A stretch of 64,000 bases of DNA. It comes from Candidatus Brocadia pituitae (GTDB taxonomy: Bacteria > Planctomycetota > Brocadiia > Brocadiales > Brocadiaceae). Below, in pieces: positions 1 to 64,000 of this stretch. The DNA lies in assembly GCA_017347445.1 (NCBI GenBank), contig AP021856.1:1-64000 (forward strand). The letters run 5' to 3'. The notes beneath the pieces are model-generated. The model did no database searches. It saw only the letters and a list, made by a program, of their open reading frames with translations, and was not told where the DNA came from. The stretch's first letter is position 1; each line of letters opens with the position of its first letter. The position numbers were made by a program, and so were the translations under genes.

Positions 1-151
1 CCGATTTTTACCAGTTATGTTTGATTTCTCCACAAAGTTTGTTTTGTTTTTCAACGCACATGTTCGAGAATGTCATTCAGGCTAAAGGTATGCGATTACC
101 ATGTGTTGTATTCAAGGGCCTAATCATGAAAAGTGGAATAATAACATAAAA

Positions 152-1516
152 ATGTCAGAAATATCTACTGCCTTTGATAACGAAAAAGAATTTGTTTTGA
201 AGGGTGTATTATCTACAATAAAAGAGGTAGTTACTGCACAACAGTTTGACGTGTGGTTTTCATGTCTTAGGATATCTTCTATTACTAGTAACAGCATTAT
301 CTTTGTTGCACCAAATAATTTTATCCGTGAGTGGCTCAACAGTCATTATAATGATCTTTTCTCGAGTGTGGTATATAAGGTATTGAATTCCTCAAGGGAG
401 ATCATATTTTCTACAGAGGAGGAGGTCTTTGGTCGATTACCAGCAACATCTTTTTCGCCGGATGAAGTTCTCTCAGGACAGAGATCTCTTGAAGAAAACT
501 GTACAATGCCTCTCTTTAAATATTATAGTTTTGAAAATTTTGTCGTTGGCCCTTCCAACAGGCTTGCTCATGCAGCAGCCGTTGCTGTTTCAGAATCTCC
601 AGGTCTTACTTACAATCCCTTGTTTATTCATGGTTCTTCCGGCCTTGGAAAAACTCATCTTCTGCACGCAATAAATGACGTACTATTATCAAAACACATG
701 ATGAAGACTCTTTACTTACCCTGTGAGCGTTTTGTGAATCACTACATTTCCACAATACGAACAAATACCTGGGAATCTTTTAGGAGTTTTTACCGAAATA
801 TTGACGCACTCCTCATTGACGACATTCAGTCGTTTGAAAATTCACAGGGAAGCAGAGAAGAGTTTTTTCATACGTTTAATGCCCTTTATAATGCAAAAAG
901 ACAAATTGTCATTACAAGCGATTGCCCCCCTGAATCCATTGCCACCCTTGAGGACAGACTTATTTCCCGTTTTAAGTGGGGACTTCTCTGCAGTATTGAT
1001 AACACAACACGTGAAACGCGCATTGCAATTGCAGAAAAAAAGGCATCGTTATGGGGTATCAACTTATCCCATGAAGCAGCATCATACCTTGCTGAAAATA
1101 TCACCGGTAATATTCGGGAACTTGAAGGCGCTATAGCGCGTCTTAGCCGGGAAGAAAAAATGACAAGAAGCAGTATTACCCTGGATCGCGTGAGAAAAAT
1201 TGTCTGGGAGCTTTCAGGAAACAGGAAGTACGTCAGCATAGAAGCTGTCATGAAGGCCGTCTCAGAAAGATTTAATGTACGGGTATCTCAGCTTCAATCC
1301 AGATGCAGAACAAGGAGTCTGGCATTCCCCAGGCAAATAGCAATGCACCTGTCAAGGAAACTAACGAAGATGTCACTCATGGAAATTGGTGGTCATTTAG
1401 GCGGAAGAGATCATTCAACAGTAATTCATGCTGACGAGAAAATAACCAGAATGTTAAAAAAAGATAAAAATCTTAATATCATACTTCAAAAACTGGAAAG
1501 TGAATTGCGAAAGTAG
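152..1516 (+). CDS. dnaA: Chromosomal replication initiator protein DnaA
   Basis: DnaA binds DnaA boxes at oriC, oligomerises with ATP and melts the origin. An N-terminal helicase-interaction domain (about residues 1-80) leads into an AAA+ domain with Walker A (GSSGLGKT), Walker B (LLIDDIQ) and the SRFKWGL arginine-finger region. The C-terminal helix-turn-helix carries the signature GGRDHSTVIHA. At 454 residues it has the usual length. I chose the ATG at 152 because domain I of the family begins near there; an in-frame ATG at 101 would add 17 residues that resemble nothing in the family. Neither start has a strong ribosome site. It heads the replication block dnaA-dnaN-dciA-gyrB. A DnaA-box-like nonamer with one mismatch lies upstream at 26-34. 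Confidence 0.97.
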   Translation: MSEISTAFDNEKEFVLKGVLSTIKEVVTAQQFDVWFSCLRISSITSNSIIFVAPNNFIREWLNSHYNDLFSSVVYKVLNSSREIIFSTEEEVFGRLPATSFSPDEVLSGQRSLEENCTMPLFKYYSFENFVVGPSNRLAHAAAVAVSESPGLTYNPLFIHGSSGLGKTHLLHAINDVLLSKHMMKTLYLPCERFVNHYISTIRTNTWESFRSFYRNIDALLIDDIQSFENSQGSREEFFHTFNALYNAKRQIVITSDCPPESIATLEDRLISRFKWGLLCSIDNTTRETRIAIAEKKASLWGINLSHEAASYLAENITGNIRELEGAIARLSREEKMTRSSITLDRVRKIVWELSGNRKYVSIEAVMKAVSERFNVRVSQLQSRCRTRSLAFPRQIAMHLSRKLTKMSLMEIGGHLGGRDHSTVIHADEKITRMLKKDKNLNIILQKLESELRK

Positions 1517-1529
1517 CATGTATATAATA

Positions 1530-1642
1530 TGTAGAATCTTTGTAACAATTTGTAGAGTATAACCACATCAATAATGTATTATGGGTTCACAATAGATTGC
1601 ATAAGACACTATGGAACACAAACTTTCTACAGGCTTTCTACA
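1530..1642. repeat. Repeated TGTAGA motifs in the dnaA-dnaN gap, possible origin element
   Basis: Within the 257-bp gap after dnaA, TGTAGA occurs at 1530 and 1551 on the plus strand, and CTTTCTACA occurs twice on the minus strand sense at 1623-1631 and 1634-1642. The last two are spaced exactly 11 bp, one helical turn. The surroundings are very AT-rich. I see no perfect TTATCCACA box; ATAACCACA near 1560 matches 7 of 9. The arrangement suggests protein-binding iterons at or near oriC, but the function is inferred from position alone. Confidence 0.4.
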
Positions 1643-1675
1643 ATAAATAAATTACGTATGTTATAATTTTTCAAA

Positions 1676-1704
1676 TTGTTATGATTTTCCAACAAAGGTA
1701 TAAT
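1676..1704 (+). promoter_or_regulatory. Candidate sigma70-type promoter of dnaN
   Basis: A TTGTTA -35 at 1676-1681 is followed after 17 bp by a perfect TATAAT at 1699-1704. A second TATAAT lies at 1710-1715. Transcription would begin about 60 bp before the dnaN start, which has an AGGA site. Confidence 0.5.
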
Positions 1705-1773
1705 CATGGTATAATAAGAATACGGTTTTTAAATCATTTAAAACATAATTATAATATATATTAGGAAAAATAC

Positions 1774-2874
1774 ATGAGATTAAACTTTTCCGGAAAAGAC
1801 CTGTATTGTGGATTTAATTTGGTGGCTGGTATTGTTCCATCATCTGCACTTAAAGGTGTGTTAAAAGGTGTTAAGATGGAAGTAAGGAATAAAAAGGTTG
1901 AATTTATCGCCACGGACTTGGAAGTATTAGTTAAATATAACTTACCTACGGGGGATTGTGAAGAAGAGGGTGGAATTATTTTGCCTGCGGTTCGCTTAAA
2001 TAATGTGTTGAGAGAGTGGGCTGGCAATGAGGAGATATCCATGTTGATTGAAGAGGGTAACTGTACTATAAGATCGAAAGGTGGGTATTTCAGAATAGCA
2101 GGAGAAGATTTCAGGCAATTTCCTGATATAGGCAAGGTAAAAACCTGTGGTCTTGTTGAAGTAGATGGTGGGATTATCGGTGATATGGTTGGAAAGGTTG
2201 TTCATGCTGCATCAACGGTGAAAGTGAGGAGTATATTGTGTGGTGTTTTTGTAAGAGTTACTGGCGATGATATTATTATGGTTGCAGCGGATGGAAACAG
2301 GATGTCTAGTATAAAGCGTAAGGTAAATAATCCTGGAGGGATATCGTTTGAAGGAGTAGTTGCGGTAAAATGTTTAACGTTTCTACAGCGTTTTGTGTCT
2401 GAGTGTAAAGGAATTTTTACTTTTGGGATGGGTGAGCAGAGGGCATATTTTGCGGGTGAAAAGGGTGAGATTATTTCGCAGTTGATAGAAGGGCAGTATC
2501 CAAAATATGAGGAGATTATTCCAAAGGGGAATGATAAACGGATAGAAGTCAATAAGAATGAATTATTGTCAGGAGTAAGGATGGCGTCGTTTATGACAAA
2601 TGAGGAGTACCGGATAGTGAAGTTTGTATTCAGGCAGGGGAAATTGCTGCTTATCTCCAGGACTGCAGATGTGGGAGAGGCTGAGCTGGAAATTGCTGTT
2701 GGATATGATGGACCGGATTTGGAAATAAGTTTTGACCCTGTGTATGTTATGGATGCGCTCAAGGTTTCAGATAGTGACATGGTTGTTATTGAACTTCGTG
2801 ATGGTGATAGTGCAGCCATATTCAGAGCTGGTTATGAACAGATGGATGTTATCATGCCAATTGAGATGAAGTAG
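1774..2874 (+). CDS. dnaN: DNA polymerase III sliding clamp (beta subunit)
   Basis: This is the ring-shaped processivity clamp that tethers DNA polymerase III to DNA. The 366 residues match the family length and its three repeated clamp domains (about 1-120, 125-245, 250-366). The end EQMDVIMPIEMK resembles the usual M-P-M/I-x-L clamp terminus. An AGGA ribosome site precedes the ATG by 7 bases. It lies between dnaA and the DUF721 gene and appears to have its own promoter in the dnaA-dnaN gap. Confidence 0.97.
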   Translation: MRLNFSGKDLYCGFNLVAGIVPSSALKGVLKGVKMEVRNKKVEFIATDLEVLVKYNLPTGDCEEEGGIILPAVRLNNVLREWAGNEEISMLIEEGNCTIRSKGGYFRIAGEDFRQFPDIGKVKTCGLVEVDGGIIGDMVGKVVHAASTVKVRSILCGVFVRVTGDDIIMVAADGNRMSSIKRKVNNPGGISFEGVVAVKCLTFLQRFVSECKGIFTFGMGEQRAYFAGEKGEIISQLIEGQYPKYEEIIPKGNDKRIEVNKNELLSGVRMASFMTNEEYRIVKFVFRQGKLLLISRTADVGEAELEIAVGYDGPDLEISFDPVYVMDALKVSDSDMVVIELRDGDSAAIFRAGYEQMDVIMPIEMK

Positions 2875-2901
2875 GGTTTTCGTTACGGAGAAATATTGCT
2901 G

Positions 2902-5681
<2,780 letters not shown>

Positions 5682-5714
5682 TTTGTTTGATGCGGGAGGA
5701 GCCTGGGTGATTTT

Positions 5715-6194
5715 ATGCAGAAGAAGGAATTAAAACATATGGAAAAACTGCTGAAAAGCAGAAAAGATATATTGCTGAAGGAATTTGAGGAAAGGGTCAG
5801 AAAATATCGGGATGCCGTCAGTGAAAAAGCAGCGGATATTGCTGACATCGCATCCAGTTCTTCGAATGAGGTGTTAGAAATCGCTGTTGCAGAAGAAGAT
5901 GCTAAGGAATTGAAACAGATAGAAGATGCCCTTGCCCGGATCAAAGCAGGTCAGTATGGGGTTTGCGAACAATGCGGTCAGGTGATAAAAAAGGCACGGC
6001 TAAAGGCAATCCCGTTTGCCACATTGTGCGTTGTTTGCAAAGAGGAAGAAGAACGGGAGTGTGATGTGAAAGCCTTCAGGGAAAGAGCGGAAGAGATTGC
6101 GGACAGGCCGGTGAATATGGAATTTGATGAAATAGATACGAGGCGTCTTGGAAAAAAAATATCGGAACTCGAGCGAGACGATAACAGGAACTAG
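5715..6194 (+). CDS. DksA/TraR-type C4 zinc finger protein
   Basis: This 159-residue protein has a coiled-coil N-terminal half and one zinc finger, C-x2-C-x17-C-x2-C (CEQCG to CVVCK). DksA-family proteins insert the coiled coil into the secondary channel of RNA polymerase and modulate initiation with ppGpp. A negatively charged coiled-coil tip typical of DksA is not clear here, so a general TraR/DksA-like regulator or a YteA-like protein remains possible. An extra acidic tail of about 40 residues follows the finger. A strong GGGAGGAG lies 13 bases before the ATG, slightly far. It sits 33 bp after gyrB and may be co-transcribed. Confidence 0.8.
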   Translation: MQKKELKHMEKLLKSRKDILLKEFEERVRKYRDAVSEKAADIADIASSSSNEVLEIAVAEEDAKELKQIEDALARIKAGQYGVCEQCGQVIKKARLKAIPFATLCVVCKEEEERECDVKAFRERAEEIADRPVNMEFDEIDTRRLGKKISELERDDNRN

Positions 6195-6215
6195 CTTCTA
6201 AAAGATTTTAGAACA

Positions 6216-7673
6216 ATGACGCTTATCACTACTTTTTTAAATACGTGTAAAAAAAATGCGCAGAAGACCGCAATTATAGACCATAACGGCGCTTTTCACT
6301 ACGAGGACATCCAACGGGAAGCCTTAAGACGCGCAGGGCAGACAGCGTCCGCTGGTGACGGAAAGAATGTGGGAATACTTCTTCCCAATGGAAAAGAATT
6401 CGTAACGGCATTTTATGGGATCCTTATTGCCGGGAAAACACCGGTTCCTCTTAATTTCCTGCTCTCTCCGGCACAGTTGCTCTATGTAATCCAGGATGCG
6501 GAAATAGACACGGTATTTACCTGTAACCTGTTTGCGCCCCTGCTGGGAAATCAGGCAAAGCATATCTTTCTGGTCGAAGAAGGATATGCTGATACATCGC
6601 TGAATGAAGGCAGCATTCAATACGGCGAGGCAGAAGAACGGGCTGCCATGTTGTATACATCAGGTACAAGCGCTAACCCCAAAGGAGTAATATTAACGCA
6701 CAACAATTTCCTAAGCAATCTGGAAGGGTGTATGCATGCCTTTCATTTTAGCGAAAAGGACATATTGCTCGGTATCCTTCCGCTTTTTCATACCTATGCA
6801 TTAACTACTACGCTCATATTGCCCATCTGCGTTGGAGCAACTATTATTTATCTCCCGCGATTTTCAGGACCAAAGGTATTGGAAATGATTGGAAAATACA
6901 AGGTCACGTCCCTGTTCGCTATTCCATCCATGTACCGGGTGCTCCTGCGCACAGCAGAATCAACACCACACGACCTGCATACCTTAAGGCTCTGCACGTC
7001 AGGAGGCGAGCCCTTGCCTGGTGATGTCTTGGAGGCGTTTCGCAAGGTATTTCCCGTTCCCTTAACGGAAGGCTATGGATTGACGGAGGCCACGGCGATT
7101 GTTTCAGTAAATCTCCCTGAAAAATGCAGGCCGGGCAGCATTGGCCCACCATTAGATAACATTCAGGTAAAGATTGTAAACGATAATGGGCAGGGACAGC
7201 CAGTGAACAGGGAGGGTGAGATATGGGTAAAGGGGCCTAACGTAATGAAGGGGTATCATAAGTTGCCGAAGGAGACGGCGGAGACGATTACCTCCGACAG
7301 ATGGTTAAAAACAGGCGACTATGGCAAACTGGATGAAGAGGGGTTTTTGTGGATTACAGGGAGAAAAAAAGAACTCATTATTATCAGCGGAGAAAATGTA
7401 TCTCCCACGGAGATTGAACATGTCATCGGCAAATATGAAAAGGTCTTTGAAGTGGCCGTTGTTGGTGTGCCTGACAAGGTTCGTGGTGAAGTACCCAAGG
7501 CATTTATCGCCTTACGTGAAGGCGCAACGTGTACTGAAGACGAAATCAGGGATTACTGTATGTCACGGTTGCCGCACTATAAGATGCCAAAATATTTTGT
7601 ATTCAACAAGGAGTTACCCCATGGTCCCACCGGAAAGATTTTAAAAAGGGCATTGAAGGAAGAGAAATTTTAA
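6216..7673 (+). CDS. AMP-dependent acyl-CoA/acyl-ACP ligase
   Basis: This ANL superfamily enzyme activates a carboxylic acid with ATP and transfers it to CoA or a carrier protein. The P-loop-like LYTSGTSANPKGV, the central EGYGLTEAT, the adenylate motif TGDYGKLDEEG and the C-terminal catalytic lysine region PTGKILKR are all present. At 485 residues it is a compact fatty-acyl-CoA synthetase type. The substrate cannot be read from sequence. It lies 21 bp after the zinc-finger gene and 23 bp before an RmlD-like gene, so the three may be an operon. In anammox bacteria a role in ladderane or other lipid metabolism is conceivable but is inference only. Confidence 0.85.
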   Translation: MTLITTFLNTCKKNAQKTAIIDHNGAFHYEDIQREALRRAGQTASAGDGKNVGILLPNGKEFVTAFYGILIAGKTPVPLNFLLSPAQLLYVIQDAEIDTVFTCNLFAPLLGNQAKHIFLVEEGYADTSLNEGSIQYGEAEERAAMLYTSGTSANPKGVILTHNNFLSNLEGCMHAFHFSEKDILLGILPLFHTYALTTTLILPICVGATIIYLPRFSGPKVLEMIGKYKVTSLFAIPSMYRVLLRTAESTPHDLHTLRLCTSGGEPLPGDVLEAFRKVFPVPLTEGYGLTEATAIVSVNLPEKCRPGSIGPPLDNIQVKIVNDNGQGQPVNREGEIWVKGPNVMKGYHKLPKETAETITSDRWLKTGDYGKLDEEGFLWITGRKKELIIISGENVSPTEIEHVIGKYEKVFEVAVVGVPDKVRGEVPKAFIALREGATCTEDEIRDYCMSRLPHYKMPKYFVFNKELPHGPTGKILKRALKEEKF

Positions 7674-7696
7674 GCCCTGCAAACCAAAATGATACC

Positions 7697-8689
7697 ATGC
7701 CATTACCGTCTTTTTTGCCACTTTTAATTACCGGCGTAACCGGTGTGCCCGGTTACAGTGCCTTTCAGTATTTTCACGCAAAATACCCAAACCACGTTAC
7801 CGCCATCCGTCCTGTTCGATATTGGCCTCTGAGAGGGAAAGGGATCATGGCTCTTGATATTGAAGACCGTCAGGGGCTTGCGGCGCTGATGAAACAGAAG
7901 CAGTTTAAATCCGTCCTGAACGGGGCGGGTTCCTGTGCCTTAAAATCCTGTGAAATGAATTCCGTGTTGGCCTATCGGGTGAATGTGCAATCGGTTTTAA
8001 ATGTGCTGGAAATGATCGGCCGTCGTGATGTGCGGCTGATGCATCTTTCCACCGATCTGGTATTCCCCGGAAAAACGGAAGGTTTATATACGGAAGAGGA
8101 CGCCATGGCGCCTGTCACCATGTATGGCAAGACGATGGCTATAGCCGAGGAAATTATTATGCTCAGATATTCATCCGCGGCAATCTTCCGCATATCACTT
8201 CCTATGGGAATCAGCGTTAATGGACATGCAGGGGCTATCGATTGGATCCTGTCACGTTTTAAAAAGAATAATCCGGCGACCTTATACTTTGATGAATTGC
8301 GGTCTCCTTTTTATTGTGAGGATTTTAATAAAGTTATGGAACTTACCCTGGAAAACAACATCAGGGGTATTTATCATCTTGGTTCGCATCGACACCTTAG
8401 TCTGTATCAGATCGGACAAATTGTAAATAAAGTTGGGGGTTATGCCCCGCATCTTCTCAAAGGTTGTATGCGCAAGGAAGCGGGACCCATGCCGCCACGG
8501 GCAGGAAATGTTACCATGAAAAACCAAAAACTTATCCAGGCATTAGGGACGGACCCTTTTCGCAAGTGGCCATATCTGGATGACCACGTTCCCAACGGGA
8601 CCGACTGGCATCATGACCGCCCGGAACATATGGTTTTGCACCCTGAACAGATTCATAAATGTCTTTATAGAATACCAATGGCTTGCTGA
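7697..8689 (+). CDS. Extended SDR protein of the RmlD / NAD-dependent epimerase type
   Basis: This 330-residue Rossmann protein has an N-terminal nucleotide-binding loop (GVTGVPGYSA) and the RmlD-like STDLVFPG segment. RmlD reduces dTDP-4-keto-rhamnose to dTDP-rhamnose. The catalytic Y-x3-K is altered: Tyr143 is followed by G-K-T-M, so the lysine position (147) is methionine. The activity is therefore uncertain. The C terminus is rich in H, P and W and unlike RmlD. rmlA and rmlC lie 10 kb away on the other strand and no clear rmlB is present. A sugar-nucleotide or other dehydrogenase-like function is likely, but I would not name it rmlD. Confidence 0.7.
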   Translation: MPLPSFLPLLITGVTGVPGYSAFQYFHAKYPNHVTAIRPVRYWPLRGKGIMALDIEDRQGLAALMKQKQFKSVLNGAGSCALKSCEMNSVLAYRVNVQSVLNVLEMIGRRDVRLMHLSTDLVFPGKTEGLYTEEDAMAPVTMYGKTMAIAEEIIMLRYSSAAIFRISLPMGISVNGHAGAIDWILSRFKKNNPATLYFDELRSPFYCEDFNKVMELTLENNIRGIYHLGSHRHLSLYQIGQIVNKVGGYAPHLLKGCMRKEAGPMPPRAGNVTMKNQKLIQALGTDPFRKWPYLDDHVPNGTDWHHDRPEHMVLHPEQIHKCLYRIPMAC

Positions 8690-8813
8690 AGGATTCGTCT
8701 CTAATAAAACAATTTACTAGTTATTTACAGGCCAGGATGATATAAAACTGCTTATAAGATCAATGGACGTCTGTCAATGAAACGTTAAAATAGAACATTC
8801 TTAGGATAGAAAC

Positions 8814-9479
8814 ATGAGTAACATAGTTGTTAATCTTGATGGCATACCAATAGAAATAAAACGACAAAAAATTTCCCTTAAACTGCTCATCCTCGATATA
8901 GAAAACCCACGCATTCAGTATTACATCGATACCAGACTAAACGACAACATAACTCAAGAAAAGATAAAATTCTCCCTTGCAGAATGTAATGACCAATACG
9001 AAAAACTTAAAGAGCATATAGAACGTAATGGTGGTATTTATGATCCGATATGGACAGTGCCGAAAGACGATTACTACACAGTAATTGAAGGTAACACGAG
9101 GGCATTCGTTTATGAAGAACTTTCTGAGAAATATGTTAATGATGAAAAATGGAAAACAATTGATGCCTATGTATTGCCTTATAAAATCAATCGAGATGTA
9201 ATAAATTTTATCCGCTTGGAAAAACACCTTTTTGGGCCAACTCCGTGGGACGCTTATGAAAAGGCAAGAGAGCTATATCGCCTCAATACCCAAGAAGATT
9301 ATTCTTTAAAACGGCTTGAACAACTTACAAAACGGAATTCCTTCGAAATAAGGAATAATATCCAGGCTTATATGGATATGGAGGAGCAATATCTTAAGAA
9401 ATATAACAAACCTTCAGAGAGGCTTAAAGTCAGCTATTTTGTCGAATTTAGGAAAAATAAAAAGCTAAAAAACTTATAA
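8814..9479 (+). CDS. ParB/sulfiredoxin-like domain protein, C-terminus probably frameshifted
   Basis: This 221-residue protein has a ParB/Srx-like N-terminal fold, with a K-x-x-I-x-P-type opening and the phrase YYTVIEGNTRAFVYEEL, which resembles the GERRxRA nucleotide-binding box. It then has helix-turn-helix-like segments. The reading frame ends at a TAA just after an A6 run (near 9466-9471). Adding one A would continue the frame to a TGA at 9542-9544, three bases before the next gene's ATG, so a one-base indel is likely. It differs from the chromosomal ParB at 61.3 kb. Its partner is probably the downstream HNH protein. The DNA is more AT-rich than its neighbours, suggesting acquisition. 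Confidence 0.65.
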   Translation: MSNIVVNLDGIPIEIKRQKISLKLLILDIENPRIQYYIDTRLNDNITQEKIKFSLAECNDQYEKLKEHIERNGGIYDPIWTVPKDDYYTVIEGNTRAFVYEELSEKYVNDEKWKTIDAYVLPYKINRDVINFIRLEKHLFGPTPWDAYEKARELYRLNTQEDYSLKRLEQLTKRNSFEIRNNIQAYMDMEEQYLKKYNKPSERLKVSYFVEFRKNKKLKNL

Positions 9480-9547
9480 AAGAAGGAAATTTATTTCTCG
9501 CGGAGTTTTGTGATTGGGTTGATGAAGGAAAGTTTAGAAGCTGATAA

Positions 9548-10399
9548 ATGGTTAAAGAACAGTCTTACATTTATAAAAAAGAGATTGATTGGTCGGTCTT
9601 ACGTGAAGGTTTCTCTATTCCAGTTTCAATTCAAATGGTTTTCAAAGAACGGATAAAGAATTACTTGAAAAGAGGAGAAAGGAGAGACATAAATGTAATC
9701 CTTGATGATAACACATATCAGGTAAAATTTATAAATCAGGCCTTTAACGAGCAAAAGTATCCAGGGCATGCCGACATATTACAAATCAGATACTCCCCAC
9801 AAAACCCATTTGTGGTAAGACTGCGAGAAATATTTAAGACAAGTTTCAATTACTTGCAGAAAGAAAAAGCTAATACCAATGGAATTATACGGGTCCCTGA
9901 AGAAAAAAGAGAATATATGATCTTATATATGACGCCGATTGAAGATACTTTTTTCTTCGACCATATTACTTCGTCTGAGTCAGCGCAAATCAAGGAGTCC
10001 ATCTCTGGGATAGATGAGGAAGATTTTGAATACCAATCTAACTATAAGGAAGTCGATGATTCTGCAAGAATCGAAACGAAAGAGCAAATAGTTAAGGTTC
10101 GTAGATTAGATAGGGCAATTGGGGAGAGCTTAAAATTGTTCTACGGCTACAGATGTCAAATTTGTGGTGATAACTTTGCTAAGAAATATAACTGCGTAAT
10201 AGCTGAGGCACACCATATCGTTTTCTTCGTGAGTTCCTTGAATAATGATGCCAGCAATATAATAGTTCTCTGTCCCAATCACCACCGGATTATACATAAA
10301 GCAAACCCTGTTTTCGAAAGAGAGAAATATTCTTTCATCTTTCCGAATGGCATAGAAGAAAAACTTATATTAAACAAACACTTGCTATCTACTGCTTGA
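9548..10399 (+). CDS. HNH endonuclease domain protein
   Basis: This 283-residue protein ends in an HNH nuclease domain. CQIC at residues 203-206 begins a zinc knuckle, AEAHHI supplies the first catalytic histidine, and LCPNHHRIIH the N and last H. The N-terminal 180 residues contain no motif I recognise and may be a DNA-recognition or sensor part. HNH enzymes of this layout occur in restriction systems and mobile elements. It follows the ParB-like gene with only a few bases between, once that gene's frameshift is corrected. It appears intact, unlike the genes on both sides. Confidence 0.75.
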   Translation: MVKEQSYIYKKEIDWSVLREGFSIPVSIQMVFKERIKNYLKRGERRDINVILDDNTYQVKFINQAFNEQKYPGHADILQIRYSPQNPFVVRLREIFKTSFNYLQKEKANTNGIIRVPEEKREYMILYMTPIEDTFFFDHITSSESAQIKESISGIDEEDFEYQSNYKEVDDSARIETKEQIVKVRRLDRAIGESLKLFYGYRCQICGDNFAKKYNCVIAEAHHIVFFVSSLNNDASNIIVLCPNHHRIIHKANPVFEREKYSFIFPNGIEEKLILNKHLLSTA

Positions 10400-10403
10400 A
10401 GTA

Positions 10404-11296
10404 GTGTATTTTGCCTATATGACAAGAGGCTGCACAAGAAGGTGTCCTTTTTGTGTGGTTTACGTAATAGAACCAGAATACATAAAATACATTCCTTTAA
10501 AACAACAAATAGCAAAAGTTAATGAAAAATATGGGGAGAAAAAGGATTTACTCTTGCTCGACAACAATATAATCGATGAAATTAAAGATATCGGTTTTCA
10601 CAATGGAGCGAAGCTAAATGACAGAAAGAGACACGTTGATTTTAATCAGGGAATAGACTTGCGCCTTTTAACAAAGGGAAGAATGAAAAAATTGGCTGAG
10701 ATACCTGTAAAACCTTTAAGAATTGCCTTTGACAGGTACGGTTTGAAAGATAGCTACGTTAAAGTAATACGATTAGCAGCGGAATGCGGTATCAAATATC
10801 TTTCAAATTATATGATGATACTCCCGAAGAATTTTATCTGAGGCTTAGGATAAATGTAGAACTCAATGAGGAATTTGAAAAGGCGGGGTGTTCAACGAAA
10901 ATTTGGTCATTTCCAATGAAATATTCTCCTGTGCTGGGTGAGCATAGTAAAGATAGAAAATTTGTAGGAGAAAAATGGAATCCTCGATATTTAAGGAGTA
11001 TTCAGTGTATTCTCAATGCGACTCACGGAGTAGTCGGACCTAAAAGAAAATTTTTTGAAGCTGCCTTCGGAAAAAATTTAAGGGCATTCAAAAAATTACT
11101 TTTAATGCCGGATGACTATATTATTTATAGAGAAGACCATAAAGATAATGGTGCTGCTGATTGGCGGAGATTATACAATTCTCTGTCGGAAAAACAAAAA
11201 GATGATTTTTGTAACCTGGTTTTTAAAAATCAGTTTAACAATGGAATACATTCAAAGTACCCTAAAGTAAACACATTATTATCATATTACAGATAG
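10404..11296 (+). pseudogene. Radical SAM protein, 5'-truncated and frameshifted
   Basis: The first fragment (to 10841) holds the radical SAM cluster motif C-x3-C-x2-C (TRGCTRRCPFC) almost at its N terminus and ends at a premature stop. Homologous sequence continues in another frame (LYDDTPEEFY onward) to 11296. A radical SAM enzyme normally has more sequence before the cluster motif; here an in-frame stop at 10371 lies inside the end of the HNH gene, so the 5' part is lost. The frame change falls at TTATATG, and loss of one copy of a tandem 7-bp repeat would explain it. I treat this as a decayed gene. Confidence 0.7.
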
Positions 11297-11578
11297 TGCA
11301 AATCATATCAATTGTCTGACTCCATGTGAGAAATTTGAAGATGAGAAACTTTGCTTCCTCACCGCTTAACCTCTTGGTTCTCCTTTGGTCTTAGTGTTCT
11401 CTACGGCAAGAAGCGTTGCTCTAAATACGCAATTTGAGGATTTCCTTCGCTGCATGTTCAGGTATGCTGAAACTGTCAACTTTATATTGAAAACAGGGCT
11501 GTAGTTAGTTATAGTAAACATCATTCTTGTACTAATTACCACGTTTTTAGATACTTTATTTGAGATTCTTAACCTTCT
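11297..11578. other. Intergenic 282 bp without a supported gene
   Basis: The stretch between the decayed radical SAM gene and the DUF433 gene holds one open frame on the minus strand, which has no ribosome site and no family features. I see no hairpin terminator or promoter I would defend. Confidence 0.4.
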
Positions 11579-11803
11579 GTGAAATATCAAGAAATAATAA
11601 CAATCGAACCTGGTAAACGTTGCGGGAAACCATGTATTCGCGGTATGCGCATTACGGTGTATGATGTATTGTCATATTTAGCAGCGGGAATGACCACACA
11701 AGAGATACTAAAAGATTTCCCCTACCTGACGAAGGAAGACATTCAGGCTTGTTTGGGTTATGCTGCTGATCGTGAGCGTCAGTTATTGATAACGCAGTCA
11801 TGA
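11579..11803 (+). CDS. DUF433 family antitoxin
   Basis: This 74-residue protein has the DUF433 pattern: GKRCGKPCIRGMRITVYDVL, a G-M-T-x-x-E-I-L-x-D-F-P-Y-L segment, and a C-terminal helix. DUF433 proteins are VapB-like helix-turn-helix antitoxins, commonly paired with PIN-like DUF5615 toxins. The start is GTG; no good ribosome site is visible. Its stop overlaps the start of the toxin gene by four bases (ATGA), as is usual for such pairs. It probably represses its own operon. Confidence 0.85.
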   Translation: MKYQEIITIEPGKRCGKPCIRGMRITVYDVLSYLAAGMTTQEILKDFPYLTKEDIQACLGYAADRERQLLITQS

Positions 11804-12132
11804 ATCTCCTTTTCGACCAAAACCTATCGCCAAAATTGGTTGAAAGTCTTGCTGATATATTTCCAAATTCAACTCATGTATATTTGAATGGACTTGACCG
11901 TGCGACAGATAACGAAGTCTGGAGATGGGCGCATGAACATGGTTTTACAATTGTGACTAAAGATGCAGATTTTAATGAATTAAGTATTTTGCAAGGTTTT
12001 CCCCCTAAAATAATCTGGATTAAAGCGGGCAACTGTACTACTGCCCAAATTGAGAGATTAATACGAACACATTATGAAGCCATACAACAGATGCAAAACG
12101 ATCCGAGTGTTGGAATTCTTTTGCTAAAATAG
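11800..12132 (+). CDS. DUF5615 PIN-like toxin
   Basis: This 110-residue protein begins with the typical MNLLFDQNLSPKLVE and carries the acidic residues of a Mut7-C/PIN-like ribonuclease fold (D6, then the TKDADF cluster near residue 53). Such proteins are putative RNases neutralised by the DUF433 partner encoded immediately upstream. The gene ends 13 bp before the convergent lpxB gene. The pair is chromosomal but borders the decayed island, so it may have arrived with it. Confidence 0.85.
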   Translation: MNLLFDQNLSPKLVESLADIFPNSTHVYLNGLDRATDNEVWRWAHEHGFTIVTKDADFNELSILQGFPPKIIWIKAGNCTTAQIERLIRTHYEAIQQMQNDPSVGILLLK

Positions 12133-12145
12133 AACGTTCTGTAAA

Positions 12146-13285
12146 TTAAGCTCTCTCTATAAGTTTTAATATCTCCTCCGCTGCATGCTCAGACGCGCCT
12201 GGCCTTCCAATCTCGCCAATCAAAGAAGTTAATTCATCTATACAGGCCTGTCTTTTTTGACTATTCCTGAGTAGTTGTACAGCCTCATGTGACAGCCAGC
12301 GATAGTTTTTCCTGAGCATGAGGAGCTCGGGCACAACATTCTTTCGTGCAATGGCGTTTACCAGTCCAATATAAAGGGTTGTGAGGAACGGCCTGGCGAT
12401 GAAATAGGCTATGGGTGATATTTTGTAGAGAATAATCATCGGTTTAAGATAGTAGGCAATCTGTAAGGTAATCGTTCCTGCACCGGCTATGCAGAGGCTG
12501 GATGCCTTGATGATCTCATGGACGTTCCCATGAATAATTTTACAAGGGATGGTCGCTTCCCTGGCAATATTCTGAATAAGCGGAAGATAGTGTTCATCAC
12601 TACAGGAGATAAGAAATTGTGTGGCAGGGAGTGCCTGATGTATGAGTTCCGCCGCCCGTAGGAACAAGGGCAATAACCGGACGATTTCCTGCCTGCGGCT
12701 TCCTGGAAGAAAAGCGACAACCGGCTCTCCGGTCTTCTTGAGTTCTAAAACACGCCCCTCATCCACTCCATGCTTGTAAATTTCGTCGAATAAGGGGTGG
12801 CCCACATAAGTGACAGGAATTGCCGCTGCTTCATACAAGGGCTTTTCAAAGGGATAAATTACGATTAATTTATCGACAATTTTTTTCAGTTTTTTTACCC
12901 GCCATGGCCCATGAGCCCAGAGCTGCGGACAGACATAATAAACAACAGGAATTTTTAGTTTCTTTGCTGCCCTGGCCAGGTGAAAATTAAAGCCGCAATA
13001 ATCGATCAGAATAACAAGGCCAGGTCGCTCTTGTTGAAAGAAGCGGATACAATCTTTTTTCATTTTAAAAAAAGTGGTTAGTTCTGTCAGGACGTGGAGC
13101 CACATTAATGATTTGGTAGACATATCGTGCAGACAATGCAAGCCAGCCTGTTTCATCCGATTCTTTCCTAGTCCGTAAAATTGTATCCGGGGATTCTTGT
13201 TCATCATGCAGGACATAAGATTTGCCCCGTGAATATCACCCGAAGATTCGCCTGCGCTGATGAATACTTTGTAAATGTCAGGCAT
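12146..13285 (-). CDS. lpxB: Lipid-A-disaccharide synthase
   Basis: LpxB condenses UDP-2,3-diacylglucosamine with lipid X to form the lipid A disaccharide at the cytoplasmic membrane. The 379 residues match the family. FISAGESSGDIHGANL at the N terminus and FLPGSRRQEI in the middle are hallmark LpxB motifs of the GT19 family. Its start overlaps the end of a small membrane-protein gene by eight bases. With lpxC and lpxA at 32.7-34.4 kb it indicates a lipid A-containing outer membrane. Confidence 0.95.
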   Translation of the reverse strand: MPDIYKVFISAGESSGDIHGANLMSCMMNKNPRIQFYGLGKNRMKQAGLHCLHDMSTKSLMWLHVLTELTTFFKMKKDCIRFFQQERPGLVILIDYCGFNFHLARAAKKLKIPVVYYVCPQLWAHGPWRVKKLKKIVDKLIVIYPFEKPLYEAAAIPVTYVGHPLFDEIYKHGVDEGRVLELKKTGEPVVAFLPGSRRQEIVRLLPLFLRAAELIHQALPATQFLISCSDEHYLPLIQNIAREATIPCKIIHGNVHEIIKASSLCIAGAGTITLQIAYYLKPMIILYKISPIAYFIARPFLTTLYIGLVNAIARKNVVPELLMLRKNYRWLSHEAVQLLRNSQKRQACIDELTSLIGEIGRPGASEHAAEEILKLIERA

Positions 13286-13625
13286 AGAAAACCTTGAAAA
13301 GATACGTGATAAAATTTATGAAGAAAAGTGCTGGTATCAACAACCAGACAAAGACAAAAACAAAGGAGGTGTCCGTGCAAAAGAGTCCATACTGCACATC
13401 AAAGGCAAAGAGGATAAGGCAGATGACAGGCAGGGCAATAAAGACGATAATTATTATGCAAAGAAAGAGGGGGTGATTGGAAAATAGTGAAGCCGAGAGA
13501 AATGTGCTCGCGGTATAAAACAGAATAAGACATAACGTCAATAACCTCGTTTTTGCAAAGAAATAACTTCCCGCAGAGGCCACGAAAGTTACAAACGTCA
13601 CGATAAGCAATAGATAAGGCGGCAC
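13278..13625 (-). CDS. Small multi-spanning membrane protein, unknown
   Basis: This 115-residue hydrophobic protein has about four predicted transmembrane segments (near residues 3-20, 28-46, 52-75 and 88-110) and few charges. The GTG start has a GGGGGTAAG ribosome-like site directly upstream. Its TGA overlaps the lpxB start by eight bases, so it is likely translated with lpxB. I do not recognise the family. A role in the envelope is suggested only by its neighbour. Confidence 0.55.
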   Translation of the reverse strand: MPPYLLLIVTFVTFVASAGSYFFAKTRLLTLCLILFYTASTFLSASLFSNHPLFLCIIIIVFIALPVICLILFAFDVQYGLFCTDTSFVFVFVWLLIPALFFINFITYLFKVFYA

Positions 13626-13781
13626 CTTACCCCCTAACCATATTCGAATTGACGACCATCTGTTCCTTTATCATGAAAAATTCCCAGTATTTGAAAAAGT
13701 AGCATATTCTCTACCAGGATTTTTTAGATTAGGCTACCTTTGGCCGCGACTTTTGATGCATGACAATGTCATCAAAAAAAC

Positions 13782-13893
13782 ACAACCCCCTTACCCCATT
13801 TATTAAGGGGGATTTCCTTAAAGCCCTCTTAATAAAGGGAGATTCAGGGGGTTGTTTGAATGCCATAATACAAACTTTGAAATTCCTACACAT
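13782..13893. repeat. Intergenic inverted repeat with conserved TTTGAAATTCCT tail (copy 1)
   Basis: In the 370-bp gap after focA, ACAACCCCCT at 13782-13791 pairs with AGGGGGTTGT at 13846-13855. Both arms also hold an inner TTTATTAAGGG/CCCTTTATTAA unit, so about 30 bp per arm is partly complementary. About 20 bp further on, at 13876-13893, comes TTTGAAATTCCT followed by ACACAT. A similar C-rich inverted repeat followed by the same 12-mer lies at 22384-22493. A further AAAATTCCTATACG occurs at 13954. This looks like a dispersed non-coding element. The rest of the gap holds no gene. Confidence 0.5.
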
Positions 13894-13995
13894 CGGGTAA
13901 ACACGGACAAACAAGTTTTGCTGTGCCACCCCACAACCCGCTTACCTAAAGTGAAAATTCCTATACGATGTAATTATTTCTTCTTCAACAAGAAC

Positions 13996-14916
13996 TTATT
14001 TTTTATCATGGAAGAAATCCTGTTTTACTTTCAAAGAAAAGCTGATATCGGGTCGCAAGTAAACAAACCAAAACATGACGCCGACCAGGATAACGCCCCC
14101 CACAATATTACCCAGAGTAACAGGGATAAGATTATTCACAAAAAATCCCCCCCAGGTAAGTTGGGAGAAGTCTAATGTTTTTCCTGCCATTTTTTCAGCG
14201 GCAGCAACAACAGTGGGATTTCCTTTTAAAGTTATACCCATTGGAATAAAGTACATGTTTGCAACACAGTGTTCAAAGCCGCTTGCAACGAAGCCACCGA
14301 TAGGAAAAACGATAGCAATAATCTTGTCTGCAACATTCCTGCTACTAAAACACAACCACACAGCAAGACATACCATTGAATTGCAAAGAACACCTCTGGC
14401 CAGGGCAACTTTAAAATCCAGATTAACCTTCGTGTTGGCTATCAGGAGTGCCTTTGCACCGACCATATGATGAAAAAATTCAAATTGGTGTGTGTTATAT
14501 ACCCAGAAGACCATGGTAAGACTACCTACAAGATTGCTAACATATGAAATAATCCAGTTATTAAGCACATCACGTGTTCTAATCCTCTTGCTTACGTATC
14601 CCATAATTATTAAATTGTTTCCCGTAAAAAGCTCTGCACCGGCAACAACCACCAACATAAGTCCAAGGGAGAAAGTAATGCCTGCTATCATAGAGGTAAG
14701 CCCAAAGTGCAGGGTAGAGTCACTTGTTACTAACGTGGCAAACTGTGCGCCAATACCAATATAGGCTCCGGCTAATATGCCTAACAAAAATGTCTTAACG
14801 AAGGTTAATTGTGCTTTTACGGTAGCTACTTTATCAATTCTTGCAGCAATTTGTGGGGGTGCATAGGCATCAATATCAATAAGCTGAATTGTTTTGGGAA
14901 CGCTATTTTCCGCCAT
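13996..14916 (-). CDS. focA: FocA/NirC-type formate/nitrite channel, paralogue 1
   Basis: This 306-residue inner-membrane protein of the formate-nitrite transporter family forms a pentameric anion channel. The family signatures are visible: AELFTGNN with the gating threonine, ARGVLCNSMVCLAVW, and GFEHCVANMYFIPMGI with the central pore histidine. About six transmembrane helices are apparent. I chose the ATG at 14916 because AAGGAG stands 9 bases upstream; the open frame extends 23 codons further with no such site. A near-identical layout is found in the gene just upstream, ending 16 bp before this start. In anammox bacteria nitrite uptake is the likely role, but formate cannot be excluded. Confidence 0.9.
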   Translation of the reverse strand: MAENSVPKTIQLIDIDAYAPPQIAARIDKVATVKAQLTFVKTFLLGILAGAYIGIGAQFATLVTSDSTLHFGLTSMIAGITFSLGLMLVVVAGAELFTGNNLIIMGYVSKRIRTRDVLNNWIISYVSNLVGSLTMVFWVYNTHQFEFFHHMVGAKALLIANTKVNLDFKVALARGVLCNSMVCLAVWLCFSSRNVADKIIAIVFPIGGFVASGFEHCVANMYFIPMGITLKGNPTVVAAAEKMAGKTLDFSQLTWGGFFVNNLIPVTLGNIVGGVILVGVMFWFVYLRPDISFSLKVKQDFFHDKK

Positions 14917-14932
14917 ATTCTCATTCTCCTTC

Positions 14933-15835
14933 TTATAATGCCTTCTTTGATGGCCGTAAATAAATATACCAGTAAACGCCAGCAATCAACACAACACCAC
15001 CAAAAAGGTTTCCAAGGACTACCGGTATCATGTTATCAATTAAAAACCCTTTAAAAAAGGTTAGATTCGAGATATCCAATTTTCCCCCGATTACCTTTTC
15101 TGCCGCTGCAACTACGGAACTATTACCTTTCAGCACAAGCGCCATGGGAATAAGCCACATATTGACCACACAATGCTCAAATCCACAGGCAATAAGACAG
15201 GATATAGGCCAGAGTAATGCCAGCATCTTATCAAGATTGCTTCTGCCGCTGTAGCACAACCAAATACCCAGGCATACCAGAGTGTTGCAAAGCACGCCCC
15301 TTGTAAAAGCAGCGCCAAAAGGGATATTTACTTTATCATTAGCAGTGAGAACTATTTTTGCTCCCAGGAGATAATTATTTGCCATCCATTGTCCAGAGTT
15401 GTATATCCATAACACAAGGGTAAGTGCGCCAATGAAATTGCCTATAAAGGCAATGATCAGATTCCTGGCAAGGTCTCTGCCGGTAATTTTTCTAGCCATA
15501 AAAGACATTGCAATAAGGCAATTTCCCGTAAAAAGCTCAGCACCAGCAATTACAATTAAAACCAAAGCCAGGGTAAATGCGACACCACCAACTAACTGGT
15601 TTAAGCCATAGTTAGAAGTAGCTGTATGAATTACAAGCATCCAAAGTTGAGCACCTAATGCAATAAAAACACCGGCAAGAATACTAAGAGCGAGCAGGGT
15701 TAGAGTGCTTAACTTTGATTTCGATACTCCAACCATCCCTACCCTATCCGCCATTTTTGCTGGTGCATAGGCATCGACTTCTAAAACGGGCATAGCATAC
15801 TCTTGAGTCGTGCTGTTATCCTGCGTACCAGGCAT
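14933..15835 (-). CDS. focA: FocA/NirC-type formate/nitrite channel, paralogue 2
   Basis: This second FNT-family channel of 300 residues has the same motifs: AELFTGNCLIA, TRGVLCNTLVCLGIW and GFEHCVVNMWLIPMAL. The N-terminal LEVDAYAPAKMADRVG resembles the IDIDAYAPPQIAARID of paralogue 1, so the pair arose by tandem duplication. The ATG at 15835 follows a GGGGGGG ribosome-like run; an ATG at 15853 is also possible. The two genes are probably one operon, transcribed away from the ScdA_N gene at 16195. Confidence 0.9.
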   Translation of the reverse strand: MPGTQDNSTTQEYAMPVLEVDAYAPAKMADRVGMVGVSKSKLSTLTLLALSILAGVFIALGAQLWMLVIHTATSNYGLNQLVGGVAFTLALVLIVIAGAELFTGNCLIAMSFMARKITGRDLARNLIIAFIGNFIGALTLVLWIYNSGQWMANNYLLGAKIVLTANDKVNIPFGAAFTRGVLCNTLVCLGIWLCYSGRSNLDKMLALLWPISCLIACGFEHCVVNMWLIPMALVLKGNSSVVAAAEKVIGGKLDISNLTFFKGFLIDNMIPVVLGNLFGGVVLIAGVYWYIYLRPSKKAL

Positions 15836-16194
15836 ATATTTCCCCCCCTTCATGGAAAAAATGTATAAGATGAATTATTTAAAGGCAGATATTTTATCAC
15901 ACGGATTGTTCGATTACTATATAGAATTAATTTATTTATACTGAATATTTGTCGTGCACGTTCTCCTTCTAAAGTTGTTTTTATAAAAGATTTCTTCTGC
16001 TTTGCTCTTTTGCTGATAAGAAGACATTTTAGAAATAGCAATAAGATAAGATTTTTACAGGAAAAATTCAAGAAAAATAGATTGCTTTTTCATGAGATTT
16101 TGCTTTATTATGACCCGGTTTTATCTGATAATTGGAGTATGATCGTGCCTGAAAAAGGACAATTGTTTTGAAATAATTTTTGGAGGAAAAGAAG
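15836..16194. other. Divergent intergenic region between focA pair and ScdA_N gene
   Basis: The 359-bp AT-rich gap should hold promoters for both directions. A TTGCTT at 16082 with TATTAT 18 bp later (16106-16111) could serve the ScdA_N gene. I see no convincing promoter for focA. Small open frames here lack ribosome sites. Confidence 0.35.
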
Positions 16195-16386
16195 ATGATT
16201 ACCAAGGACATGGTTATTAACGATGTTATAAAGAAGTATCCCAAGACCATTACGGTGTTTAGCAATTATAAGGTGGATGCATGTTGTGGTGGAGGTTTCA
16301 GTATTGAAAAGACCGTTAGTGCAAGCGGGGGTGACCTGAATGCCTTACTTGCGGCTTTAAATAAAGTTGTAGTGGCAAACAAGTAG
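16195..16386 (+). CDS. Small ScdA_N (DUF542) domain protein
   Basis: This 63-residue protein consists solely of the N-terminal domain found in ScdA/YtfE/RIC iron-sulfur repair proteins. The pattern is VINDVIKKYPKTITVF followed by VDACCGGGFSIEKTV with the adjacent-cysteine motif. In RIC proteins this domain precedes a di-iron hemerythrin part, absent here. Free-standing copies occur near nitrosative-stress and nitrogen-oxide genes. GGAGG at 16182-16186 stands 8 bases before the ATG at 16195, which fixes the start. It is divergent from the nitrite-channel pair, fitting a link to nitrite or nitric oxide. A relative with a DUF1858-type CxxC is at 30.1 kb. Confidence 0.8.
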   Translation: MITKDMVINDVIKKYPKTITVFSNYKVDACCGGGFSIEKTVSASGGDLNALLAALNKVVVANK

Positions 16387-16578
16387 AACACGTGTTTTTC
16401 TGCCGTTGCGTTTTTCGCGGGAAAAGGAAAATAGTCTTCTTTCTACAACGCATGCAGTTCTTGTTCTTACAGCCTGTGGATATTGTAAGTACCCCATGTT
16501 CAGGAATTTCAATCAGGCCGCCGAGTCCCTTTAAGGTGCGTTCCTGGGACATGCTCAAAAGAAGTTAACATAAACTCC

Positions 16579-16604
16579 ACGCAGGCTAAAGCCATGCGGC
16601 CACT
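16579..16604. repeat. Short ACGCAGGC repeat upstream of comM
   Basis: ACGCAGGC-TAAAGCCAT-GCGGCCACT here matches ACGCAGGC-GATAGCCT-GCGGCTACT at 18251-18275, on the other side of comM. Each forms a small hairpin (GCAGGC with GCCTGC-type pairing). A degenerate version (AGGCTAAAGGTATGCG) lies at 76-91 before dnaA. Confidence 0.45.
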
Positions 16605-16630
16605 ATCTGTAGTCGCCGGAGGCATACTAT

Positions 16631-18166
16631 ATGCTGGCAAAAGTCAAAAGCGTAGCTGTTTTTGGTATAGATGCGTATGTATTGGATATTGAGGTCTATA
16701 TTGCCACGGGTGATATGCCGTATATTGCCATCGTTGGGTTGCCGGATGCGGCGGTTAAAGAGAGCCGCGATCGGGTAAAAGCGGCGATCAATAATAGCGG
16801 TTACCGGTTTCCCTATGGACCTATGACGATAAATCTTGCTCCCGCAGACCGCAAGAAAGAAGGGCCGGTTTTTGAATTACCGATAGCAATCGGAATACTT
16901 ATCGCGACGAACCAGATTGAGATTCCCGATATCCAGGAATACGCTATTGTCGGCGAGTTATCTCTGGATGGCAAGCTCCGCCCGGTGAAGGGCTGTTTAT
17001 CGATGGCATTTAAATGCAGAGAGCTGGGGATAAAAAAATTTCTCGTGCCATCAGAAAATGCATCCGAGGCGGCTATTATTGAGGGTATTGATGTGATTCC
17101 TGTCAAAACCCTCGCCGATACTGTGGGGGTTTTGACCTCATCGATTCCTTCTGTGCCCTGTAAAGTTGAACTGAACGAGGTATTCAGGGAATCTGCTGGT
17201 TATGACATAGATTATGCAGATGTAAAAGGACAGGAACATGCCAAAAGGGCGCTGACGGTTGCCGTTGCAGGAAATCATAACGTAATCATGGTAGGGCCCC
17301 CGGGCGCCGGCAAGACCATGCTTGCACAACGGATTCCTACCATCATGCCGTCTCTTACCTTAGAAGAGGCCTTGGAAACAACAAAGATTTATAGCGTTGT
17401 AGGGCTTCTGATCCCCGGACAGTCGTTGATTGTGACACGACCCTTTCGCTCACCACATCATACGATTAGCACCGCCGGGTTAATTGGTGGCGGCTCATTC
17501 CCGCGGCCAGGCGAAATTAGCCTTTCCCATAACGGAGTACTGTTTCTGGATGAACTTCCGGAATTTGACCGAAAAACGATAGAGGTACTCAGACAGCCGC
17601 TTGAAACAGGTTCTGTGACAATTTCACGCGCCATACATTCTGTCACCTATCCGGCCAAATTTTTTGTATGTTTGGCGCTCAATCCGTGTCCGTGTGGTTT
17701 TTTCACCGATAAACAGAAGGTGTGCCGCTGCACGCCTCATCAAATACAGAATTACATGTCAAAGGTTTCAGGACCATTATTGGATAGGATTGACATTCAA
17801 ATAGAAGTACCGTCTGTCCGATATGGTGAGCTTATTTCGGAGAATGATGCACAATCATCTGCCGAGATAAAGGAAAAAGTTGCTGTCGCCCGCACCATGC
17901 AGAAAGAACGATTTCGGGATCAGACAATCATGGTTAATGCGCATATGTCTTCAAAGCACATCAAAAAGTATTGTGTTGTGGAAAAGACGGCAGAAATGTT
18001 ACTCCAGCAGGCAATGACGGAATTAGGGCTTTCCGCACGCGGCTATAGTAAGATTCTCAAAGTTGCACGCACCATTGCCGACCTGGATGAAAGCGGGACG
18101 ATCAAGCCGGAACATGTTTCAGAAGCTATACAGTACAGGAATCTGGACAGGGGTTTGTGGAAATGA
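16631..18166 (+). CDS. comM: ComM/YifB-type Mg-chelatase-like AAA+ ATPase
   Basis: The ComM family contains hexameric AAA+ helicases that drive branch migration during natural transformation. The 511 residues contain an N-terminal ChlI-type lon-like domain (VGLPDAAVKESRDRV, KKEGPVFELPIAIG), Walker A GPPGAGKTML, LFLDELPEF as Walker B, and a cysteine-rich insert (NPCPCGF and CRC). The C-terminal ARGYSKILKVARTIADL region closes the family pattern. GGAGG is 8 bases before the ATG. It stands alone, flanked by copies of a short repeat. Confidence 0.93.
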   Translation: MLAKVKSVAVFGIDAYVLDIEVYIATGDMPYIAIVGLPDAAVKESRDRVKAAINNSGYRFPYGPMTINLAPADRKKEGPVFELPIAIGILIATNQIEIPDIQEYAIVGELSLDGKLRPVKGCLSMAFKCRELGIKKFLVPSENASEAAIIEGIDVIPVKTLADTVGVLTSSIPSVPCKVELNEVFRESAGYDIDYADVKGQEHAKRALTVAVAGNHNVIMVGPPGAGKTMLAQRIPTIMPSLTLEEALETTKIYSVVGLLIPGQSLIVTRPFRSPHHTISTAGLIGGGSFPRPGEISLSHNGVLFLDELPEFDRKTIEVLRQPLETGSVTISRAIHSVTYPAKFFVCLALNPCPCGFFTDKQKVCRCTPHQIQNYMSKVSGPLLDRIDIQIEVPSVRYGELISENDAQSSAEIKEKVAVARTMQKERFRDQTIMVNAHMSSKHIKKYCVVEKTAEMLLQQAMTELGLSARGYSKILKVARTIADLDESGTIKPEHVSEAIQYRNLDRGLWK

Positions 18167-18250
18167 AGATACTGTCATCGCGGGTATGACAAGTTTCATG
18201 AAATGTTTGTATGCAGCCGCACCTTTACGTTGCGTTATATCACAGATTTT

Positions 18251-18275
18251 ACGCAGGCGATAGCCTGCGGCTACT
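18251..18275. repeat. Short ACGCAGGC repeat downstream of comM
   Basis: This is the second clear copy of the repeat seen at 16579-16604. The two copies bracket comM, and this one overlaps the last five bases of the convergent rmlC gene. The inner GCAGGCGATAGCCTGC is a 6-bp stem with a 4-base loop and could also act as a weak termination hairpin. Confidence 0.45.
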
Positions 18276-18873
18276 CTATGTGGACATGTCGATGTTTTAA
18301 CGAAACGATAGACTCATTGCCGTAAATAAAATTGTTATCCGTATCTTTTAAGAAAGGGAAATGGGCATCTTTCTCAGATAAAATCGGGTTGTTTAGGGGC
18401 CACGGTATGGCTACCTCCGGGTCGTTCCAGAGAATACCCCGCTCATGCTCCGGAGAATAGGTGTTGGTGCATTGATAGCTGATTTCTGCTTTTTCGGAGA
18501 GCACGCAAAATCCATGCGCAAAACCTTCGGGGATATAGAGCATGTTCATCTTTTCTGACGACAAAATTTCACCGACCCATTTTCGGTATGAGGGTGATCC
18601 TTGCCGTATATCCACAGCAACATCAAAAATCTCGCCTGACAGGACTCTCATAATTTTTCCCTGCGCCATGGGATTTTTCTGATAATGAAGTCCTCTCAGG
18701 ACATGCTTTTCAGATCTTGAGTAGTTGATCTGAACGATCTGTTTTGTTATACCACCATGGAAAAAATCAGGGTATTTGTACAGTTCTGCAAAAATCCCCC
18801 TGGCATCCGGAAATACTTTGGGTTCAATGAGCAGCACCTCTGGTATCGCTAGTTTTTTAAATGAGAAGGGCAT
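18271..18873 (-). CDS. rmlC: dTDP-4-dehydrorhamnose 3,5-epimerase
   Basis: RmlC epimerises dTDP-4-keto-6-deoxyglucose at C3 and C5 in dTDP-L-rhamnose synthesis. The 200-residue cupin-fold protein shows [31 protein letters not shown] with the catalytic histidine, and [16 protein letters not shown]. It overlaps the 3' end of rmlA by 17 bases, so the two are co-transcribed. rmlB is not in the window and the RmlD-like gene at 7.7 kb is atypical. Confidence 0.93.
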
Positions 18874-19744
18874 CTTCTTCCTCCGCGTGCAAAATCTTTT
18901 TTAAATATTCTCCATAGCTGGTATTGATCTGGCTTGCCAATTTCTTCACCTGACCGGCATTAATAAAGCCCATCCGGTATGCGATTTCTTCAATACAGCC
19001 AATCTTCAGCCCCTGCCTCTCTTCAATCGTTTTGATAAAGAGTGACGCATCGATTAACGAATCATACGTTCCCGTGTCAAGCCATGCATAGCCGCGTCCC
19101 ATAAGCTGCACCTTTAACTGTTTTTTCAGGAGATACGCATTATTGATATCGGTAATCTCTAACTCGCCCCTTTTTGACGGCTTCACGTTTTTTGCGAGTT
19201 CAATCACTGCATTATCATAAAAATAAAGCCCCGTTACAGCCCAGTGTGACCTTGGATGCACCGGCTTTTCCTCGATAGAGAGTGCCTGGAGATCCTTATC
19301 GAATTCAATTACCCCGTATCGTTGGGGATCTTTTACATAATACCCAAAGACGGTCGCCCCCTTGTTTTCTGATGCTGCTGCTTTTAACATCTCTGAAAGA
19401 CCGTGTCCAAAAAAGATGTTATCGCCTAACACGAGGCAGACCCTGTCGTCACCGATAAAATGCTCTCCCAGGAGAAAGGCGTCTGCCAGTCCCCGTGGTT
19501 CGTATTGTTCCGCATACCGGAGATGTATTCCATAATCAGTTCCATTCCCCAATAAATCTCTGAATCTGGGCAGCGCCTCGGGGGTGGAAATGATAAGGAT
19601 ATCCCGTATCCCTGCCAGCATCAGAACTGATAAGGGATAATAAATCATGGGCTTGTCGTAAACCGGGAGCAGTTGCTTGCAAATAGCCTTTGTTACCGGA
19701 TACAGGCGTGTTGCCCTGCCGCCGGCCAGGACAATACCTTTCAT
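18857..19744 (-). CDS. rmlA: Glucose-1-phosphate thymidylyltransferase
   Basis: RmlA forms dTDP-glucose from dTTP and glucose-1-phosphate. The 295 residues show the nucleotidyltransferase loop [48 protein letters not shown] and the [10 protein letters not shown] segment. AAAGGAG is 8 bases before the ATG. It is followed by overlapping rmlC. The product likely feeds surface polysaccharide or lipopolysaccharide O-chain. Confidence 0.95.
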
Positions 19745-19846
19745 GGTGCATCTCCTTTCAGGAAACCAGAAATTATCTGGGAAAAATTAAACATATTGCA
19801 ACACAGGTAATGTTAAAAAATACCGATCCTTCTCTACCTGAAGATA

Positions 19847-21775
19847 CTATGAAGCAGGGTCTATTTCAGGGAACAAATACGACATGAGTTCTCTGGCAAT
19901 GGGCCCTGCAATGTCTCCGCCATGTCCCGGAGTGTGTTCCACAAGGATGATAAAGCAGTATCGAGGGTTGTCATAGGGGGCGTAACCGGCAAACCAGGCA
20001 TGGTTGTCTTTGTGGCGCCCTGTTTCTGCAGTGCCGGTTTTACCGGCGACCTTGTAGATATCTAAGCCCTTGTCTTTTGCAGTGCCACGGATAACAACGT
20101 CCTGCAAGGATGCACGCAGCAGGTTACTAATATCAGGAGACAGGGAGAGTTTCTGTTTATTCTTAGATTGAAAGGTCCGGACGGTTTCCCCCTGACTATT
20201 GGTCATTTTTAAAAGAACGTGAGGATGAACCAACGTGCCGCCATTTGCTATGGCGGCGTATACCCGGGCAAGCTGAAGCGGCGTGGTCAGTAATGCCCCT
20301 TGCCCGATGGCAATGTTCATAGCAGATGCTGTGGTGGCTAATTTCGGTATACTTCCGGCTTTTTCATGGGGAAGATCAATGCCGGTCTTTTCACCAATGC
20401 CAAACTTTTTTGCCCATGTGTATAATGCATTTCCGGCAAGGATCTTTGCAGTTTCAAAGAAAAAAACGTTGCAGGAATAGGGGATAGCGTCTTCTATGGT
20501 AACAAATCCGTGACCATATTCCGACCAGCACTTAAAAGTGATATTTTTATATTTGATATAACCCGGACACTCAAAATTCGTTTGGGCAGTTATCGCATGA
20601 GAGCTCAGGGCGGCAGCTGCCGTAACCACTTTAAAAATAGAGCCCGGCGGTAATGCGCCCTGTATGGCCCGGTTGATGAAAGGCTTTGAGGGGTGCCTGA
20701 TAAGTTTGCGGAAATCCTTTTCAATCGTATTCGGGTTAAAGTGCGGCATACTGGCCATAGCCACTATTTCGCCTGTCCAGGGGTCCATAACGATAACTGC
20801 TCCTGAGTTTGCGCCGAGTACTTTTTCAGCATGAGCCTGGATTTGGCTGTCAATGGTGAGATAAATATTGTTCCCTGGGACGGATGGCCTTTCCAGTACC
20901 GTTTTTTTGATCTGGGTATTTTTGCAGGTAATTTCTTCAAACCTCTTGCCGCGTAGTCCGTGCAAATCGTCTTCGTAATGTGCCTCGACCCCTGTTCTGC
21001 CAATCGTGTCGTTTTCGGCATAGCCGTCATAGAGCAGCGAAGTGGTTTCATTGCCGGCGCTGCTGGAAGCCAGGATAAAATTATTCCAGTTTTCACTCTG
21101 CACTTTCCATTCATCACCGGTGAGTTTGCCCATGTACCCTAAGATATGTGAGGCGAGGGTTTGCTCCGGGTATATTCTTTCTGGCCGGGGAGTAACGCGT
21201 ATGCCAGGGAATTCATCAGGTTTTGTCTCTATCTGAATAACCTTTTCCCATGCAACGTCAGAAACCATGGGATAAAAATCTGTTTCCTCTTTTATGCGGA
21301 TTGCCCTGCCATATTTTTGTTCCATACCCTGCTTCAGTTTCTCTACTTTTTCAATCGCCTGGTCTGTGTATTCTAATAACTTGATCTGAGGAATATTCAG
21401 TAGATGGGATAGTTTTTTTAGCCATAGATCCTGATTTTCATGGCAATCATGGCACGATTTCTTTGTCTTTTTGTGCACGTCCATTTCTGTAATTCGCGGA
21501 ATAGTTTTGTTCGCGCGCGTTAGAGAGCCATAGAGCAGGTTCTTATAGTGCACGCATATATCAAAGGCATGCTGGTCAATGGCCAGAGTCCTCCCGTTTC
21601 TGTCGAAAATGGAACCCCGTGTTGAATCTAAGGGATAGGTGGTGATGCGACGGGTTTTTGAAATGCCTTTGTATTTATCACTCTCGATGATTTGAAGCTG
21701 AAAGAGCCGGGCAGCAATGCAGACAAAAAGCAAAACGAAAAGAATAAGTATTGCCTTAAACCGGAACGGAAACAT
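19847..21775 (-). CDS. mrdA: Penicillin-binding protein 2 (MrdA) with an embedded CXXCH motif
   Basis: PBP2 is the transpeptidase of the cell-elongation machinery. The 642-residue protein has an N-terminal transmembrane anchor (about 8-28), a PBP dimerisation domain beginning DSTRGSIFDRNGRTLA, and a transpeptidase domain with S379-I-F-K382, S434-C-N436 and K579-T-G. An unusual feature is C108-H-D-C-H112, a perfect CXXCH heme c motif in the extracytoplasmic pedestal region. Its position just after mreD fits the elongasome; rodA is not adjacent. Peptidoglycan synthesis is thus indicated for this organism. The gene ends about 100 bp before rmlA. Confidence 0.93.
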   Translation of the reverse strand: MFPFRFKAILILFVLLFVCIAARLFQLQIIESDKYKGISKTRRITTYPLDSTRGSIFDRNGRTLAIDQHAFDICVHYKNLLYGSLTRANKTIPRITEMDVHKKTKKSCHDCHENQDLWLKKLSHLLNIPQIKLLEYTDQAIEKVEKLKQGMEQKYGRAIRIKEETDFYPMVSDVAWEKVIQIETKPDEFPGIRVTPRPERIYPEQTLASHILGYMGKLTGDEWKVQSENWNNFILASSSAGNETTSLLYDGYAENDTIGRTGVEAHYEDDLHGLRGKRFEEITCKNTQIKKTVLERPSVPGNNIYLTIDSQIQAHAEKVLGANSGAVIVMDPWTGEIVAMASMPHFNPNTIEKDFRKLIRHPSKPFINRAIQGALPPGSIFKVVTAAAALSSHAITAQTNFECPGYIKYKNITFKCWSEYGHGFVTIEDAIPYSCNVFFFETAKILAGNALYTWAKKFGIGEKTGIDLPHEKAGSIPKLATTASAMNIAIGQGALLTTPLQLARVYAAIANGGTLVHPHVLLKMTNSQGETVRTFQSKNKQKLSLSPDISNLLRASLQDVVIRGTAKDKGLDIYKVAGKTGTAETGRHKDNHAWFAGYAPYDNPRYCFIILVEHTPGHGGDIAGPIARELMSYLFPEIDPAS

Positions 21776-21778
21776 GAG

Positions 21779-22279
21779 TTAATTACCCTTAATAAAAAAA
21801 AGTTTATGGGTAGGCTGAAATCTGTTGAATATCCAAAACAGAACCGGCACAACCATTGCTGTATAGAATGAAGAGCAAAAGATCATCCAGAGTGTTGATG
21901 AAAAACAGAGGGAATGAAAGGAGATTTCCACGTGAATGGTGTATATGATATTGTAAATGACGGAAAAGATAAAAGTAATGAGGATTTGGGTAACCAAATG
22001 CCCCCGAAAAAGTATTTCCCGGGATGACCAGAGGAAAAAGCCTATTGCGACAAAAAGTACGGAACTCATTCCAAAACTCCCCTCAGAAAATAGGTCTTTT
22101 GACATGCCCGTCAGCCAATTTGCAACGGTATTTCGTTTTACATCCGTGAGGAACGCATAAAACACCACGAAGGGAAAATACAAATCAGGCGCTGCTGTCC
22201 CAAGGTTAATCCAGTACATCAGGGTTGACTGAAAAAGGGAGATGCAGAACAACATGCAAAAAAAGGTAAACCACCGCAT
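21779..22279 (-). CDS. mreD: Rod shape-determining protein MreD
   Basis: This 166-residue membrane protein with about five or six hydrophobic helices lies between mreC and mrdA, the standard MreD position. The family's sequence is weakly conserved, so the call rests on topology and neighbours. I chose the ATG at 22279, which has GGAAGGA 8 bases upstream; the open frame begins 32 codons earlier but that part is hydrophilic. It ends three bases before mrdA. Confidence 0.85.
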   Translation of the reverse strand: MRWFTFFCMLFCISLFQSTLMYWINLGTAAPDLYFPFVVFYAFLTDVKRNTVANWLTGMSKDLFSEGSFGMSSVLFVAIGFFLWSSREILFRGHLVTQILITFIFSVIYNIIYTIHVEISFHSLCFSSTLWMIFCSSFYTAMVVPVLFWIFNRFQPTHKLFFIKGN

Positions 22280-22383
22280 AGAAAGAGTCCTTCCCTTGTA
22301 AGGGGCGAAGTCTTTGATACATTCAGGATAAGCCAAAGTATTTAATACGTTTACTATGAATGGGACCTTCGGCAACTAAACAT

Positions 22384-22493
22384 TCCCCTCCCTTTGATGG
22401 GAGGGGAAAGGGGAGGGCGATCACTCTTCTCTCACCCCCACCTGGCCTCCCCCATCAAGGGGGGAGGAGCTTTGGTTTGAAATTCCTGTGCAT
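22384..22493. repeat. Intergenic inverted repeat with TTTGAAATTCCT tail (copy 2)
   Basis: Between mreC and mreD, CCCTCCCTTTGATGGGAGGGG-like sequence near 22385-22406 is repeated in inverted form near 22446-22469 (CCTCCCCCATCAAGGGGGG). The 12-mer TTTGAAATTCCT follows at 22476-22487 and then GTGCAT. The tail differs from the copy at 13876 by three transitions in 18 bases. It interrupts the mre operon. Confidence 0.5.
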
Positions 22494-22527
22494 AAATTAT
22501 TACGTTGTGACTATAAAGCGTTAAGGG

Positions 22528-23358
22528 CTAATGGGTAATAACGAGCACACTCTCAATTTTCGAAATATTTACCCGGGGCAATACCTTTACCGATTGAAAG
22601 AGTGCGCCGCTTTTCGTCTCATGTTCAACTACGGTAGCAATGGGCAAGGAAGGCGGATAAAGCCCCCCGATATCAGAGGTGACAATATCGTCTCCTTTTT
22701 TCAGCTTTGCCCAGCGCGGTGCATATTTTAATTTACAAAAGGCGGTCGCATTTCCCTCAACAATTACCTGTTCCCGCGTTTGAACAACCCTTCCTGGTAT
22801 GTGCGTTGCGGGGTCTGTGATAAGCTGAACAACACTGTTTCTTCCGCTGACGGTAGTAATTCTTCCAACAAGCGCGTTGTCTGAGATAACAATATCGTTG
22901 GGTTTTACCCCGTGCTTTGAGCCGGCATTAATCGTTATACTTTTCCTGAAATTTGATGTGTCGTATCCGATAATGTCCGCCGGTACGGGACTCTTTTTCG
23001 TCGTCGTATTTTCTGCCTGGAATTTTGAGAGCGTGCGCAATTTATTCTGTAATTTGTAAATGGTGTCCTGCTGTTCAACGAGCTTATTTTTAAACTGCAA
23101 GACTTGTTCCTCCAGGTGTCTTTTCCCGTGTGCTTCGTGAAGCGCGGAGATCAGATTATCAAGAAAGGCGCTTGCTTTGTTACTGCAAAAGCATGTTGCC
23201 CATTGGAATGGCCGCATTGGGGCAGCACAGGTCATTTTTACACGGCTTGAGACGTCCGGTGGTAAAAATAACAGAGCCAGAGATATTACAAAAAGGGTAA
23301 TTATTGTTGCAAGGGGGTGCTTAATGAGATTGCTAAAACTAGGGGTGGATGTCCTCAT
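22528..23358 (-). CDS. mreC: Rod shape-determining protein MreC
   Basis: MreC is a membrane-anchored periplasmic scaffold linking MreB to PBP2. The 276 residues comprise a short cytoplasmic tail, one transmembrane helix (about residues 14-33), a coiled coil (about 65-105), and the beta-rich domain with IGYDTSNFRKSITINAG, a phrase typical of MreC, and later VTSDIGGLYPPSLPIATV. The ATG at 23358 overlaps the mreB end by 20 bases; no clear ribosome site is seen, so coupling to mreB translation is likely. An upstream TTG at 23418 is an alternative. Confidence 0.92.
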   Translation of the reverse strand: MRTSTPSFSNLIKHPLATIITLFVISLALLFLPPDVSSRVKMTCAAPMRPFQWATCFCSNKASAFLDNLISALHEAHGKRHLEEQVLQFKNKLVEQQDTIYKLQNKLRTLSKFQAENTTTKKSPVPADIIGYDTSNFRKSITINAGSKHGVKPNDIVISDNALVGRITTVSGRNSVVQLITDPATHIPGRVVQTREQVIVEGNATAFCKLKYAPRWAKLKKGDDIVTSDIGGLYPPSLPIATVVEHETKSGALFQSVKVLPRVNISKIESVLVITH

Positions 23359-24394
23359 CCTGCAGAACAGATTTAAATAAATCAAGGTTTTCGAGGAGAT
23401 AACCCGTGCCTCTTGCAACGGCTGTTAAAGGGTCACTTCCTATTTGTACCGGAAGACCCGTTTCCGCTATCAGGAGTTTGTCTATGCCCCTGATCAATGC
23501 GCCTCCGCCTACCACGACCAGCCCATTGGTTATTAAATCTGAGGCTAATTCTGGCGCCGTCCTTTCCAGGGCAGATTTTACCGCGCCTAAAATTTTTTCA
23601 AAGGGTTCTCTTAACGCCTCCCTGATTTCCTCAGAGGTGATGGTCGCTGCCCTCGGTAAGCCAGCAATAGCATCGCGCCCGCGTATTTCCATCGTGAGTT
23701 CTTCTTCTAAAGGATAGGCAGAGCCGATTTCTATCTTTATTTGTTCAGACGTGCGATGTCCGATATCCAGATTATAGGTTTTTCGTATGTATTGGAGGAT
23801 CGATTCATCAAACTCGTCTCCCGCAATCCTGAGGCTCTCATGGGTAAAAATATCGCCAAGGGATATAACCGCCACCTCAGTGGTTCCGCCGCCGATGTCC
23901 ACGATCATACTGGCTATCGGCTCACCTACCGGAAGGCCAACGCCAATTGCCGCCGCCTTTGGTTCGGAAACCAGATAGACCTCTCTTGCACCGGCGCGTT
24001 CAGCGGAATTGACTACCGCCCGTTTCTCCACCGCGGTAATACCAGACGGGATGGCGATCAGTACCCTGGGACGGACGCCCCATTTCCGTTTATGCACCTT
24101 AGTGATAAAATATTTGAGCATGGCCTCGGTGATGTCAAAATCTGCTATAACGCCGTTTTTGAGGGGGCGAATAACGGAGATGCTGCTTGGCGCCTTTTCC
24201 AGCATGGCCTTCGCAACGTTTCCAACCGCGTTTCCATTTAAAAGAACTTTATTTGTCCCCGGTTTCACAGCGACAACCGATGGTTCTGATAGCACGATCC
24301 CTTGTCCTGGTATGCAAACGAGGGTATTCGCTGTGCCAAGATCAATCCCCATATCTGTGGAGACAAAGCCTAATATAAAATCTAATGGGTGCAT
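23339..24394 (-). CDS. mreB: Rod shape-determining protein MreB
   Basis: MreB is the bacterial actin that guides cell-wall elongation. The 351 residues show the actin-fold phosphate loops DMGIDLGTANTLV and VDIGGGTTEVAVISLG, the EPKAAAIGVGLPVGEP segment and the GGGALIRGIDKLL adenosine motif. It heads the mreB-mreC-mreD-mrdA operon and has a strong promoter about 100 bp upstream. Confidence 0.97.
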   Translation of the reverse strand: MHPLDFILGFVSTDMGIDLGTANTLVCIPGQGIVLSEPSVVAVKPGTNKVLLNGNAVGNVAKAMLEKAPSSISVIRPLKNGVIADFDITEAMLKYFITKVHKRKWGVRPRVLIAIPSGITAVEKRAVVNSAERAGAREVYLVSEPKAAAIGVGLPVGEPIASMIVDIGGGTTEVAVISLGDIFTHESLRIAGDEFDESILQYIRKTYNLDIGHRTSEQIKIEIGSAYPLEEELTMEIRGRDAIAGLPRAATITSEEIREALREPFEKILGAVKSALERTAPELASDLITNGLVVVGGGALIRGIDKLLIAETGLPVQIGSDPLTAVARGTGYLLENLDLFKSVLQDEDIHP

Positions 24395-24495
24395 TCGGAT
24401 CGCTTTTTTCTTTTGAGGGCGGTTTTTGAGAATGTTCAGCTTTTCACAAGTGTTGTAGTTTTTAATAGTTAGTAATGAAACAATAGAACGGCAAA

Positions 24496-24525
24496 ATTAT
24501 ACGGTTAATCTTTATAAAATGTCAA
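24496..24525 (-). promoter_or_regulatory. Promoter of the mreB operon
   Basis: On the minus strand TTGACA (24525-24520) and TATAAT (24501-24496) are both perfect and separated by 18 bp. The predicted transcript starts near 24489, about 95 bases before mreB. Confidence 0.75.
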
Positions 24526-24598
24526 GGGGAAAGTCCCTTTTGCAAAATCAGATCGCAAAGATGTTCTTGCACAAGATACGTTTCCGATAGATATGTCT

Positions 24599-26218
24599 TC
24601 AATGGCTTTTTTCAGCAGGCTTCTCTGTGCCAGGAACGCAGAATTTAATCATGGCAAGGGTGAGCATGATCCCGGATGCTGCCGTGCAAAGGATGGCAAA
24701 CCAATCGCCATACATGGTATAAAAGGAGGCAGCATTTTTGATATATTTTATACGATTGGTAAGCGTACCGCTGATCTCACGGTATTTTCCTGCAGGGTCT
24801 GACAAGGTGTCATAGATGGCGCCATCGGGGGCAACAAAAGAAGATATACCGGTATTAGCGGCGCGTGCCATCGTGATCCGGTTTTCAACTGCCCGGAATA
24901 CCATAATGGCAAGATGTTGGTCAAGCTCTGCGCTATCACGGAACCAGCCATCATTCGTTATATTTACCATGAAGTCCACTCCGTCCCTTTTGAATTTTCT
25001 GATGAGAGACGGCACGGTATCTTCATAGCAGATAGATGCCCCAAAGGTAAAATTCCCGTTTTGAAGGGTATCTAACGAAAATAGGGTTCGTTCGTGACCA
25101 TGGGTTAACCCGATTTCGTAAGGGACGAGTTTGGCCAGGAAGGGGAAATAGGTTTTCAGTGGGGTAAATTCTCCAAACAACACAAGATGAATCTTGTCGT
25201 AGCGATTGAGTAATGTTCCCTTCCGGTTGTAGTAATACCCGCTGTTAAAATAGATTTGTTCTTTCCCCGCAAGAGTCAGGGCAATACCCCCCAACAGCAG
25301 GTTGGTGTTTAACTCCTGCGCGAGGCTCGTTGCAGTAAGCTGCGATAAGAGGTCAATCTTTCTGCCGGTAAGTTCGGGGTTAATATTGAGGATCCCCGGC
25401 ATCATCGTCTCCGGCCATACCAGGAGATCGATTGGTGTGCCTTTCATACCCATAGACAGGTCAGTATATTTTTTCAGGATCTGTATTTCATCTTCTTCCG
25501 TAGACTCGAATTTTAAATCCTGGGGTATATTGCCCTGGATCATGCACACAGCAGGCCCTTCTTCAGGGTGGTAGTGTCTGAGCCAGTGTAATCCGTAAAG
25601 AAGGCTGGCTGCCACAAGTGCGGGCGGCAGTATGCACGTTAATCTGAAAAAGGCTCGTCTTTGGCCTGTAAAACTGCAGATGAGCAGGTCAGCAATCGCT
25701 GCATTGACCATGATGATAATAAATGAAATGCCGTATACACCAGCAACATCGGCAAGCTGTATTATTGGCAGATACCGGTACTGGGTGTGTCCGGTAAAAA
25801 ACCATGGAAAGCCCGACATCAGAAAGGACCGGATGAATTCAGATGCCGTCCAGATACATGGCATAACAATGACAATAGGAAGTTTCAAGTTCGACGTGAT
25901 AAGCCGGGCACAGAATGCAAATATGAGAAAGTATGCGGCACAATACAAACTTAGCAATATCCAGGCAATAAAGGTGACGTGACGAAGCCACGAGAGCTGG
26001 ACAACAAAGAACACGACACCTAGACCCAGTGAATAAAGGCAAAGATATCTTTCTCCCGTTACGATAAGGATGAACCATGGGATACATGCAACCCATGCAA
26101 GATAGACCAAATCTGCAGGTGGAAAAGAAAGGCACAAAAGGACTATGGTCAAAAGAGAAAGTGCGATGATTTTTACAAAACGTGTCTTGTTCAAGGTTTT
26201 GAGAACTGTCAAGGACAT
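24599..26218 (-). CDS. lnt: Apolipoprotein N-acyltransferase
   Basis: Lnt adds the third acyl chain to the N-terminal cysteine of lipoproteins in the inner membrane. The 539-residue protein has several N-terminal transmembrane helices and a C-terminal nitrilase domain. The catalytic triad can be read: Glu in VWPETMMP, Lys in YDKIHLVLFGEFTP and Cys in GASICYEDTVP. One further transmembrane helix closes the protein. It begins three bases after moeA ends. Lipoproteins in the window that would use it include the second carbonic-anhydrase-like protein and perhaps the HAO-like protein. Confidence 0.94.
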   Translation of the reverse strand: MSLTVLKTLNKTRFVKIIALSLLTIVLLCLSFPPADLVYLAWVACIPWFILIVTGERYLCLYSLGLGVVFFVVQLSWLRHVTFIAWILLSLYCAAYFLIFAFCARLITSNLKLPIVIVMPCIWTASEFIRSFLMSGFPWFFTGHTQYRYLPIIQLADVAGVYGISFIIIMVNAAIADLLICSFTGQRRAFFRLTCILPPALVAASLLYGLHWLRHYHPEEGPAVCMIQGNIPQDLKFESTEEDEIQILKKYTDLSMGMKGTPIDLLVWPETMMPGILNINPELTGRKIDLLSQLTATSLAQELNTNLLLGGIALTLAGKEQIYFNSGYYYNRKGTLLNRYDKIHLVLFGEFTPLKTYFPFLAKLVPYEIGLTHGHERTLFSLDTLQNGNFTFGASICYEDTVPSLIRKFKRDGVDFMVNITNDGWFRDSAELDQHLAIMVFRAVENRITMARAANTGISSFVAPDGAIYDTLSDPAGKYREISGTLTNRIKYIKNAASFYTMYGDWFAILCTAASGIMLTLAMIKFCVPGTEKPAEKSH

Positions 26219-26221
26219 GAT

Positions 26222-27421
26222 TTAATCAAGAGGTATAACATCGACCAGTTGTCCCGCGGCGAGTTTCTCTGCATCTTCACGGACGATAAGCAGGCAGTTT
26301 GCCCTGGTGGTAGCCAGGAGGTCAGCCGAACCATGCCATTCTACCGGGGAAACTATCCATGTGTTGTCCTGCATACGAAGGAATGCGGGGCGATACTCAC
26401 GGCGTTTTCTTTTAACGAGTATCTCCGTCTCTAAAGACGCCTTGAAGGTCGTCCTGTGGACGCTAGTAAATCCCATCATCTTTCGGATAGCGGGATAGAT
26501 AAATAATTCAAAGGTGACAAAGGATGCTACGGGATTTCCCGGCAAGGCAAAGATAAAGGTCGCATCCTTTTTACCAAAAATAACCGGTTTCCCTGGCCTT
26601 AGCGCCACTTTTTCAAAATAGATATGGGTGTTCATGTCCTTCATTACATCGCCCACGAGGTCGTATTCCCCCATAGAGACGCCTCCCGAAAGGATCAGGA
26701 TATCCTTCCGGAAACCCCTCTGCATCATGGCCGAGATTTCTTCCTTCGTGTCTTTAACAATACCTAAGAGTTCAACCTCTGCATGCATACGCCTCGCCTG
26801 CGAAGACAGTGAATAGCCGTTACTGTTCCTGATCTGGGCAATGGAGGGTTGAAGGCCAACCTCCACCAGTTCGTCGCCGGTGGAGATGATACCTACCGTT
26901 GGTGCAGAAAATACCTCAATGCGGGATTTGCCTGTCGTTGCAAGAATGCCAATCTCCTGAGGCCGAATCGTCATGCCTTTACAGAGAACGGTTTGTCCAA
27001 CCTGCATATCCTCACCACGGCTTGAGATGTTTCTTCCCCTGTCAATGGGCCTGAGGATTTTTACCCGATGGTTTACCGAAAGGTCTTCCGTTTCTTCAAA
27101 CTTGACTACAGCGTCTGCCCCTTCCGGTACGGCGGCCCCGGTCATAATCTTGGACGCCTGCCCACGCGAGATTCTTTTTGTGGGCATATGGCCGGCGGCA
27201 ATGTCTTCAATAACGGTCAATTCAACAGGTGCATGAGTAGTATCATCAGCAATGACGGCATATCCATCCATTGCCGAACGGTTAAAGGGTGGCATATCGA
27301 TGTCGGATTGCACGTCCTGCGCCAAACAAAGCCCCAGGGCGTTTTCGAAATGGATGGTTTTAACCGGCAGGGGTGTGACGGTGTCCTCAACAATTTTTAT
27401 GGCGGTATCGACAGAAATCAT
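26222..27421 (-). CDS. moeA: Molybdopterin molybdenumtransferase MoeA
   Basis: MoeA inserts molybdate into adenylated molybdopterin. The 399 residues include FNRSAMDGYAV, IMTGAAVPEGADAVVK, the MoCF-type STGDELVE and ILSGGVSMGEYD, and GNPVASFVTFELF. It is followed three bases later by lnt. Its predicted promoter lies so close that the message may be nearly leaderless. Molybdoenzymes such as nitrite oxidoreductase or formate dehydrogenase are expected clients in an anammox organism. Confidence 0.95.
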   Translation of the reverse strand: MISVDTAIKIVEDTVTPLPVKTIHFENALGLCLAQDVQSDIDMPPFNRSAMDGYAVIADDTTHAPVELTVIEDIAAGHMPTKRISRGQASKIMTGAAVPEGADAVVKFEETEDLSVNHRVKILRPIDRGRNISSRGEDMQVGQTVLCKGMTIRPQEIGILATTGKSRIEVFSAPTVGIISTGDELVEVGLQPSIAQIRNSNGYSLSSQARRMHAEVELLGIVKDTKEEISAMMQRGFRKDILILSGGVSMGEYDLVGDVMKDMNTHIYFEKVALRPGKPVIFGKKDATFIFALPGNPVASFVTFELFIYPAIRKMMGFTSVHRTTFKASLETEILVKRKRREYRPAFLRMQDNTWIVSPVEWHGSADLLATTRANCLLIVREDAEKLAAGQLVDVIPLD

Positions 27422-27430
27422 AGTTTGATT

Positions 27431-27459
27431 ATGTTAAAGAAACGATAGCAATATGTCAA
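27431..27459 (-). promoter_or_regulatory. Promoter of moeA, close to the start codon
   Basis: On the minus strand a perfect TTGACA (27459-27454) and TAACAT (27436-27431) are 17 bp apart. The -10 ends only 10 bases before the moeA ATG at 27421, so the message would have almost no leader. The same -10 form appears at the porin gene. Confidence 0.55.
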
Positions 27460-27601
27460 GCATTGTTATGCATGGGCATGCAAAAACAGAGACAGTGTAC
27501 TTTAAAAAAACTTAATAAAAGCAAGATCAACATGGTTATTTTTTTATTACAAAAAATCAGAAAAAGACACATGGATTCCGGCCTGGAATTTTTACAAAGA
27601 A

Positions 27602-27634
27602 AAAGGCTTAATCCCAATGATGGATTAAGCCTTT
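27602..27634 (-). terminator. Rho-independent terminator after the HAO-like gene
   Basis: A 13-bp perfect stem (AAAGGCTTAATCC and its complement) with a 7-base loop is flanked by T-runs on both strands. It lies 35 bp past the HAO-like stop and closes that operon; it could also work in the other direction. Confidence 0.85.
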
Positions 27635-27668
27635 TTTTCAATTCTCACAAAATAGATTTTTTAAAACC

Positions 27669-29345
27669 TTATTCAGCCAAACAATTTTCTCCCTCATGCA
27701 TACACTTTGACTTATCTACGTCGCCCGGCTTTCTCTTCCAGCCCAAGAGCAGATCTGTATACTCACCGTGTTTCCAGAAGTCGTAAGCCTTATGCTGTAT
27801 GCCTACCTTATTCTCAATAGCTTTAATCCTCCTCAACCGACTGGCTTCTGCTTTAACCTGAATAAGCCACCGATCCTGCAGGAAGGCTCCTTTCCCGTAA
27901 GTAGCGCCATACATGGCCCCGTGTGCCATGGCCTTGTATACAGAGTTGGTTATATAGACCAGCATCTCAAAGGATGTACGTTCTATGTCCGAGACATTGT
28001 ACATCCTGCCCTCACCGCCAAGGAGGCTAAAGGTGTAGTGTCCTGCATAGTCAGGGGCCAAATCGTTTGGCATGGGGTCCAGCAGGCCTTCGTTATAAAG
28101 ATCAACCACGATCTTCATGGCCTCACGCCATTTGGTAAAGCTGACTTTTACGGCCTCGTCCATTGCTTCAAACTGGTCTGCTGCAAATCGGGGAGAATGG
28201 CAGCCCTTGCACGTGTTAATCCAGTTTTGTCTTGCCTCTTTAAATCTCGGCGCCCCACGATCGACAAGAGACGTGCCCATATGGCTGTTGATTGTCGATG
28301 CTTTTTGCGCATTATGTTCACCATCCTTCATATGACAATACGCACAGGTGGGGGTTTTATAATTCGCAGGTTTGAGGGGTTTTGTCCAGTCCCAGGTATG
28401 CTGCTCCGATTCATAAATCATTCCATGGTATGATTCCTTATACATCTCATACTCATAGTGGTCGAGTCCGGTGTGGCAGATGCCACAGTTATTCGGTTTT
28501 CTTGCTTCGGCCACGGAAAAATCATGCCTTGTATGACACCCATCACAACGGTTTTCAGCGATGCCATGACAGGTGGCACAGGCTGTTACCTCTGCTGCCG
28601 GCTTTGCGATCTGCCAGGGAGCTTCTATTACGCTTACATGGAACGCATGCGTATGTGAGCCAATCTTTCCGGCACGGTGGCCTGCCTGTTGTTCAGGATG
28701 ACACTCACCACAATGCTTCCAGGAAGGCATGTACAACTGCTGATGATTATTTCCATGGCATTTATCACACCCTACGACACCCTTCTCCGTAGATGCGTGC
28801 TTGCTCTTTTTCCATTGCGCTACAATACCGGGCGTCTGGACGGTATGACACATAACGCACTCTTCATGCTTAAATTCTCCCGATACGTTCATATTCGGTG
28901 TGTAATAATGATCAGGGTCATACCATCGCATCAGAGGCAAAAATCCAAAGAGTTTGCCAAATTTGCCCTCACCAGGGAGCACCTCTTCCGGAGGGGTATA
29001 ACTGGCTGTTAAACCGGCGTGATACAGGTCTCCTGAATTATCAGCGCCCATTTTTTCTCCCGTCAGCTCAGAAATAATTTGCTGGACGGTCCTCTTGTCT
29101 TTCGGACGGGAAGCCAATTCTTCCTTTTTTACCGAACAGAGAGCCTTTGCGTCCTTTTGCGTTTCAGGAGCAGAAGCCTCTTGCGGTATCTCTTTTACTG
29201 GTTTAGCGGAGACTTCCTTTTCCTCCCCCTGCTTGATAGTCGTGACTTCTGCTTTTTTCACCGCCGCTTGCTCACAACCAAGCTGGATACAGCCAAACAG
29301 GGCAAGCATACCCAAAGAGATCGTAAATTTTATCCCCTTGCTCAT
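27669..29345 (-). CDS. Octaheme c hydroxylamine oxidoreductase-like protein
   Basis: This 558-residue exported protein has eight CXXCH heme c motifs (about residues 163, 193, 212, 256, 267, 287, 334, 379), the count and spacing of the HAO family. A hydrophobic leader carries LFGC and QLGC near residues 16-24, so it may be a lipoprotein. A spacer of about 100 residues rich in K, E and P precedes the first heme. The ATG at 29345 has AAGGAG 8 bases upstream. Family members oxidise hydroxylamine or hydrazine, or reduce nitrite; which applies depends on a cross-linking tyrosine near the C terminus that I cannot place with confidence. It ends an operon of small redox-type proteins and is followed by a strong terminator. 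Confidence 0.9.
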   Translation of the reverse strand: MSKGIKFTISLGMLALFGCIQLGCEQAAVKKAEVTTIKQGEEKEVSAKPVKEIPQEASAPETQKDAKALCSVKKEELASRPKDKRTVQQIISELTGEKMGADNSGDLYHAGLTASYTPPEEVLPGEGKFGKLFGFLPLMRWYDPDHYYTPNMNVSGEFKHEECVMCHTVQTPGIVAQWKKSKHASTEKGVVGCDKCHGNNHQQLYMPSWKHCGECHPEQQAGHRAGKIGSHTHAFHVSVIEAPWQIAKPAAEVTACATCHGIAENRCDGCHTRHDFSVAEARKPNNCGICHTGLDHYEYEMYKESYHGMIYESEQHTWDWTKPLKPANYKTPTCAYCHMKDGEHNAQKASTINSHMGTSLVDRGAPRFKEARQNWINTCKGCHSPRFAADQFEAMDEAVKVSFTKWREAMKIVVDLYNEGLLDPMPNDLAPDYAGHYTFSLLGGEGRMYNVSDIERTSFEMLVYITNSVYKAMAHGAMYGATYGKGAFLQDRWLIQVKAEASRLRRIKAIENKVGIQHKAYDFWKHGEYTDLLLGWKRKPGDVDKSKCMHEGENCLAE

Positions 29346-29420
29346 ATCCTTTTTCTCCTTTTCTTCAACCATGTTTGATTAAGAATAGACAATACATTCA
29401 GCGTAACCTGTAATGACGCC

Positions 29421-29657
29421 TTATTTTTTTGTTATTTCTACTTTCCAGACTTCAGGACCTTGCTCAACATATTTCCAGTCTAATTGCCCGCTCCGTTCTG
29501 CATCTAACTGGTACTTTAAGGGTTTTGGATCGTGGTCATTGATCAAGATCATCATCTCTCCTTTTTTCAGTCCGTCAAAGGTGTTAAATATCTTTGGATG
29601 CCTTTCTCTGGGCACAATACTTCTTACATCGAGAACAACGGGCTGTGTCTTACTCAT
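29421..29657 (-). CDS. DUF2249 domain protein
   Basis: This 78-residue protein matches the whole DUF2249 pattern: VVLDVRSIVPRERHPKIF, an F-D-x-L-x-x-G-E stretch, LINDHDPKPLKYQ and the GPEVWKVEI end. The family is often encoded beside denitrification and nitric oxide-related genes; its biochemical role is not known to me. It lies between the cupin gene (22 bp) and the HAO-like gene (76 bp). Confidence 0.88.
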   Translation of the reverse strand: MSKTQPVVLDVRSIVPRERHPKIFNTFDGLKKGEMMILINDHDPKPLKYQLDAERSGQLDWKYVEQGPEVWKVEITKK

Positions 29658-29679
29658 ATCTCTCCCTTTTTTTATGAAT

Positions 29680-29982
29680 TTATCCTACGCTGATAGCCAA
29701 AACGACCATTCTTTCTGTGCACCGCATACCCCTCGACGTCCCCTCGGGAGCGACAAAAATCATATCCTTTTTCATATCAATTTCTTTATTATCGAGGGTA
29801 AATACTCCCTTTCCTTCTTTTACATAAAAAATACCCACACTCTGCCCGCCATGGGGTGGGATTTCCTGGCCGGGTTCCATACAAATAAGCGGCATCTTTA
29901 CCTTTGGTGAGGCGTAAAGAATATTTGGAATAAAATGATCTTTGTTAAATTTTATCTTTTCTTCTAAACATATTGGTTCCAT
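29680..29982 (-). CDS. Small cupin-domain protein
   Basis: This 100-residue single-domain cupin has EPGQEIPPHGGQSVGIFYV as motif 1 and a later FVAPEGTSRGMRC segment as motif 2. The first motif has one histidine (PHGG) where metal-binding cupins usually have two, so metal binding is uncertain. No substrate can be named. It belongs to the run leading to the HAO-like gene and has a GGAGG-type site (from + strand CCTCC) upstream of its ATG. Confidence 0.8.
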   Translation of the reverse strand: MEPICLEEKIKFNKDHFIPNILYASPKVKMPLICMEPGQEIPPHGGQSVGIFYVKEGKGVFTLDNKEIDMKKDMIFVAPEGTSRGMRCTERMVVLAISVG

Positions 29983-30108
29983 GGTATGCGCCGACCTCCT
30001 TACCTAACCTTCATGAATGATTAATATTATTTCACGACGACAGAACTACGCCTCATGCCATCCTTACATGACAGGTCTCACCTTTTTACAATGGAAAACT
30101 GCGGCCTT

Positions 30109-30339
30109 CTATGGGGTCTTGATTGCATCTTTTTGAGCTGCTTCGTTTAATTCATTTACGAATTTATCCACATCTGTGCTATGCATCATGCATGCGAGGT
30201 TGATGTCTTCCGTGCCAAAGGAAGGGCAATCGAAGCATCCTTTCCCGAAATATTTTGTAAAAACAGCTTTTGTTGCAGGATATTTCTTTGTTACCTCTCC
30301 TGTGCTCATTTTCTTAGTGATAAGAATTTCACTACCCAT
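30109..30339 (-). CDS. DUF1858-like disulfide domain protein
   Basis: This 76-residue protein has the DUF1858 layout: a TGEVTKKYPATKAVFTKY helix, the GKGCFDCP redox-type CxxC, a second cysteine in LACMMH, and a DVDKFVNELN end. The family is associated with hybrid-cluster proteins and iron-sulfur or nitric oxide handling. It is related in length and role to the ScdA_N protein at 16.2 kb. It sits between the radical SAM gene and the cupin gene. Confidence 0.85.
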   Translation of the reverse strand: MGSEILITKKMSTGEVTKKYPATKAVFTKYFGKGCFDCPSFGTEDINLACMMHSTDVDKFVNELNEAAQKDAIKTP

Positions 30340-30372
30340 ATTTATCCTCCTCTCGATAAAAATACCAAAAAA

Positions 30373-31614
30373 TTATCCTACCCCTGCGAGGGCAATTTCC
30401 TGATCGGCAAGCTCGATAGGCGCAATATCCTCTATTTTTACCGGTAGCCGCACATCTTTTGGAAGCGGGTCAATATACTTTTTCCGGTATGCCTTGCTCT
30501 GCATGCGGCAGGTGGGGTATCGCTTGCTAAAGTCGGGATGCGTGACCATCTTCTTCCAAATTTCCTGTATAGACATCTCACGGACGTTTCCAAAATTAAT
30601 GGGATTAAAGTCACAAGGATTAATATCGCCATATGCCGTCATATAGAATTGTGACTGAGCTCCATAACAACCCACCCCCCGCGGTGAATTGATAATCGAC
30701 ATACAATTGATTCCCATAGGATGGTCCATCTCGTGATACTTTTTCGTTATGGCAATCAATTGTTTCCTGTCTTCTGCCGTTAATATTTTCGATGTATCCT
30801 TTAAAAACCGGCCTGACGGAATACAATCGAAGATCGTTACCTCTGAAAAGCCTTGTTCCTGGGCGATCTTTAAAAGTTTTTCGACCTTTCCTGTCTTAAT
30901 ACTTTCACTCGTTGCATAGGTGGAGATACCCGTCAGGATGCCTGCCTTGCGACAACGTTCTGCTCCCTCGAAGGCTTTTTGGTAACACCCTGGTACTGCC
31001 CTGAATTCGTTGTGTAATTCAGGCTCACTGCTATCGATGGAGATATTTAAGGAAAACAAACCTGCCTGCGCGAGTTTTCGGACGTTGTCTTCGGTGAGGA
31101 GCAATCCATTGGTAAAGATCATGGGGATTGCCTTGGTTTTATCCACGAAATGAATGAGATCGTAAAGCTCCTCGCGGAGTAGAGGTTCTCCGCCTACGTA
31201 GATGATAAGGCTTGCCCCAAGATCCAATGCCCCATCAACCACCGTCTTTATTTCCTCTACCGTAAGCTCCTTTTTTGCATGATCGATAAAGGGGTCAGCG
31301 CTGCAATGAATGCACTGACACTGGCATTTATGGGTAATGGCTAAATTAGCCGTAACGGGAAATGCCATCTTATGCAGCATCATTCTCAACTTGCGTTCGA
31401 GAAATCTCATGCCTGCCTGACTGGGAAATGGCGGATTAAACAGGTTATAAACGTTCATGCCATTCATTTTGGCGATCACCTTCAGGGAATTAATCTTCTC
31501 AAAAAACTGGTCCACGTATGGCTGTAACATGTTCCCCAACACTCCTCCAGCTTTTCCAGCAATTTTCCCTTCGCGAATCTCGGCATCAATATGTAAAAAA
31601 TCAAATGAAGTCAT
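30373..31614 (-). CDS. Radical SAM protein with SPASM-like C-terminal cysteines
   Basis: This 413-residue enzyme has the radical SAM cluster motif C97-x3-C101-x2-C104 (THKCQCQCIHC). A GGEPLL SAM-binding segment follows. C-terminal cysteines (GCYGAQS, NPCDF, PTCRMQ) suggest auxiliary clusters of the SPASM type. About 90 residues precede the cluster motif. It resembles the NirJ/AhbC/AhbD-type heme-modification or peptide-modification enzymes, but I cannot choose. Its ATG overlaps the preceding oxidoreductase stop by four bases, and four small genes and the HAO-like gene follow. A role in maturing a cofactor for that protein is a guess from context. Confidence 0.85.
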   Translation of the reverse strand: MTSFDFLHIDAEIREGKIAGKAGGVLGNMLQPYVDQFFEKINSLKVIAKMNGMNVYNLFNPPFPSQAGMRFLERKLRMMLHKMAFPVTANLAITHKCQCQCIHCSADPFIDHAKKELTVEEIKTVVDGALDLGASLIIYVGGEPLLREELYDLIHFVDKTKAIPMIFTNGLLLTEDNVRKLAQAGLFSLNISIDSSEPELHNEFRAVPGCYQKAFEGAERCRKAGILTGISTYATSESIKTGKVEKLLKIAQEQGFSEVTIFDCIPSGRFLKDTSKILTAEDRKQLIAITKKYHEMDHPMGINCMSIINSPRGVGCYGAQSQFYMTAYGDINPCDFNPINFGNVREMSIQEIWKKMVTHPDFSKRYPTCRMQSKAYRKKYIDPLPKDVRLPVKIEDIAPIELADQEIALAGVG

Positions 31615-32648
31615 AATTTACCCTCCCTACTCTTTGCATGGTGGACTAATTGGAGATTTTTTTCTATCTCGCATACAATATCATTTGCGACTTCAATAGC
31701 CTTTAACCCCTCTTCTCCTGAAACAACTGGCTCTTTACGCCCTACAACACAATCGACAAAAGAGCTAAGTTCCTTTTTCAGCGGTTCACAATTATCCATT
31801 TTTATATGCTCCACTTTTAATAAATCACCAAATACATAACTTTTCAAATCCGCAATGGTTGAAACATCCATTGCAGAGAGATCGAGCGTCTTGAGCGTCA
31901 GCTTCGGTGATTTTTTATATATTAATGCATCTCTTTTCTGATAATCAATAGAAATATATGAATCCTCGGAGAACAATCTCATTTTCCGCATCGAGGTAAT
32001 TGATACGCGGCTCGCGGTAACATTTGCCACACAGCCATTCTGAAATTGCATTCTTACGTTTGCAATATCCTCTTTATCGGAAATCACATTCACCCCTACG
32101 GCATCAAATTTTTTTACCTTAGACCCTGTTATATGCAGAAGAATGTCAATATCATGAATCATCAGATCAAGTACCACCCCAATATCAGCAGAACGGAAGG
32201 TAAATGGGCTCAACCGATGACATTCGATAAAGCGGGGGTTGATTGAGAGTTTTTTTATCGCATCTATCGCGGGATTAAAACGTTCAATATACCCTGCCTG
32301 AAGCACCACCCCCTTTGCTTTACTTATAGAGATTAATTCCCTTGCCTCCTGCACCGTGCCTGTCATGGGTTTTTCGATCATGACGTGAATGCCGTGCTGA
32401 AGGAAATCCTTTGCAATGCTGTAATGGGATTTTGTGGGCACGGCAATACTCACGGCCTCTGCCTGGTCAAGTACCTCCTTATAGTTTGAAAAGTATTTTG
32501 TATGGTATTGTTGTGCGATCTTCTCCGCTTGCGGAGGTTGAATGTCAACAACCCCAACCAGCGCCACCCCCGGTAATTCTGAATAGACCCTTGCATGCTC
32601 TTTTCCCAAATGGCCAACGCCAATTACCGCAACCTTTAAGTCAGACAT
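31611..32648 (-). CDS. Gfo/Idh/MocA oxidoreductase, possibly GnnA-like
   Basis: This 345-residue NAD-dependent oxidoreductase has an N-terminal Rossmann loop VIGVGHLGKEHARV and the family's EKP motif in MIEKPMTGT. It begins two bases after lpxA. In several bacteria a gene of this family beside lpxA encodes GnnA, which oxidises UDP-GlcNAc at C3 so that GnnB can install an amino group for amide-linked lipid A. No GnnB-like aminotransferase is in the window. The GnnA assignment is therefore inference. It overlaps the radical SAM gene by four bases. Confidence 0.85.
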   Translation of the reverse strand: MSDLKVAVIGVGHLGKEHARVYSELPGVALVGVVDIQPPQAEKIAQQYHTKYFSNYKEVLDQAEAVSIAVPTKSHYSIAKDFLQHGIHVMIEKPMTGTVQEARELISISKAKGVVLQAGYIERFNPAIDAIKKLSINPRFIECHRLSPFTFRSADIGVVLDLMIHDIDILLHITGSKVKKFDAVGVNVISDKEDIANVRMQFQNGCVANVTASRVSITSMRKMRLFSEDSYISIDYQKRDALIYKKSPKLTLKTLDLSAMDVSTIADLKSYVFGDLLKVEHIKMDNCEPLKKELSSFVDCVVGRKEPVVSGEEGLKAIEVANDIVCEIEKNLQLVHHAKSREGKL

Positions 32649-32650
32649 AA

Positions 32651-33469
32651 TCAAGTTACCGTTGCTGCCGTGTGGCGAAAAGATTCCCGATACCTTCCGG
32701 ACTTGCCCTTATCAATATTTCTCAGAAAGGTAACCAGATATTTGACTACCGGAGAAACAGCTTCGTTCGTTTCCAGGGTTTCAAGTACAGAGTTCCTGTT
32801 CAATTCGCCGGAGCGAAATATCTTACGAAATGCCTCTTTAATTTCATCGATTTGTTCTGTCGAAAAATCTTCTCTTTCTAATCCAATGACATTTACCTGG
32901 CGTATCTTTGCGGGATGGCCTTCAACAATCATATAAGGCGGCACATCCTGAACAATCCGGGTATGGCCTCCTACATAGGCATATCGGCCAATAGTTGCGA
33001 AAGGCTGTATGCCAACAAGCCCCATCAGCTTAGCGCATCTTTCCACCACAACATGTCCACCCAGGAGCACACCATTTGCCAACAGAACATTATCTTCGAT
33101 AATACAATCATGTGCAATATGTGAATATGCCATAAAAAAATTATTGTCACCGATTACCGTTTTTTCTCCGCCACCCGTCGTACCCTTGTTAATGGTTACG
33201 CCTTCCCTGATTACATTATTGTCTCCCATTATAAGGGAAGTTTGCTCACCACGATATTTTAGATCCTGCGGCTCAGCACCCAGGACAGCATTTGGATGGA
33301 TGATGTTATTTCTTCCAATGATCGTATTGCCGGTTACTGTAACGTTATTTTTTATAATAGTTCCATCTCCAAGCGTAACCGTTTTACCGATAATACTAAA
33401 AGGACCAATTTCAATTTCTTTACCCAAAACGGCATCGGGGTGAACAATAGCTGATCTATGAATCTTCAA
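32651..33469 (-). CDS. lpxA: Acyl-ACP--UDP-N-acetylglucosamine O-acyltransferase
   Basis: LpxA acylates UDP-GlcNAc in the first step of lipid A synthesis. The protein is a left-handed beta-helix of hexapeptide repeats (for example IIGRNNIIHPNAVLG) with the catalytic histidine in HIAHDCIIED. I give the TTG at 33469 (272 residues): KIHRSAIVHPDA then sits at the N terminus as in the family, and GGGGGA lies 7 bases upstream. An ATG at 33484 and a GTG at 33493 are alternatives. It lies in the lpxC-lpxA-oxidoreductase cluster. Confidence 0.93.
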   Translation of the reverse strand: MKIHRSAIVHPDAVLGKEIEIGPFSIIGKTVTLGDGTIIKNNVTVTGNTIIGRNNIIHPNAVLGAEPQDLKYRGEQTSLIMGDNNVIREGVTINKGTTGGGEKTVIGDNNFFMAYSHIAHDCIIEDNVLLANGVLLGGHVVVERCAKLMGLVGIQPFATIGRYAYVGGHTRIVQDVPPYMIVEGHPAKIRQVNVIGLEREDFSTEQIDEIKEAFRKIFRSGELNRNSVLETLETNEAVSPVVKYLVTFLRNIDKGKSGRYRESFRHTAATVT

Positions 33470-33543
33470 CCTGCATTCCCCCATTTTTCGCACTGTTCCA
33501 ACTTTTTTCTCCCCTCTCCACGCCAGCGATAATTCTTTATGAG

Positions 33544-34398
33544 CTATGCAAGGTTTACGATCTTTTCTGCTAACCGGGCATTCAGAGAATGTCCTGACCT
33601 GGTTGCAACAATACGTCCTTGTATTACGACATTCGCCAAATAAAGGTCACCTATCAGGTCCAGGATTTTGTGTCTTACCAATTCATTTGGAAATCGTAAT
33701 TCGGCAGGTTTCATAGAATGAGGTTTTGTCATCGTGCCATCTTTATGCACAATGATACTATTATCATCGGTAACCCCTTTTCCCAAACCAAGCTGCCTGA
33801 ACTCTTCAATAAAGGTGCTTAGCCCAAATGTCCTTGCCGGGGCAATTTCCTTGCAAAAGCTTTCTTCTGTAAATTCGATATCAAATGTTTGCTGCTGGAG
33901 AAAAGAACCTTGAAAATCCAGAGTATACGATAATGACAGGCCTTTTTCATAAGGGACGGCCATAATGTTTGCGTTTCCGCTTTCAACAGTTATTGAATTT
34001 TTGACAACAAAAACCCTTTTTGTGCCCCCCAGGTCAACGGTCCCTGCTTTTTTCAGAATGTCTACAAAAAACTGTGCGCTCCCATCCCCTGCCGGAACTT
34101 CCCTGCCATTTATTTCAATTTCGATATTATCGATCCCAAGCCCTGCTAAGGATGCCATAAGATGCTCTATACACTCAACTTCTGCGTCATTATGCTTGAG
34201 AAAAATGCGCCGGTAATTATTTGCTAATGAATGAACATGTGCCGGAATCCTTGGCCGACCTGGGAGATCAACACGAACAAATGATATGCCGCTGTTTAAA
34301 GGCGCCGGCTTTAAATGGAGTATCGTATTCTCTCCCCGAAACATCCCTATCCCGGAGCACCCAACTTCCTGCAGGATTGTTTTTTGTGTGCTGGCCAC
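33544..34398 (-). CDS. lpxC: UDP-3-O-acyl-N-acetylglucosamine deacetylase
   Basis: LpxC is the zinc-dependent, committed step of lipid A synthesis. The 284 residues hold the zinc ligands: histidine in ECIEHLMASLAG, and histidine and aspartate in RHKILDLIGDLYL. The GREVPAGDGSAQFF segment and the late histidine in SGHSLNARLAEK are also typical. The start is GTG, ten bases after AAGGG. It follows ompH by three bases. lpxD, usual between ompH and lpxA, is missing from this cluster. Confidence 0.95.
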   Translation of the reverse strand: MASTQKTILQEVGCSGIGMFRGENTILHLKPAPLNSGISFVRVDLPGRPRIPAHVHSLANNYRRIFLKHNDAEVECIEHLMASLAGLGIDNIEIEINGREVPAGDGSAQFFVDILKKAGTVDLGGTKRVFVVKNSITVESGNANIMAVPYEKGLSLSYTLDFQGSFLQQQTFDIEFTEESFCKEIAPARTFGLSTFIEEFRQLGLGKGVTDDNSIIVHKDGTMTKPHSMKPAELRFPNELVRHKILDLIGDLYLANVVIQGRIVATRSGHSLNARLAEKIVNLA

Positions 34399-34401
34399 AA
34401 A

Positions 34402-35022
34402 CTACTTTCCCTTGGTTCCCTGAGAAAATCGTTTATTCAGGTTGTCAATTACCCGATTGGTAATATCAACGGAGTCAGAATTATAGAGGACGGTTTTGAT
34501 TCCAACCTTGAACTGCAATTCAGAAATCCCGCCGCTTTGCATCTCTGGCTCTTCTTTCTTAATAATCAGATCATATTGTTCTCGTTTGCCGATATCTTCT
34601 ACCTCATTGCAGACTTCCGTATAAAGACTTCCGAAATAATCCTTATACTTTTTGGTAAGGCTCTTTTCTGCGAACTTTGCGTATGATTCTAGTTCTATAT
34701 TCTTTTTTTCGAAGGTCTCTTCATCTTTTTTTCTGGCTTCACTCCCAAGGTCCAGCAATTGTATCTTCTCACCAAGACTTACCAGTTCCTTCTTTCTGTC
34801 AGTGATATTTTTTTGGTATTGTTTTTCCTGCTCTTTTAACTGCGTATCAAAGACCTTTCTCTTCTCATATTTTTCGAATACCGCATTTAAATCAACAACC
34901 CCTACCTTTAATCCTTTCGACGGCGAAGCAGTTCCCCCCTCTTCTTTTGCCTGAATCGCGTTTGGTAGCCACAGACACAAGCATATAAAACTTGTTACGA
35001 TACAAAAAACAACCTTTTTCAT
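34402..35022 (-). CDS. OmpH/Skp family periplasmic chaperone
   Basis: This 206-residue secreted protein has a signal peptide (KKVVFCIVTSFICLCLWLP, ending near IQAKEE). A typical Skp beginning, KVGVVDLNAVFEKYEKRKVF, follows, and then a long lysine/glutamate-rich coiled coil. Skp-type chaperones carry outer-membrane proteins through the periplasm. I chose the ATG at 35022, where the signal peptide begins; the open frame reaches 35109 inside bamA. The bamA-ompH-lpxC-lpxA order is the common outer-membrane biogenesis cluster. Confidence 0.88.
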   Translation of the reverse strand: MKKVVFCIVTSFICLCLWLPNAIQAKEEGGTASPSKGLKVGVVDLNAVFEKYEKRKVFDTQLKEQEKQYQKNITDRKKELVSLGEKIQLLDLGSEARKKDEETFEKKNIELESYAKFAEKSLTKKYKDYFGSLYTEVCNEVEDIGKREQYDLIIKKEEPEMQSGGISELQFKVGIKTVLYNSDSVDITNRVIDNLNKRFSQGTKGK

Positions 35023-35059
35023 CGTCTCGTTTTTCTTAACCGTTTTCGCTGATATCATG

Positions 35060-37444
35060 TTAATAGCTGTTACCTCCTCCGAAATTAAATGAAAATGACT
35101 GTGTTTCATCCTTATCCTCCTGGATTATGGGAATACCGTAATCGATGGATATTGTTGAGCGTCCAAGAAAAGGTACATTCAATCGTAATCCAACCCCTGA
35201 GGATAACCGAAACCGGTCAAAATTAATGTCACTGGCACTTTTATCCGCCTTTCCCGTGTCAACAAAGACGGCGGCACGGATCATGTCCTTATAGACGGGT
35301 ATAAGATATTCTGTGTTCATTAACATCAGGAGATCTCCACCAATCTGATCACCGGTTTTCGAATCAACCGGAGACACACCCCGAAACCGGAATCCGCGAA
35401 TAGAGTTGTAACCTCCGGCATAAAATCTTTCAAAGATAGGAACATCTTCCCCTGAAGTTGACTCTACAAGGCCAAAAGTGCCCCCGTATGCTAGTACATG
35501 TTTACCCCATTTGGGAATTTCAAAGAGGGTTTTGAATTTTGTTACCTGAAATATATATTTTGCAATATCCACATCCAGCCCTGCGATTTCTAAGGAAGAT
35601 TCACCCTGGAATCCTTTCGTTGGGGCGTAGATATTATCCGTTTTGTTTATGTTTGCCGACAACGTAACACCGGCTTTCAAATAGCTGCCTTCCGCATCCA
35701 GGACATCCTGTGGTACGTCTTCATCATCCTCACCATCACGTTTTGAAATGTCAATGATGTTAAGTTCAGGGCTAAGTTTTACAAAAAAATCTCTTTGCAG
35801 TTCCCTGCCCACGGAAACCCTTGAACCGATGTCCTGTTGTTCATACTCCCGATACCAGCGAAGGTAATCAAAAAAACTTAACCCAGCGCTGTAAGGTGAA
35901 TCAAATACGGATGGATTTGTCAAAGACGCCATAATTTCGGTTCTTTGAAAACCAGGACTAAACCGCAACGTTAAGATCTCACCGGCGCCGCGAAAGGCAT
36001 TCCCCTGTAAAAAATCGTCCCAACTTTTTGGTAAATCCGTGACGTCAAAGTTTCTGTCCGTGTAGGAAACATCCCCGAATACTCCGACATTTGCCCCAAA
36101 ACCTCCACCGAACCGCAGCATGCCCGTTCGTCCTTCTTTTACGTCTACCACAATATTTTGCTTATCTGGTTCGGAGCCTTGTTCAAAATTAATTCCAGCG
36201 GGCATTCCGGACTCCATATCAAAATACCCTGTATTGGCAAGCCGTCGCTGGCTGTCACGGATCTTTTCGGTATCCAGTTTTTCTCCGGGGTGAAAGGTTA
36301 ACTGCCGGCGGATAACATTATCCCGTGTTTTATCATTTCCCGTTATCTTGATCTTTTCGATATAATGCCGGTCTTTCTCCTCTACCGTAAAAAACACATT
36401 TACCTTTGCGCCTTCCGAACTAAAGGTATGCTTTTCTTTGACAACGGTTGTAACATACCCTTGTTCCCCATACATTAAACGGAGCTGATAGGTATCCTTG
36501 TCTACCGCGTCTAAAAAGAATGGTCCCCCTTGCTGTAATTTCAATTTTCCCTTTAATTCCTCATCGGTAAACAGGGCGGCGCCTTTTATGGTTAAGGTTT
36601 CTACGGAATATCTTTCTCCCTCTTTTATATGAAGGGTAAGGTACATCGTCTTATTGTCGTCTCCGTACGTTATGTCCCACCCGACATCAACGTCCAGCCA
36701 TCCGTTATTCATGTAAAACTCTTTTACCTTTTCAACGTCGGCTTCAAACTTTTTCGAGTCAAATCTTCCCGGGAAGATAAATGCAGGAAACCGCTTCCGC
36801 CTGGTTTCCATCTGTTTCAGAAGCTTTCTTCGTTTGAAGCCGGTATTTCCTTCAAACGATATTTTGGCAATGCGTATCTTAGGTCCCTCGTTAATGTTAA
36901 AGACAACGGTCGTTTTCCCGTCCACTGTTTTACTCTCAGCGTGCACCTGCACCCGATTAAAGCATTTTTTTATGTAGAGTTCCTTTATTTTCTCCTCTTC
37001 CAATTTCAGCAGGTAATATTTTAAATAATCCCCTTTTTTTATCTCAAGTTGCTTTTCCAGTTTTTTGGTCTTAATCTTCTTATTTCCGGTAAATTGTATT
37101 TCGTCAATCATGGCCCGTTCAGTTACCACAAAAATAAGCTTCAGCCCGTCTTTGAGCTCTTCAACTTCCACCTCAATATTGTCAAAGAATCCCAGCGACC
37201 AGATCGCATCTACATCCCGGCTTACTGCCAGTGGATTATAAAGATCGCCTTCTTTCACCCGGAAGCTGCTCTTTATCGCTGAGGGACTGATTCTCTGTGT
37301 TCCACGGATCTCAATTTTTTTTATCGTTTGAGCTGTTTTATTCTGAGTTTCAGCGCAAGGTATTTCTTTATAACCCACACAGAAGATTAAAACAAGCACT
37401 CCGAACAAACGTGTTGCTTGCAACAAAACCCTGCACAGCCTCAT
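35060..37444 (-). CDS. bamA: Outer membrane protein assembly factor BamA
   Basis: BamA is the core of the machine that inserts beta-barrels into the outer membrane. The 794-residue precursor has a signal sequence (about 1-30), five POTRA domains (about 40-420; each begins with an I-x-G-N/A-type strand, such as EIQFTGNKKI and KITGNDKTRDN) and an Omp85 barrel with the RGFRFRG motif of strand-six loop. The C terminus ends in Tyr rather than the usual Phe. Its ATG overlaps the dnaB stop by four bases, an unusual upstream partner. Confidence 0.95.
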   Translation of the reverse strand: MRLCRVLLQATRLFGVLVLIFCVGYKEIPCAETQNKTAQTIKKIEIRGTQRISPSAIKSSFRVKEGDLYNPLAVSRDVDAIWSLGFFDNIEVEVEELKDGLKLIFVVTERAMIDEIQFTGNKKIKTKKLEKQLEIKKGDYLKYYLLKLEEEKIKELYIKKCFNRVQVHAESKTVDGKTTVVFNINEGPKIRIAKISFEGNTGFKRRKLLKQMETRRKRFPAFIFPGRFDSKKFEADVEKVKEFYMNNGWLDVDVGWDITYGDDNKTMYLTLHIKEGERYSVETLTIKGAALFTDEELKGKLKLQQGGPFFLDAVDKDTYQLRLMYGEQGYVTTVVKEKHTFSSEGAKVNVFFTVEEKDRHYIEKIKITGNDKTRDNVIRRQLTFHPGEKLDTEKIRDSQRRLANTGYFDMESGMPAGINFEQGSEPDKQNIVVDVKEGRTGMLRFGGGFGANVGVFGDVSYTDRNFDVTDLPKSWDDFLQGNAFRGAGEILTLRFSPGFQRTEIMASLTNPSVFDSPYSAGLSFFDYLRWYREYEQQDIGSRVSVGRELQRDFFVKLSPELNIIDISKRDGEDDEDVPQDVLDAEGSYLKAGVTLSANINKTDNIYAPTKGFQGESSLEIAGLDVDIAKYIFQVTKFKTLFEIPKWGKHVLAYGGTFGLVESTSGEDVPIFERFYAGGYNSIRGFRFRGVSPVDSKTGDQIGGDLLMLMNTEYLIPVYKDMIRAAVFVDTGKADKSASDINFDRFRLSSGVGLRLNVPFLGRSTISIDYGIPIIQEDKDETQSFSFNFGGGNSY

Positions 37445-38778
37445 TTGTTACCTATAGAGGCTAAATTCTCAAAGCGCATATAGTGAGAAAGAAACGCTAA
37501 TTTTATTACCCCAATAGGACCATTCCGCTGCTTGGCAATAATAAGCTCTGCTGTTCCATCCTTCTTTTCCGGGTCATAATAATCCTCCCGATGTAAAAGG
37601 ATAACAACATCAGCATCTTGCTCAATGGAACCCGATTCACGAAGGTCAGACATCCTTGGCCTGTGTCCTTCTCTTGACTCAACCGATCGGTTCAGCTGTG
37701 ACACCACAATTACCGGTATCGACAGCTCGCGTGCAAGGGACTTTAATCCGCGGGAAATTACGGAAATTTCCTGCTGCCGGTTTTCAGCGCGAGGCGCTTC
37801 CATGAGTTGTAAATAATCTACAGCAACCAATTGGATATCATACTGCGCTTTCAATCTCCGCGCCTTTGCACGCACCTCTAAAACAGAAAGGCCCGGCGTG
37901 TCGTCGATAAAGATAGGCGCCTCGGAAAGTGATCCCAGCCCGTACGAAAGATCACTCCACTGCTTATCTTCCAAAAAACCTTTCCTGAGCTTATGGGCGT
38001 CGATTCGGGCATGAGCACAGAGCATATTCTGCGCCACTTGCTGGGCTGACATTTCCAGGGAAAACAGCACAACCGGCTTCTTATCAATTACTCCGGCGTG
38101 TTCCAGGATGTTGAGTGCAAGGCTCGTCTTCCCCATGCTTGGTCTGGCTGCAACGATAATGAGCTCCGATGCCTGCAACCCACAGGTAAGATCGTCCAGG
38201 TCGTAAAAACCGCTGGATAATCCCGTTAATCTGTTTTGTCTGTCATGAAGATTTTCAATACGGCTAAATGTTTCCTTAAGAATTTCGTTTAGCTTGGAAG
38301 ATGCCGCATTAAACTTCTTTTGGGTAATATCGAATATCGCCCTTTCAGAACTATCGAGCAGTTGCCCTGTGTCGCTGGACTCATCAAAGGCTTGTTTTTG
38401 TATGCCAGCAGCGACCTCAATCAGATTCCTTTTTATCGCCTTTTCACGTACAATATTTGCATAAAATTCTACGTTTCCAATCGTGGGAACTGCCTCTTCC
38501 AGCTCCATTAAGTATTCTGTACCGCCAACTTTTTCAAGTAATGAACGCTTCTTTAACTCTTCCCTCAGGACAACCAGATCAACCATTTGTCCTTTATCGT
38601 AAACCTCTACAATAGTCTGATATAATTCCTGATGCGCCGTTTTGTAAAAACTGCTTTTCGTGAGTATGGGGATAACAAGGCATATAACCTCATTATCCAG
38701 GAGCATTGCCCCTAAAACACTCATTTCGGCTTCTATGCTTTGGGGTAAGGTGCGTTCCAGTATAGACTCAACAACCAT
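37441..38778 (-). CDS. dnaB: Replicative DNA helicase DnaB
   Basis: DnaB is the hexameric helicase that unwinds the fork. The 445 residues have the N-terminal DnaB domain (LPQSIEAEMSVLGAMLLD) and a RecA-like C-terminal domain with Walker A ARPSMGKTSLALN, Walker B VAVDYLQLM and the SQLNRSVESREGHRP loop. GAGGAAG precedes the ATG. It follows rplI, as in many bacteria, and overlaps bamA. The DciA protein at 2.9 kb is its expected loading partner. Confidence 0.97.
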   Translation of the reverse strand: MVVESILERTLPQSIEAEMSVLGAMLLDNEVICLVIPILTKSSFYKTAHQELYQTIVEVYDKGQMVDLVVLREELKKRSLLEKVGGTEYLMELEEAVPTIGNVEFYANIVREKAIKRNLIEVAAGIQKQAFDESSDTGQLLDSSERAIFDITQKKFNAASSKLNEILKETFSRIENLHDRQNRLTGLSSGFYDLDDLTCGLQASELIIVAARPSMGKTSLALNILEHAGVIDKKPVVLFSLEMSAQQVAQNMLCAHARIDAHKLRKGFLEDKQWSDLSYGLGSLSEAPIFIDDTPGLSVLEVRAKARRLKAQYDIQLVAVDYLQLMEAPRAENRQQEISVISRGLKSLARELSIPVIVVSQLNRSVESREGHRPRMSDLRESGSIEQDADVVILLHREDYYDPEKKDGTAELIIAKQRNGPIGVIKLAFLSHYMRFENLASIGNK

Positions 38779-38799
38779 CCTAGCTTCCTCAACGGCAGA

Positions 38800-39267
38800 T
38801 TAGGTGTTTTCCGGTGCGCCGGTATCCTCTTTTACTACTGATACTTTACACGTCGTCTGTAATTCAAGATTGAGCGCTATCGTAACATCGAAATCACCGC
38901 ATTCTTTTATTGGGTTATCAAGCTTAACCATTTCATGCCTGACCGGATATCCTTCTTTTGCCAATAACTCCGCAATGTGAACCGCAGTAACCGAGCCAAA
39001 GAGGCGTCCTTCTTCGTTTGCCTTTGCAGGAATGGTGCAGGAAGCTGCAGAGATTTTTTCCAATACCCCCTGTAGCTGTTCTATTTCTTGCTTTAACTGC
39101 AACTCCATCTTGATCTTTTCTTTTTCTATCTGTTTTAGATTAGCAGGGGAAACGGTTGTTGCCAGTCCCTGAGGCAACAAATAATTTCTTGCGTATCCTT
39201 CCTTTACTTTTACAATATCGCCAATCCTGCCAAGCTTATCAATGTTCTTCTTCAACAACAATTCCAT
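38800..39267 (-). CDS. rplI: 50S ribosomal protein L9
   Basis: The 155-residue L9 has its N-terminal rRNA-binding domain with the signature GRIGDIVKVKEGYARNYLLPQG interrupted here only in spacing, a long connecting helix and a C-terminal domain with EEGRLFGSVT. GAGGAG is 6 bases before the ATG. It follows rpsR by 12 bases and precedes dnaB by 21. Confidence 0.97.
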   Translation of the reverse strand: MELLLKKNIDKLGRIGDIVKVKEGYARNYLLPQGLATTVSPANLKQIEKEKIKMELQLKQEIEQLQGVLEKISAASCTIPAKANEEGRLFGSVTAVHIAELLAKEGYPVRHEMVKLDNPIKECGDFDVTIALNLELQTTCKVSVVKEDTGAPENT

Positions 39268-39279
39268 GATTATCTCCTC

Positions 39280-39501
39280 TTATGTTACATAGGGAAGCAA
39301 TGCCATAAATCTTGCCCTTTTAATAGATACTTTTACGGAGTGCTGGTGATGTGCACAGTTTCCGGAACGTTTTCTCGAAAAAAGTTTTCCCTGGCTCGTC
39401 GTAAGTTTTGGTAAATTTTGCGAGTCTTTGTAATCTACCTCATCAATTCCCATCCGGCAGAATCGACATTTGCTTGTTTTATTAAACCTTCTTTTTGTCA
39501 T
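39280..39501 (-). CDS. rpsR: 30S ribosomal protein S18
   Basis: This 73-residue S18 keeps a zinc-binding version of the protein: CRFC near the N terminus and CAHH near residue 50. The conserved KLTTSQGKLFSRKRSG-type segment is present. It lies in the rpsF-ssb-rpsR-rplI order found widely in bacteria. Confidence 0.96.
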   Translation of the reverse strand: MTKRRFNKTSKCRFCRMGIDEVDYKDSQNLPKLTTSQGKLFSRKRSGNCAHHQHSVKVSIKRARFMALLPYVT

Positions 39502-39537
39502 GTCTTTTCATCCTTATAAAAAACTCCACAGAACACG

Positions 39538-39978
39538 TTAAAATGGTATTTCTTCGTTGTTAATGTCAAGATGAACGTCTTCGGGCATTTCATCCGGTGG
39601 TTTGCCCTCTCTCAATGATGTACCTCCTTCACCCTGGGGACGCTTGGCCTGTCCGCCGATAAATTGGAAATTATCAGCGACAACGCGGAGGGTGCTTCGT
39701 TTTTGCCCGTCTTTTGTCTCCCATTGATTAAATTGCAAACGCCCTTCTATGAAAATCGGATTGCCTTTGCTGAAATATTCTCCCACCACCTCAGCCCGGC
39801 GCCCGAAAATATTAATGTCGACGTAACAGACTTCCTTTTTTTGTTCGCCAGTTTTTGCGGTCCACGCCTGGTTGATTGCAATTCCAAAACTTGCGACCGC
39901 TAGCCCCGCCTGCGTATATCTCAGCTCCGGGTCACGAGTGAGATTCCCCATAAGAAATACTTTGTTCAGATTTGCCAT
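39538..39978 (-). CDS. ssb: Single-stranded DNA-binding protein
   Basis: SSB coats single-stranded DNA during replication and repair. The 146-residue protein begins MANLNKVFLMGNLTRDPELR, has the OB-fold VDINIFGRRAEVV segment, a flexible middle, and the acidic tip NNEEIPF that binds partner proteins. AAAGGAG lies upstream of the ATG. It sits between rpsF and rpsR. Confidence 0.97.
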   Translation of the reverse strand: MANLNKVFLMGNLTRDPELRYTQAGLAVASFGIAINQAWTAKTGEQKKEVCYVDINIFGRRAEVVGEYFSKGNPIFIEGRLQFNQWETKDGQKRSTLRVVADNFQFIGGQAKRPQGEGGTSLREGKPPDEMPEDVHLDINNEEIPF

Positions 39979-40085
39979 ACCCTGCTCCTTTTGACAAAGT
40001 TTATTGAAACAGATACTTTTTCAATGGTTATAAACTTTACGCTAGCCATTGTAAACCCAAAAGTACGGCATAAGTCTTTGAAATT

Positions 40086-40499
40086 CTATACGGTATCAGC
40101 AGTCTTACTGGAAGCATCAGCCGCTTGCAAGTCTTTCTCCACGGGTTCCGGTAACTTATCGATAGTCTTTTCCGCCCCGCCTTCAGCCGGAACTACTTGG
40201 GATAATTCCTCAATCTTGTCGTCTTTTACAATCAAAGAGCGAATAATACAATCAGAGAGCTGAAAATCCCTTTTAATCGTTGTGATGGCTGAATGTTTGG
40301 CATGAAAATGAATCAGCAGATAGGTACCTCGCTTATGCCCATTAATCTTGTAAGCTAGCTTTTTTTCACCCCATTTTTCACTTTTCAGGATTTCAGCCCC
40401 ATTTTTTTGCAGGATATCATGAATATGTTTGACCACGTTATCCCACTCCAGACTGGCTTGTGCATTATCAAGTAAAAATAAACCTTCGTACATCCTCAC
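40086..40499 (-). CDS. rpsF: 30S ribosomal protein S6
   Basis: S6 binds 16S rRNA together with S18. I chose a GTG start at 40499: it gives the family beginning RMYEGLFLLD, and a perfect AAGGAGG stands 8 bases upstream. An ATG six codons earlier (40517) would overlap that ribosome site. The 137 residues include an alanine/glutamate/lysine-rich tail of about 35 residues beyond the usual fold. It heads the rpsF-ssb-rpsR-rplI group. Confidence 0.95.
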   Translation of the reverse strand: MRMYEGLFLLDNAQASLEWDNVVKHIHDILQKNGAEILKSEKWGEKKLAYKINGHKRGTYLLIHFHAKHSAITTIKRDFQLSDCIIRSLIVKDDKIEELSQVVPAEGGAEKTIDKLPEPVEKDLQAADASSKTADTV

Positions 40500-40574
40500 A
40501 TTTATTTCCTCCTTCATTGAATGTTTTCGGTAAATACCAGATTGTAATCCTTTGTGAATATGGCGCCGGGATCG

Positions 40575-41129
40575 TTAATTAAATTTGTTCATACAGGTCT
40601 CAATCCCTTCAAAAATCCAGGATTTTAAAACCGAACAACCCTTTTCTGTGGCTTCATGAACTACAGACTCTTCTTCTTCGGAAAACGGTGAGAGAACGTA
40701 GTTGCTTGTTCCTCCCGCCGGCGGACGTCCTATCCCGATTCTTAACCGGGAAAAACCTGAATCTCCCAGAGAGAGGGCAATTGATTCCAATCCCCGGTGG
40801 CCACCGCTACCACCGTTCCGTTTGACCCGTATTTTTCCCAGAGGCAAGTCCAGGTCATCACACACAACCATGAGGTTGTGCAGCGCACACTTATAGAAAG
40901 CCAAAGCTTCTTTTACTGCACCGCCGCTCATGTTCATAAATGTTTGTGGTTTTAATAAGATAACTTCTTCAGCATCTATAGCCTTCTTACAAAAGAACGA
41001 CTGAAATTTTTTTTGACGACACTCTATCTCAAGATGCCATGCAAACCGGTCGATTACCATAAAACCAAAATTGTGTCGCGTCTTTACATACCTTTCTCCG
41101 GGATTGCCCAAACCAACAATAATCTTCAT
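40575..41129 (-). CDS. pth: Peptidyl-tRNA hydrolase
   Basis: Pth releases tRNA from peptidyl-tRNA dropped by ribosomes. The 184 residues show IVGLGNPGERYVKTRHNFG with catalytic His19, KPQTFMNMSGGAV and VVCDDLDLPLGKIRVKRNG with the catalytic Asp, and GGHRGLESI. It lies 14 bp after rplY, the common rplY-pth order. Confidence 0.97.
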   Translation of the reverse strand: MKIIVGLGNPGERYVKTRHNFGFMVIDRFAWHLEIECRQKKFQSFFCKKAIDAEEVILLKPQTFMNMSGGAVKEALAFYKCALHNLMVVCDDLDLPLGKIRVKRNGGSGGHRGLESIALSLGDSGFSRLRIGIGRPPAGGTSNYVLSPFSEEEESVVHEATEKGCSVLKSWIFEGIETCMNKFN

Positions 41130-41143
41130 TCATCCATTCCAAG

Positions 41144-41791
41144 TCAAGCCTTTTTTCCTGCCTCAGCAGGTTCTTCTCCTTCTTTGGGTTTCTTGGCAAT
41201 AACTTCAGGTTCGGCCAGGAGTTCTTCTTCGGTCTCGGCCTTTTTCTCCACAATTTGGTGCACAGAGACAACAACGGTTTCCACATCTGACAGATACCGG
41301 ATACCTTCCAATACAGGCAATTCCCTTACGTGGATCGCTTTGCCTAAACCCAATTCTGACACGTCTACCCTAATCATTTCTGGTATAGACGTTGGGAGGC
41401 ATTCTATTTCTGTGTCTTTCATAACGTGGGTTAATATGCCGCCTTCCTTTACACCCACAGATTCTCCGGTTAATTCTATTGGCACCCTTAGCTTTACCCT
41501 TTCATCCAGATTAATGCGTGAGAAATCCACATGAAGCACGCGATCCACAACGTGGTCGTATTGAATCTCCTTGATAAGCGCAGACTCCTTCTGGTTGTCG
41601 TAGGTTAGGTAGAGCATCCTTGTGCCGGTATGCAAGATGCGCGTAAATTCGTCCGCCCTCATGCACAGCATGACATTGTCCTGCTTGTGACCATACAACA
41701 TTGCCGGGATTTTCCCGGTCATTCTTAATTTAGTAACCGCCTTGCTTCCCTTCGTCGTCCTTTTTTCTGCCTTTAATTCCAGGATCTTCAT
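41144..41791 (-). CDS. rplY: 50S ribosomal protein L25/general stress protein Ctc
   Basis: This 215-residue protein is the long TL5/Ctc form. An N-terminal L25 domain binds 5S rRNA (KILELKAEKRTTKGSKA, IPAMLYGHKQ). A C-terminal beta domain follows, and then a glutamate/lysine-rich tail. GGGAG precedes the ATG. It stands between prs and pth, the order seen in many bacteria. Confidence 0.95.
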   Translation of the reverse strand: MKILELKAEKRTTKGSKAVTKLRMTGKIPAMLYGHKQDNVMLCMRADEFTRILHTGTRMLYLTYDNQKESALIKEIQYDHVVDRVLHVDFSRINLDERVKLRVPIELTGESVGVKEGGILTHVMKDTEIECLPTSIPEMIRVDVSELGLGKAIHVRELPVLEGIRYLSDVETVVVSVHQIVEKKAETEEELLAEPEVIAKKPKEGEEPAEAGKKA

Positions 41792-41817
41792 CTCGCCATA
41801 CTCCCAAAAACATAAAA

Positions 41818-42789
41818 TTATTGAACAAAGAGAGAACTCACCGACTCATGGCGGTGAATTCTCGTTATCGCATCTCCCAAGAGTCCGGAAATAGATAACA
41901 CTTTTATTTTGCCGTGCAATCCTTTTGCTTTTTCATTCAGCGGTATCGTGTCCGTAACTACGATTTCCTTAATCGGCGCTGCCGACAATTTTTCTACCGC
42001 AGCACCGCAGAATACAGGATGGGTGGCGCCAACATAAATATCTTTTGCCCCGCGCTCTTTCAGCACATTTGCAGCCTGGGCGATTGACCCCCCTGTTGCA
42101 ATTAAATCATCGATCATGACGATATTTTTATTCGCTACGTCTCCAATGACAAACCCAACCTCTGTTTCTTCGGGCCCTATCCTTCGCTTATCAACAATCG
42201 CCATCTTTATTCCCAATTTCTTTGAATAATTTCTGGCTAGTTTTATACCGCCTACATCGGGCGTTACCACCACGAGATCCCCGGTGTTCAACTGTTCGAA
42301 ATATTTTGACAGCACAGGAAAGGCAAGCAAATGATCTACCGGAATATCAAAAAATCCCTGGATTTGCGCAGCATGTAAATCGACCGTAAGTGCACGGTCG
42401 GCGCCCGCTTCAGTAATAAGGTTTGCTACCAGTTTTGCCGTAATAGGCACACGCCCCTCATCCTTTCTGTCCTTTCTTGCATATCCGTAGTAGGGTAACA
42501 CAGCAGTAATGCGCGCAGCGGAAGCCCTTTTTAAGCAATCGATAAATACCAGCAGCTCCGTTAAATTTTCGTTGACCGGGGGGCAGGTCGGTTGTATTAA
42601 AAACACATCTGCCCCCCGGACGTCCTCGTTCACTTTCAGATCAATTTCACCGTCAGGAAAGCGGCCCACATAAGCATTTCCCAGGCTCATCGATAGGTGT
42701 TCGCAAATTTTCACGGCCAGAGAAGGATTCGCATTTCCTGAAAAAATCTTCAGATGGTTTATCTCTTCCAGCCTTCTTTTTTTGTCCAT
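41818..42789 (-). CDS. prs: Ribose-phosphate pyrophosphokinase
   Basis: Prs makes PRPP from ribose-5-phosphate and ATP for nucleotide, histidine and tryptophan synthesis. The 323 residues show FPDGEIDLKVNEDVRG, YYGYARKDRKDEGR, TVDLHAAQIQGFFDIPVDHL and the PRPP loop VMIDDLIATGGSI. GAGGAG lies 5 bases before the ATG. It is the first protein gene of the long minus-strand run; tRNA-Gln lies just upstream in the same direction. Confidence 0.97.
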   Translation of the reverse strand: MDKKRRLEEINHLKIFSGNANPSLAVKICEHLSMSLGNAYVGRFPDGEIDLKVNEDVRGADVFLIQPTCPPVNENLTELLVFIDCLKRASAARITAVLPYYGYARKDRKDEGRVPITAKLVANLITEAGADRALTVDLHAAQIQGFFDIPVDHLLAFPVLSKYFEQLNTGDLVVVTPDVGGIKLARNYSKKLGIKMAIVDKRRIGPEETEVGFVIGDVANKNIVMIDDLIATGGSIAQAANVLKERGAKDIYVGATHPVFCGAAVEKLSAAPIKEIVVTDTIPLNEKAKGLHGKIKVLSISGLLGDAITRIHRHESVSSLFVQ

Positions 42790-42978
42790 TTTACTCCTCT
42801 GTCTCTACCAAAAGGTATGCCATACTCCAACATTGTTTAACACCCGTCATATCAATTATGTTTTCGTCAGCTTCACCATAGAATATATCAGGTGATCGGA
42901 TACGGCACTTTGGCCAACGATAGCATTTTGGCACTATCGGCGGAGCCGTGGAATCACGTTCTTTCCTATAAAATACAA

Positions 42979-43052
42979 TGGCTACCCGGGGAGGACTCGA
43001 ACCTCCAATGAGAGAACCAAAATCTCTAGTGTTACCATTACACCACCGGGTA
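42979..43052 (-). tRNA. tRNA-Gln (anticodon UUG)
   Basis: The minus strand folds into a full cloverleaf of 74 bases. The acceptor TACCCGG pairs with CCGGGTA, the D stem GTGT with ACAC, the anticodon stem AGAGA with TCTCT around the loop TTTTGGT (anticodon TTG), and the T stem GGAGG with CCTCC around TTCGAGT. U1-A72, discriminator G and an encoded CCA agree with glutamine identity. It lies between ilvD and prs on the same strand. Confidence 0.95.
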
Positions 43053-43102
43053 GCAATATTTTCAGGAGTTTTTAAGGGTGCGCAGCCCGAATATGACCGC
43101 TG

Positions 43103-44761
43103 CTATTCAGCGACAAGAACTGCCCCTTTGTCCGCAGAGGTTACACATTTCGCGTATCTGGACAATAAGCCCTGCGTGATTTTTGGCTTTGGCGGAATCC
43201 AACACGCTTTACGCTTTGCAAGCACCTCTTTCGGAACGTGTAAATCCAATTTTCTTTTAGGAATGTCAATTATTATCTCGTCTCCGTCTTCCACCAATGC
43301 AAGAGGACCGCCAACCATTGCTTCCGGGGATACGTGTCCAATGCAAGGTCCCTGTGTGCCACCGGAAAATCGTCCGTCAGTAACCAGCGCAACGGATTCC
43401 CCCAGCCCCATACCAACAAGAGCCGCGGTCGGCGATAACATTTCCCGCATTCCAGGCCCCCCGCGTGGTCCTTCGTATCGTATCACCACAACCGTCCCTT
43501 TCTGAATCTGGGCACTCATTATTGCTGACATCGCGGTTTCTTCACTGTCAAACACCTTTGCAACGCCCTTAAACTGCATCATCTCAGATGACACAGCACT
43601 CTGTTTAATTACGGCGCCATCGGGAGATAAGCTTCCATATAAGACCGCAATTCCGCCTTCTTTATGATAAGCATTTTCCTTTGCCCTGATAACATCCTCA
43701 TCGTGAATCTCTGCAGACTTTGCAATCTGCTTTGTACTTAAGCCGCTCACCGTAGCGCAGTCGTGCAAATCGCCGTAGAGTCGTTTCATAACCGCAGGGA
43801 TCCCACCCGCATAGTAGAGATCCTCAAGTAAATATTCACCACCGGGCTGCATGCTCGTTATATGCGGAGTTCTCGCACTTATTGAATCGCACAACTGCAA
43901 ATCAACTTTCACGCCAGCCTCGTTTGCAATAGCAGGAATATGCAAGCACGAGTTTGTTGATCCCCCCAGCGCCATATCAACCATTATGGCGTTTTCAAAT
44001 GCTTCTTTGGTCATAATTCCCCGTGCAGTGATCCCTTTTCTCACCAATTCAACCACCTGTTGCCCGCTTTTATAAGCAAGCCGTTCCTTTTCCGAAGAGA
44101 TAGCCAGGGACGCGGCACATCGCGGCAGGGACATTCCTATTGCCTCAGTGACACAAGCCATCGTGTTGGCGGTATAAAGCCCCTGACATGAACCTGGTCC
44201 TGGACAAGCCTCCATTTCAAGGCAGGAGAGTTCGTCGTCGCTGATTTCTCCCTTTCGCCTCCTTCCCACGGCCTCAAAGGTATCTTTTACTAAAGAAAGT
44301 TTCTGCTTCCCGGAACGCCCGGAAATCATCGGGCCTGCGGTTAACACAATTCCAGGGATATCAAGCCTGGCGGCACCCATCAACATCCCCGGCGTGATCT
44401 TGTCACAGTTTGTCAGCATAACCAGGCCGTCTAAGCAATGAGCGCTTACAACGCACTCGATGATATCTGCAATAAGGTCTCGTGATGCAAGTGAGTACCG
44501 CATACCCGCATGACCCATTGCTATGCCATCACAAATACCGGGTACACCAAAAATAAAACTTACACCACCGCCGGCATGGATCCCCTTTTCAATCGCCCTT
44601 TCAAGAGATCGCATATGCACATGACCAGGTATCAGATCGGTAAAACTGCTGGCAATTCCAATAAAAGGTTTGCCTAAATCATCCCTGTTTAAGCCCGTGG
44701 CATACAGAAGCGCCCGGGCTGGGACACGTTCAAGCCCCTTTGTGATTTTTTCGCTTCGCAA
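43103..44761 (-). CDS. ilvD: Dihydroxy-acid dehydratase
   Basis: IlvD is the iron-sulfur dehydratase that makes 2-keto acids for valine, isoleucine, leucine and pantothenate. The 552 residues hold [11 protein letters not shown] and [20 protein letters not shown], which carry the cluster cysteines, and the late [16 protein letters not shown]. The start is TTG at 44761, giving the standard MRSxxxxxG-like N terminus, with AAAGG a few bases upstream. A strong promoter with an overlapping inverted repeat lies about 80 bp upstream. Confidence 0.96.
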
Positions 44762-44838
44762 AACGTGCCTTTCCTTTCAAACCTAAACAACACCCACAAA
44801 TAAGATAACAATTGGACAATATACTATAAAGCCTTTCT

Positions 44839-44866
44839 ATTATAGCGAAAGGCTCGTTAATGTCAA
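44839..44866 (-). promoter_or_regulatory. ilvD promoter with an operator-like inverted repeat over the -10
   Basis: In the 310-bp gap between ilvD and the MEMO gene, the minus strand has perfect TTGACA (44866-44861) and TATAAT (44844-44839) with a 16-bp spacer. An 8-bp inverted repeat, AGCCTTTC at 44830-44837 and GAAAGGCT at 44847-44854 on the plus strand, embraces the -10 box and would let a repressor block it. The rest of the gap shows no gene. Confidence 0.65.
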
Positions 44867-45071
44867 TTTAAAACTCCGCCATCAATCTTTGATTTCACTT
44901 GACTTTAATGCGTGTTTATGTTTATTTTTCAGAATACGTTTATGGCAAAAATTGCCTTATCTAAGACTGTCCTGCACCCATGGATGAAGTGAATGATTTT
45001 CAGTGACCTTTCATTAGCATCGCATGATTATAATGAAGTGGTAATTTTTTAAATATGGGGATGTTATATTT

Positions 45072-46661
45072 ATGAAAATGAGATACTTTTTGATATTTTT
45101 TTTAATTACCCTATCAAGTCCTTTGGCATTACTTGCTCAAAATGAACCTAAGGAGGTCTGGGAACCCCAGGTAGCCGGACGATTTTATCCGGGCAATGAA
45201 ACTGTACTGCGAGATCAGATAAATAATTTTTTTAAAACCATTCCCAAGCTTTTTATGAACGGGAGACTAGTTGCCCTTATTTCACCGCATGCAGGCTACC
45301 AATACTCTGGTCAGGTGGCTGCGTATGGTTATCATGCTCTTAAGGATTCGAACTTTACCAGAGTCATCATTCTTTCGCCCAACCATTTTCGAAGTGGCAA
45401 ACGTTTCAGGGGGGCATCTATTCTGAACGTAAAAAATTTTAAAACACCATTAGGTATTATCCCGGTAGACCAGGAAGCGTGTAACCAGCTCCTTGATCAT
45501 GCACAGGGAACGACGGTCAATTCCTCTAAGAAATCCACGCCTCTTTTTGGGGTGTATGAAGGCGCTTACCAGGGTGAGCATTCTCTGGAAACCCAGTTGC
45601 CTTTCTTACAGATGTCTCTCGGCTCCTTCCATCTGGTTCCTCTTATGATAGGTATATTGATTGATGATGATTTTGACCGGATAGCAGATGCCATACGACC
45701 ATTGCTTGATGAAAAAACGCTTCTTGTCGTAAGTTCTGATTTTACGCATTATGGAGATGGATACAATTACGTTCCCTTTAGAAAAGACATTGAAAAGAAT
45801 ATCACGGCGTTGGACCACGGCGCATTTGAAAAAATCCGCGCCAGAGATTTTGAAGGACTTAAGCAATACCGGAAGGAAACGGGCATAAATGCTTGTGGCC
45901 TCATGCCGATTCTGCTGCTCCTGAAATTGTTGCCGGATAACGTAACAGGTGAGATTCTGAATTATGATACCTCCGGGCGCCAATCCAACAATTTTTCTTA
46001 TTCCGTGAGCTATGCATCCATCATATTTACAAAGCCTGCGGAAACCAAATCTGGTTTTATTTTGCCAAAGGAAGAGATGAGGCAAGCCGCTCATCTTTTT
46101 TTAACCACGGAAGAAAAAGCCGTACTCTTGTCTTTAGCCAGAAACACGTTGAAAACCTATACTGAAACTGGGGATTCACCAAAACTGGACCGGATGAGCA
46201 GCCAGTTAACTCAAAAATTAAAAGAGCAATATGGTGTTTTCGTTACCTTAAAAAAATACGGCTCACTGCGCGGATGTATTGGGCATCTCATACCTAAAGT
46301 GCCCCTCTTTCAGGGAGTAATAGAAAACACCATCAATTCCTCTGCTCGAGACGTGAGGTTCAGCCCGGTAGAGGCTAAGGAAGTAACCGATATTACCATT
46401 GAAATTTCTGTCCTGAGCAAACCAAGAAGGATACCAGAACCGGATAGATTTATCGTTGGGAAAGAAGGTATCCTGATACGGAAGGGGCCCTGTAGCGCTG
46501 TGTTTCTTCCACAGGTTGCAGAAGAGCAGGGGTGGGATAGGGATGAAACCTTATGTCATCTCTGCCAGAAAGCCGGATTATCACGTGATGCTTGGAAAGA
46601 AGAGGGTATGGAATTTTACGTTTTTACCGCAGATGTCTTTCGCGAAGGCGTGAAATTATAA
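45072..46661 (+). CDS. Exported MEMO1-AMMECR1 fusion protein (AmmeMemoRadiSam B+A)
   Basis: The 529-residue protein has an apparent signal peptide (RYFLIFFLITLSSPLALLAQ, cleavage near residue 22). A MEMO1-family domain follows (about 30-325; AGRFYPGN, ISPHAGYQYSG, SPNHFRSG, SSDFTHYG), a dioxygenase-like fold. An AMMECR1 domain closes it (about 345-529; LRGCIGH with Cys402). Such domains usually occur as separate cytosolic proteins in an AmmeMemoRadiSam set with a radical SAM enzyme. Here they are fused and exported, and no radical SAM gene is adjacent. A second AMMECR1 gene follows. The biochemical function is unknown. Confidence 0.88.
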   Translation: MKMRYFLIFFLITLSSPLALLAQNEPKEVWEPQVAGRFYPGNETVLRDQINNFFKTIPKLFMNGRLVALISPHAGYQYSGQVAAYGYHALKDSNFTRVIILSPNHFRSGKRFRGASILNVKNFKTPLGIIPVDQEACNQLLDHAQGTTVNSSKKSTPLFGVYEGAYQGEHSLETQLPFLQMSLGSFHLVPLMIGILIDDDFDRIADAIRPLLDEKTLLVVSSDFTHYGDGYNYVPFRKDIEKNITALDHGAFEKIRARDFEGLKQYRKETGINACGLMPILLLLKLLPDNVTGEILNYDTSGRQSNNFSYSVSYASIIFTKPAETKSGFILPKEEMRQAAHLFLTTEEKAVLLSLARNTLKTYTETGDSPKLDRMSSQLTQKLKEQYGVFVTLKKYGSLRGCIGHLIPKVPLFQGVIENTINSSARDVRFSPVEAKEVTDITIEISVLSKPRRIPEPDRFIVGKEGILIRKGPCSAVFLPQVAEEQGWDRDETLCHLCQKAGLSRDAWKEEGMEFYVFTADVFREGVKL

Positions 46662-46714
46662 ATTCGGACCATAAGATTCCCGGTATTTCACCATTTGTTT
46701 GAACCACAACAACA

Positions 46715-47275
46715 TTGACTTCCTTGGATGAAAAAGCAAAAAGAATTCTTCTGGATATTGCAAGAAATAGTATCCGGGCTGCCATACAAAAGGAACCGAA
46801 CCGGCTCTTATCCTGTAGCAATCCTGACCTTCAGGGGAAATTAGGAGTCTTTGTTACGTTAAAAACATACGGACAACTTCGGGGATGTATTGGTCATTTT
46901 TTCTCCGATATCCCCCTCTTTCTGTTGGTCTCCGAAATGGCTGCCGCCGCGGCAACAGATGATCCCCGGTTTGCGCACAATCGTATAACACTTTCGGAAC
47001 TTGAACATCTCGATATAGAAATTTCTGTACTGTCTCCACTAACACGCATTAGCAATCCACTTAATTTTGAACTTGGGAAGCACGGCATCTATATAAAAAA
47101 AGGTTTTAGCACGGGATGCTTCCTTCCTCAGGTTGCAACAGAAACTGGCTGGAGTAAAGAAGACTTTCTTTCCTATTGTTGCTCTCATAAGGCTGGTTTA
47201 CAAGCCAATGCCTGGAAGCATAGAGATACTGAAATTTATATCTTTACAACGGAGGTCATTGAAGAAGAAAAGTAA
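46715..47275 (+). CDS. AMMECR1 domain protein (AmmeMemoRadiSam system protein A)
   Basis: This 186-residue protein is a free-standing AMMECR1 domain with LRGCIGHFFSDIPLF (Cys58) and the SVLSPLTRISNP and FLPQVATETGWSKEDFL segments. It resembles the C-terminal half of the preceding fusion and probably arose by duplication. It has no signal peptide and would be cytosolic. The TTG start lacks a good ribosome site, so the true start is uncertain. It lies 53 bp after the fusion gene. Confidence 0.85.
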   Translation: MTSLDEKAKRILLDIARNSIRAAIQKEPNRLLSCSNPDLQGKLGVFVTLKTYGQLRGCIGHFFSDIPLFLLVSEMAAAAATDDPRFAHNRITLSELEHLDIEISVLSPLTRISNPLNFELGKHGIYIKKGFSTGCFLPQVATETGWSKEDFLSYCCSHKAGLQANAWKHRDTEIYIFTTEVIEEEK

Positions 47276-47356
47276 CGACACCCTTTTTCTTATGTACCCG
47301 GAAAACGCAACGTAGCAACTAAGTAGTCTTTACGTCGTTTATAATAGCATAGAAAT

Positions 47357-47512
47357 TCACTTTTTTTCAAACATTCGGCCTGCATAAAAAACCATAGCGC
47401 CAAGAAATAGTAGAAGTACTTCTGTCTTCATCGAATCCTTTGCGATGCCAAAGTAAAGGGCATTCAATGCCAGGATAATCCCAATAAGCTGTAAAATTTT
47501 TGCAAAACTCAT
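47357..47512 (-). CDS. Small two-helix membrane protein overlapping trpE
   Basis: A 51-residue open frame begins with an ATG that overlaps the trpE stop (ATGA). The product starts MSFAKILQLIGIILALNALY and has a second hydrophobic stretch (LLLFLGAMVFYAG), then a basic end RMFEKK. Two transmembrane helices with a short charged loop are apparent. I do not recognise the family. The overlap and balanced codon use make translation by coupling to trpE likely. Confidence 0.6.
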   Translation of the reverse strand: MSFAKILQLIGIILALNALYFGIAKDSMKTEVLLLFLGAMVFYAGRMFEKK

Positions 47513-49044
47513 TTCACAATCCCTTTCACGTTACTGCTTGCATCATGCTGGCGTTGTGTTATCTTCTCAGCAATTTCTATTGCCCTGAATAATCCCTTTG
47601 CCTTGTTCACCGTTTCTTCATACTCTTGCTCTGGTACTGAATCTGCAACAATTCCGGCCCCGGCTTGAATATACGCTTTATTTCCCTTAAGCAAGACTGT
47701 TCGTATCGTGATACACGTATTCATATTGCCAAAGAAATCAATATAGCCAACAGCCCCACCATAAGGACCCCGCTTCGTAGGCTCAATTTCATCAATAATT
47801 TGCATTGCCCTGATTTTGGGTGCACCAGACAACGTGCCTGCAGGAAGGCATGCCTTCAGAGAATCAAACGCATTTTTACCCTCATCCAGTTCGCCACAAA
47901 CACTGGAGGTTATATGCATAACATGCGAATATTTTTCAATTACCATTTTTTCATCGATATGTACACTCCCATAACGTGACACCCTTCCTACGTCATTCCT
48001 TCCAAGGTCAAGGAGCATAATGTGTTCTGCACGTTCTTTAGGGTCGGCAATCAAATCCTGCGCAAAAAACTTGTCCTCTGCATCATCTTTTCCCCTTCTC
48101 CGTGTGCCAGCAATAGGTCGCACGACAATCTTTTTTCCTTCGACTTTTACCATGACTTCAGGTGAAGACCCAATAAGCTTTATATCGTTCATTTTTAGGT
48201 AAAACATATAGGGGGATGGGTTTATCACCCGTAAGACACGATAAATGCTGAATGGATCGGCATCCGTTTGTGTCATAAATCGCTGAGAAATCACCACCTG
48301 AAATACATCACCCGCACGGATATATTCCTTGCATTGATCTACCGCTTTAAGAAATGCGATTTTTTCAAAGTTTGAAGAAGATGTTATATTCGTCTCCTTT
48401 TCCGTAATAATGTCTTCGCTTAAAGACAGCACCGGTGTGCGTAATTTGTCAATGATCCGGTCTATTTTAATGACGGTCGCATTGTACACATTTTCCAAAT
48501 GATCGCCATCAATTTTTGCGGTGCAAACAATCTTAATGGTTTTTGTTACATGATCAAATATGATCATGGTGTCGTAAAACATTACCTGGATATCCGGAAG
48601 CAACAAATCGTCATGAGGGACATGCGGTAATGATTCATAATAACGTATCGTATCATAGCCGATATATCCGACACCACAGCAGTAAAATTGAGGTAATCCA
48701 TCCAGTTGTACCGGAGTAAAAGAATTTATTTCGGCCCGTAATATTCTTAAAGGGTCGTGTGTCTGTAAAAGCTCCTTTTCTTTCCCTCTGCGTTTAATTT
48801 CTATGCGATTACCGGATGCAGTGAATTCAAGAAACGGGTCAGCGCTCAGGAGAGAATATCGTGAAATCTTTTCTCCTCCCGTTGCACTTTCAAGTAGAAA
48901 GGCATTGCCCGAATCAGATATCTTTTGAAATGCCGATACAGGGGTGAGGGTATCGGCAAAAAGCTGGCGGTAAACTGGCACAAGATTCCCTTGAGTAGCC
49001 AACTGCTTGAATACCTCAAAGCCAGGATAGTATCGTTTTAACAT
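47509..49044 (-). CDS. trpE: Anthranilate synthase component I
   Basis: TrpE makes anthranilate from chorismate with the amidotransferase TrpG. The 511 residues carry the tryptophan feedback motif LLES (50-53) and chorismate-binding motifs: FQVVISQRF, PIAGTRRRGKD, LIADPKERAEHIMLLDLGRN and LSGAPKIRAM. trpG is not adjacent, and no attenuator leader peptide is seen upstream. A tiny membrane-protein gene overlaps its end. Confidence 0.96.
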   Translation of the reverse strand: MLKRYYPGFEVFKQLATQGNLVPVYRQLFADTLTPVSAFQKISDSGNAFLLESATGGEKISRYSLLSADPFLEFTASGNRIEIKRRGKEKELLQTHDPLRILRAEINSFTPVQLDGLPQFYCCGVGYIGYDTIRYYESLPHVPHDDLLLPDIQVMFYDTMIIFDHVTKTIKIVCTAKIDGDHLENVYNATVIKIDRIIDKLRTPVLSLSEDIITEKETNITSSSNFEKIAFLKAVDQCKEYIRAGDVFQVVISQRFMTQTDADPFSIYRVLRVINPSPYMFYLKMNDIKLIGSSPEVMVKVEGKKIVVRPIAGTRRRGKDDAEDKFFAQDLIADPKERAEHIMLLDLGRNDVGRVSRYGSVHIDEKMVIEKYSHVMHITSSVCGELDEGKNAFDSLKACLPAGTLSGAPKIRAMQIIDEIEPTKRGPYGGAVGYIDFFGNMNTCITIRTVLLKGNKAYIQAGAGIVADSVPEQEYEETVNKAKGLFRAIEIAEKITQRQHDASSNVKGIVK

Positions 49045-49152
49045 TTCTTAAAAAGTATAAAAATAATAAAAAGCATGAAATTTAACGATAGAACGGCATA
49101 TTCATTAAAATTATCTCTATTTACAAATTTCAATCAATCTGGAAATTACCTC

Positions 49153-49184
49153 AAAAAAAATGGGTGTTGCAAAGGCAACACCCA
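49153..49184 (-). terminator. Rho-independent terminator after the porin gene
   Basis: TGGGTGTTGC and its complement form a 10-bp perfect stem (49161-49184) with the loop AAAG. Read on the minus strand it is followed by eight T residues (49160-49153). It lies 70 bp beyond the porin stop. Confidence 0.88.
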
Positions 49185-49253
49185 TTAATGAAAGCAAACA
49201 AATTATCCAGGATCAACCACAACCTTGCATAAGGAAGGGAGATCTGTATGATG

Positions 49254-50903
49254 TTAGAAAGTAACAGTCGTTTGCAAGTAAACCCAGTTGGTGTCAGTAT
49301 CACTATTCAAATTATTCTCTATCCAGTCCCCAGCTCCAAACCAGGAATAACCGCCGAGAATACCTACATTCTTATACAACTGATAACTTACTGTTAAGTC
49401 AACTTCCTGTCCTAGGTTATCATCATCATCGTCATACCCGCCAATTGGACGTGGGGTGGCCAAGGCAGCACTTGCCAGATACCATCCATCTTTTGCCTCA
49501 TCCAACAGAAAATAATGATAATCAACCTGCACGGTCAGCTTACTCGTTGGTACAACCTTTACATTAAACCTTATATCATGCATATTCTGCCAGGAAACGA
49601 GATCGGCAAATCCATATATACCATTCATGTGGTTTGTTGGGTACAGATTATCAAAGGTGTCATGATCATTGTCGGTTGGATCATCATCGCCAGAAGCATG
49701 GGCATATTCAAAACCAAAACGTGGCTTCCAACCCAAATCTTTAAACGTATACCCAGCTTTTGCGGCAAGGGCATATGCCTTATGCGTTTGATCTCCATAA
49801 TCACCAAACTGGCCATGCATTTCTAAGGTATAATCGATAGCATCTATGTTAGGCATTTTTCCGTCTAACCTAAAGCCAAAGTCGTGAACCTCGAGCGACT
49901 CGCCACCGGCGGTGGAATATCCGCTACCCACGGCAATATTACTCACATTATCCTCATCGTTTCTCTGGATATACATAAGTTCTAATAATGCGCTAGGTAC
50001 GAGCTTCTTAAATGCCAACTGGGCAGCATACATATTTTCGTCGCTGTTATCACTCCCGTCGACGGTTGTAAATCCATCCTCATCGACCCTTGCTGCGATA
50101 GCTTCTATGTGTACTTCATCTGTATCCCACATAAACCGACCAGCGTCAAAGGTACGTCCTACGTTTGACCATACAAAGTTACCCAGAACTCGGTGATCTC
50201 CCCAAATGATTTCTTGCCGGCCCACCCTCACGGTTAATGGCAAATCAAACAATTTTCTTAGGTCAAAATATCCCTGATGAAGATCGAATATGCTATTTTC
50301 ACCATAAGCATTGGCAAATCCAACAGTCGTTCCTTCAGCGCCAAACGTCCTGGCATCCTGGAGCTGAATAAAAACCCTCAAATGCTCATTTACATCTGCA
50401 TCAGCCCAGAGCCGTGTCTGGTTCAATACATAATCGTCATCATAAGACGACCCACGTCCGGCAGTCCCTACTGCGCCGGCTAAAGTCGCATTACTGGTAG
50501 GAACTTGATAGTAACCATTTGCGTACTCTGCGCGGGTTCTGATCTGTCCGCCCAATTTTACCTTTTTAGCAAATTCAGAATAGACATTACCAGCAATATC
50601 TTCTGCCTTAATTGGTTCAGCATTGGCAGCAGTTCTCATCTCTTCCTTTAACGTGCTGACTTCATTTCTTAATGCTTCAACGTCTTTTTCCGTATCAGAA
50701 GATGATGCAACTACCGGTTTTTCCTGTTTTACAGACTCAATCTGGTCAGTTAATGCAGAGACAGACGCCCTTAAGGCATTCAACTCTTTTTCCATCTCCT
50801 CAAGAGACTTAGTACCTGCTCCATAAGACTGGCTAGCAGCCGCTGTGCAGAAGATGGCAACGGCAAAACCACCCACACAGGTCTTCCATAATCCATTTTT
50901 CAT
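49254..50903 (-). CDS. Outer-membrane porin with coiled-coil N terminus (Alginate_exp type)
   Basis: This 549-residue precursor has a signal peptide ending near SQSYGAG. A heptad coiled coil follows (about 30-95; EEMEKELNALRASVSALTDQ), then a large beta-barrel rich in aromatic and aspartate residues. The barrel opens with KKVKLGGQIRTRAEYANGY, as in AlgE/Alginate_exp proteins, and ends in VTF, a normal barrel terminus. The coiled coil probably anchors or trimerises it. The ATG at 50903 has GGGAGG upstream. A good promoter and terminator make it a single-gene unit. It may be a major porin, since anammox bacteria have an abundant porin of this type. Confidence 0.82.
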   Translation of the reverse strand: MKNGLWKTCVGGFAVAIFCTAAASQSYGAGTKSLEEMEKELNALRASVSALTDQIESVKQEKPVVASSSDTEKDVEALRNEVSTLKEEMRTAANAEPIKAEDIAGNVYSEFAKKVKLGGQIRTRAEYANGYYQVPTSNATLAGAVGTAGRGSSYDDDYVLNQTRLWADADVNEHLRVFIQLQDARTFGAEGTTVGFANAYGENSIFDLHQGYFDLRKLFDLPLTVRVGRQEIIWGDHRVLGNFVWSNVGRTFDAGRFMWDTDEVHIEAIAARVDEDGFTTVDGSDNSDENMYAAQLAFKKLVPSALLELMYIQRNDEDNVSNIAVGSGYSTAGGESLEVHDFGFRLDGKMPNIDAIDYTLEMHGQFGDYGDQTHKAYALAAKAGYTFKDLGWKPRFGFEYAHASGDDDPTDNDHDTFDNLYPTNHMNGIYGFADLVSWQNMHDIRFNVKVVPTSKLTVQVDYHYFLLDEAKDGWYLASAALATPRPIGGYDDDDDNLGQEVDLTVSYQLYKNVGILGGYSWFGAGDWIENNLNSDTDTNWVYLQTTVTF

Positions 50904-51072
50904 CACGAAAACCTCCCTAATTAAAGATAATTGGACCCCCAATGAAAACAAAAATAATTAAAGATAAAAACTAACCACTGTTAAAGCAATCTAGAGCAAA
51001 ATAGCCTCCTTTCTCCTCCTCGTGTCAGTTTTCATTTTAGATAACAATGCTTAACAATCAATTTGGGAAGGC

Positions 51073-51101
51073 ATGTTAACAAAAAAAAAAAATAATGTCA
51101 A
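51073..51101 (-). promoter_or_regulatory. Promoter of the porin gene
   Basis: On the minus strand perfect TTGACA (51101-51096) and TAACAT (51078-51073) are 17 bp apart, with a spacer that is mostly T. The leader to the start codon would be about 160 bases. The -10 form is the same as at moeA. Confidence 0.6.
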
Positions 51102-51405
51102 ATAAAAAAATTTTAACCAAATAGCAGACAGATACTTTAGTATGTTTTGCGTATGCCAAAAACAAGAAAATGTCTTTATTTGGGCGGCAAGGCCTAATCA
51201 AAGCACTGAGCAAACAATATTCCAAATTCAGCATATCAAAACAATACATCATTAGTTGTACATTAACAATTGCTTATGCTTTACTTAGCCAAAACAAGGA
51301 GATAAAAAATGCTATGTTATAGATTACACAAAGATGCAAAATATTGCAAATGTGAAATTTGTTTTACATTCTGAATATTTTACACTTATCATGTGTCTGA
51401 TAGAT

Positions 51406-51523
51406 GACTCTGTTGATTAACTCTCATTTCGACAATATGCTATACCATTTATATTACAATATTGGTATTCTGAATTGTATATGGTATACCAATTTGGTTT
51501 GAAAGGGCATAATCAACAGAGTC
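51406..51523. mobile_element. 118-bp MITE-like element with 14-bp perfect terminal inverted repeats
   Basis: GACTCTGTTGATTA at 51406-51419 and TAATCAACAGAGTC at 51510-51523 are exact inverted copies. The interior is AT-rich with a further ATACCA/TGGTAT pairing and has no gene. No clear target duplication is visible at the ends. It sits in the 832-bp AT-rich gap between the porin and the first SPFH gene, which holds no open frame beyond the promoters listed. Confidence 0.5.
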
Positions 51524-51634
51524 GCAGATTATCATGCAACGAATTATTGAAAGACTTGTGATATACGGTAAAATATTTGCCTTGTCTTATCATTAAGCGA
51601 AGGTGCTCGTGTTTATGTATTTTAATTTTTTTTA

Positions 51635-51663
51635 TTGACGTTATAATAACATACTCATATAAT
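51635..51663 (+). promoter_or_regulatory. Promoter of the SPFH gene pair
   Basis: TTGACG at 51635-51640 and TATAAT at 51658-51663 are separated by exactly 17 bp. The start would be near 51670, giving a 65-base leader before the first SPFH gene. Confidence 0.75.
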
Positions 51664-51735
51664 TATGACCGAATTTTGTAAAAGAGAGAAGATTATAATC
51701 CTTCATTAGTAATCACCTTAAGAAAAAGGCAGATT

Positions 51736-52920
51736 ATGGATAAGAACTTTAGAGTAAAGGTTAAGTATTTTTACTTATACAGGAAGATAATTACTGCCAT
51801 AATTATCATAGGCGTAATTATTGGCGGAATATATGGCGGCAAAGAACTCAGCTGGAAAGAGATTGCTGCAGATGAAGTAGCTGTTGTGGTAAACAACCTC
51901 ACCGGTGGCATCAAATTCATAAATAGAGCCGGTGCTGTCCTCTATTATCCATTCATTCAGGACATTTATGTGTTGGATAAAAGGGAACAAATTTTAAAAA
52001 TGACAGCGGCGGAAATTGACGAAAAACATCCTCAGGGAAATCCTCTTATGGTAAAATCGATTGACGGCGGTGATGTCGTACTTGATCTACTCATACATTA
52101 TATGCTGAGGCCGGAATACGCAGTGCATGTTGTGCAGAATACAGGGACAGGAGACATTTTCAAGCAAAAATGGTTGTATGATTATTCAAGGACCATATGT
52201 TACTATTGTTACGGCGAATTAACGTTAGATGAGTTTCCGATGGCCTCCAAGCGTGATATTAAGGCGCAAAAGGCGAAGGAAGAGATAAACAAAATGCTGG
52301 AAGCCCATGGTTTTACCGTTACTTCAATAGACTTGTCAGACTATCGCTATTATAGGGAATATGCTGAAAAAATCCAGGAACGAAGACTGGCTGACAAAGA
52401 GGTTGAAGAACAAAAAACCAGGGCCACGGCTGCAAGGGAAAACCAACGAAGGGTGGTTGTTGAAGAAACGAAAAAATTGGAAGTTGAAGTGGCTCGGTTT
52501 CGTGGTGAATGCGATAAACGGATTATGGATGCGCGAGGTAGTGGTGAGGCAAAAAAGCAGGATGCAGATGCTTATCTTATTCGGGCAAGATTTGAAGCTG
52601 ATGCTGAGTATGAACGACTTGCAAGGGATGCGGAAGCGATTCTTGCCACGCTCAAGACCGAGGCGGAGGGAGTCCGGTTGTTGCGAAACGCCTTGGAAGG
52701 AGACGGCGGGCGTAATTTGGTGAGGCTTGAGTACGCCAAACGTTTAAAGCAAGCTATTGTCAGAAGCACGCCGATTGTCCGGCAAGGTATAGAAACACCA
52801 CAAAGCATACAAAGATTTAAATATATTGAAGATGCCCCAAAAATTGACTATATGTTTCCAGAGCCTCCCGATGCAGCATTGGTTAGTCCTTTAAAGCCAG
52901 GGCCAGATAAGTCTCCATAA
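51736..52920 (+). CDS. SPFH/band-7 (prohibitin-like) membrane protein 1
   Basis: This 394-residue protein has one N-terminal transmembrane helix (about 17-36). An SPFH domain follows (about 45-215), including a YSRTICYYCYGELTLDEF stretch, and then a long alanine/glutamate/lysine-rich coiled coil (about 215-345). SPFH proteins form large ring assemblies on membranes and guard proteases or organise lipid domains. Its short cytoplasmic N terminus suggests the SPFH part is extracytoplasmic. A second SPFH gene follows 48 bp later. No NfeD or FtsH gene is adjacent. Confidence 0.85.
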   Translation: MDKNFRVKVKYFYLYRKIITAIIIIGVIIGGIYGGKELSWKEIAADEVAVVVNNLTGGIKFINRAGAVLYYPFIQDIYVLDKREQILKMTAAEIDEKHPQGNPLMVKSIDGGDVVLDLLIHYMLRPEYAVHVVQNTGTGDIFKQKWLYDYSRTICYYCYGELTLDEFPMASKRDIKAQKAKEEINKMLEAHGFTVTSIDLSDYRYYREYAEKIQERRLADKEVEEQKTRATAARENQRRVVVEETKKLEVEVARFRGECDKRIMDARGSGEAKKQDADAYLIRARFEADAEYERLARDAEAILATLKTEAEGVRLLRNALEGDGGRNLVRLEYAKRLKQAIVRSTPIVRQGIETPQSIQRFKYIEDAPKIDYMFPEPPDAALVSPLKPGPDKSP

Positions 52921-52968
52921 AAGAAATTTACCACTACATTCGACATTATTTCATAAAAGAGGCGAAAA

Positions 52969-54138
52969 ATGAACTTAGGTAAATTTACGGCGAAATATAT
53001 TATCCCTATCGGTATCCTTGTTTTTTTTGTTATCTTTATCATTGGTATAAAATTCTTTGTCATAAAGGTGGGAGTTGATCAGGTAGGGGTAAGAACAATA
53101 ATCTGGGGCGTTAAAAGGGGGTTGGTGCAAAAGGATTATGGCCCTGGATGGCACAGAGCAATTAGCGGTATTGACCAATGGGACCTCTATGATAGCACCG
53201 TACAAACGCTTGAGCTTGCCAAATCACCTTCACGGTTGGGGCACGATGAGCGTCAGGAGGCCGCTATAAGAACTGCAGATGACTATGATGTCTCAGCGGA
53301 TATTATTGTTAAGTATCAAATAAAAAAAGGTCATGCGTGGAACTTGCGGCAGGATATTGGCGTTGGTGAGCGGTACAAAATAATTGTAGAGAACGAAATA
53401 CGTGACATTGCCAGAAGTGTGCTGGGGAAAATGAGTGAAAGGGATCTCTACAATCCTGATGAAAAGCGAAAAAGGGCGACAGCATTCAAGGATCAACTCA
53501 CGGTGAGGCTTGCTGATAGACATGTCGACATTATTGACGTTTTGATCCTGGAGATGAGATTTGACCCACAGTTGGAAAGAAAGATTAAAAATATTAAATT
53601 AGCGGAGCTTGATAATGTCCTCAATATATCAAAAGCGCAAGCCGCCGAACAAAGAGGTATTACTCAAACGATTGATGCAGACACTGAAGCTATTGCACAA
53701 AAAATCGTTGGAGACAAAGAACGATCGATTACCGTACTTGATGCTGAAACGACGAAGCAGACAATTGAAATTCTTGCTGAAGCCGATAAGTACCTGATCC
53801 AGAAGAAAGCTGAAGGCGATCTTTACAAAGAGCAACGCGTGGCAGAAGGTAACCTCTTGATTAAGCAAGCACAAGCGGAGGGCGAGAGACTTCGAAGAGA
53901 GGCGATTTCAGGCATGGGTGGCGATATTATTGTTGCCATGGAGGCTGCCCGTAACATGAACCTTGCAGATTTAAATATCTCTAGCCTTGACATTAATCTC
54001 CTTGATGTAGATGAAATGGCAACGCGCTTTGGTGTGTCAGATGTCAAAGGAAAGCTACGGGTTGACTCAAAAGCCTTTAAACAAATCCAGGATATGCTGA
54101 ATCTGCCTAAGGGCACTGATACGACAGGGCACAAGTAG
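52969..54138 (+). CDS. SPFH/band-7 (prohibitin-like) membrane protein 2
   Basis: This 389-residue paralogue has a transmembrane helix (about 11-33), an SPFH domain beginning VGVDQVGVRTIIWGVKRGL with GPGWHRAISGID, and a coiled coil rich in EAD/KAEGD repeats (about 230-320). The domain keeps the RDIARSVLGKMSERDLYN helix typical of HflC/prohibitin proteins. GAGGCG precedes the ATG. It probably forms a hetero-oligomer with the upstream protein, like HflK-HflC. A short CCACATT/AATGTGG hairpin lies 45 bp after its end. Confidence 0.87.
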   Translation: MNLGKFTAKYIIPIGILVFFVIFIIGIKFFVIKVGVDQVGVRTIIWGVKRGLVQKDYGPGWHRAISGIDQWDLYDSTVQTLELAKSPSRLGHDERQEAAIRTADDYDVSADIIVKYQIKKGHAWNLRQDIGVGERYKIIVENEIRDIARSVLGKMSERDLYNPDEKRKRATAFKDQLTVRLADRHVDIIDVLILEMRFDPQLERKIKNIKLAELDNVLNISKAQAAEQRGITQTIDADTEAIAQKIVGDKERSITVLDAETTKQTIEILAEADKYLIQKKAEGDLYKEQRVAEGNLLIKQAQAEGERLRREAISGMGGDIIVAMEAARNMNLADLNISSLDINLLDVDEMATRFGVSDVKGKLRVDSKAFKQIQDMLNLPKGTDTTGHK

Positions 54139-54402
54139 ACAAACCGTTCTTAGAAATATTCAAAAAAAATCCTGCAAAAGGCCACATTGTTTAATGTGGT
54201 GTAGTGCTAATCACCAACTGTATGGTTTAAATGGACCAATCCTCTCCTCATGCTCTACTTCGGCTAGTATTGCACCATGAATCATCTCTCTGTAAAACAA
54301 TCACTTAGACAAAAATAACAATTACGGAATACTATTTGCTAGTTTAGCCCATCCGTTTGTTAAACTTTTTAACTTTATTAACATTTCAGAGAGAAGGAAA
54401 TT

Positions 54403-54999
54403 ATGCCGCGCGCAAAAAATCTATTAAAAGAAAGTGTTCTGTCTTTCAGCATAATGTTAATACTGCTCCTTATCAACTTCTCAAAGATGCATGTTATTTT
54501 AGCGGCCGACGAAGCGAGTAATAATAATCAACTGGAAAAGCCCGCAAAGTATTCAAAATTCTTTGATGAAAAGAAGAAGTGGTGTGACTCATTAGTAATT
54601 ACTTGTAACGATTTCCGGTTTAATACAGCAACACAGGAATTCATTAACAATCGACTTGGCATGAAAGGCACATATGATTACATTTCCATACCTGGTTCTA
54701 TCAGAAACCTGCTTGACCGCAACACAAGGGATCTCGTTTTAAACAAATTTGGTGTTTCAGTCCTTCTTCATCACGTAAAGCGTGTAATCATCCTGGGGCA
54801 TCAAGATTGCAGAATTGGTTATGGAGGAACAAAAAACTTTAAAGAGACATTGGACGAATATAAAACGGTATGCAAGGATTTAAAAAAAGCGAGAACGAGA
54901 ATGGGTATCCGATTTCCACACCTCAAGGTATATTTGTATTATATAGCGATTTTATCAGAGAACCATCAGCGTGTTTATAATTTCGAACAAATAATGTAA
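54403..54999 (+). CDS. Exported beta-carbonic-anhydrase-like protein 1
   Basis: This 198-residue protein has an N-terminal hydrophobic signal or anchor (about 13-36, ending VILAAD) and a beta-carbonic-anhydrase-like core. The zinc pattern is present: C68-N-D70-F-R72 and H133-Q-D-C136, with the SIPGSI turn between. Typical enzymes reversibly hydrate CO2 in the cytoplasm or carboxysome; an extracytoplasmic copy is uncommon. The CGGY glycine-rich loop after the last ligand is degenerate here (CRIGYGG). GAAGGA precedes the ATG. It follows the SPFH pair by 264 bp and is adjacent to a paralogue. Confidence 0.75.
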   Translation: MPRAKNLLKESVLSFSIMLILLLINFSKMHVILAADEASNNNQLEKPAKYSKFFDEKKKWCDSLVITCNDFRFNTATQEFINNRLGMKGTYDYISIPGSIRNLLDRNTRDLVLNKFGVSVLLHHVKRVIILGHQDCRIGYGGTKNFKETLDEYKTVCKDLKKARTRMGIRFPHLKVYLYYIAILSENHQRVYNFEQIM

Positions 55000-55025
55000 C
55001 ATAAAATTTTTCGGAAAGCTAATTT

Positions 55026-55592
55026 ATGAAAAAAAATGGAAAGACAATATTTGCATGTTGTATGATGTTGCTACTTCTTCCGGCTGGCTGTACGCTGAAC
55101 AGATCTTCTTTACCCGATCGTTTGATAGATGATCAGCAAATAGCCGTCTCCGCCGGCCGGGAAGCGGTACGATCTGACTGCGATACCCTTGTAATTACCT
55201 GTATTGACTATCGATTTGTCATCGCAAATCAGGAATTTGCAAATGATACGCTTGGTTTAAAAGACAATTATGACCAAATTTCTATACCCGGTAGTATTCA
55301 TAACCTTGTAAATCCTGACACCCGAGCGCTTCTGTTTAGTAAATTTGCTCTTTCGGTAAGCATGCATCTCATTAACCGCGTGGTTGTCGTCAGCCATCGC
55401 GATTGTGGAGGCTATGGAGGTTCTGCTGCCTTTGGTTCAGAAATAGCGGAATATGAAACCCTGACTGCTGACTTAAAAATGGCAAGGGAGCTCTTTCTGG
55501 AAAAGTATCCAATCCTTAAGGTAGATCTATTTCTGGAATCACTCGTAAAAGAAGGTGATGAAGAGAAGGTTCATTTTGAAAAAATACTCTAA
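55026..55592 (+). CDS. Lipoprotein beta-carbonic-anhydrase-like protein 2
   Basis: This 188-residue protein begins with a lipoprotein signal peptide (MLLLLPAGC, lipid-modified Cys near 22). The core keeps C59-I-D61-Y-R63 and H124-R-D-C127-GGYGG, the complete beta-CA ligand set with the glycine loop, so it is more likely to be active than its neighbour. The two share VITC-D-R-F-A-Q-E-F and SIPGSI and are tandem duplicates. It ends convergently with the FGE-fold gene across an inverted-repeat element. Confidence 0.78.
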   Translation: MKKNGKTIFACCMMLLLLPAGCTLNRSSLPDRLIDDQQIAVSAGREAVRSDCDTLVITCIDYRFVIANQEFANDTLGLKDNYDQISIPGSIHNLVNPDTRALLFSKFALSVSMHLINRVVVVSHRDCGGYGGSAAFGSEIAEYETLTADLKMARELFLEKYPILKVDLFLESLVKEGDEEKVHFEKIL

Positions 55593-55680
55593 TCTTTCTC
55601 CACGATGCTGATTTTTCTAAGTATTTTAAAAAATAGAGTCTTATATCATTGTGGGTATGAGAGGGCAATTTATTTTTATA

Positions 55681-55781
55681 GGGTATGCACTTGACTCTTG
55701 TGACTACCACATATTGTCGTGGAAGACCTAAATTAACTGCAAGTGCAAGATATAGTGTTTACAAGTGTCAAGTGCATACCC
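55681..55781. repeat. 101-bp inverted-repeat element between convergent genes
   Basis: GGGTATGCACTTGAC at 55681-55695 and its exact complement GTCAAGTGCATACCC at 55767-55781 bound an AT-rich interior. Complementarity continues inward imperfectly for about 15 more bases per arm (CTTGT and later positions). It lies between the second CA-like gene and the FGE-fold gene and ends three bases from the latter's stop. It could be a non-autonomous mobile element or a large termination hairpin. Confidence 0.55.
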
Positions 55782-55784
55782 CTA

Positions 55785-56597
55785 TTATTTTTTAGCAGAT
55801 TTTGCGCAACGAAACCCGATTTGCGGGCTCTGGGCATACCATGGCACGCGATAGCGTGCAGCGCACCGTGCAAAGTGTCCGAAGTAAAGAACGCCCCCTC
55901 CACGAACAACTTTTTGAAATCCCTCAGCTGGGCCAGAAGGATTCTTTACCGGAGACAGAGAATAATAGTTCGGATCATAGTAGTCTGCGCACCATTCCCA
56001 AGCATTTCCAGCCATGTCATAGCACCCGTAAGGGCTTGCGCCCGTTTCATATTTTCCCACGGGAGTTGTCCATCTGGCTCCCGTTTCTTGTGATTCCCAC
56101 ACAGTACACTTGGTTTTATCAAATTTATTGCCCCACGGCCACAAACGCTTGTCTCTCCCTCTTGCTGCTTTCTCCCATTCTGCTTCCGTAGGTAATCGTT
56201 TCCCGGCCCATTTTGCATAAGCTACGGCGTCATCCCACGTAACCCCAACAACGGGTTGATCCGGATGATTAAATCTGGCATCGTTCCAGCATCGTGGCAT
56301 GCGATAACCTGTTTCCTCCATGAATTTTTTATATTGCTTATTTGTAACTTCGTATTTATCTATGTAATAGGCATCCAGATAGACCGTGTGTTCAGGCCCG
56401 TCGTAAATATTGTATGCCAGCAGAAAACTCCAATTATAGCGCGTATTATCACCCATGGTAAATTCACCGGCTGGTATCAGCACCATATCAGGGTATTTCT
56501 CTTTTTTTTCTTCATTTACCGCCGCAAAATTATGTGCTGAGAAAATACCCAAAAGGCAAATGATTCCGAGAAAGATGAATCCCTTATTCATAAGCAC
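55785..56597 (-). CDS. Exported FGE/SUMF1-fold protein
   Basis: This 270-residue protein has a signal peptide (FIFLGIICLLGIFSAHNFAA) and a formylglycine-generating-enzyme fold: MVLIPAGEFTMGD, YYIDKYEVTNKQYKKF, PVVGVTWDDAVAYAKWAGKR, LPTEAEWEKAARG, and ending GFRCAKS. The catalytic cysteine pair of true FGE is absent: the stretch before RCAARYR reads VLYFGHFA. It is therefore unlikely to activate sulfatases and may be a structural or binding member. I give a GTG start with AGGAG ten bases upstream; an ATG two codons later is possible. It starts three bases after the coiled-coil gene ends. Confidence 0.85.
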   Translation of the reverse strand: MLMNKGFIFLGIICLLGIFSAHNFAAVNEEKKEKYPDMVLIPAGEFTMGDNTRYNWSFLLAYNIYDGPEHTVYLDAYYIDKYEVTNKQYKKFMEETGYRMPRCWNDARFNHPDQPVVGVTWDDAVAYAKWAGKRLPTEAEWEKAARGRDKRLWPWGNKFDKTKCTVWESQETGARWTTPVGKYETGASPYGCYDMAGNAWEWCADYYDPNYYSLSPVKNPSGPAEGFQKVVRGGGVLYFGHFARCAARYRVPWYAQSPQIGFRCAKSAKK

Positions 56598-56600
56598 TTT

Positions 56601-57689
56601 TTAATATCTCCTCTTGGTAAGAATTTCATACCGTGCAATCTCCAACGGCGTATATCCTGAAATAATTTCATTGAATGTCCTGACCTCACCCGTCTTGAAA
56701 GTCTTAAGTGAAAAATCCTGCGTGAATAAAAGCATCTCCGAGGTATTATAAACCTTAACGACAAAAGCGGCAATACTTCGGTCCCTCTCCGAAAAATTCT
56801 TAATCTCACCTTTGATCTGCGAAGATGACCCAAAGAGAGAGAGCGTAACATTCCGGATATAAAACCCGTCTCCGATCTCCTTATAACCCTCTTCTTCCGG
56901 CGTGACGACGCGCTCCTTGACTGCTTCTGCAGTTTGTGTGCCCTCTGAGACCTTTACCGTTTCAGTACCCGCAGAAGATGGCGCGTGCGTGACTGACACC
57001 GCTTCGGCAGTTACTGTTCCGGTGGCAATAACAATACCACTTTTTTCTATTTTTTTCAATCTCGTTTCCAGGTCAGAAACGGCCTTTGATCGCCCATCAA
57101 AGGATTTCATCGCGGCGTCTAAAGAAGCCATACGAGTCTTTACGCCGTCTTCAACCGAGGTGATTCTTTTTTCCTGTTCTCCTAATTTATCTGTTACTAA
57201 CTTGTTGAGATCTTCGATGGCCTTTTTAATAGGATCCAAAGGTCTTTGGGCCTCCTGGTATCTTTTTTCGAGTACGGCTGTTTTTATTTCCTGATCCTCA
57301 ACTCGTTTCGTCAGATCAGACAAGAGCTTTTTTATAATATCAAGCGTTTTGCCAAAAGAGTCCAGCAACCCTTTGACATCTGATACGGATGTTGTTTTCT
57401 CGATTCCCTCCAGCCGTGAAATGATGGAATTCAATTTATCGTCATTCACCTTGAAAGCCTTCTCAAAGTCTTTTAAAGGGGTCAAACTATCACCGACATT
57501 CTTCTGAAAGTTGGTAAATTGTGATGCCAGGGTATCCAGATTCTTCATCCAACCGGAAAGGGCTTTTTGGAAGTCATCTAGTTCCTTCATAACCTGCTGC
57601 CCGTCGCTTGCAGTATCAGCAGCATTCGTTATTCCTAAAAGTCCAAAGAGTAGAAAGGTGCTCAAGGTAACGAAACGTATAAATTTCAT
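56601..57689 (-). CDS. Secreted coiled-coil protein, unknown
   Basis: This 362-residue protein has a signal peptide (MKFIRFVTLSTFLLFGLL to TNAAD). A long helical part follows (about 30-215) with heptads such as SVSDVKGLLDSFGKTLD, then a threonine/alanine/valine-rich linker (about 220-260). A C-terminal beta-like domain of about 90 residues (GFYIRNVTLSLFGSSSQIK) resembles small FxLYD-type domains, but I do not name it with confidence. It is transcribed with the FGE-fold gene and may form an envelope complex with it. Confidence 0.65.
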   Translation of the reverse strand: MKFIRFVTLSTFLLFGLLGITNAADTASDGQQVMKELDDFQKALSGWMKNLDTLASQFTNFQKNVGDSLTPLKDFEKAFKVNDDKLNSIISRLEGIEKTTSVSDVKGLLDSFGKTLDIIKKLLSDLTKRVEDQEIKTAVLEKRYQEAQRPLDPIKKAIEDLNKLVTDKLGEQEKRITSVEDGVKTRMASLDAAMKSFDGRSKAVSDLETRLKKIEKSGIVIATGTVTAEAVSVTHAPSSAGTETVKVSEGTQTAEAVKERVVTPEEEGYKEIGDGFYIRNVTLSLFGSSSQIKGEIKNFSERDRSIAAFVVKVYNTSEMLLFTQDFSLKTFKTGEVRTFNEIISGYTPLEIARYEILTKRRY

Positions 57690-57810
57690 TGAATTATGCT
57701 CCGTCGAAAAAGGTATCGTTCTAAAGAATGGTAGGTGGTAGGTAGTTTAGCAAAAAATCGCACGTATCGCAAATATATATCTGATCCCAACAGGAGTGAC
57801 TTTGAATTTG

Positions 57811-57827
57811 ATTTTCTCAGAGAAAAT
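57811..57827. promoter_or_regulatory. 17-bp palindrome in the divergent region before serA
   Basis: ATTTTCTCAGAGAAAAT is a perfect palindrome around a central A. It lies in the divergent gap between the coiled-coil gene and serA, about 120 bp before the serA start, where an operator could be expected. Confidence 0.35.
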
Positions 57828-57944
57828 GAGTATCATAAAAATCTTTTACATGATAACAATGCGAAATCGTGCCCCTTATTATTACAGCCAAGGGGCATAC
57901 TCCCTTGGTAAATTTTGAAGATATTTGTTTTAAGAAAGGATACT

Positions 57945-59525
57945 ATGCAGGTTTTAATTGCTGACGAACTTCCCGATATATGCATTGAAATACTAGAAAA
58001 GGCCGGTCTCAGGGCATTGAATAAGCCGGGGATAAAGACGGATGAGTTAAAAACCATTATCGATTCCTGCGATGGGATTATCCTGAGAAGTGGAACAAAA
58101 ATTACCGCTTCCCTCCTGGAAAAGGCTGACAAACTCAAGGCGGTTTGCCGGGCAGGCGTAGGGGTGGACAATGTCGATGTGTCCGCCGCGACAAAAAAGG
58201 GCATCGTCGTGATGAATACACCCGAAGGGAATATTATATCCACGGCAGAACTTGCCGTGGCCTTGCTCTTTTCACTTTCACGTTTCGTTCCGCAAGCATG
58301 TGCATCGGTAAAAGCGGGCAAATGGGAGAGAAAGAAGTATACCGGCATTCAAATAACGGGAAAGACGCTGGGTATTATTGGTCTGGGCAGGGTAGGAAGG
58401 CAGGTTGCGAAACGCGCATCAGCCTTAGAAATGAAGGTCGTTGGCTACGACCCTTTTATTTCACCAGAAGTCACCGCTCAATACAGCATCCATATTGCGA
58501 AAAATCTTAAAGAAGTTCTCTCGCAGTCAGATTATATCACGATCCACGTCCCTTTTAATAGTGAAACAAAAAATCTTATTACCCGCAATGAATTTTCTAT
58601 CATGAAACAAGGCGCTCGTATCATTAATTGTGCCCGGGGCGGCATTATCTCGGAAGAAGACCTTTACCAGGCTATCAAGAGTGGTCAGGTTGCGGGGGCT
58701 GCTATTGACGTCTTTGATGTGGAACCGCCTGTGGGCAATAAACTCCTTGAGCTTGATCAGGTTATCACAACGCCCCACCTGGGGGCATCCACGGAAGAGG
58801 CTCAGTATGCGGTTGCAATAGAAGCTGCAGAACAAATGGCCGATGCACTTACCGGAAAGGGTTTTCGTAATGCAGTAAATCTTCCTCCGTATAATATCGA
58901 AGAATACAATGCTCTGAAACCCTATATCATCCTGGCGGAAAAAATGGGATTGCTTCTTTCACAACTTGCTATTGGGGGGATTAGTGAAGTCGATATTATT
59001 TATACGGGAGAAATAACGAAAAAAAATATTACCCTCGTTACGGACAGCCTTATGGTTGGATTGCTCAAGCCTGCCCTTGAAGATGGCGTAAATCTGGTTA
59101 GTGCGCCTCATCTTATTGCAGAACGCGGTATTAAGACCAATATCACCACAAGCAGCGGCGCAAGTGATTTCGCAAGCCTTATTACGGCGAAAATAAAGAC
59201 TGCTCAGGGTGAAACGGTGGTCTCCGGGGCGGTATTTGGCAAAAATGAACCGAGGATTGTGGATATTAATGGTTATGGGGTAGAGGCAGCAATTGATAAA
59301 TATATACTTGTCCTCTTCGGGAAGGATAAGCCAGGGTTAATTGGGAATATCGGACAACTCCTTGGCAGTAAAAATATCAATATTGCCCATATGGCATTTG
59401 GCAGGAAGGAAACCGGTGGTGATGCTATTACCGTCATTAATGTAGATGCACACATACCAAAGGAATGCCTTCAAGAAATCGAAAAAATTGATCATATTGA
59501 GACGGCTTATTTAATTCGTTTTTAA
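57945..59525 (+). CDS. serA: D-3-phosphoglycerate dehydrogenase
   Basis: SerA commits 3-phosphoglycerate to serine synthesis. The 526-residue protein is the long form: substrate and NAD-binding domains (about 1-310) with GIIGLGRVGRQVAKR, the catalytic Arg in INCARGGIISEE and His in TTPHLGAST. An intervening ASB domain (about 320-450) and a C-terminal ACT regulatory domain (LFGKDKPGLIGNIGQLLG) follow. I chose the ATG at 57945, which has AAAGGA upstream; the frame opens with TTG at 57915. It is a single gene. Confidence 0.96.
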   Translation: MQVLIADELPDICIEILEKAGLRALNKPGIKTDELKTIIDSCDGIILRSGTKITASLLEKADKLKAVCRAGVGVDNVDVSAATKKGIVVMNTPEGNIISTAELAVALLFSLSRFVPQACASVKAGKWERKKYTGIQITGKTLGIIGLGRVGRQVAKRASALEMKVVGYDPFISPEVTAQYSIHIAKNLKEVLSQSDYITIHVPFNSETKNLITRNEFSIMKQGARIINCARGGIISEEDLYQAIKSGQVAGAAIDVFDVEPPVGNKLLELDQVITTPHLGASTEEAQYAVAIEAAEQMADALTGKGFRNAVNLPPYNIEEYNALKPYIILAEKMGLLLSQLAIGGISEVDIIYTGEITKKNITLVTDSLMVGLLKPALEDGVNLVSAPHLIAERGIKTNITTSSGASDFASLITAKIKTAQGETVVSGAVFGKNEPRIVDINGYGVEAAIDKYILVLFGKDKPGLIGNIGQLLGSKNINIAHMAFGRKETGGDAITVINVDAHIPKECLQEIEKIDHIETAYLIRF

Positions 59526-59607
59526 AATGCCAGTAAAGCTTTTTCCAGAAAAGAGCACGTCACAATCGTATACGATAAAGCGAGGTGATGTTGAGCAAAA
59601 AATGTTC

Positions 59608-60330
59608 CTAACCCATTAAACGTAAGGCGTTTACTTCTGGTAGTCCTGCTTTATATATTTTGTTAACGGCATCGTGGATATTGTATTTGATGCGCTTGAT
59701 TTGCACAATATTTTCTTTTTCGTCGTAAATCGCATAAGACGCCCGGATGTCCCAGTCGCGGGGCTGTCCTACGCTTCCTACATTGATAAGCACTTTGTCT
59801 GCGTTGCGTAAATCGAATGTCCCCCCGCGATCTACATGCAGGGTTCCCTCTGCCAAAAAGATCGCCAAGGGCACATGGGAATGCCCGTAAAAACAGATCC
59901 GTGTTTTTAAGATATCTAAATTTAATTGTGCATCTGACCCGCTTGTAATATAATCAAAAAATTCTGGATGGTTCAAAGAGGCATGCACAATGGTGATGTC
60001 GTTCACTTCCTCAACCAAAGGCAATCGTTTCAAAAATTCTGCATGTTCATTGGTAAGCTGATGGGTCGTCCAGATGATTGCAGCCCTTGCGTCATTATGA
60101 AAATACGCCGAAGGAAATTTTCCTACTGCAGCATAGTCGTGGTTTCCTGCCACGATAGTGCAGTCTAAGTCGCGTATTATCTCCATGCATGGTATCGGTT
60201 CGGCCGCATAGCCGATAATGTCTCCCGTACATAATATCTTGTCGACCCGTTCTTCCTGCAAATCTTTTACAACTGCCGTTAATGCCTCATAGTTGCTATG
60301 GATATCTCCAATTACACCATATTTCAACAA
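59608..60330 (-). CDS. Calcineurin-like metallophosphoesterase
   Basis: This 240-residue protein has the complete metallophosphoesterase motif set: GVIGDIHSN, CTGDIIGYAA, GNHDYA and YGHSHVP, with a dinuclear metal site. It resembles the YfcE/MJ0936-like group of small phosphodiesterases. The TTG start has AAAGGA 7 bases upstream. The substrate is unknown. It lies between serA (convergent) and the ABC permease gene, 31 bp after the latter. Confidence 0.88.
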   Translation of the reverse strand: MLKYGVIGDIHSNYEALTAVVKDLQEERVDKILCTGDIIGYAAEPIPCMEIIRDLDCTIVAGNHDYAAVGKFPSAYFHNDARAAIIWTTHQLTNEHAEFLKRLPLVEEVNDITIVHASLNHPEFFDYITSGSDAQLNLDILKTRICFYGHSHVPLAIFLAEGTLHVDRGGTFDLRNADKVLINVGSVGQPRDWDIRASYAIYDEKENIVQIKRIKYNIHDAVNKIYKAGLPEVNALRLMG

Positions 60331-60361
60331 TGCGTCCTTTCACTTGCCAAAGATCGATCAA

Positions 60362-61165
60362 CTAACGGCATTCTTTTTTATCAAAAAATGAAATGGTCAA
60401 TGTGATGACCAAGACAATATATAACAGAGCGTGGATCAGTAATGCTCCTATATACGAAACGCTCAAGGATACGACCTTGCCACCCAACCCAATCGTGCTG
60501 AATTCCTCAAGGTTTGGGAAGAAAACAAAGATTGAAGATAGACATAATCTGGACCAATTTGACAGGGTGGGGAGCAGATCATGGAAAAAGCCTGCAAGGT
60601 TTCCGATGAGATAGATCGTCATGCAGCAGCATAGATTGGGAATTATGCCCAGATAGACAGAGCCGGCAGTTGCAACGGCGCACATGATAGCAACGGGTAC
60701 AAAGGAAAATGCAAGCCGAAAGACCGTAGTATAGCTGAACAGTGCAAATGATGACAACAGCCCCGTATGATGATCGATCGACTCCCTGAAACACAAAAAA
60801 AAGATCAGGAGGGTACCCATTGCAATAAATACTGATGAGACTGCGGCAAGTATCCCAAAAAATTTTCCCAGGACAACGGAATATTTGTTGACCGGTTTGG
60901 CGAGCAACAGCATGATAGTACCCTTCTCCGTCTCCCTGGATATTGTGTTGGCGGCGCTCAATAATGCAAGAGAGAGGCAACAGACCGAAATTGTCGATAT
61001 TCCCATCTCTTGGATCATTCTCGACTCTTCTCCGAAGGCAAAAAGGGTGAATGCGAAGGAGCAGAGGAGGAGGGCCATTCCTCCGCCGGTAACAAAACAA
61101 AAGAGACCTTGTCTCATTACGTCTTGTGCAGTATTCGCAGCGATTGCAACGATAGACCGGTTCAT
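60362..61165 (-). CDS. ABC-2 type transporter permease, orphan
   Basis: This 267-residue protein has about six transmembrane helices. The NTISRETEKGTIMLLLAKPVNKYSV-type loop, given here only as the markers SRETEKGT and AKPV, is characteristic of ABC-2 permeases such as NosY-like proteins. No ATP-binding subunit gene is adjacent. Its start faces parB across a region carrying a parS site. The substrate is unknown. Confidence 0.82.
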   Translation of the reverse strand: MNRSIVAIAANTAQDVMRQGLFCFVTGGGMALLLCSFAFTLFAFGEESRMIQEMGISTISVCCLSLALLSAANTISRETEKGTIMLLLAKPVNKYSVVLGKFFGILAAVSSVFIAMGTLLIFFLCFRESIDHHTGLLSSFALFSYTTVFRLAFSFVPVAIMCAVATAGSVYLGIIPNLCCCMTIYLIGNLAGFFHDLLPTLSNWSRLCLSSIFVFFPNLEEFSTIGLGGKVVSLSVSYIGALLIHALLYIVLVITLTISFFDKKECR

Positions 61166-61212
61166 AAAAACCTTGCAAATTTAAAAAAAGATCATACACT
61201 AGGATCAAATGG

Positions 61213-61228
61213 TGTTCCACGTGGAACA
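61213..61228. promoter_or_regulatory. parS: parS site upstream of parB
   Basis: TGTTCCACGTGGAACA is a perfect 16-bp palindrome. It matches the consensus TGTTTCACGTGAAACA at 14 of 16 positions, with compensating changes. It lies 80 bp before the parB start. Confidence 0.9.
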
Positions 61229-61308
61229 CCTGTCGCTTACAAAGAGAGGTAAATCCTAGCATTCCTTATACGGAAATGCAACGGAAAATTGAGACAGGAG
61301 TCAAAGCT

Positions 61309-62178
61309 ATGTCGAAAAAGGAAAAGCTGAGCCGCAGCCTTCAGTCGCTCCTTGGCGGGGTGATCGGGATTGAGGGGAATGCCGGACAGGACGTAATCAT
61401 CAAGCTCAACCCCGATGATCTTCAGCCCAGTGATTATCAGCCTCGGCACGTCTTTGGTGATGGAGAGATGCGGGGGCTTGTCGAGTCAGTGAAAAAGCAT
61501 GGAATTCTACAGCCGGTCATCGTAAAGCCGCTCCCGCACGGTTATATGCTCATTGCAGGGGAGCGGCGCTGGAGGGCGGCAAAAGAGCTTGGATTGAAAG
61601 AGATCCCCGCCATCGTTCGCCACTCCGACGGTGCAGATACCCTGGAGATCGCCCTTATCGAGAATATTCAGCGGGAAGACCTCAATCCTATTGAGAAGGC
61701 CAAGGGGTTTAAGGAGCTTATAGGCAAATTTGGCCTCACGCAGGAACAGGTGGCAAAGGCGATGGGAAAAGACCGCAGCTCTGTGGCCAATTATCTCCGG
61801 CTCCTGGAGCTTCCGCAGGAGATCCAGGAAGATGTTTCACGTGGAACACTCTCGATGGGGCACGCGCGGGCAATTCTGTCGGTGCGTGACCATGAGATGC
61901 AGCGGCGGCTCTGCGAGCGTATCCTGAAAGAGGGGTTGTCGGTTCGGGAGGTAGAGGAGATCGTTTCTGAGGGAAAAGACCAGGCGAAGGGAGGAAAGAT
62001 GACTCTGAAGAAATCGCCGACCCCTCATATTGAAGATCTGGAAGACCAGTTTCGCAGGTTTTTTGGAACGAAGGTAACGATCAGGGAGAGGAATGGCAAG
62101 GGGAGGATCCTGATCGCCTTTCATTCAAATGAAGAATTCAGCCGGATTGCCAATACCCTGGGTATTCGCCTTCTGTGA
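61309..62178 (+). CDS. parB: Chromosome partitioning protein ParB
   Basis: ParB loads at parS, hydrolyses CTP and spreads to form the partition complex. The 289 residues have the LNPDDLQPSDYQPRHVF beginning of the ParB/Srx domain, IAGERRWRAAKELG (CTP-binding) and IENIQREDLNPIEKA, a helix-turn-helix with GKDRSSVANYLRLL, and a short dimer domain. I chose the ATG at 61309, which has AGGAG 8 bases upstream; an ATG at 61276 lacks one. The codons are more GC-rich than those of its neighbours. parA is not adjacent. A parS site lies inside the gene and another upstream. Confidence 0.95.
   Translation: MSKKEKLSRSLQSLLGGVIGIEGNAGQDVIIKLNPDDLQPSDYQPRHVFGDGEMRGLVESVKKHGILQPVIVKPLPHGYMLIAGERRWRAAKELGLKEIPAIVRHSDGADTLEIALIENIQREDLNPIEKAKGFKELIGKFGLTQEQVAKAMGKDRSSVANYLRLLELPQEIQEDVSRGTLSMGHARAILSVRDHEMQRRLCERILKEGLSVREVEEIVSEGKDQAKGGKMTLKKSPTPHIEDLEDQFRRFFGTKVTIRERNGKGRILIAFHSNEEFSRIANTLGIRLL
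61833..61848. promoter_or_regulatory. parS: parS site inside parB
   Basis: TGTTTCACGTGGAACA matches the parS consensus at 15 of 16 positions. It lies within the helix-turn-helix-encoding part of parB, a common arrangement in bacteria. Confidence 0.92.
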
Positions 62179-62189
62179 AAACAAGAGGA

Positions 62190-62214
62190 CCGCGCTTCAT
62201 CGCGCGGCTTTTTT
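62190..62214 (+). terminator. Rho-independent terminator after parB
   Basis: CCGCGC and GCGCGG form a 6-bp GC-only stem with the loop TTCATC, followed by CTTTTTT. It starts 12 bp after the parB stop. The remaining gap to rnr (about 195 bp) holds no supported gene. Confidence 0.8.
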
Positions 62215-62409
62215 ACAAGATCGGGGTGATGGAGGAGATAGATGCCGTGGTGGTTTTGTCGTAGTAATCATTCGATTCACTTGGGGAAAGACGGATGTTG
62301 GCGGAACCGTAACGTTTCCTGATACGTTAACAGAGATTATCAAGGGCAATAGGGCGTAATTTTGATATGGATGCTATCTTCCTGTTGCACGTTTCCGTTT
62401 TATTGCTGT

Positions 62410-64000
62410 TCATTCTTCCTCATCTTCCGGAGTCTTCCGCTCCATTCTCTGTTTCCCTCTTTCCTCTTTCTTGCCACAATGAATAAAATCGACTTCTCTT
62501 TTCAAAAAGTCGATTTTATAGACCTTTACCCTGACAACTTCTCCGATCCTGTACAGCTTCTTGCGGCGAGTGCCGACCAGAGCCATCGCTTTCTTGTCTA
62601 CCTGATAGATATCGTCTGACAGGGTGCGAATGTGGACAAGTCCCTCCAAAAGGTACTTATTTAACTGGACAAAGAAGCCGAACTCCTGGACGCCGGTAAT
62701 GACTCCATCGAAGGTTTTTCCTACCTCATGTTCAAGGTACCGGAGTAACTTCAGTTTGGTGATCTCCCGCTCAACCTCGTCTGCCCTGCGTTCGGTCATA
62801 GAGCAATGTCCTGTCCACTCTGATAAGGAGTTCCTCCAGCTATCTTGTACAGAAGGAGACGAAAGCGCTCCTGCAAAATATTGGTCCAGGATTCTATGGA
62901 CAAGCAGGTCAGGGTAGCGGCGGATTGGGGAGGTAAAGTGAGTATAGTGATCCAACGCAAGGGCGAAATGCCGCCCTTCGCCAGCAGCATAAACGGCCTG
63001 TTTCATCGATTTCAGGAGAACCAGGTTTACGGTATACGCCTCAGGCCTGCCGCGTACCTGATCGAGGAGCGACTGCAGCTGTCTGCTTTTAAAAGGGTCT
63101 ATCCGGGTGTGCTCCAGGCCGCGGATAAACTCCGCAAATTCCCGCATGTCGTCTTTTTCTGGTTCCGGATGGATACGGGAGATGAGCGGCATCTTTTTCT
63201 CAAACATAAAGGTTGCCACCATTTCGTTAGCCAGGAGCATAAATTCCTCGATGAGTTTATGCGAAATATCCCTTTCCGGCTTTTCCACCTCCTTGATGTA
63301 ACCGTATTCGTCCAATTTTAAAGAAATTTCAGGAAGGTCTAGTTCTAAAGCGCCTCGTTCCATGCGGTTATGAAAAAGCAATCCGGCAAGATGCGCCATA
63401 TAGCGCAGCATAGCCACCGCCTCGGCGGACAAGTTGGCATCCGTTTCGTTCCTTAGAATGGCCGTGGCCTGGTTATATGTCAAGCGTCTCGTTACGTTAA
63501 TAACCGAAGATTTGATCTCCGCCCTGACGAGATGCCCTCTTTGGTCAATAGTCATAAAGACGCTTTTGGTGAGCCGATCCTCCCCCTCTCTCAGACTGCA
63601 AAGGGCATTTGACAATATTTCCGGCAACATTGGGATGACTTCTCCGGGCAAGTAGACGCTGGTGCCCCGAAAACGTGCATCCCTGTCAATGGCGGTATCA
63701 GGTTTTACATAGTGTGAAACATCTGCAACGTGTACCCCCAGAAGCCAGTTCCCGTCTGAATTCTTTTCAAGGGAGACTGCATCATCAAAGTCTTTGGCAT
63801 CGTCGGGATCAATGGTGATGATAAGGTTGTTGCGCAAGTCGAGCCTTCCCTGAATGTCTTCTTCCGAAACAGCGCGGGGTAGTTGTTTTGTTTCTTTTAT
63901 TACTCTTTGGCCAAAGATATGTGGCAATTTGAATTGATAAATAATAGAACGGAGATCTACCCGTGGGTCTCCTTCTTTTCCTAATATTTCTGTAACCTCT
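62410..64000 (-). CDS. rnr: Ribonuclease R, 5' end beyond the window
   Basis: RNase R is a processive 3'-5' exoribonuclease. The frame is open to the window edge, so the N terminus is missing; the visible part has about 530 residues. It contains the EILGKEGDPRVDLRSII linker segment, the RNB catalytic domain with IDPDDAKDFDDAVSLE and HVADVSHYV, and the HYTHFTSPIRRYPDLLVHR motif. A C-terminal S1 domain follows (FDGVITGVQEFGFFVQL). The tail after S1 is short and glutamate/lysine-rich. The missing part should be the cold-shock domains. Confidence 0.93.
   Translation of the reverse strand, partial: EVTEILGKEGDPRVDLRSIIYQFKLPHIFGQRVIKETKQLPRAVSEEDIQGRLDLRNNLIITIDPDDAKDFDDAVSLEKNSDGNWLLGVHVADVSHYVKPDTAIDRDARFRGTSVYLPGEVIPMLPEILSNALCSLREGEDRLTKSVFMTIDQRGHLVRAEIKSSVINVTRRLTYNQATAILRNETDANLSAEAVAMLRYMAHLAGLLFHNRMERGALELDLPEISLKLDEYGYIKEVEKPERDISHKLIEEFMLLANEMVATFMFEKKMPLISRIHPEPEKDDMREFAEFIRGLEHTRIDPFKSRQLQSLLDQVRGRPEAYTVNLVLLKSMKQAVYAAGEGRHFALALDHYTHFTSPIRRYPDLLVHRILDQYFAGALSSPSVQDSWRNSLSEWTGHCSMTERRADEVEREITKLKLLRYLEHEVGKTFDGVITGVQEFGFFVQLNKYLLEGLVHIRTLSDDIYQVDKKAMALVGTRRKKLYRIGEVVRVKVYKIDFLKREVDFIHCGKKEERGKQRMERKTPEDEEE

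What the first reader, a model, noticed from the sequence alone, without database searches (positions are those of the whole stretch)
27669..31614. Octaheme HAO-like gene at the end of an operon of radical SAM, DUF1858, cupin and DUF2249 proteins
Four genes (radical SAM, CxxC DUF1858, cupin, DUF2249) run with short gaps into an eight-heme HAO-like protein and stop at a strong terminator. DUF1858 and DUF2249 families are known to co-occur with nitric oxide and denitrification genes. The set could be a nitrite or NO reducing or detoxifying module, with the radical SAM enzyme serving a cofactor or peptide modification. The functional unit is inference; the gene order and heme motifs are seen directly.
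Basis: partly seen in the sequence, partly recalled or inferred. Interest (0 to 1): 0.62.

Follow-up and report, generated by a model that had tools for sequence, protein, structure and literature searches.

The report
Anammox HAO joined to repair-type gene cassette
The five neighbouring genes are real and conserved in one family of ammonia-eating (anammox) bacteria, but they are three older units joined end to end: a cell-envelope radical SAM gene, a small cassette of a kind tied elsewhere to nitric-oxide damage and iron-centre repair, and an orphan hydroxylamine-oxidising heme enzyme whose role this may help to test.

Summary
Radical SAM, DUF1858, cupin, DUF2249 and an octaheme HAO-like gene run in one direction and end at a strong hairpin. 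All five lie together in 29 of 33 genomes of the window's family (Brocadia, Jettenia, Kuenenia, Loosdrechtia). The "five-gene module" reading holds only in part. (1) The radical SAM gene overlaps the upstream Gfo/Idh gene (ATGA) and belongs to a bamA-skp-lpxC-lpxA-Gfo/Idh cluster in four families of the order; in other Planctomycetota it follows lpxB. Kuenenia (G031) lacks it but keeps the rest. (2) DUF1858-cupin-(cupin)-DUF2249 is a separate cassette, beside dnaA in most Scalindua. Relatives of its cupin outside the order sit with Nfu, ApbC, DSCCGG (ScdA_N-like) and DUF2249-hemerythrin genes, pointing to nitric-oxide-linked iron-centre repair or sensing. (3) The HAO matches kusta0043 and carries the P460 cross-linking tyrosine (Y492) and KsHAO-type methionine (M365), so it should oxidise hydroxylamine, not reduce nitrite. 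A different HAO paralogue stands beside the same cassette in two Scalindua-family genomes, a second, independent pairing. Best reading: a hydroxylamine-to-NO oxidase paired with a cytoplasmic repair or sensing cassette, downstream of an unrelated lipid A cluster. No activity or co-transcription was tested.

The parts
27669..29345 (-). Octaheme HAO-like gene (ORF open from 29372; likely start ATG 29345). Orthologue of kusta0043; eight CxxCH; Tyr492 (P460 cross-link position) at 27897-27899; Met365 (KsHAO Met323 position); residue numbers count from 29372
29421..29657 (-). DUF2249 protein, 78 aa; the only DUF2249 gene of the genome
29680..29982 (-). Small cupin (cupin1), 100 aa; invariant or near-invariant C34, E36, Q39, H44, R84-G85; no classic 3-His/1-Glu metal site
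30109..30339 (-). DUF1858 protein, 76 aa, CFDCP redox-type motif; over the cut-off of TIGR03980 (hybrid-cluster-protein-associated disulfide domain)
30373..31614 (-). Radical SAM/SPASM protein, 413 aa, CX3CX2C motif C97-C101-C104; belongs to the lipid A / outer-membrane cluster rather than to the HAO
31611..32654 (-). Gfo/Idh dehydrogenase (nearest NCBIfam model UDP-GlcNAc 3-dehydrogenase, below cut-off), overlaps the radical SAM start by 4 nt
32651..37444 (-). lpxA, lpxC, skp/ompH and bamA homologues upstream in the same direction, named by reading the sequence; the set and its order are conserved with the radical SAM gene across the order
27603..27640 (-). Intrinsic terminator hairpin (AAAAAGGCTTAATCC..GGATTAAGCCTTTTT), usable from either side; ends the run before moeA

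Best explanation
The locus joins three units. (a) The radical SAM enzyme is the last gene of a lipid A / outer-membrane cluster and probably acts on an envelope precursor. (b) DUF1858-cupin-(second cupin)-DUF2249 is a cytoplasmic cassette that senses or repairs damage to iron and iron-sulfur centres by NO and related nitrogen oxides: DUF1858 as a CxxC redox partner of the ScdA_N kind, the Cys/His cupin and DUF2249 as ligand-binding or sensing parts. (c) The HAO-like protein is exported and should be a trimeric P460 octaheme enzyme that oxidises hydroxylamine to NO. Pairing (b) with (c) would couple hydroxylamine clearance outside the cytoplasm to protection or signalling inside it. Shown: gene order, conservation, heme and tyrosine motifs, alternative contexts. 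Inferred: all activities, the compartments and co-transcription.
For: HAO: Multi-haem_cyto and Hao_C; phmmer E 3.6e-183 to KsHAO (4n4j) with Tyr and Met aligned; Tyr kept in 15 of 16 aligned family orthologues; this clade and the HOX, HDH and YSPIYGYWEW clades separate with strong support. Orthologue of kusta0043: the G031 ORF at this locus is 591 aa, the length printed for kusta0043 in PMC3482989. Cassette: DUF2249 is single copy and found only in the cassette region in 46 of 46 genomes that have it. Outside the order cupin1 sits with Nfu, a COX1/CcoN-like stub, a second cupin, a DSCCGG (ScdA_N-like) protein, ApbC and a 4Fe-4S/NIR_SIR protein in a group of five loci (not every gene seen in each, some contigs end early), and shortly upstream of a DUF2249-hemerythrin type gene in six. 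Papers: COG4309 with norB (PMC1274295), DrpA/DrpB (PMC6282519), haloarchaeal DUF2249 induced in denitrification (PMC11218638). Independent pairing: HAO of another clade next to DUF1858 in G049 and G058. Radical SAM: LpxC-LpxA-Gfo/Idh-radical SAM in all 11 loci inspected from families f2-f4, none followed by cassette or HAO; directly after lpxB with a 4-nt overlap in L168 and L172.
Against: Cassette and HAO do not need each other: family f3 has tyrosine-bearing HAOs of the two related clades without the cassette, most Scalindua have the cassette near dnaA without an adjacent HAO, and 21 of 26 genomes reached through cupin1 loci outside the order have no close HAO. About 25 of the 36 outside cupin1 loci show no informative neighbour among those checked. 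The second HAO-cassette pairing is one event in two sister genomes. The cassette itself has no hemerythrin domain. No expression or activity data were available.
Confidence: 0.5

Rival explanations
1. One reading: one five-gene nitrite- or NO-reducing module in which the radical SAM enzyme makes a cofactor or modifies a peptide for the HAO.
For: All five genes stay together in 29 of 33 genomes of the family; the weak best NCBIfam hits of the radical SAM protein include heme-synthesis enzymes AhbD and NirJ.
Against: AhbD and NirJ2 scores are 155 and 140 bits against cut-offs of 500. The radical SAM gene is tied to lpx genes in every Brocadiales locus inspected and lacks cassette and HAO outside the family. 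G031 has cassette and HAO with a clean absence of the radical SAM gene. The cross-link tyrosine argues for oxidation (PMC12758564).
Confidence: 0.07
2. The cassette is a maturation factor for the tyrosine-heme (P460) cross-link of HAO proteins.
For: Adjacent to tyrosine-bearing HAOs of two clades; the one detached HAO found in the family, in G033, has lost the tyrosine.
Against: Family f3 has tyrosine-bearing HAOs but no cassette cupin or DUF2249. The cassette proteins show no export signal on reading their N-termini, whereas the HAO N-terminus looks like a signal.
Confidence: 0.06
3. The cassette is a regulator of the DrpA/DrpB kind that senses nitrate, nitrite or NO and controls HAO expression, without repair.
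For: DUF2249 and DUF1858 are the domains of DrpA/DrpB, proposed nitrate sensors of Thermus; cupin1 and a DUF2249-type gene flank a response regulator in L228 and probably L237 and L241.
Against: No DNA-binding domain in the cassette; the group of five outside loci is rich in Fe-S assembly and carrier genes.
Confidence: 0.17
4. Pure position: three unrelated units fell together in the ancestor of the family and stayed by chance or for shared transcription, with no functional link of cassette and HAO.
For: Each unit occurs without the others in other families.
Against: Retained across the genera of the family, and a different HAO paralogue joined the same cassette on the opposite side elsewhere.
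Confidence: 0.2

Closest known systems
KsHAO / HOX (kustc1061; PDB 4n4j) and kusta0043 of Kuenenia stuttgartiensis
   Same: Octaheme HAO family, eight CxxCH, cross-link tyrosine and KsHAO-type methionine; kusta0043 has the same length as the orthologue at this locus in G031
   Different: A separate clade, 58% identical to the likely HOX of the same genome, with a long N-terminal linker; no function assigned to kusta0043 in the papers read
DrpA/DrpB of Thermus thermophilus
   Same: DUF2249 and DUF1858 domains beside nitrogen-oxide metabolism
   Different: Here separate small genes plus one or two cupins, no DUF2249 repeat, not beside nar
RIC / YtfE / ScdA iron-centre repair proteins and DUF2249-hemerythrin proteins
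   Same: CxxC domain of the DUF1858-ScdA_N kind; the cupin's outside relatives neighbour DSCCGG small proteins and DUF2249-hemerythrin fusions
   Different: No hemerythrin di-iron domain in the cassette itself
Lipid A gene cluster (bamA-skp-lpxC-lpxA-Gfo/Idh, lpxB)
   Same: The radical SAM gene is its conserved last member in four families of the order and follows lpxB in other Planctomycetota
   Different: No described radical SAM enzyme of lipid A synthesis turned up in the one paper search made; the cluster is continued by cassette and HAO only in this family

Membership tests
Oxidative HAO (P460 octaheme) | Eight CxxCH heme motifs and HAO-type domains | tested here: met
Oxidative HAO (P460 octaheme) | Tyrosine at the heme-4 cross-link position | tested here: met
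   Y492 aligns with KsHAO and NeHAO tyrosines
Oxidative HAO (P460 octaheme) | Trimer, P460 spectrum, hydroxylamine oxidation | not testable with these tools
   no biochemistry
Hydrazine dehydrogenase (NF052343) | Curated cut-off 900 bits | tested here: not met
   447 bits
Reductive HAO (kustc0458 type) | No cross-link tyrosine | tested here: not met
   tyrosine present
RIC/YtfE | Hemerythrin-like di-iron domain | tested here: not met
   none of the cassette proteins has it
RIC/YtfE | ScdA_N domain over cut-off | tested here: not met
   DUF1858 protein scores 15 against 32.5 bits; a true ScdA_N gene lies elsewhere in the window at 16180-16386
DrpA/DrpB | DUF2249 protein; DUF1858-DUF2249-DUF2249 fusion | tested here: inconclusive
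   single DUF2249 protein present, fusion absent
AhbD / NirJ heme-synthesis radical SAM | NCBIfam cut-offs | tested here: not met
   155 and 140 bits against 500
Radical SAM superfamily | CX3CX2C motif and Pfam cut-off | tested here: met

The most novel reading that the evidence does not exclude
A cytoplasmic cassette of DUF1858, one or two Cys/His cupins and DUF2249 is a distinct nitric-oxide / iron-centre repair or sensing system of anammox bacteria with relatives in other anaerobes, and anammox bacteria have twice independently put it next to a P460 hydroxylamine oxidoreductase, giving the orphan kusta0043 a detoxification role.
Probability: 0.3. Interest if true: 0.65.

Novelty: new variant of a known kind. 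Interest (0 to 1): 0.45.

Why it matters
The roles of most of the roughly ten HAO paralogues in anammox bacteria are unknown, kusta0043 among them. This gives a concrete, testable partner set for it and argues against two leads (nitrite reduction, radical SAM maturation). It also exposes a radical SAM enzyme placed in the lipid A gene cluster of Planctomycetota, and a cupin family with a Cys/His signature next to iron-centre repair genes.

Tried and rejected
Radical SAM as AhbD or NirJ: scores far below cut-offs. Radical SAM fold prediction: mean pLDDT 49 with a shallow alignment, not used. Cassette as a required P460 maturase: rejected because family f3 has the tyrosine without the cassette. 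Ladderane role of the radical SAM gene: not favoured, because no match was found in the 13 genomes of genus g20 (Scalindua) or in G031. Three region requests failed on length and were redone. Papers on the KsHAO structure and on HAOr are not held; KsHAO Met323 is from memory, checked against chain numbering. Expression of the cassette: no mention in the transcriptome papers searched. Search for the radical SAM gene in the group of a cupin-bearing Deltaproteobacterium: 1 of 297 genomes, 40% identity.

Full report
Observation. Two corrections: the HAO probably starts at 29345, and the run does not begin at the radical SAM gene, whose ATG overlaps the stop of a Gfo/Idh dehydrogenase gene (ATGA), with lpxA, lpxC, skp and bamA homologues further upstream.

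Conservation. Searches of 62 genomes of the order show all five genes on one contig in order in 29 of 33 genomes of the window's family f1. Contig lengths and titles name several f1 members: Brocadia, Jettenia, Kuenenia hertensis, Loosdrechtia. Of the four exceptions, G037 is 58% complete, G043 shows no HAO of this clade at the locus (contig end not checked), G031 has no radical SAM gene, and in G033 the HAO is elsewhere. In G031 the Gfo/Idh stop is followed after 3 nt by the DUF1858 start, so the radical SAM gene is cleanly absent.

Radical SAM. Outside f1 it follows LpxC-LpxA-Gfo/Idh, with Skp and mostly BamA further upstream, in all 11 loci inspected from families f2, f3 and f4, and in none is it followed by cassette or HAO. 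In six other Planctomycetota (52-58% identical) it overlaps lpxB by 4 nt in L168 and L172 and lies near lpxB in L173; the other three loci show no such neighbour or end too early. It is 71-96% identical across the order. Its tie is to the envelope, and a role for the HAO has no support beyond position.

Cassette. DUF1858-cupin-DUF2249 occurs in f1, f4 and f5. Many genomes carry a second cupin that Brocadia lacks. In most Scalindua genomes examined it lies beside the cluster that is dnaA, dnaN and gyrB in L080, so it is a unit of its own. DUF2249 is single copy in all 46 genomes that have it and lies at the cassette. A scan of GTDB genomes for the cupin found 36 loci outside the order, mostly Deltaproteobacteria, Nitrospirae and Nitrospinota MAGs. 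Five form a group with Nfu, a COX1-like stub, cupin2, a DSCCGG small protein (with DUF1858 as well in L224), cupin1, ApbC and a 4Fe-4S/NIR_SIR protein in a row; six have a DUF2249 gene of about 225 aa shortly downstream, shown to be a DUF2249-hemerythrin fusion in L218 and alike by clustering in the rest. The DSCCGG protein was read by eye as ScdA_N-like; a similar protein in the window is ScdA_N over its cut-off. The cupin has invariant C34 and E36 and near-invariant H44, and its model (pLDDT 95.6) is an ordinary single-domain cupin.

HAO. The protein is 58-61% identical to two paralogues in its own genome. One of these lies beside two genes with two CxxCH motifs each, as expected for the kustc1061-type HAO placed next to hydrazine synthase alpha in KSU-1 (PMC3655542). 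The tree puts the f1 proteins in one strongly supported clade, apart from HOX, HDH and the YSPIYGYWEW clade. Tyr492 aligns with the cross-link tyrosines of NeHAO and KsHAO, and Met365 with KsHAO Met323. PMC12758564 ties the tyrosine to oxidative function. The label HAO4 is inferred from its stated absence from Scalindua, not tested. PMC12053348 reports kusta0043 downregulated under hydrazine shock.

Linkage of cassette and HAO. In G049 and G058 (family f4) an HAO of the YSPIYGYWEW clade stands upstream of DUF1858, on the opposite side from the f1 arrangement: a second, independent pairing, though one event. Against an obligate link: f3 has HAOs without the cassette, most Scalindua have the cassette without an adjacent HAO, and 21 of 26 outside genomes have no close HAO.

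Verdict. Ordinary in its parts, informative in its arrangement: the finding is a family-specific junction of a lipid A cluster, a likely NO / iron-centre cassette and an orphan oxidative HAO. The function of each part is inferred.

Noticed in passing
window 13996-16386: Two formate/nitrite transporter genes (Form_Nir_trans) on the minus strand and a divergent stand-alone ScdA_N gene (16180-16386, motif DACCGGG), about 11 kb from the HAO; in G028 an ScdA_N gene lies about 320 nt beyond the HAO.
   Followed up: partly
L067 / L071 (G033): The only f1 HAO of this clade found detached from the cassette has lost the cross-link tyrosine and the methionine and sits on a long branch.
   Followed up: partly
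L168, L172, L173: Radical SAM gene directly after lpxB, or after lpxB and a KASIII-like gene, in other Planctomycetota: a possible unrecorded step of lipid A or envelope synthesis.
   Followed up: partly
window 29345-29280: The HAO N-terminus in Brocadia fits a lipobox (ALFGC), while a Kuenenia orthologue has an ordinary-looking signal ending in VHADA: the anchoring may differ between genera (read by eye).
   Followed up: no
L120-L122 (family f3): The cassette-type DUF1858 occurs there as the second half of a tandem 160-aa protein; next to a DUF4438 protein in L122, with a similar-sized neighbour in L120.
   Followed up: no
L074 4061-4713: skp appears split into two overlapping ORFs in G016, possibly a frameshift.
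   Followed up: no
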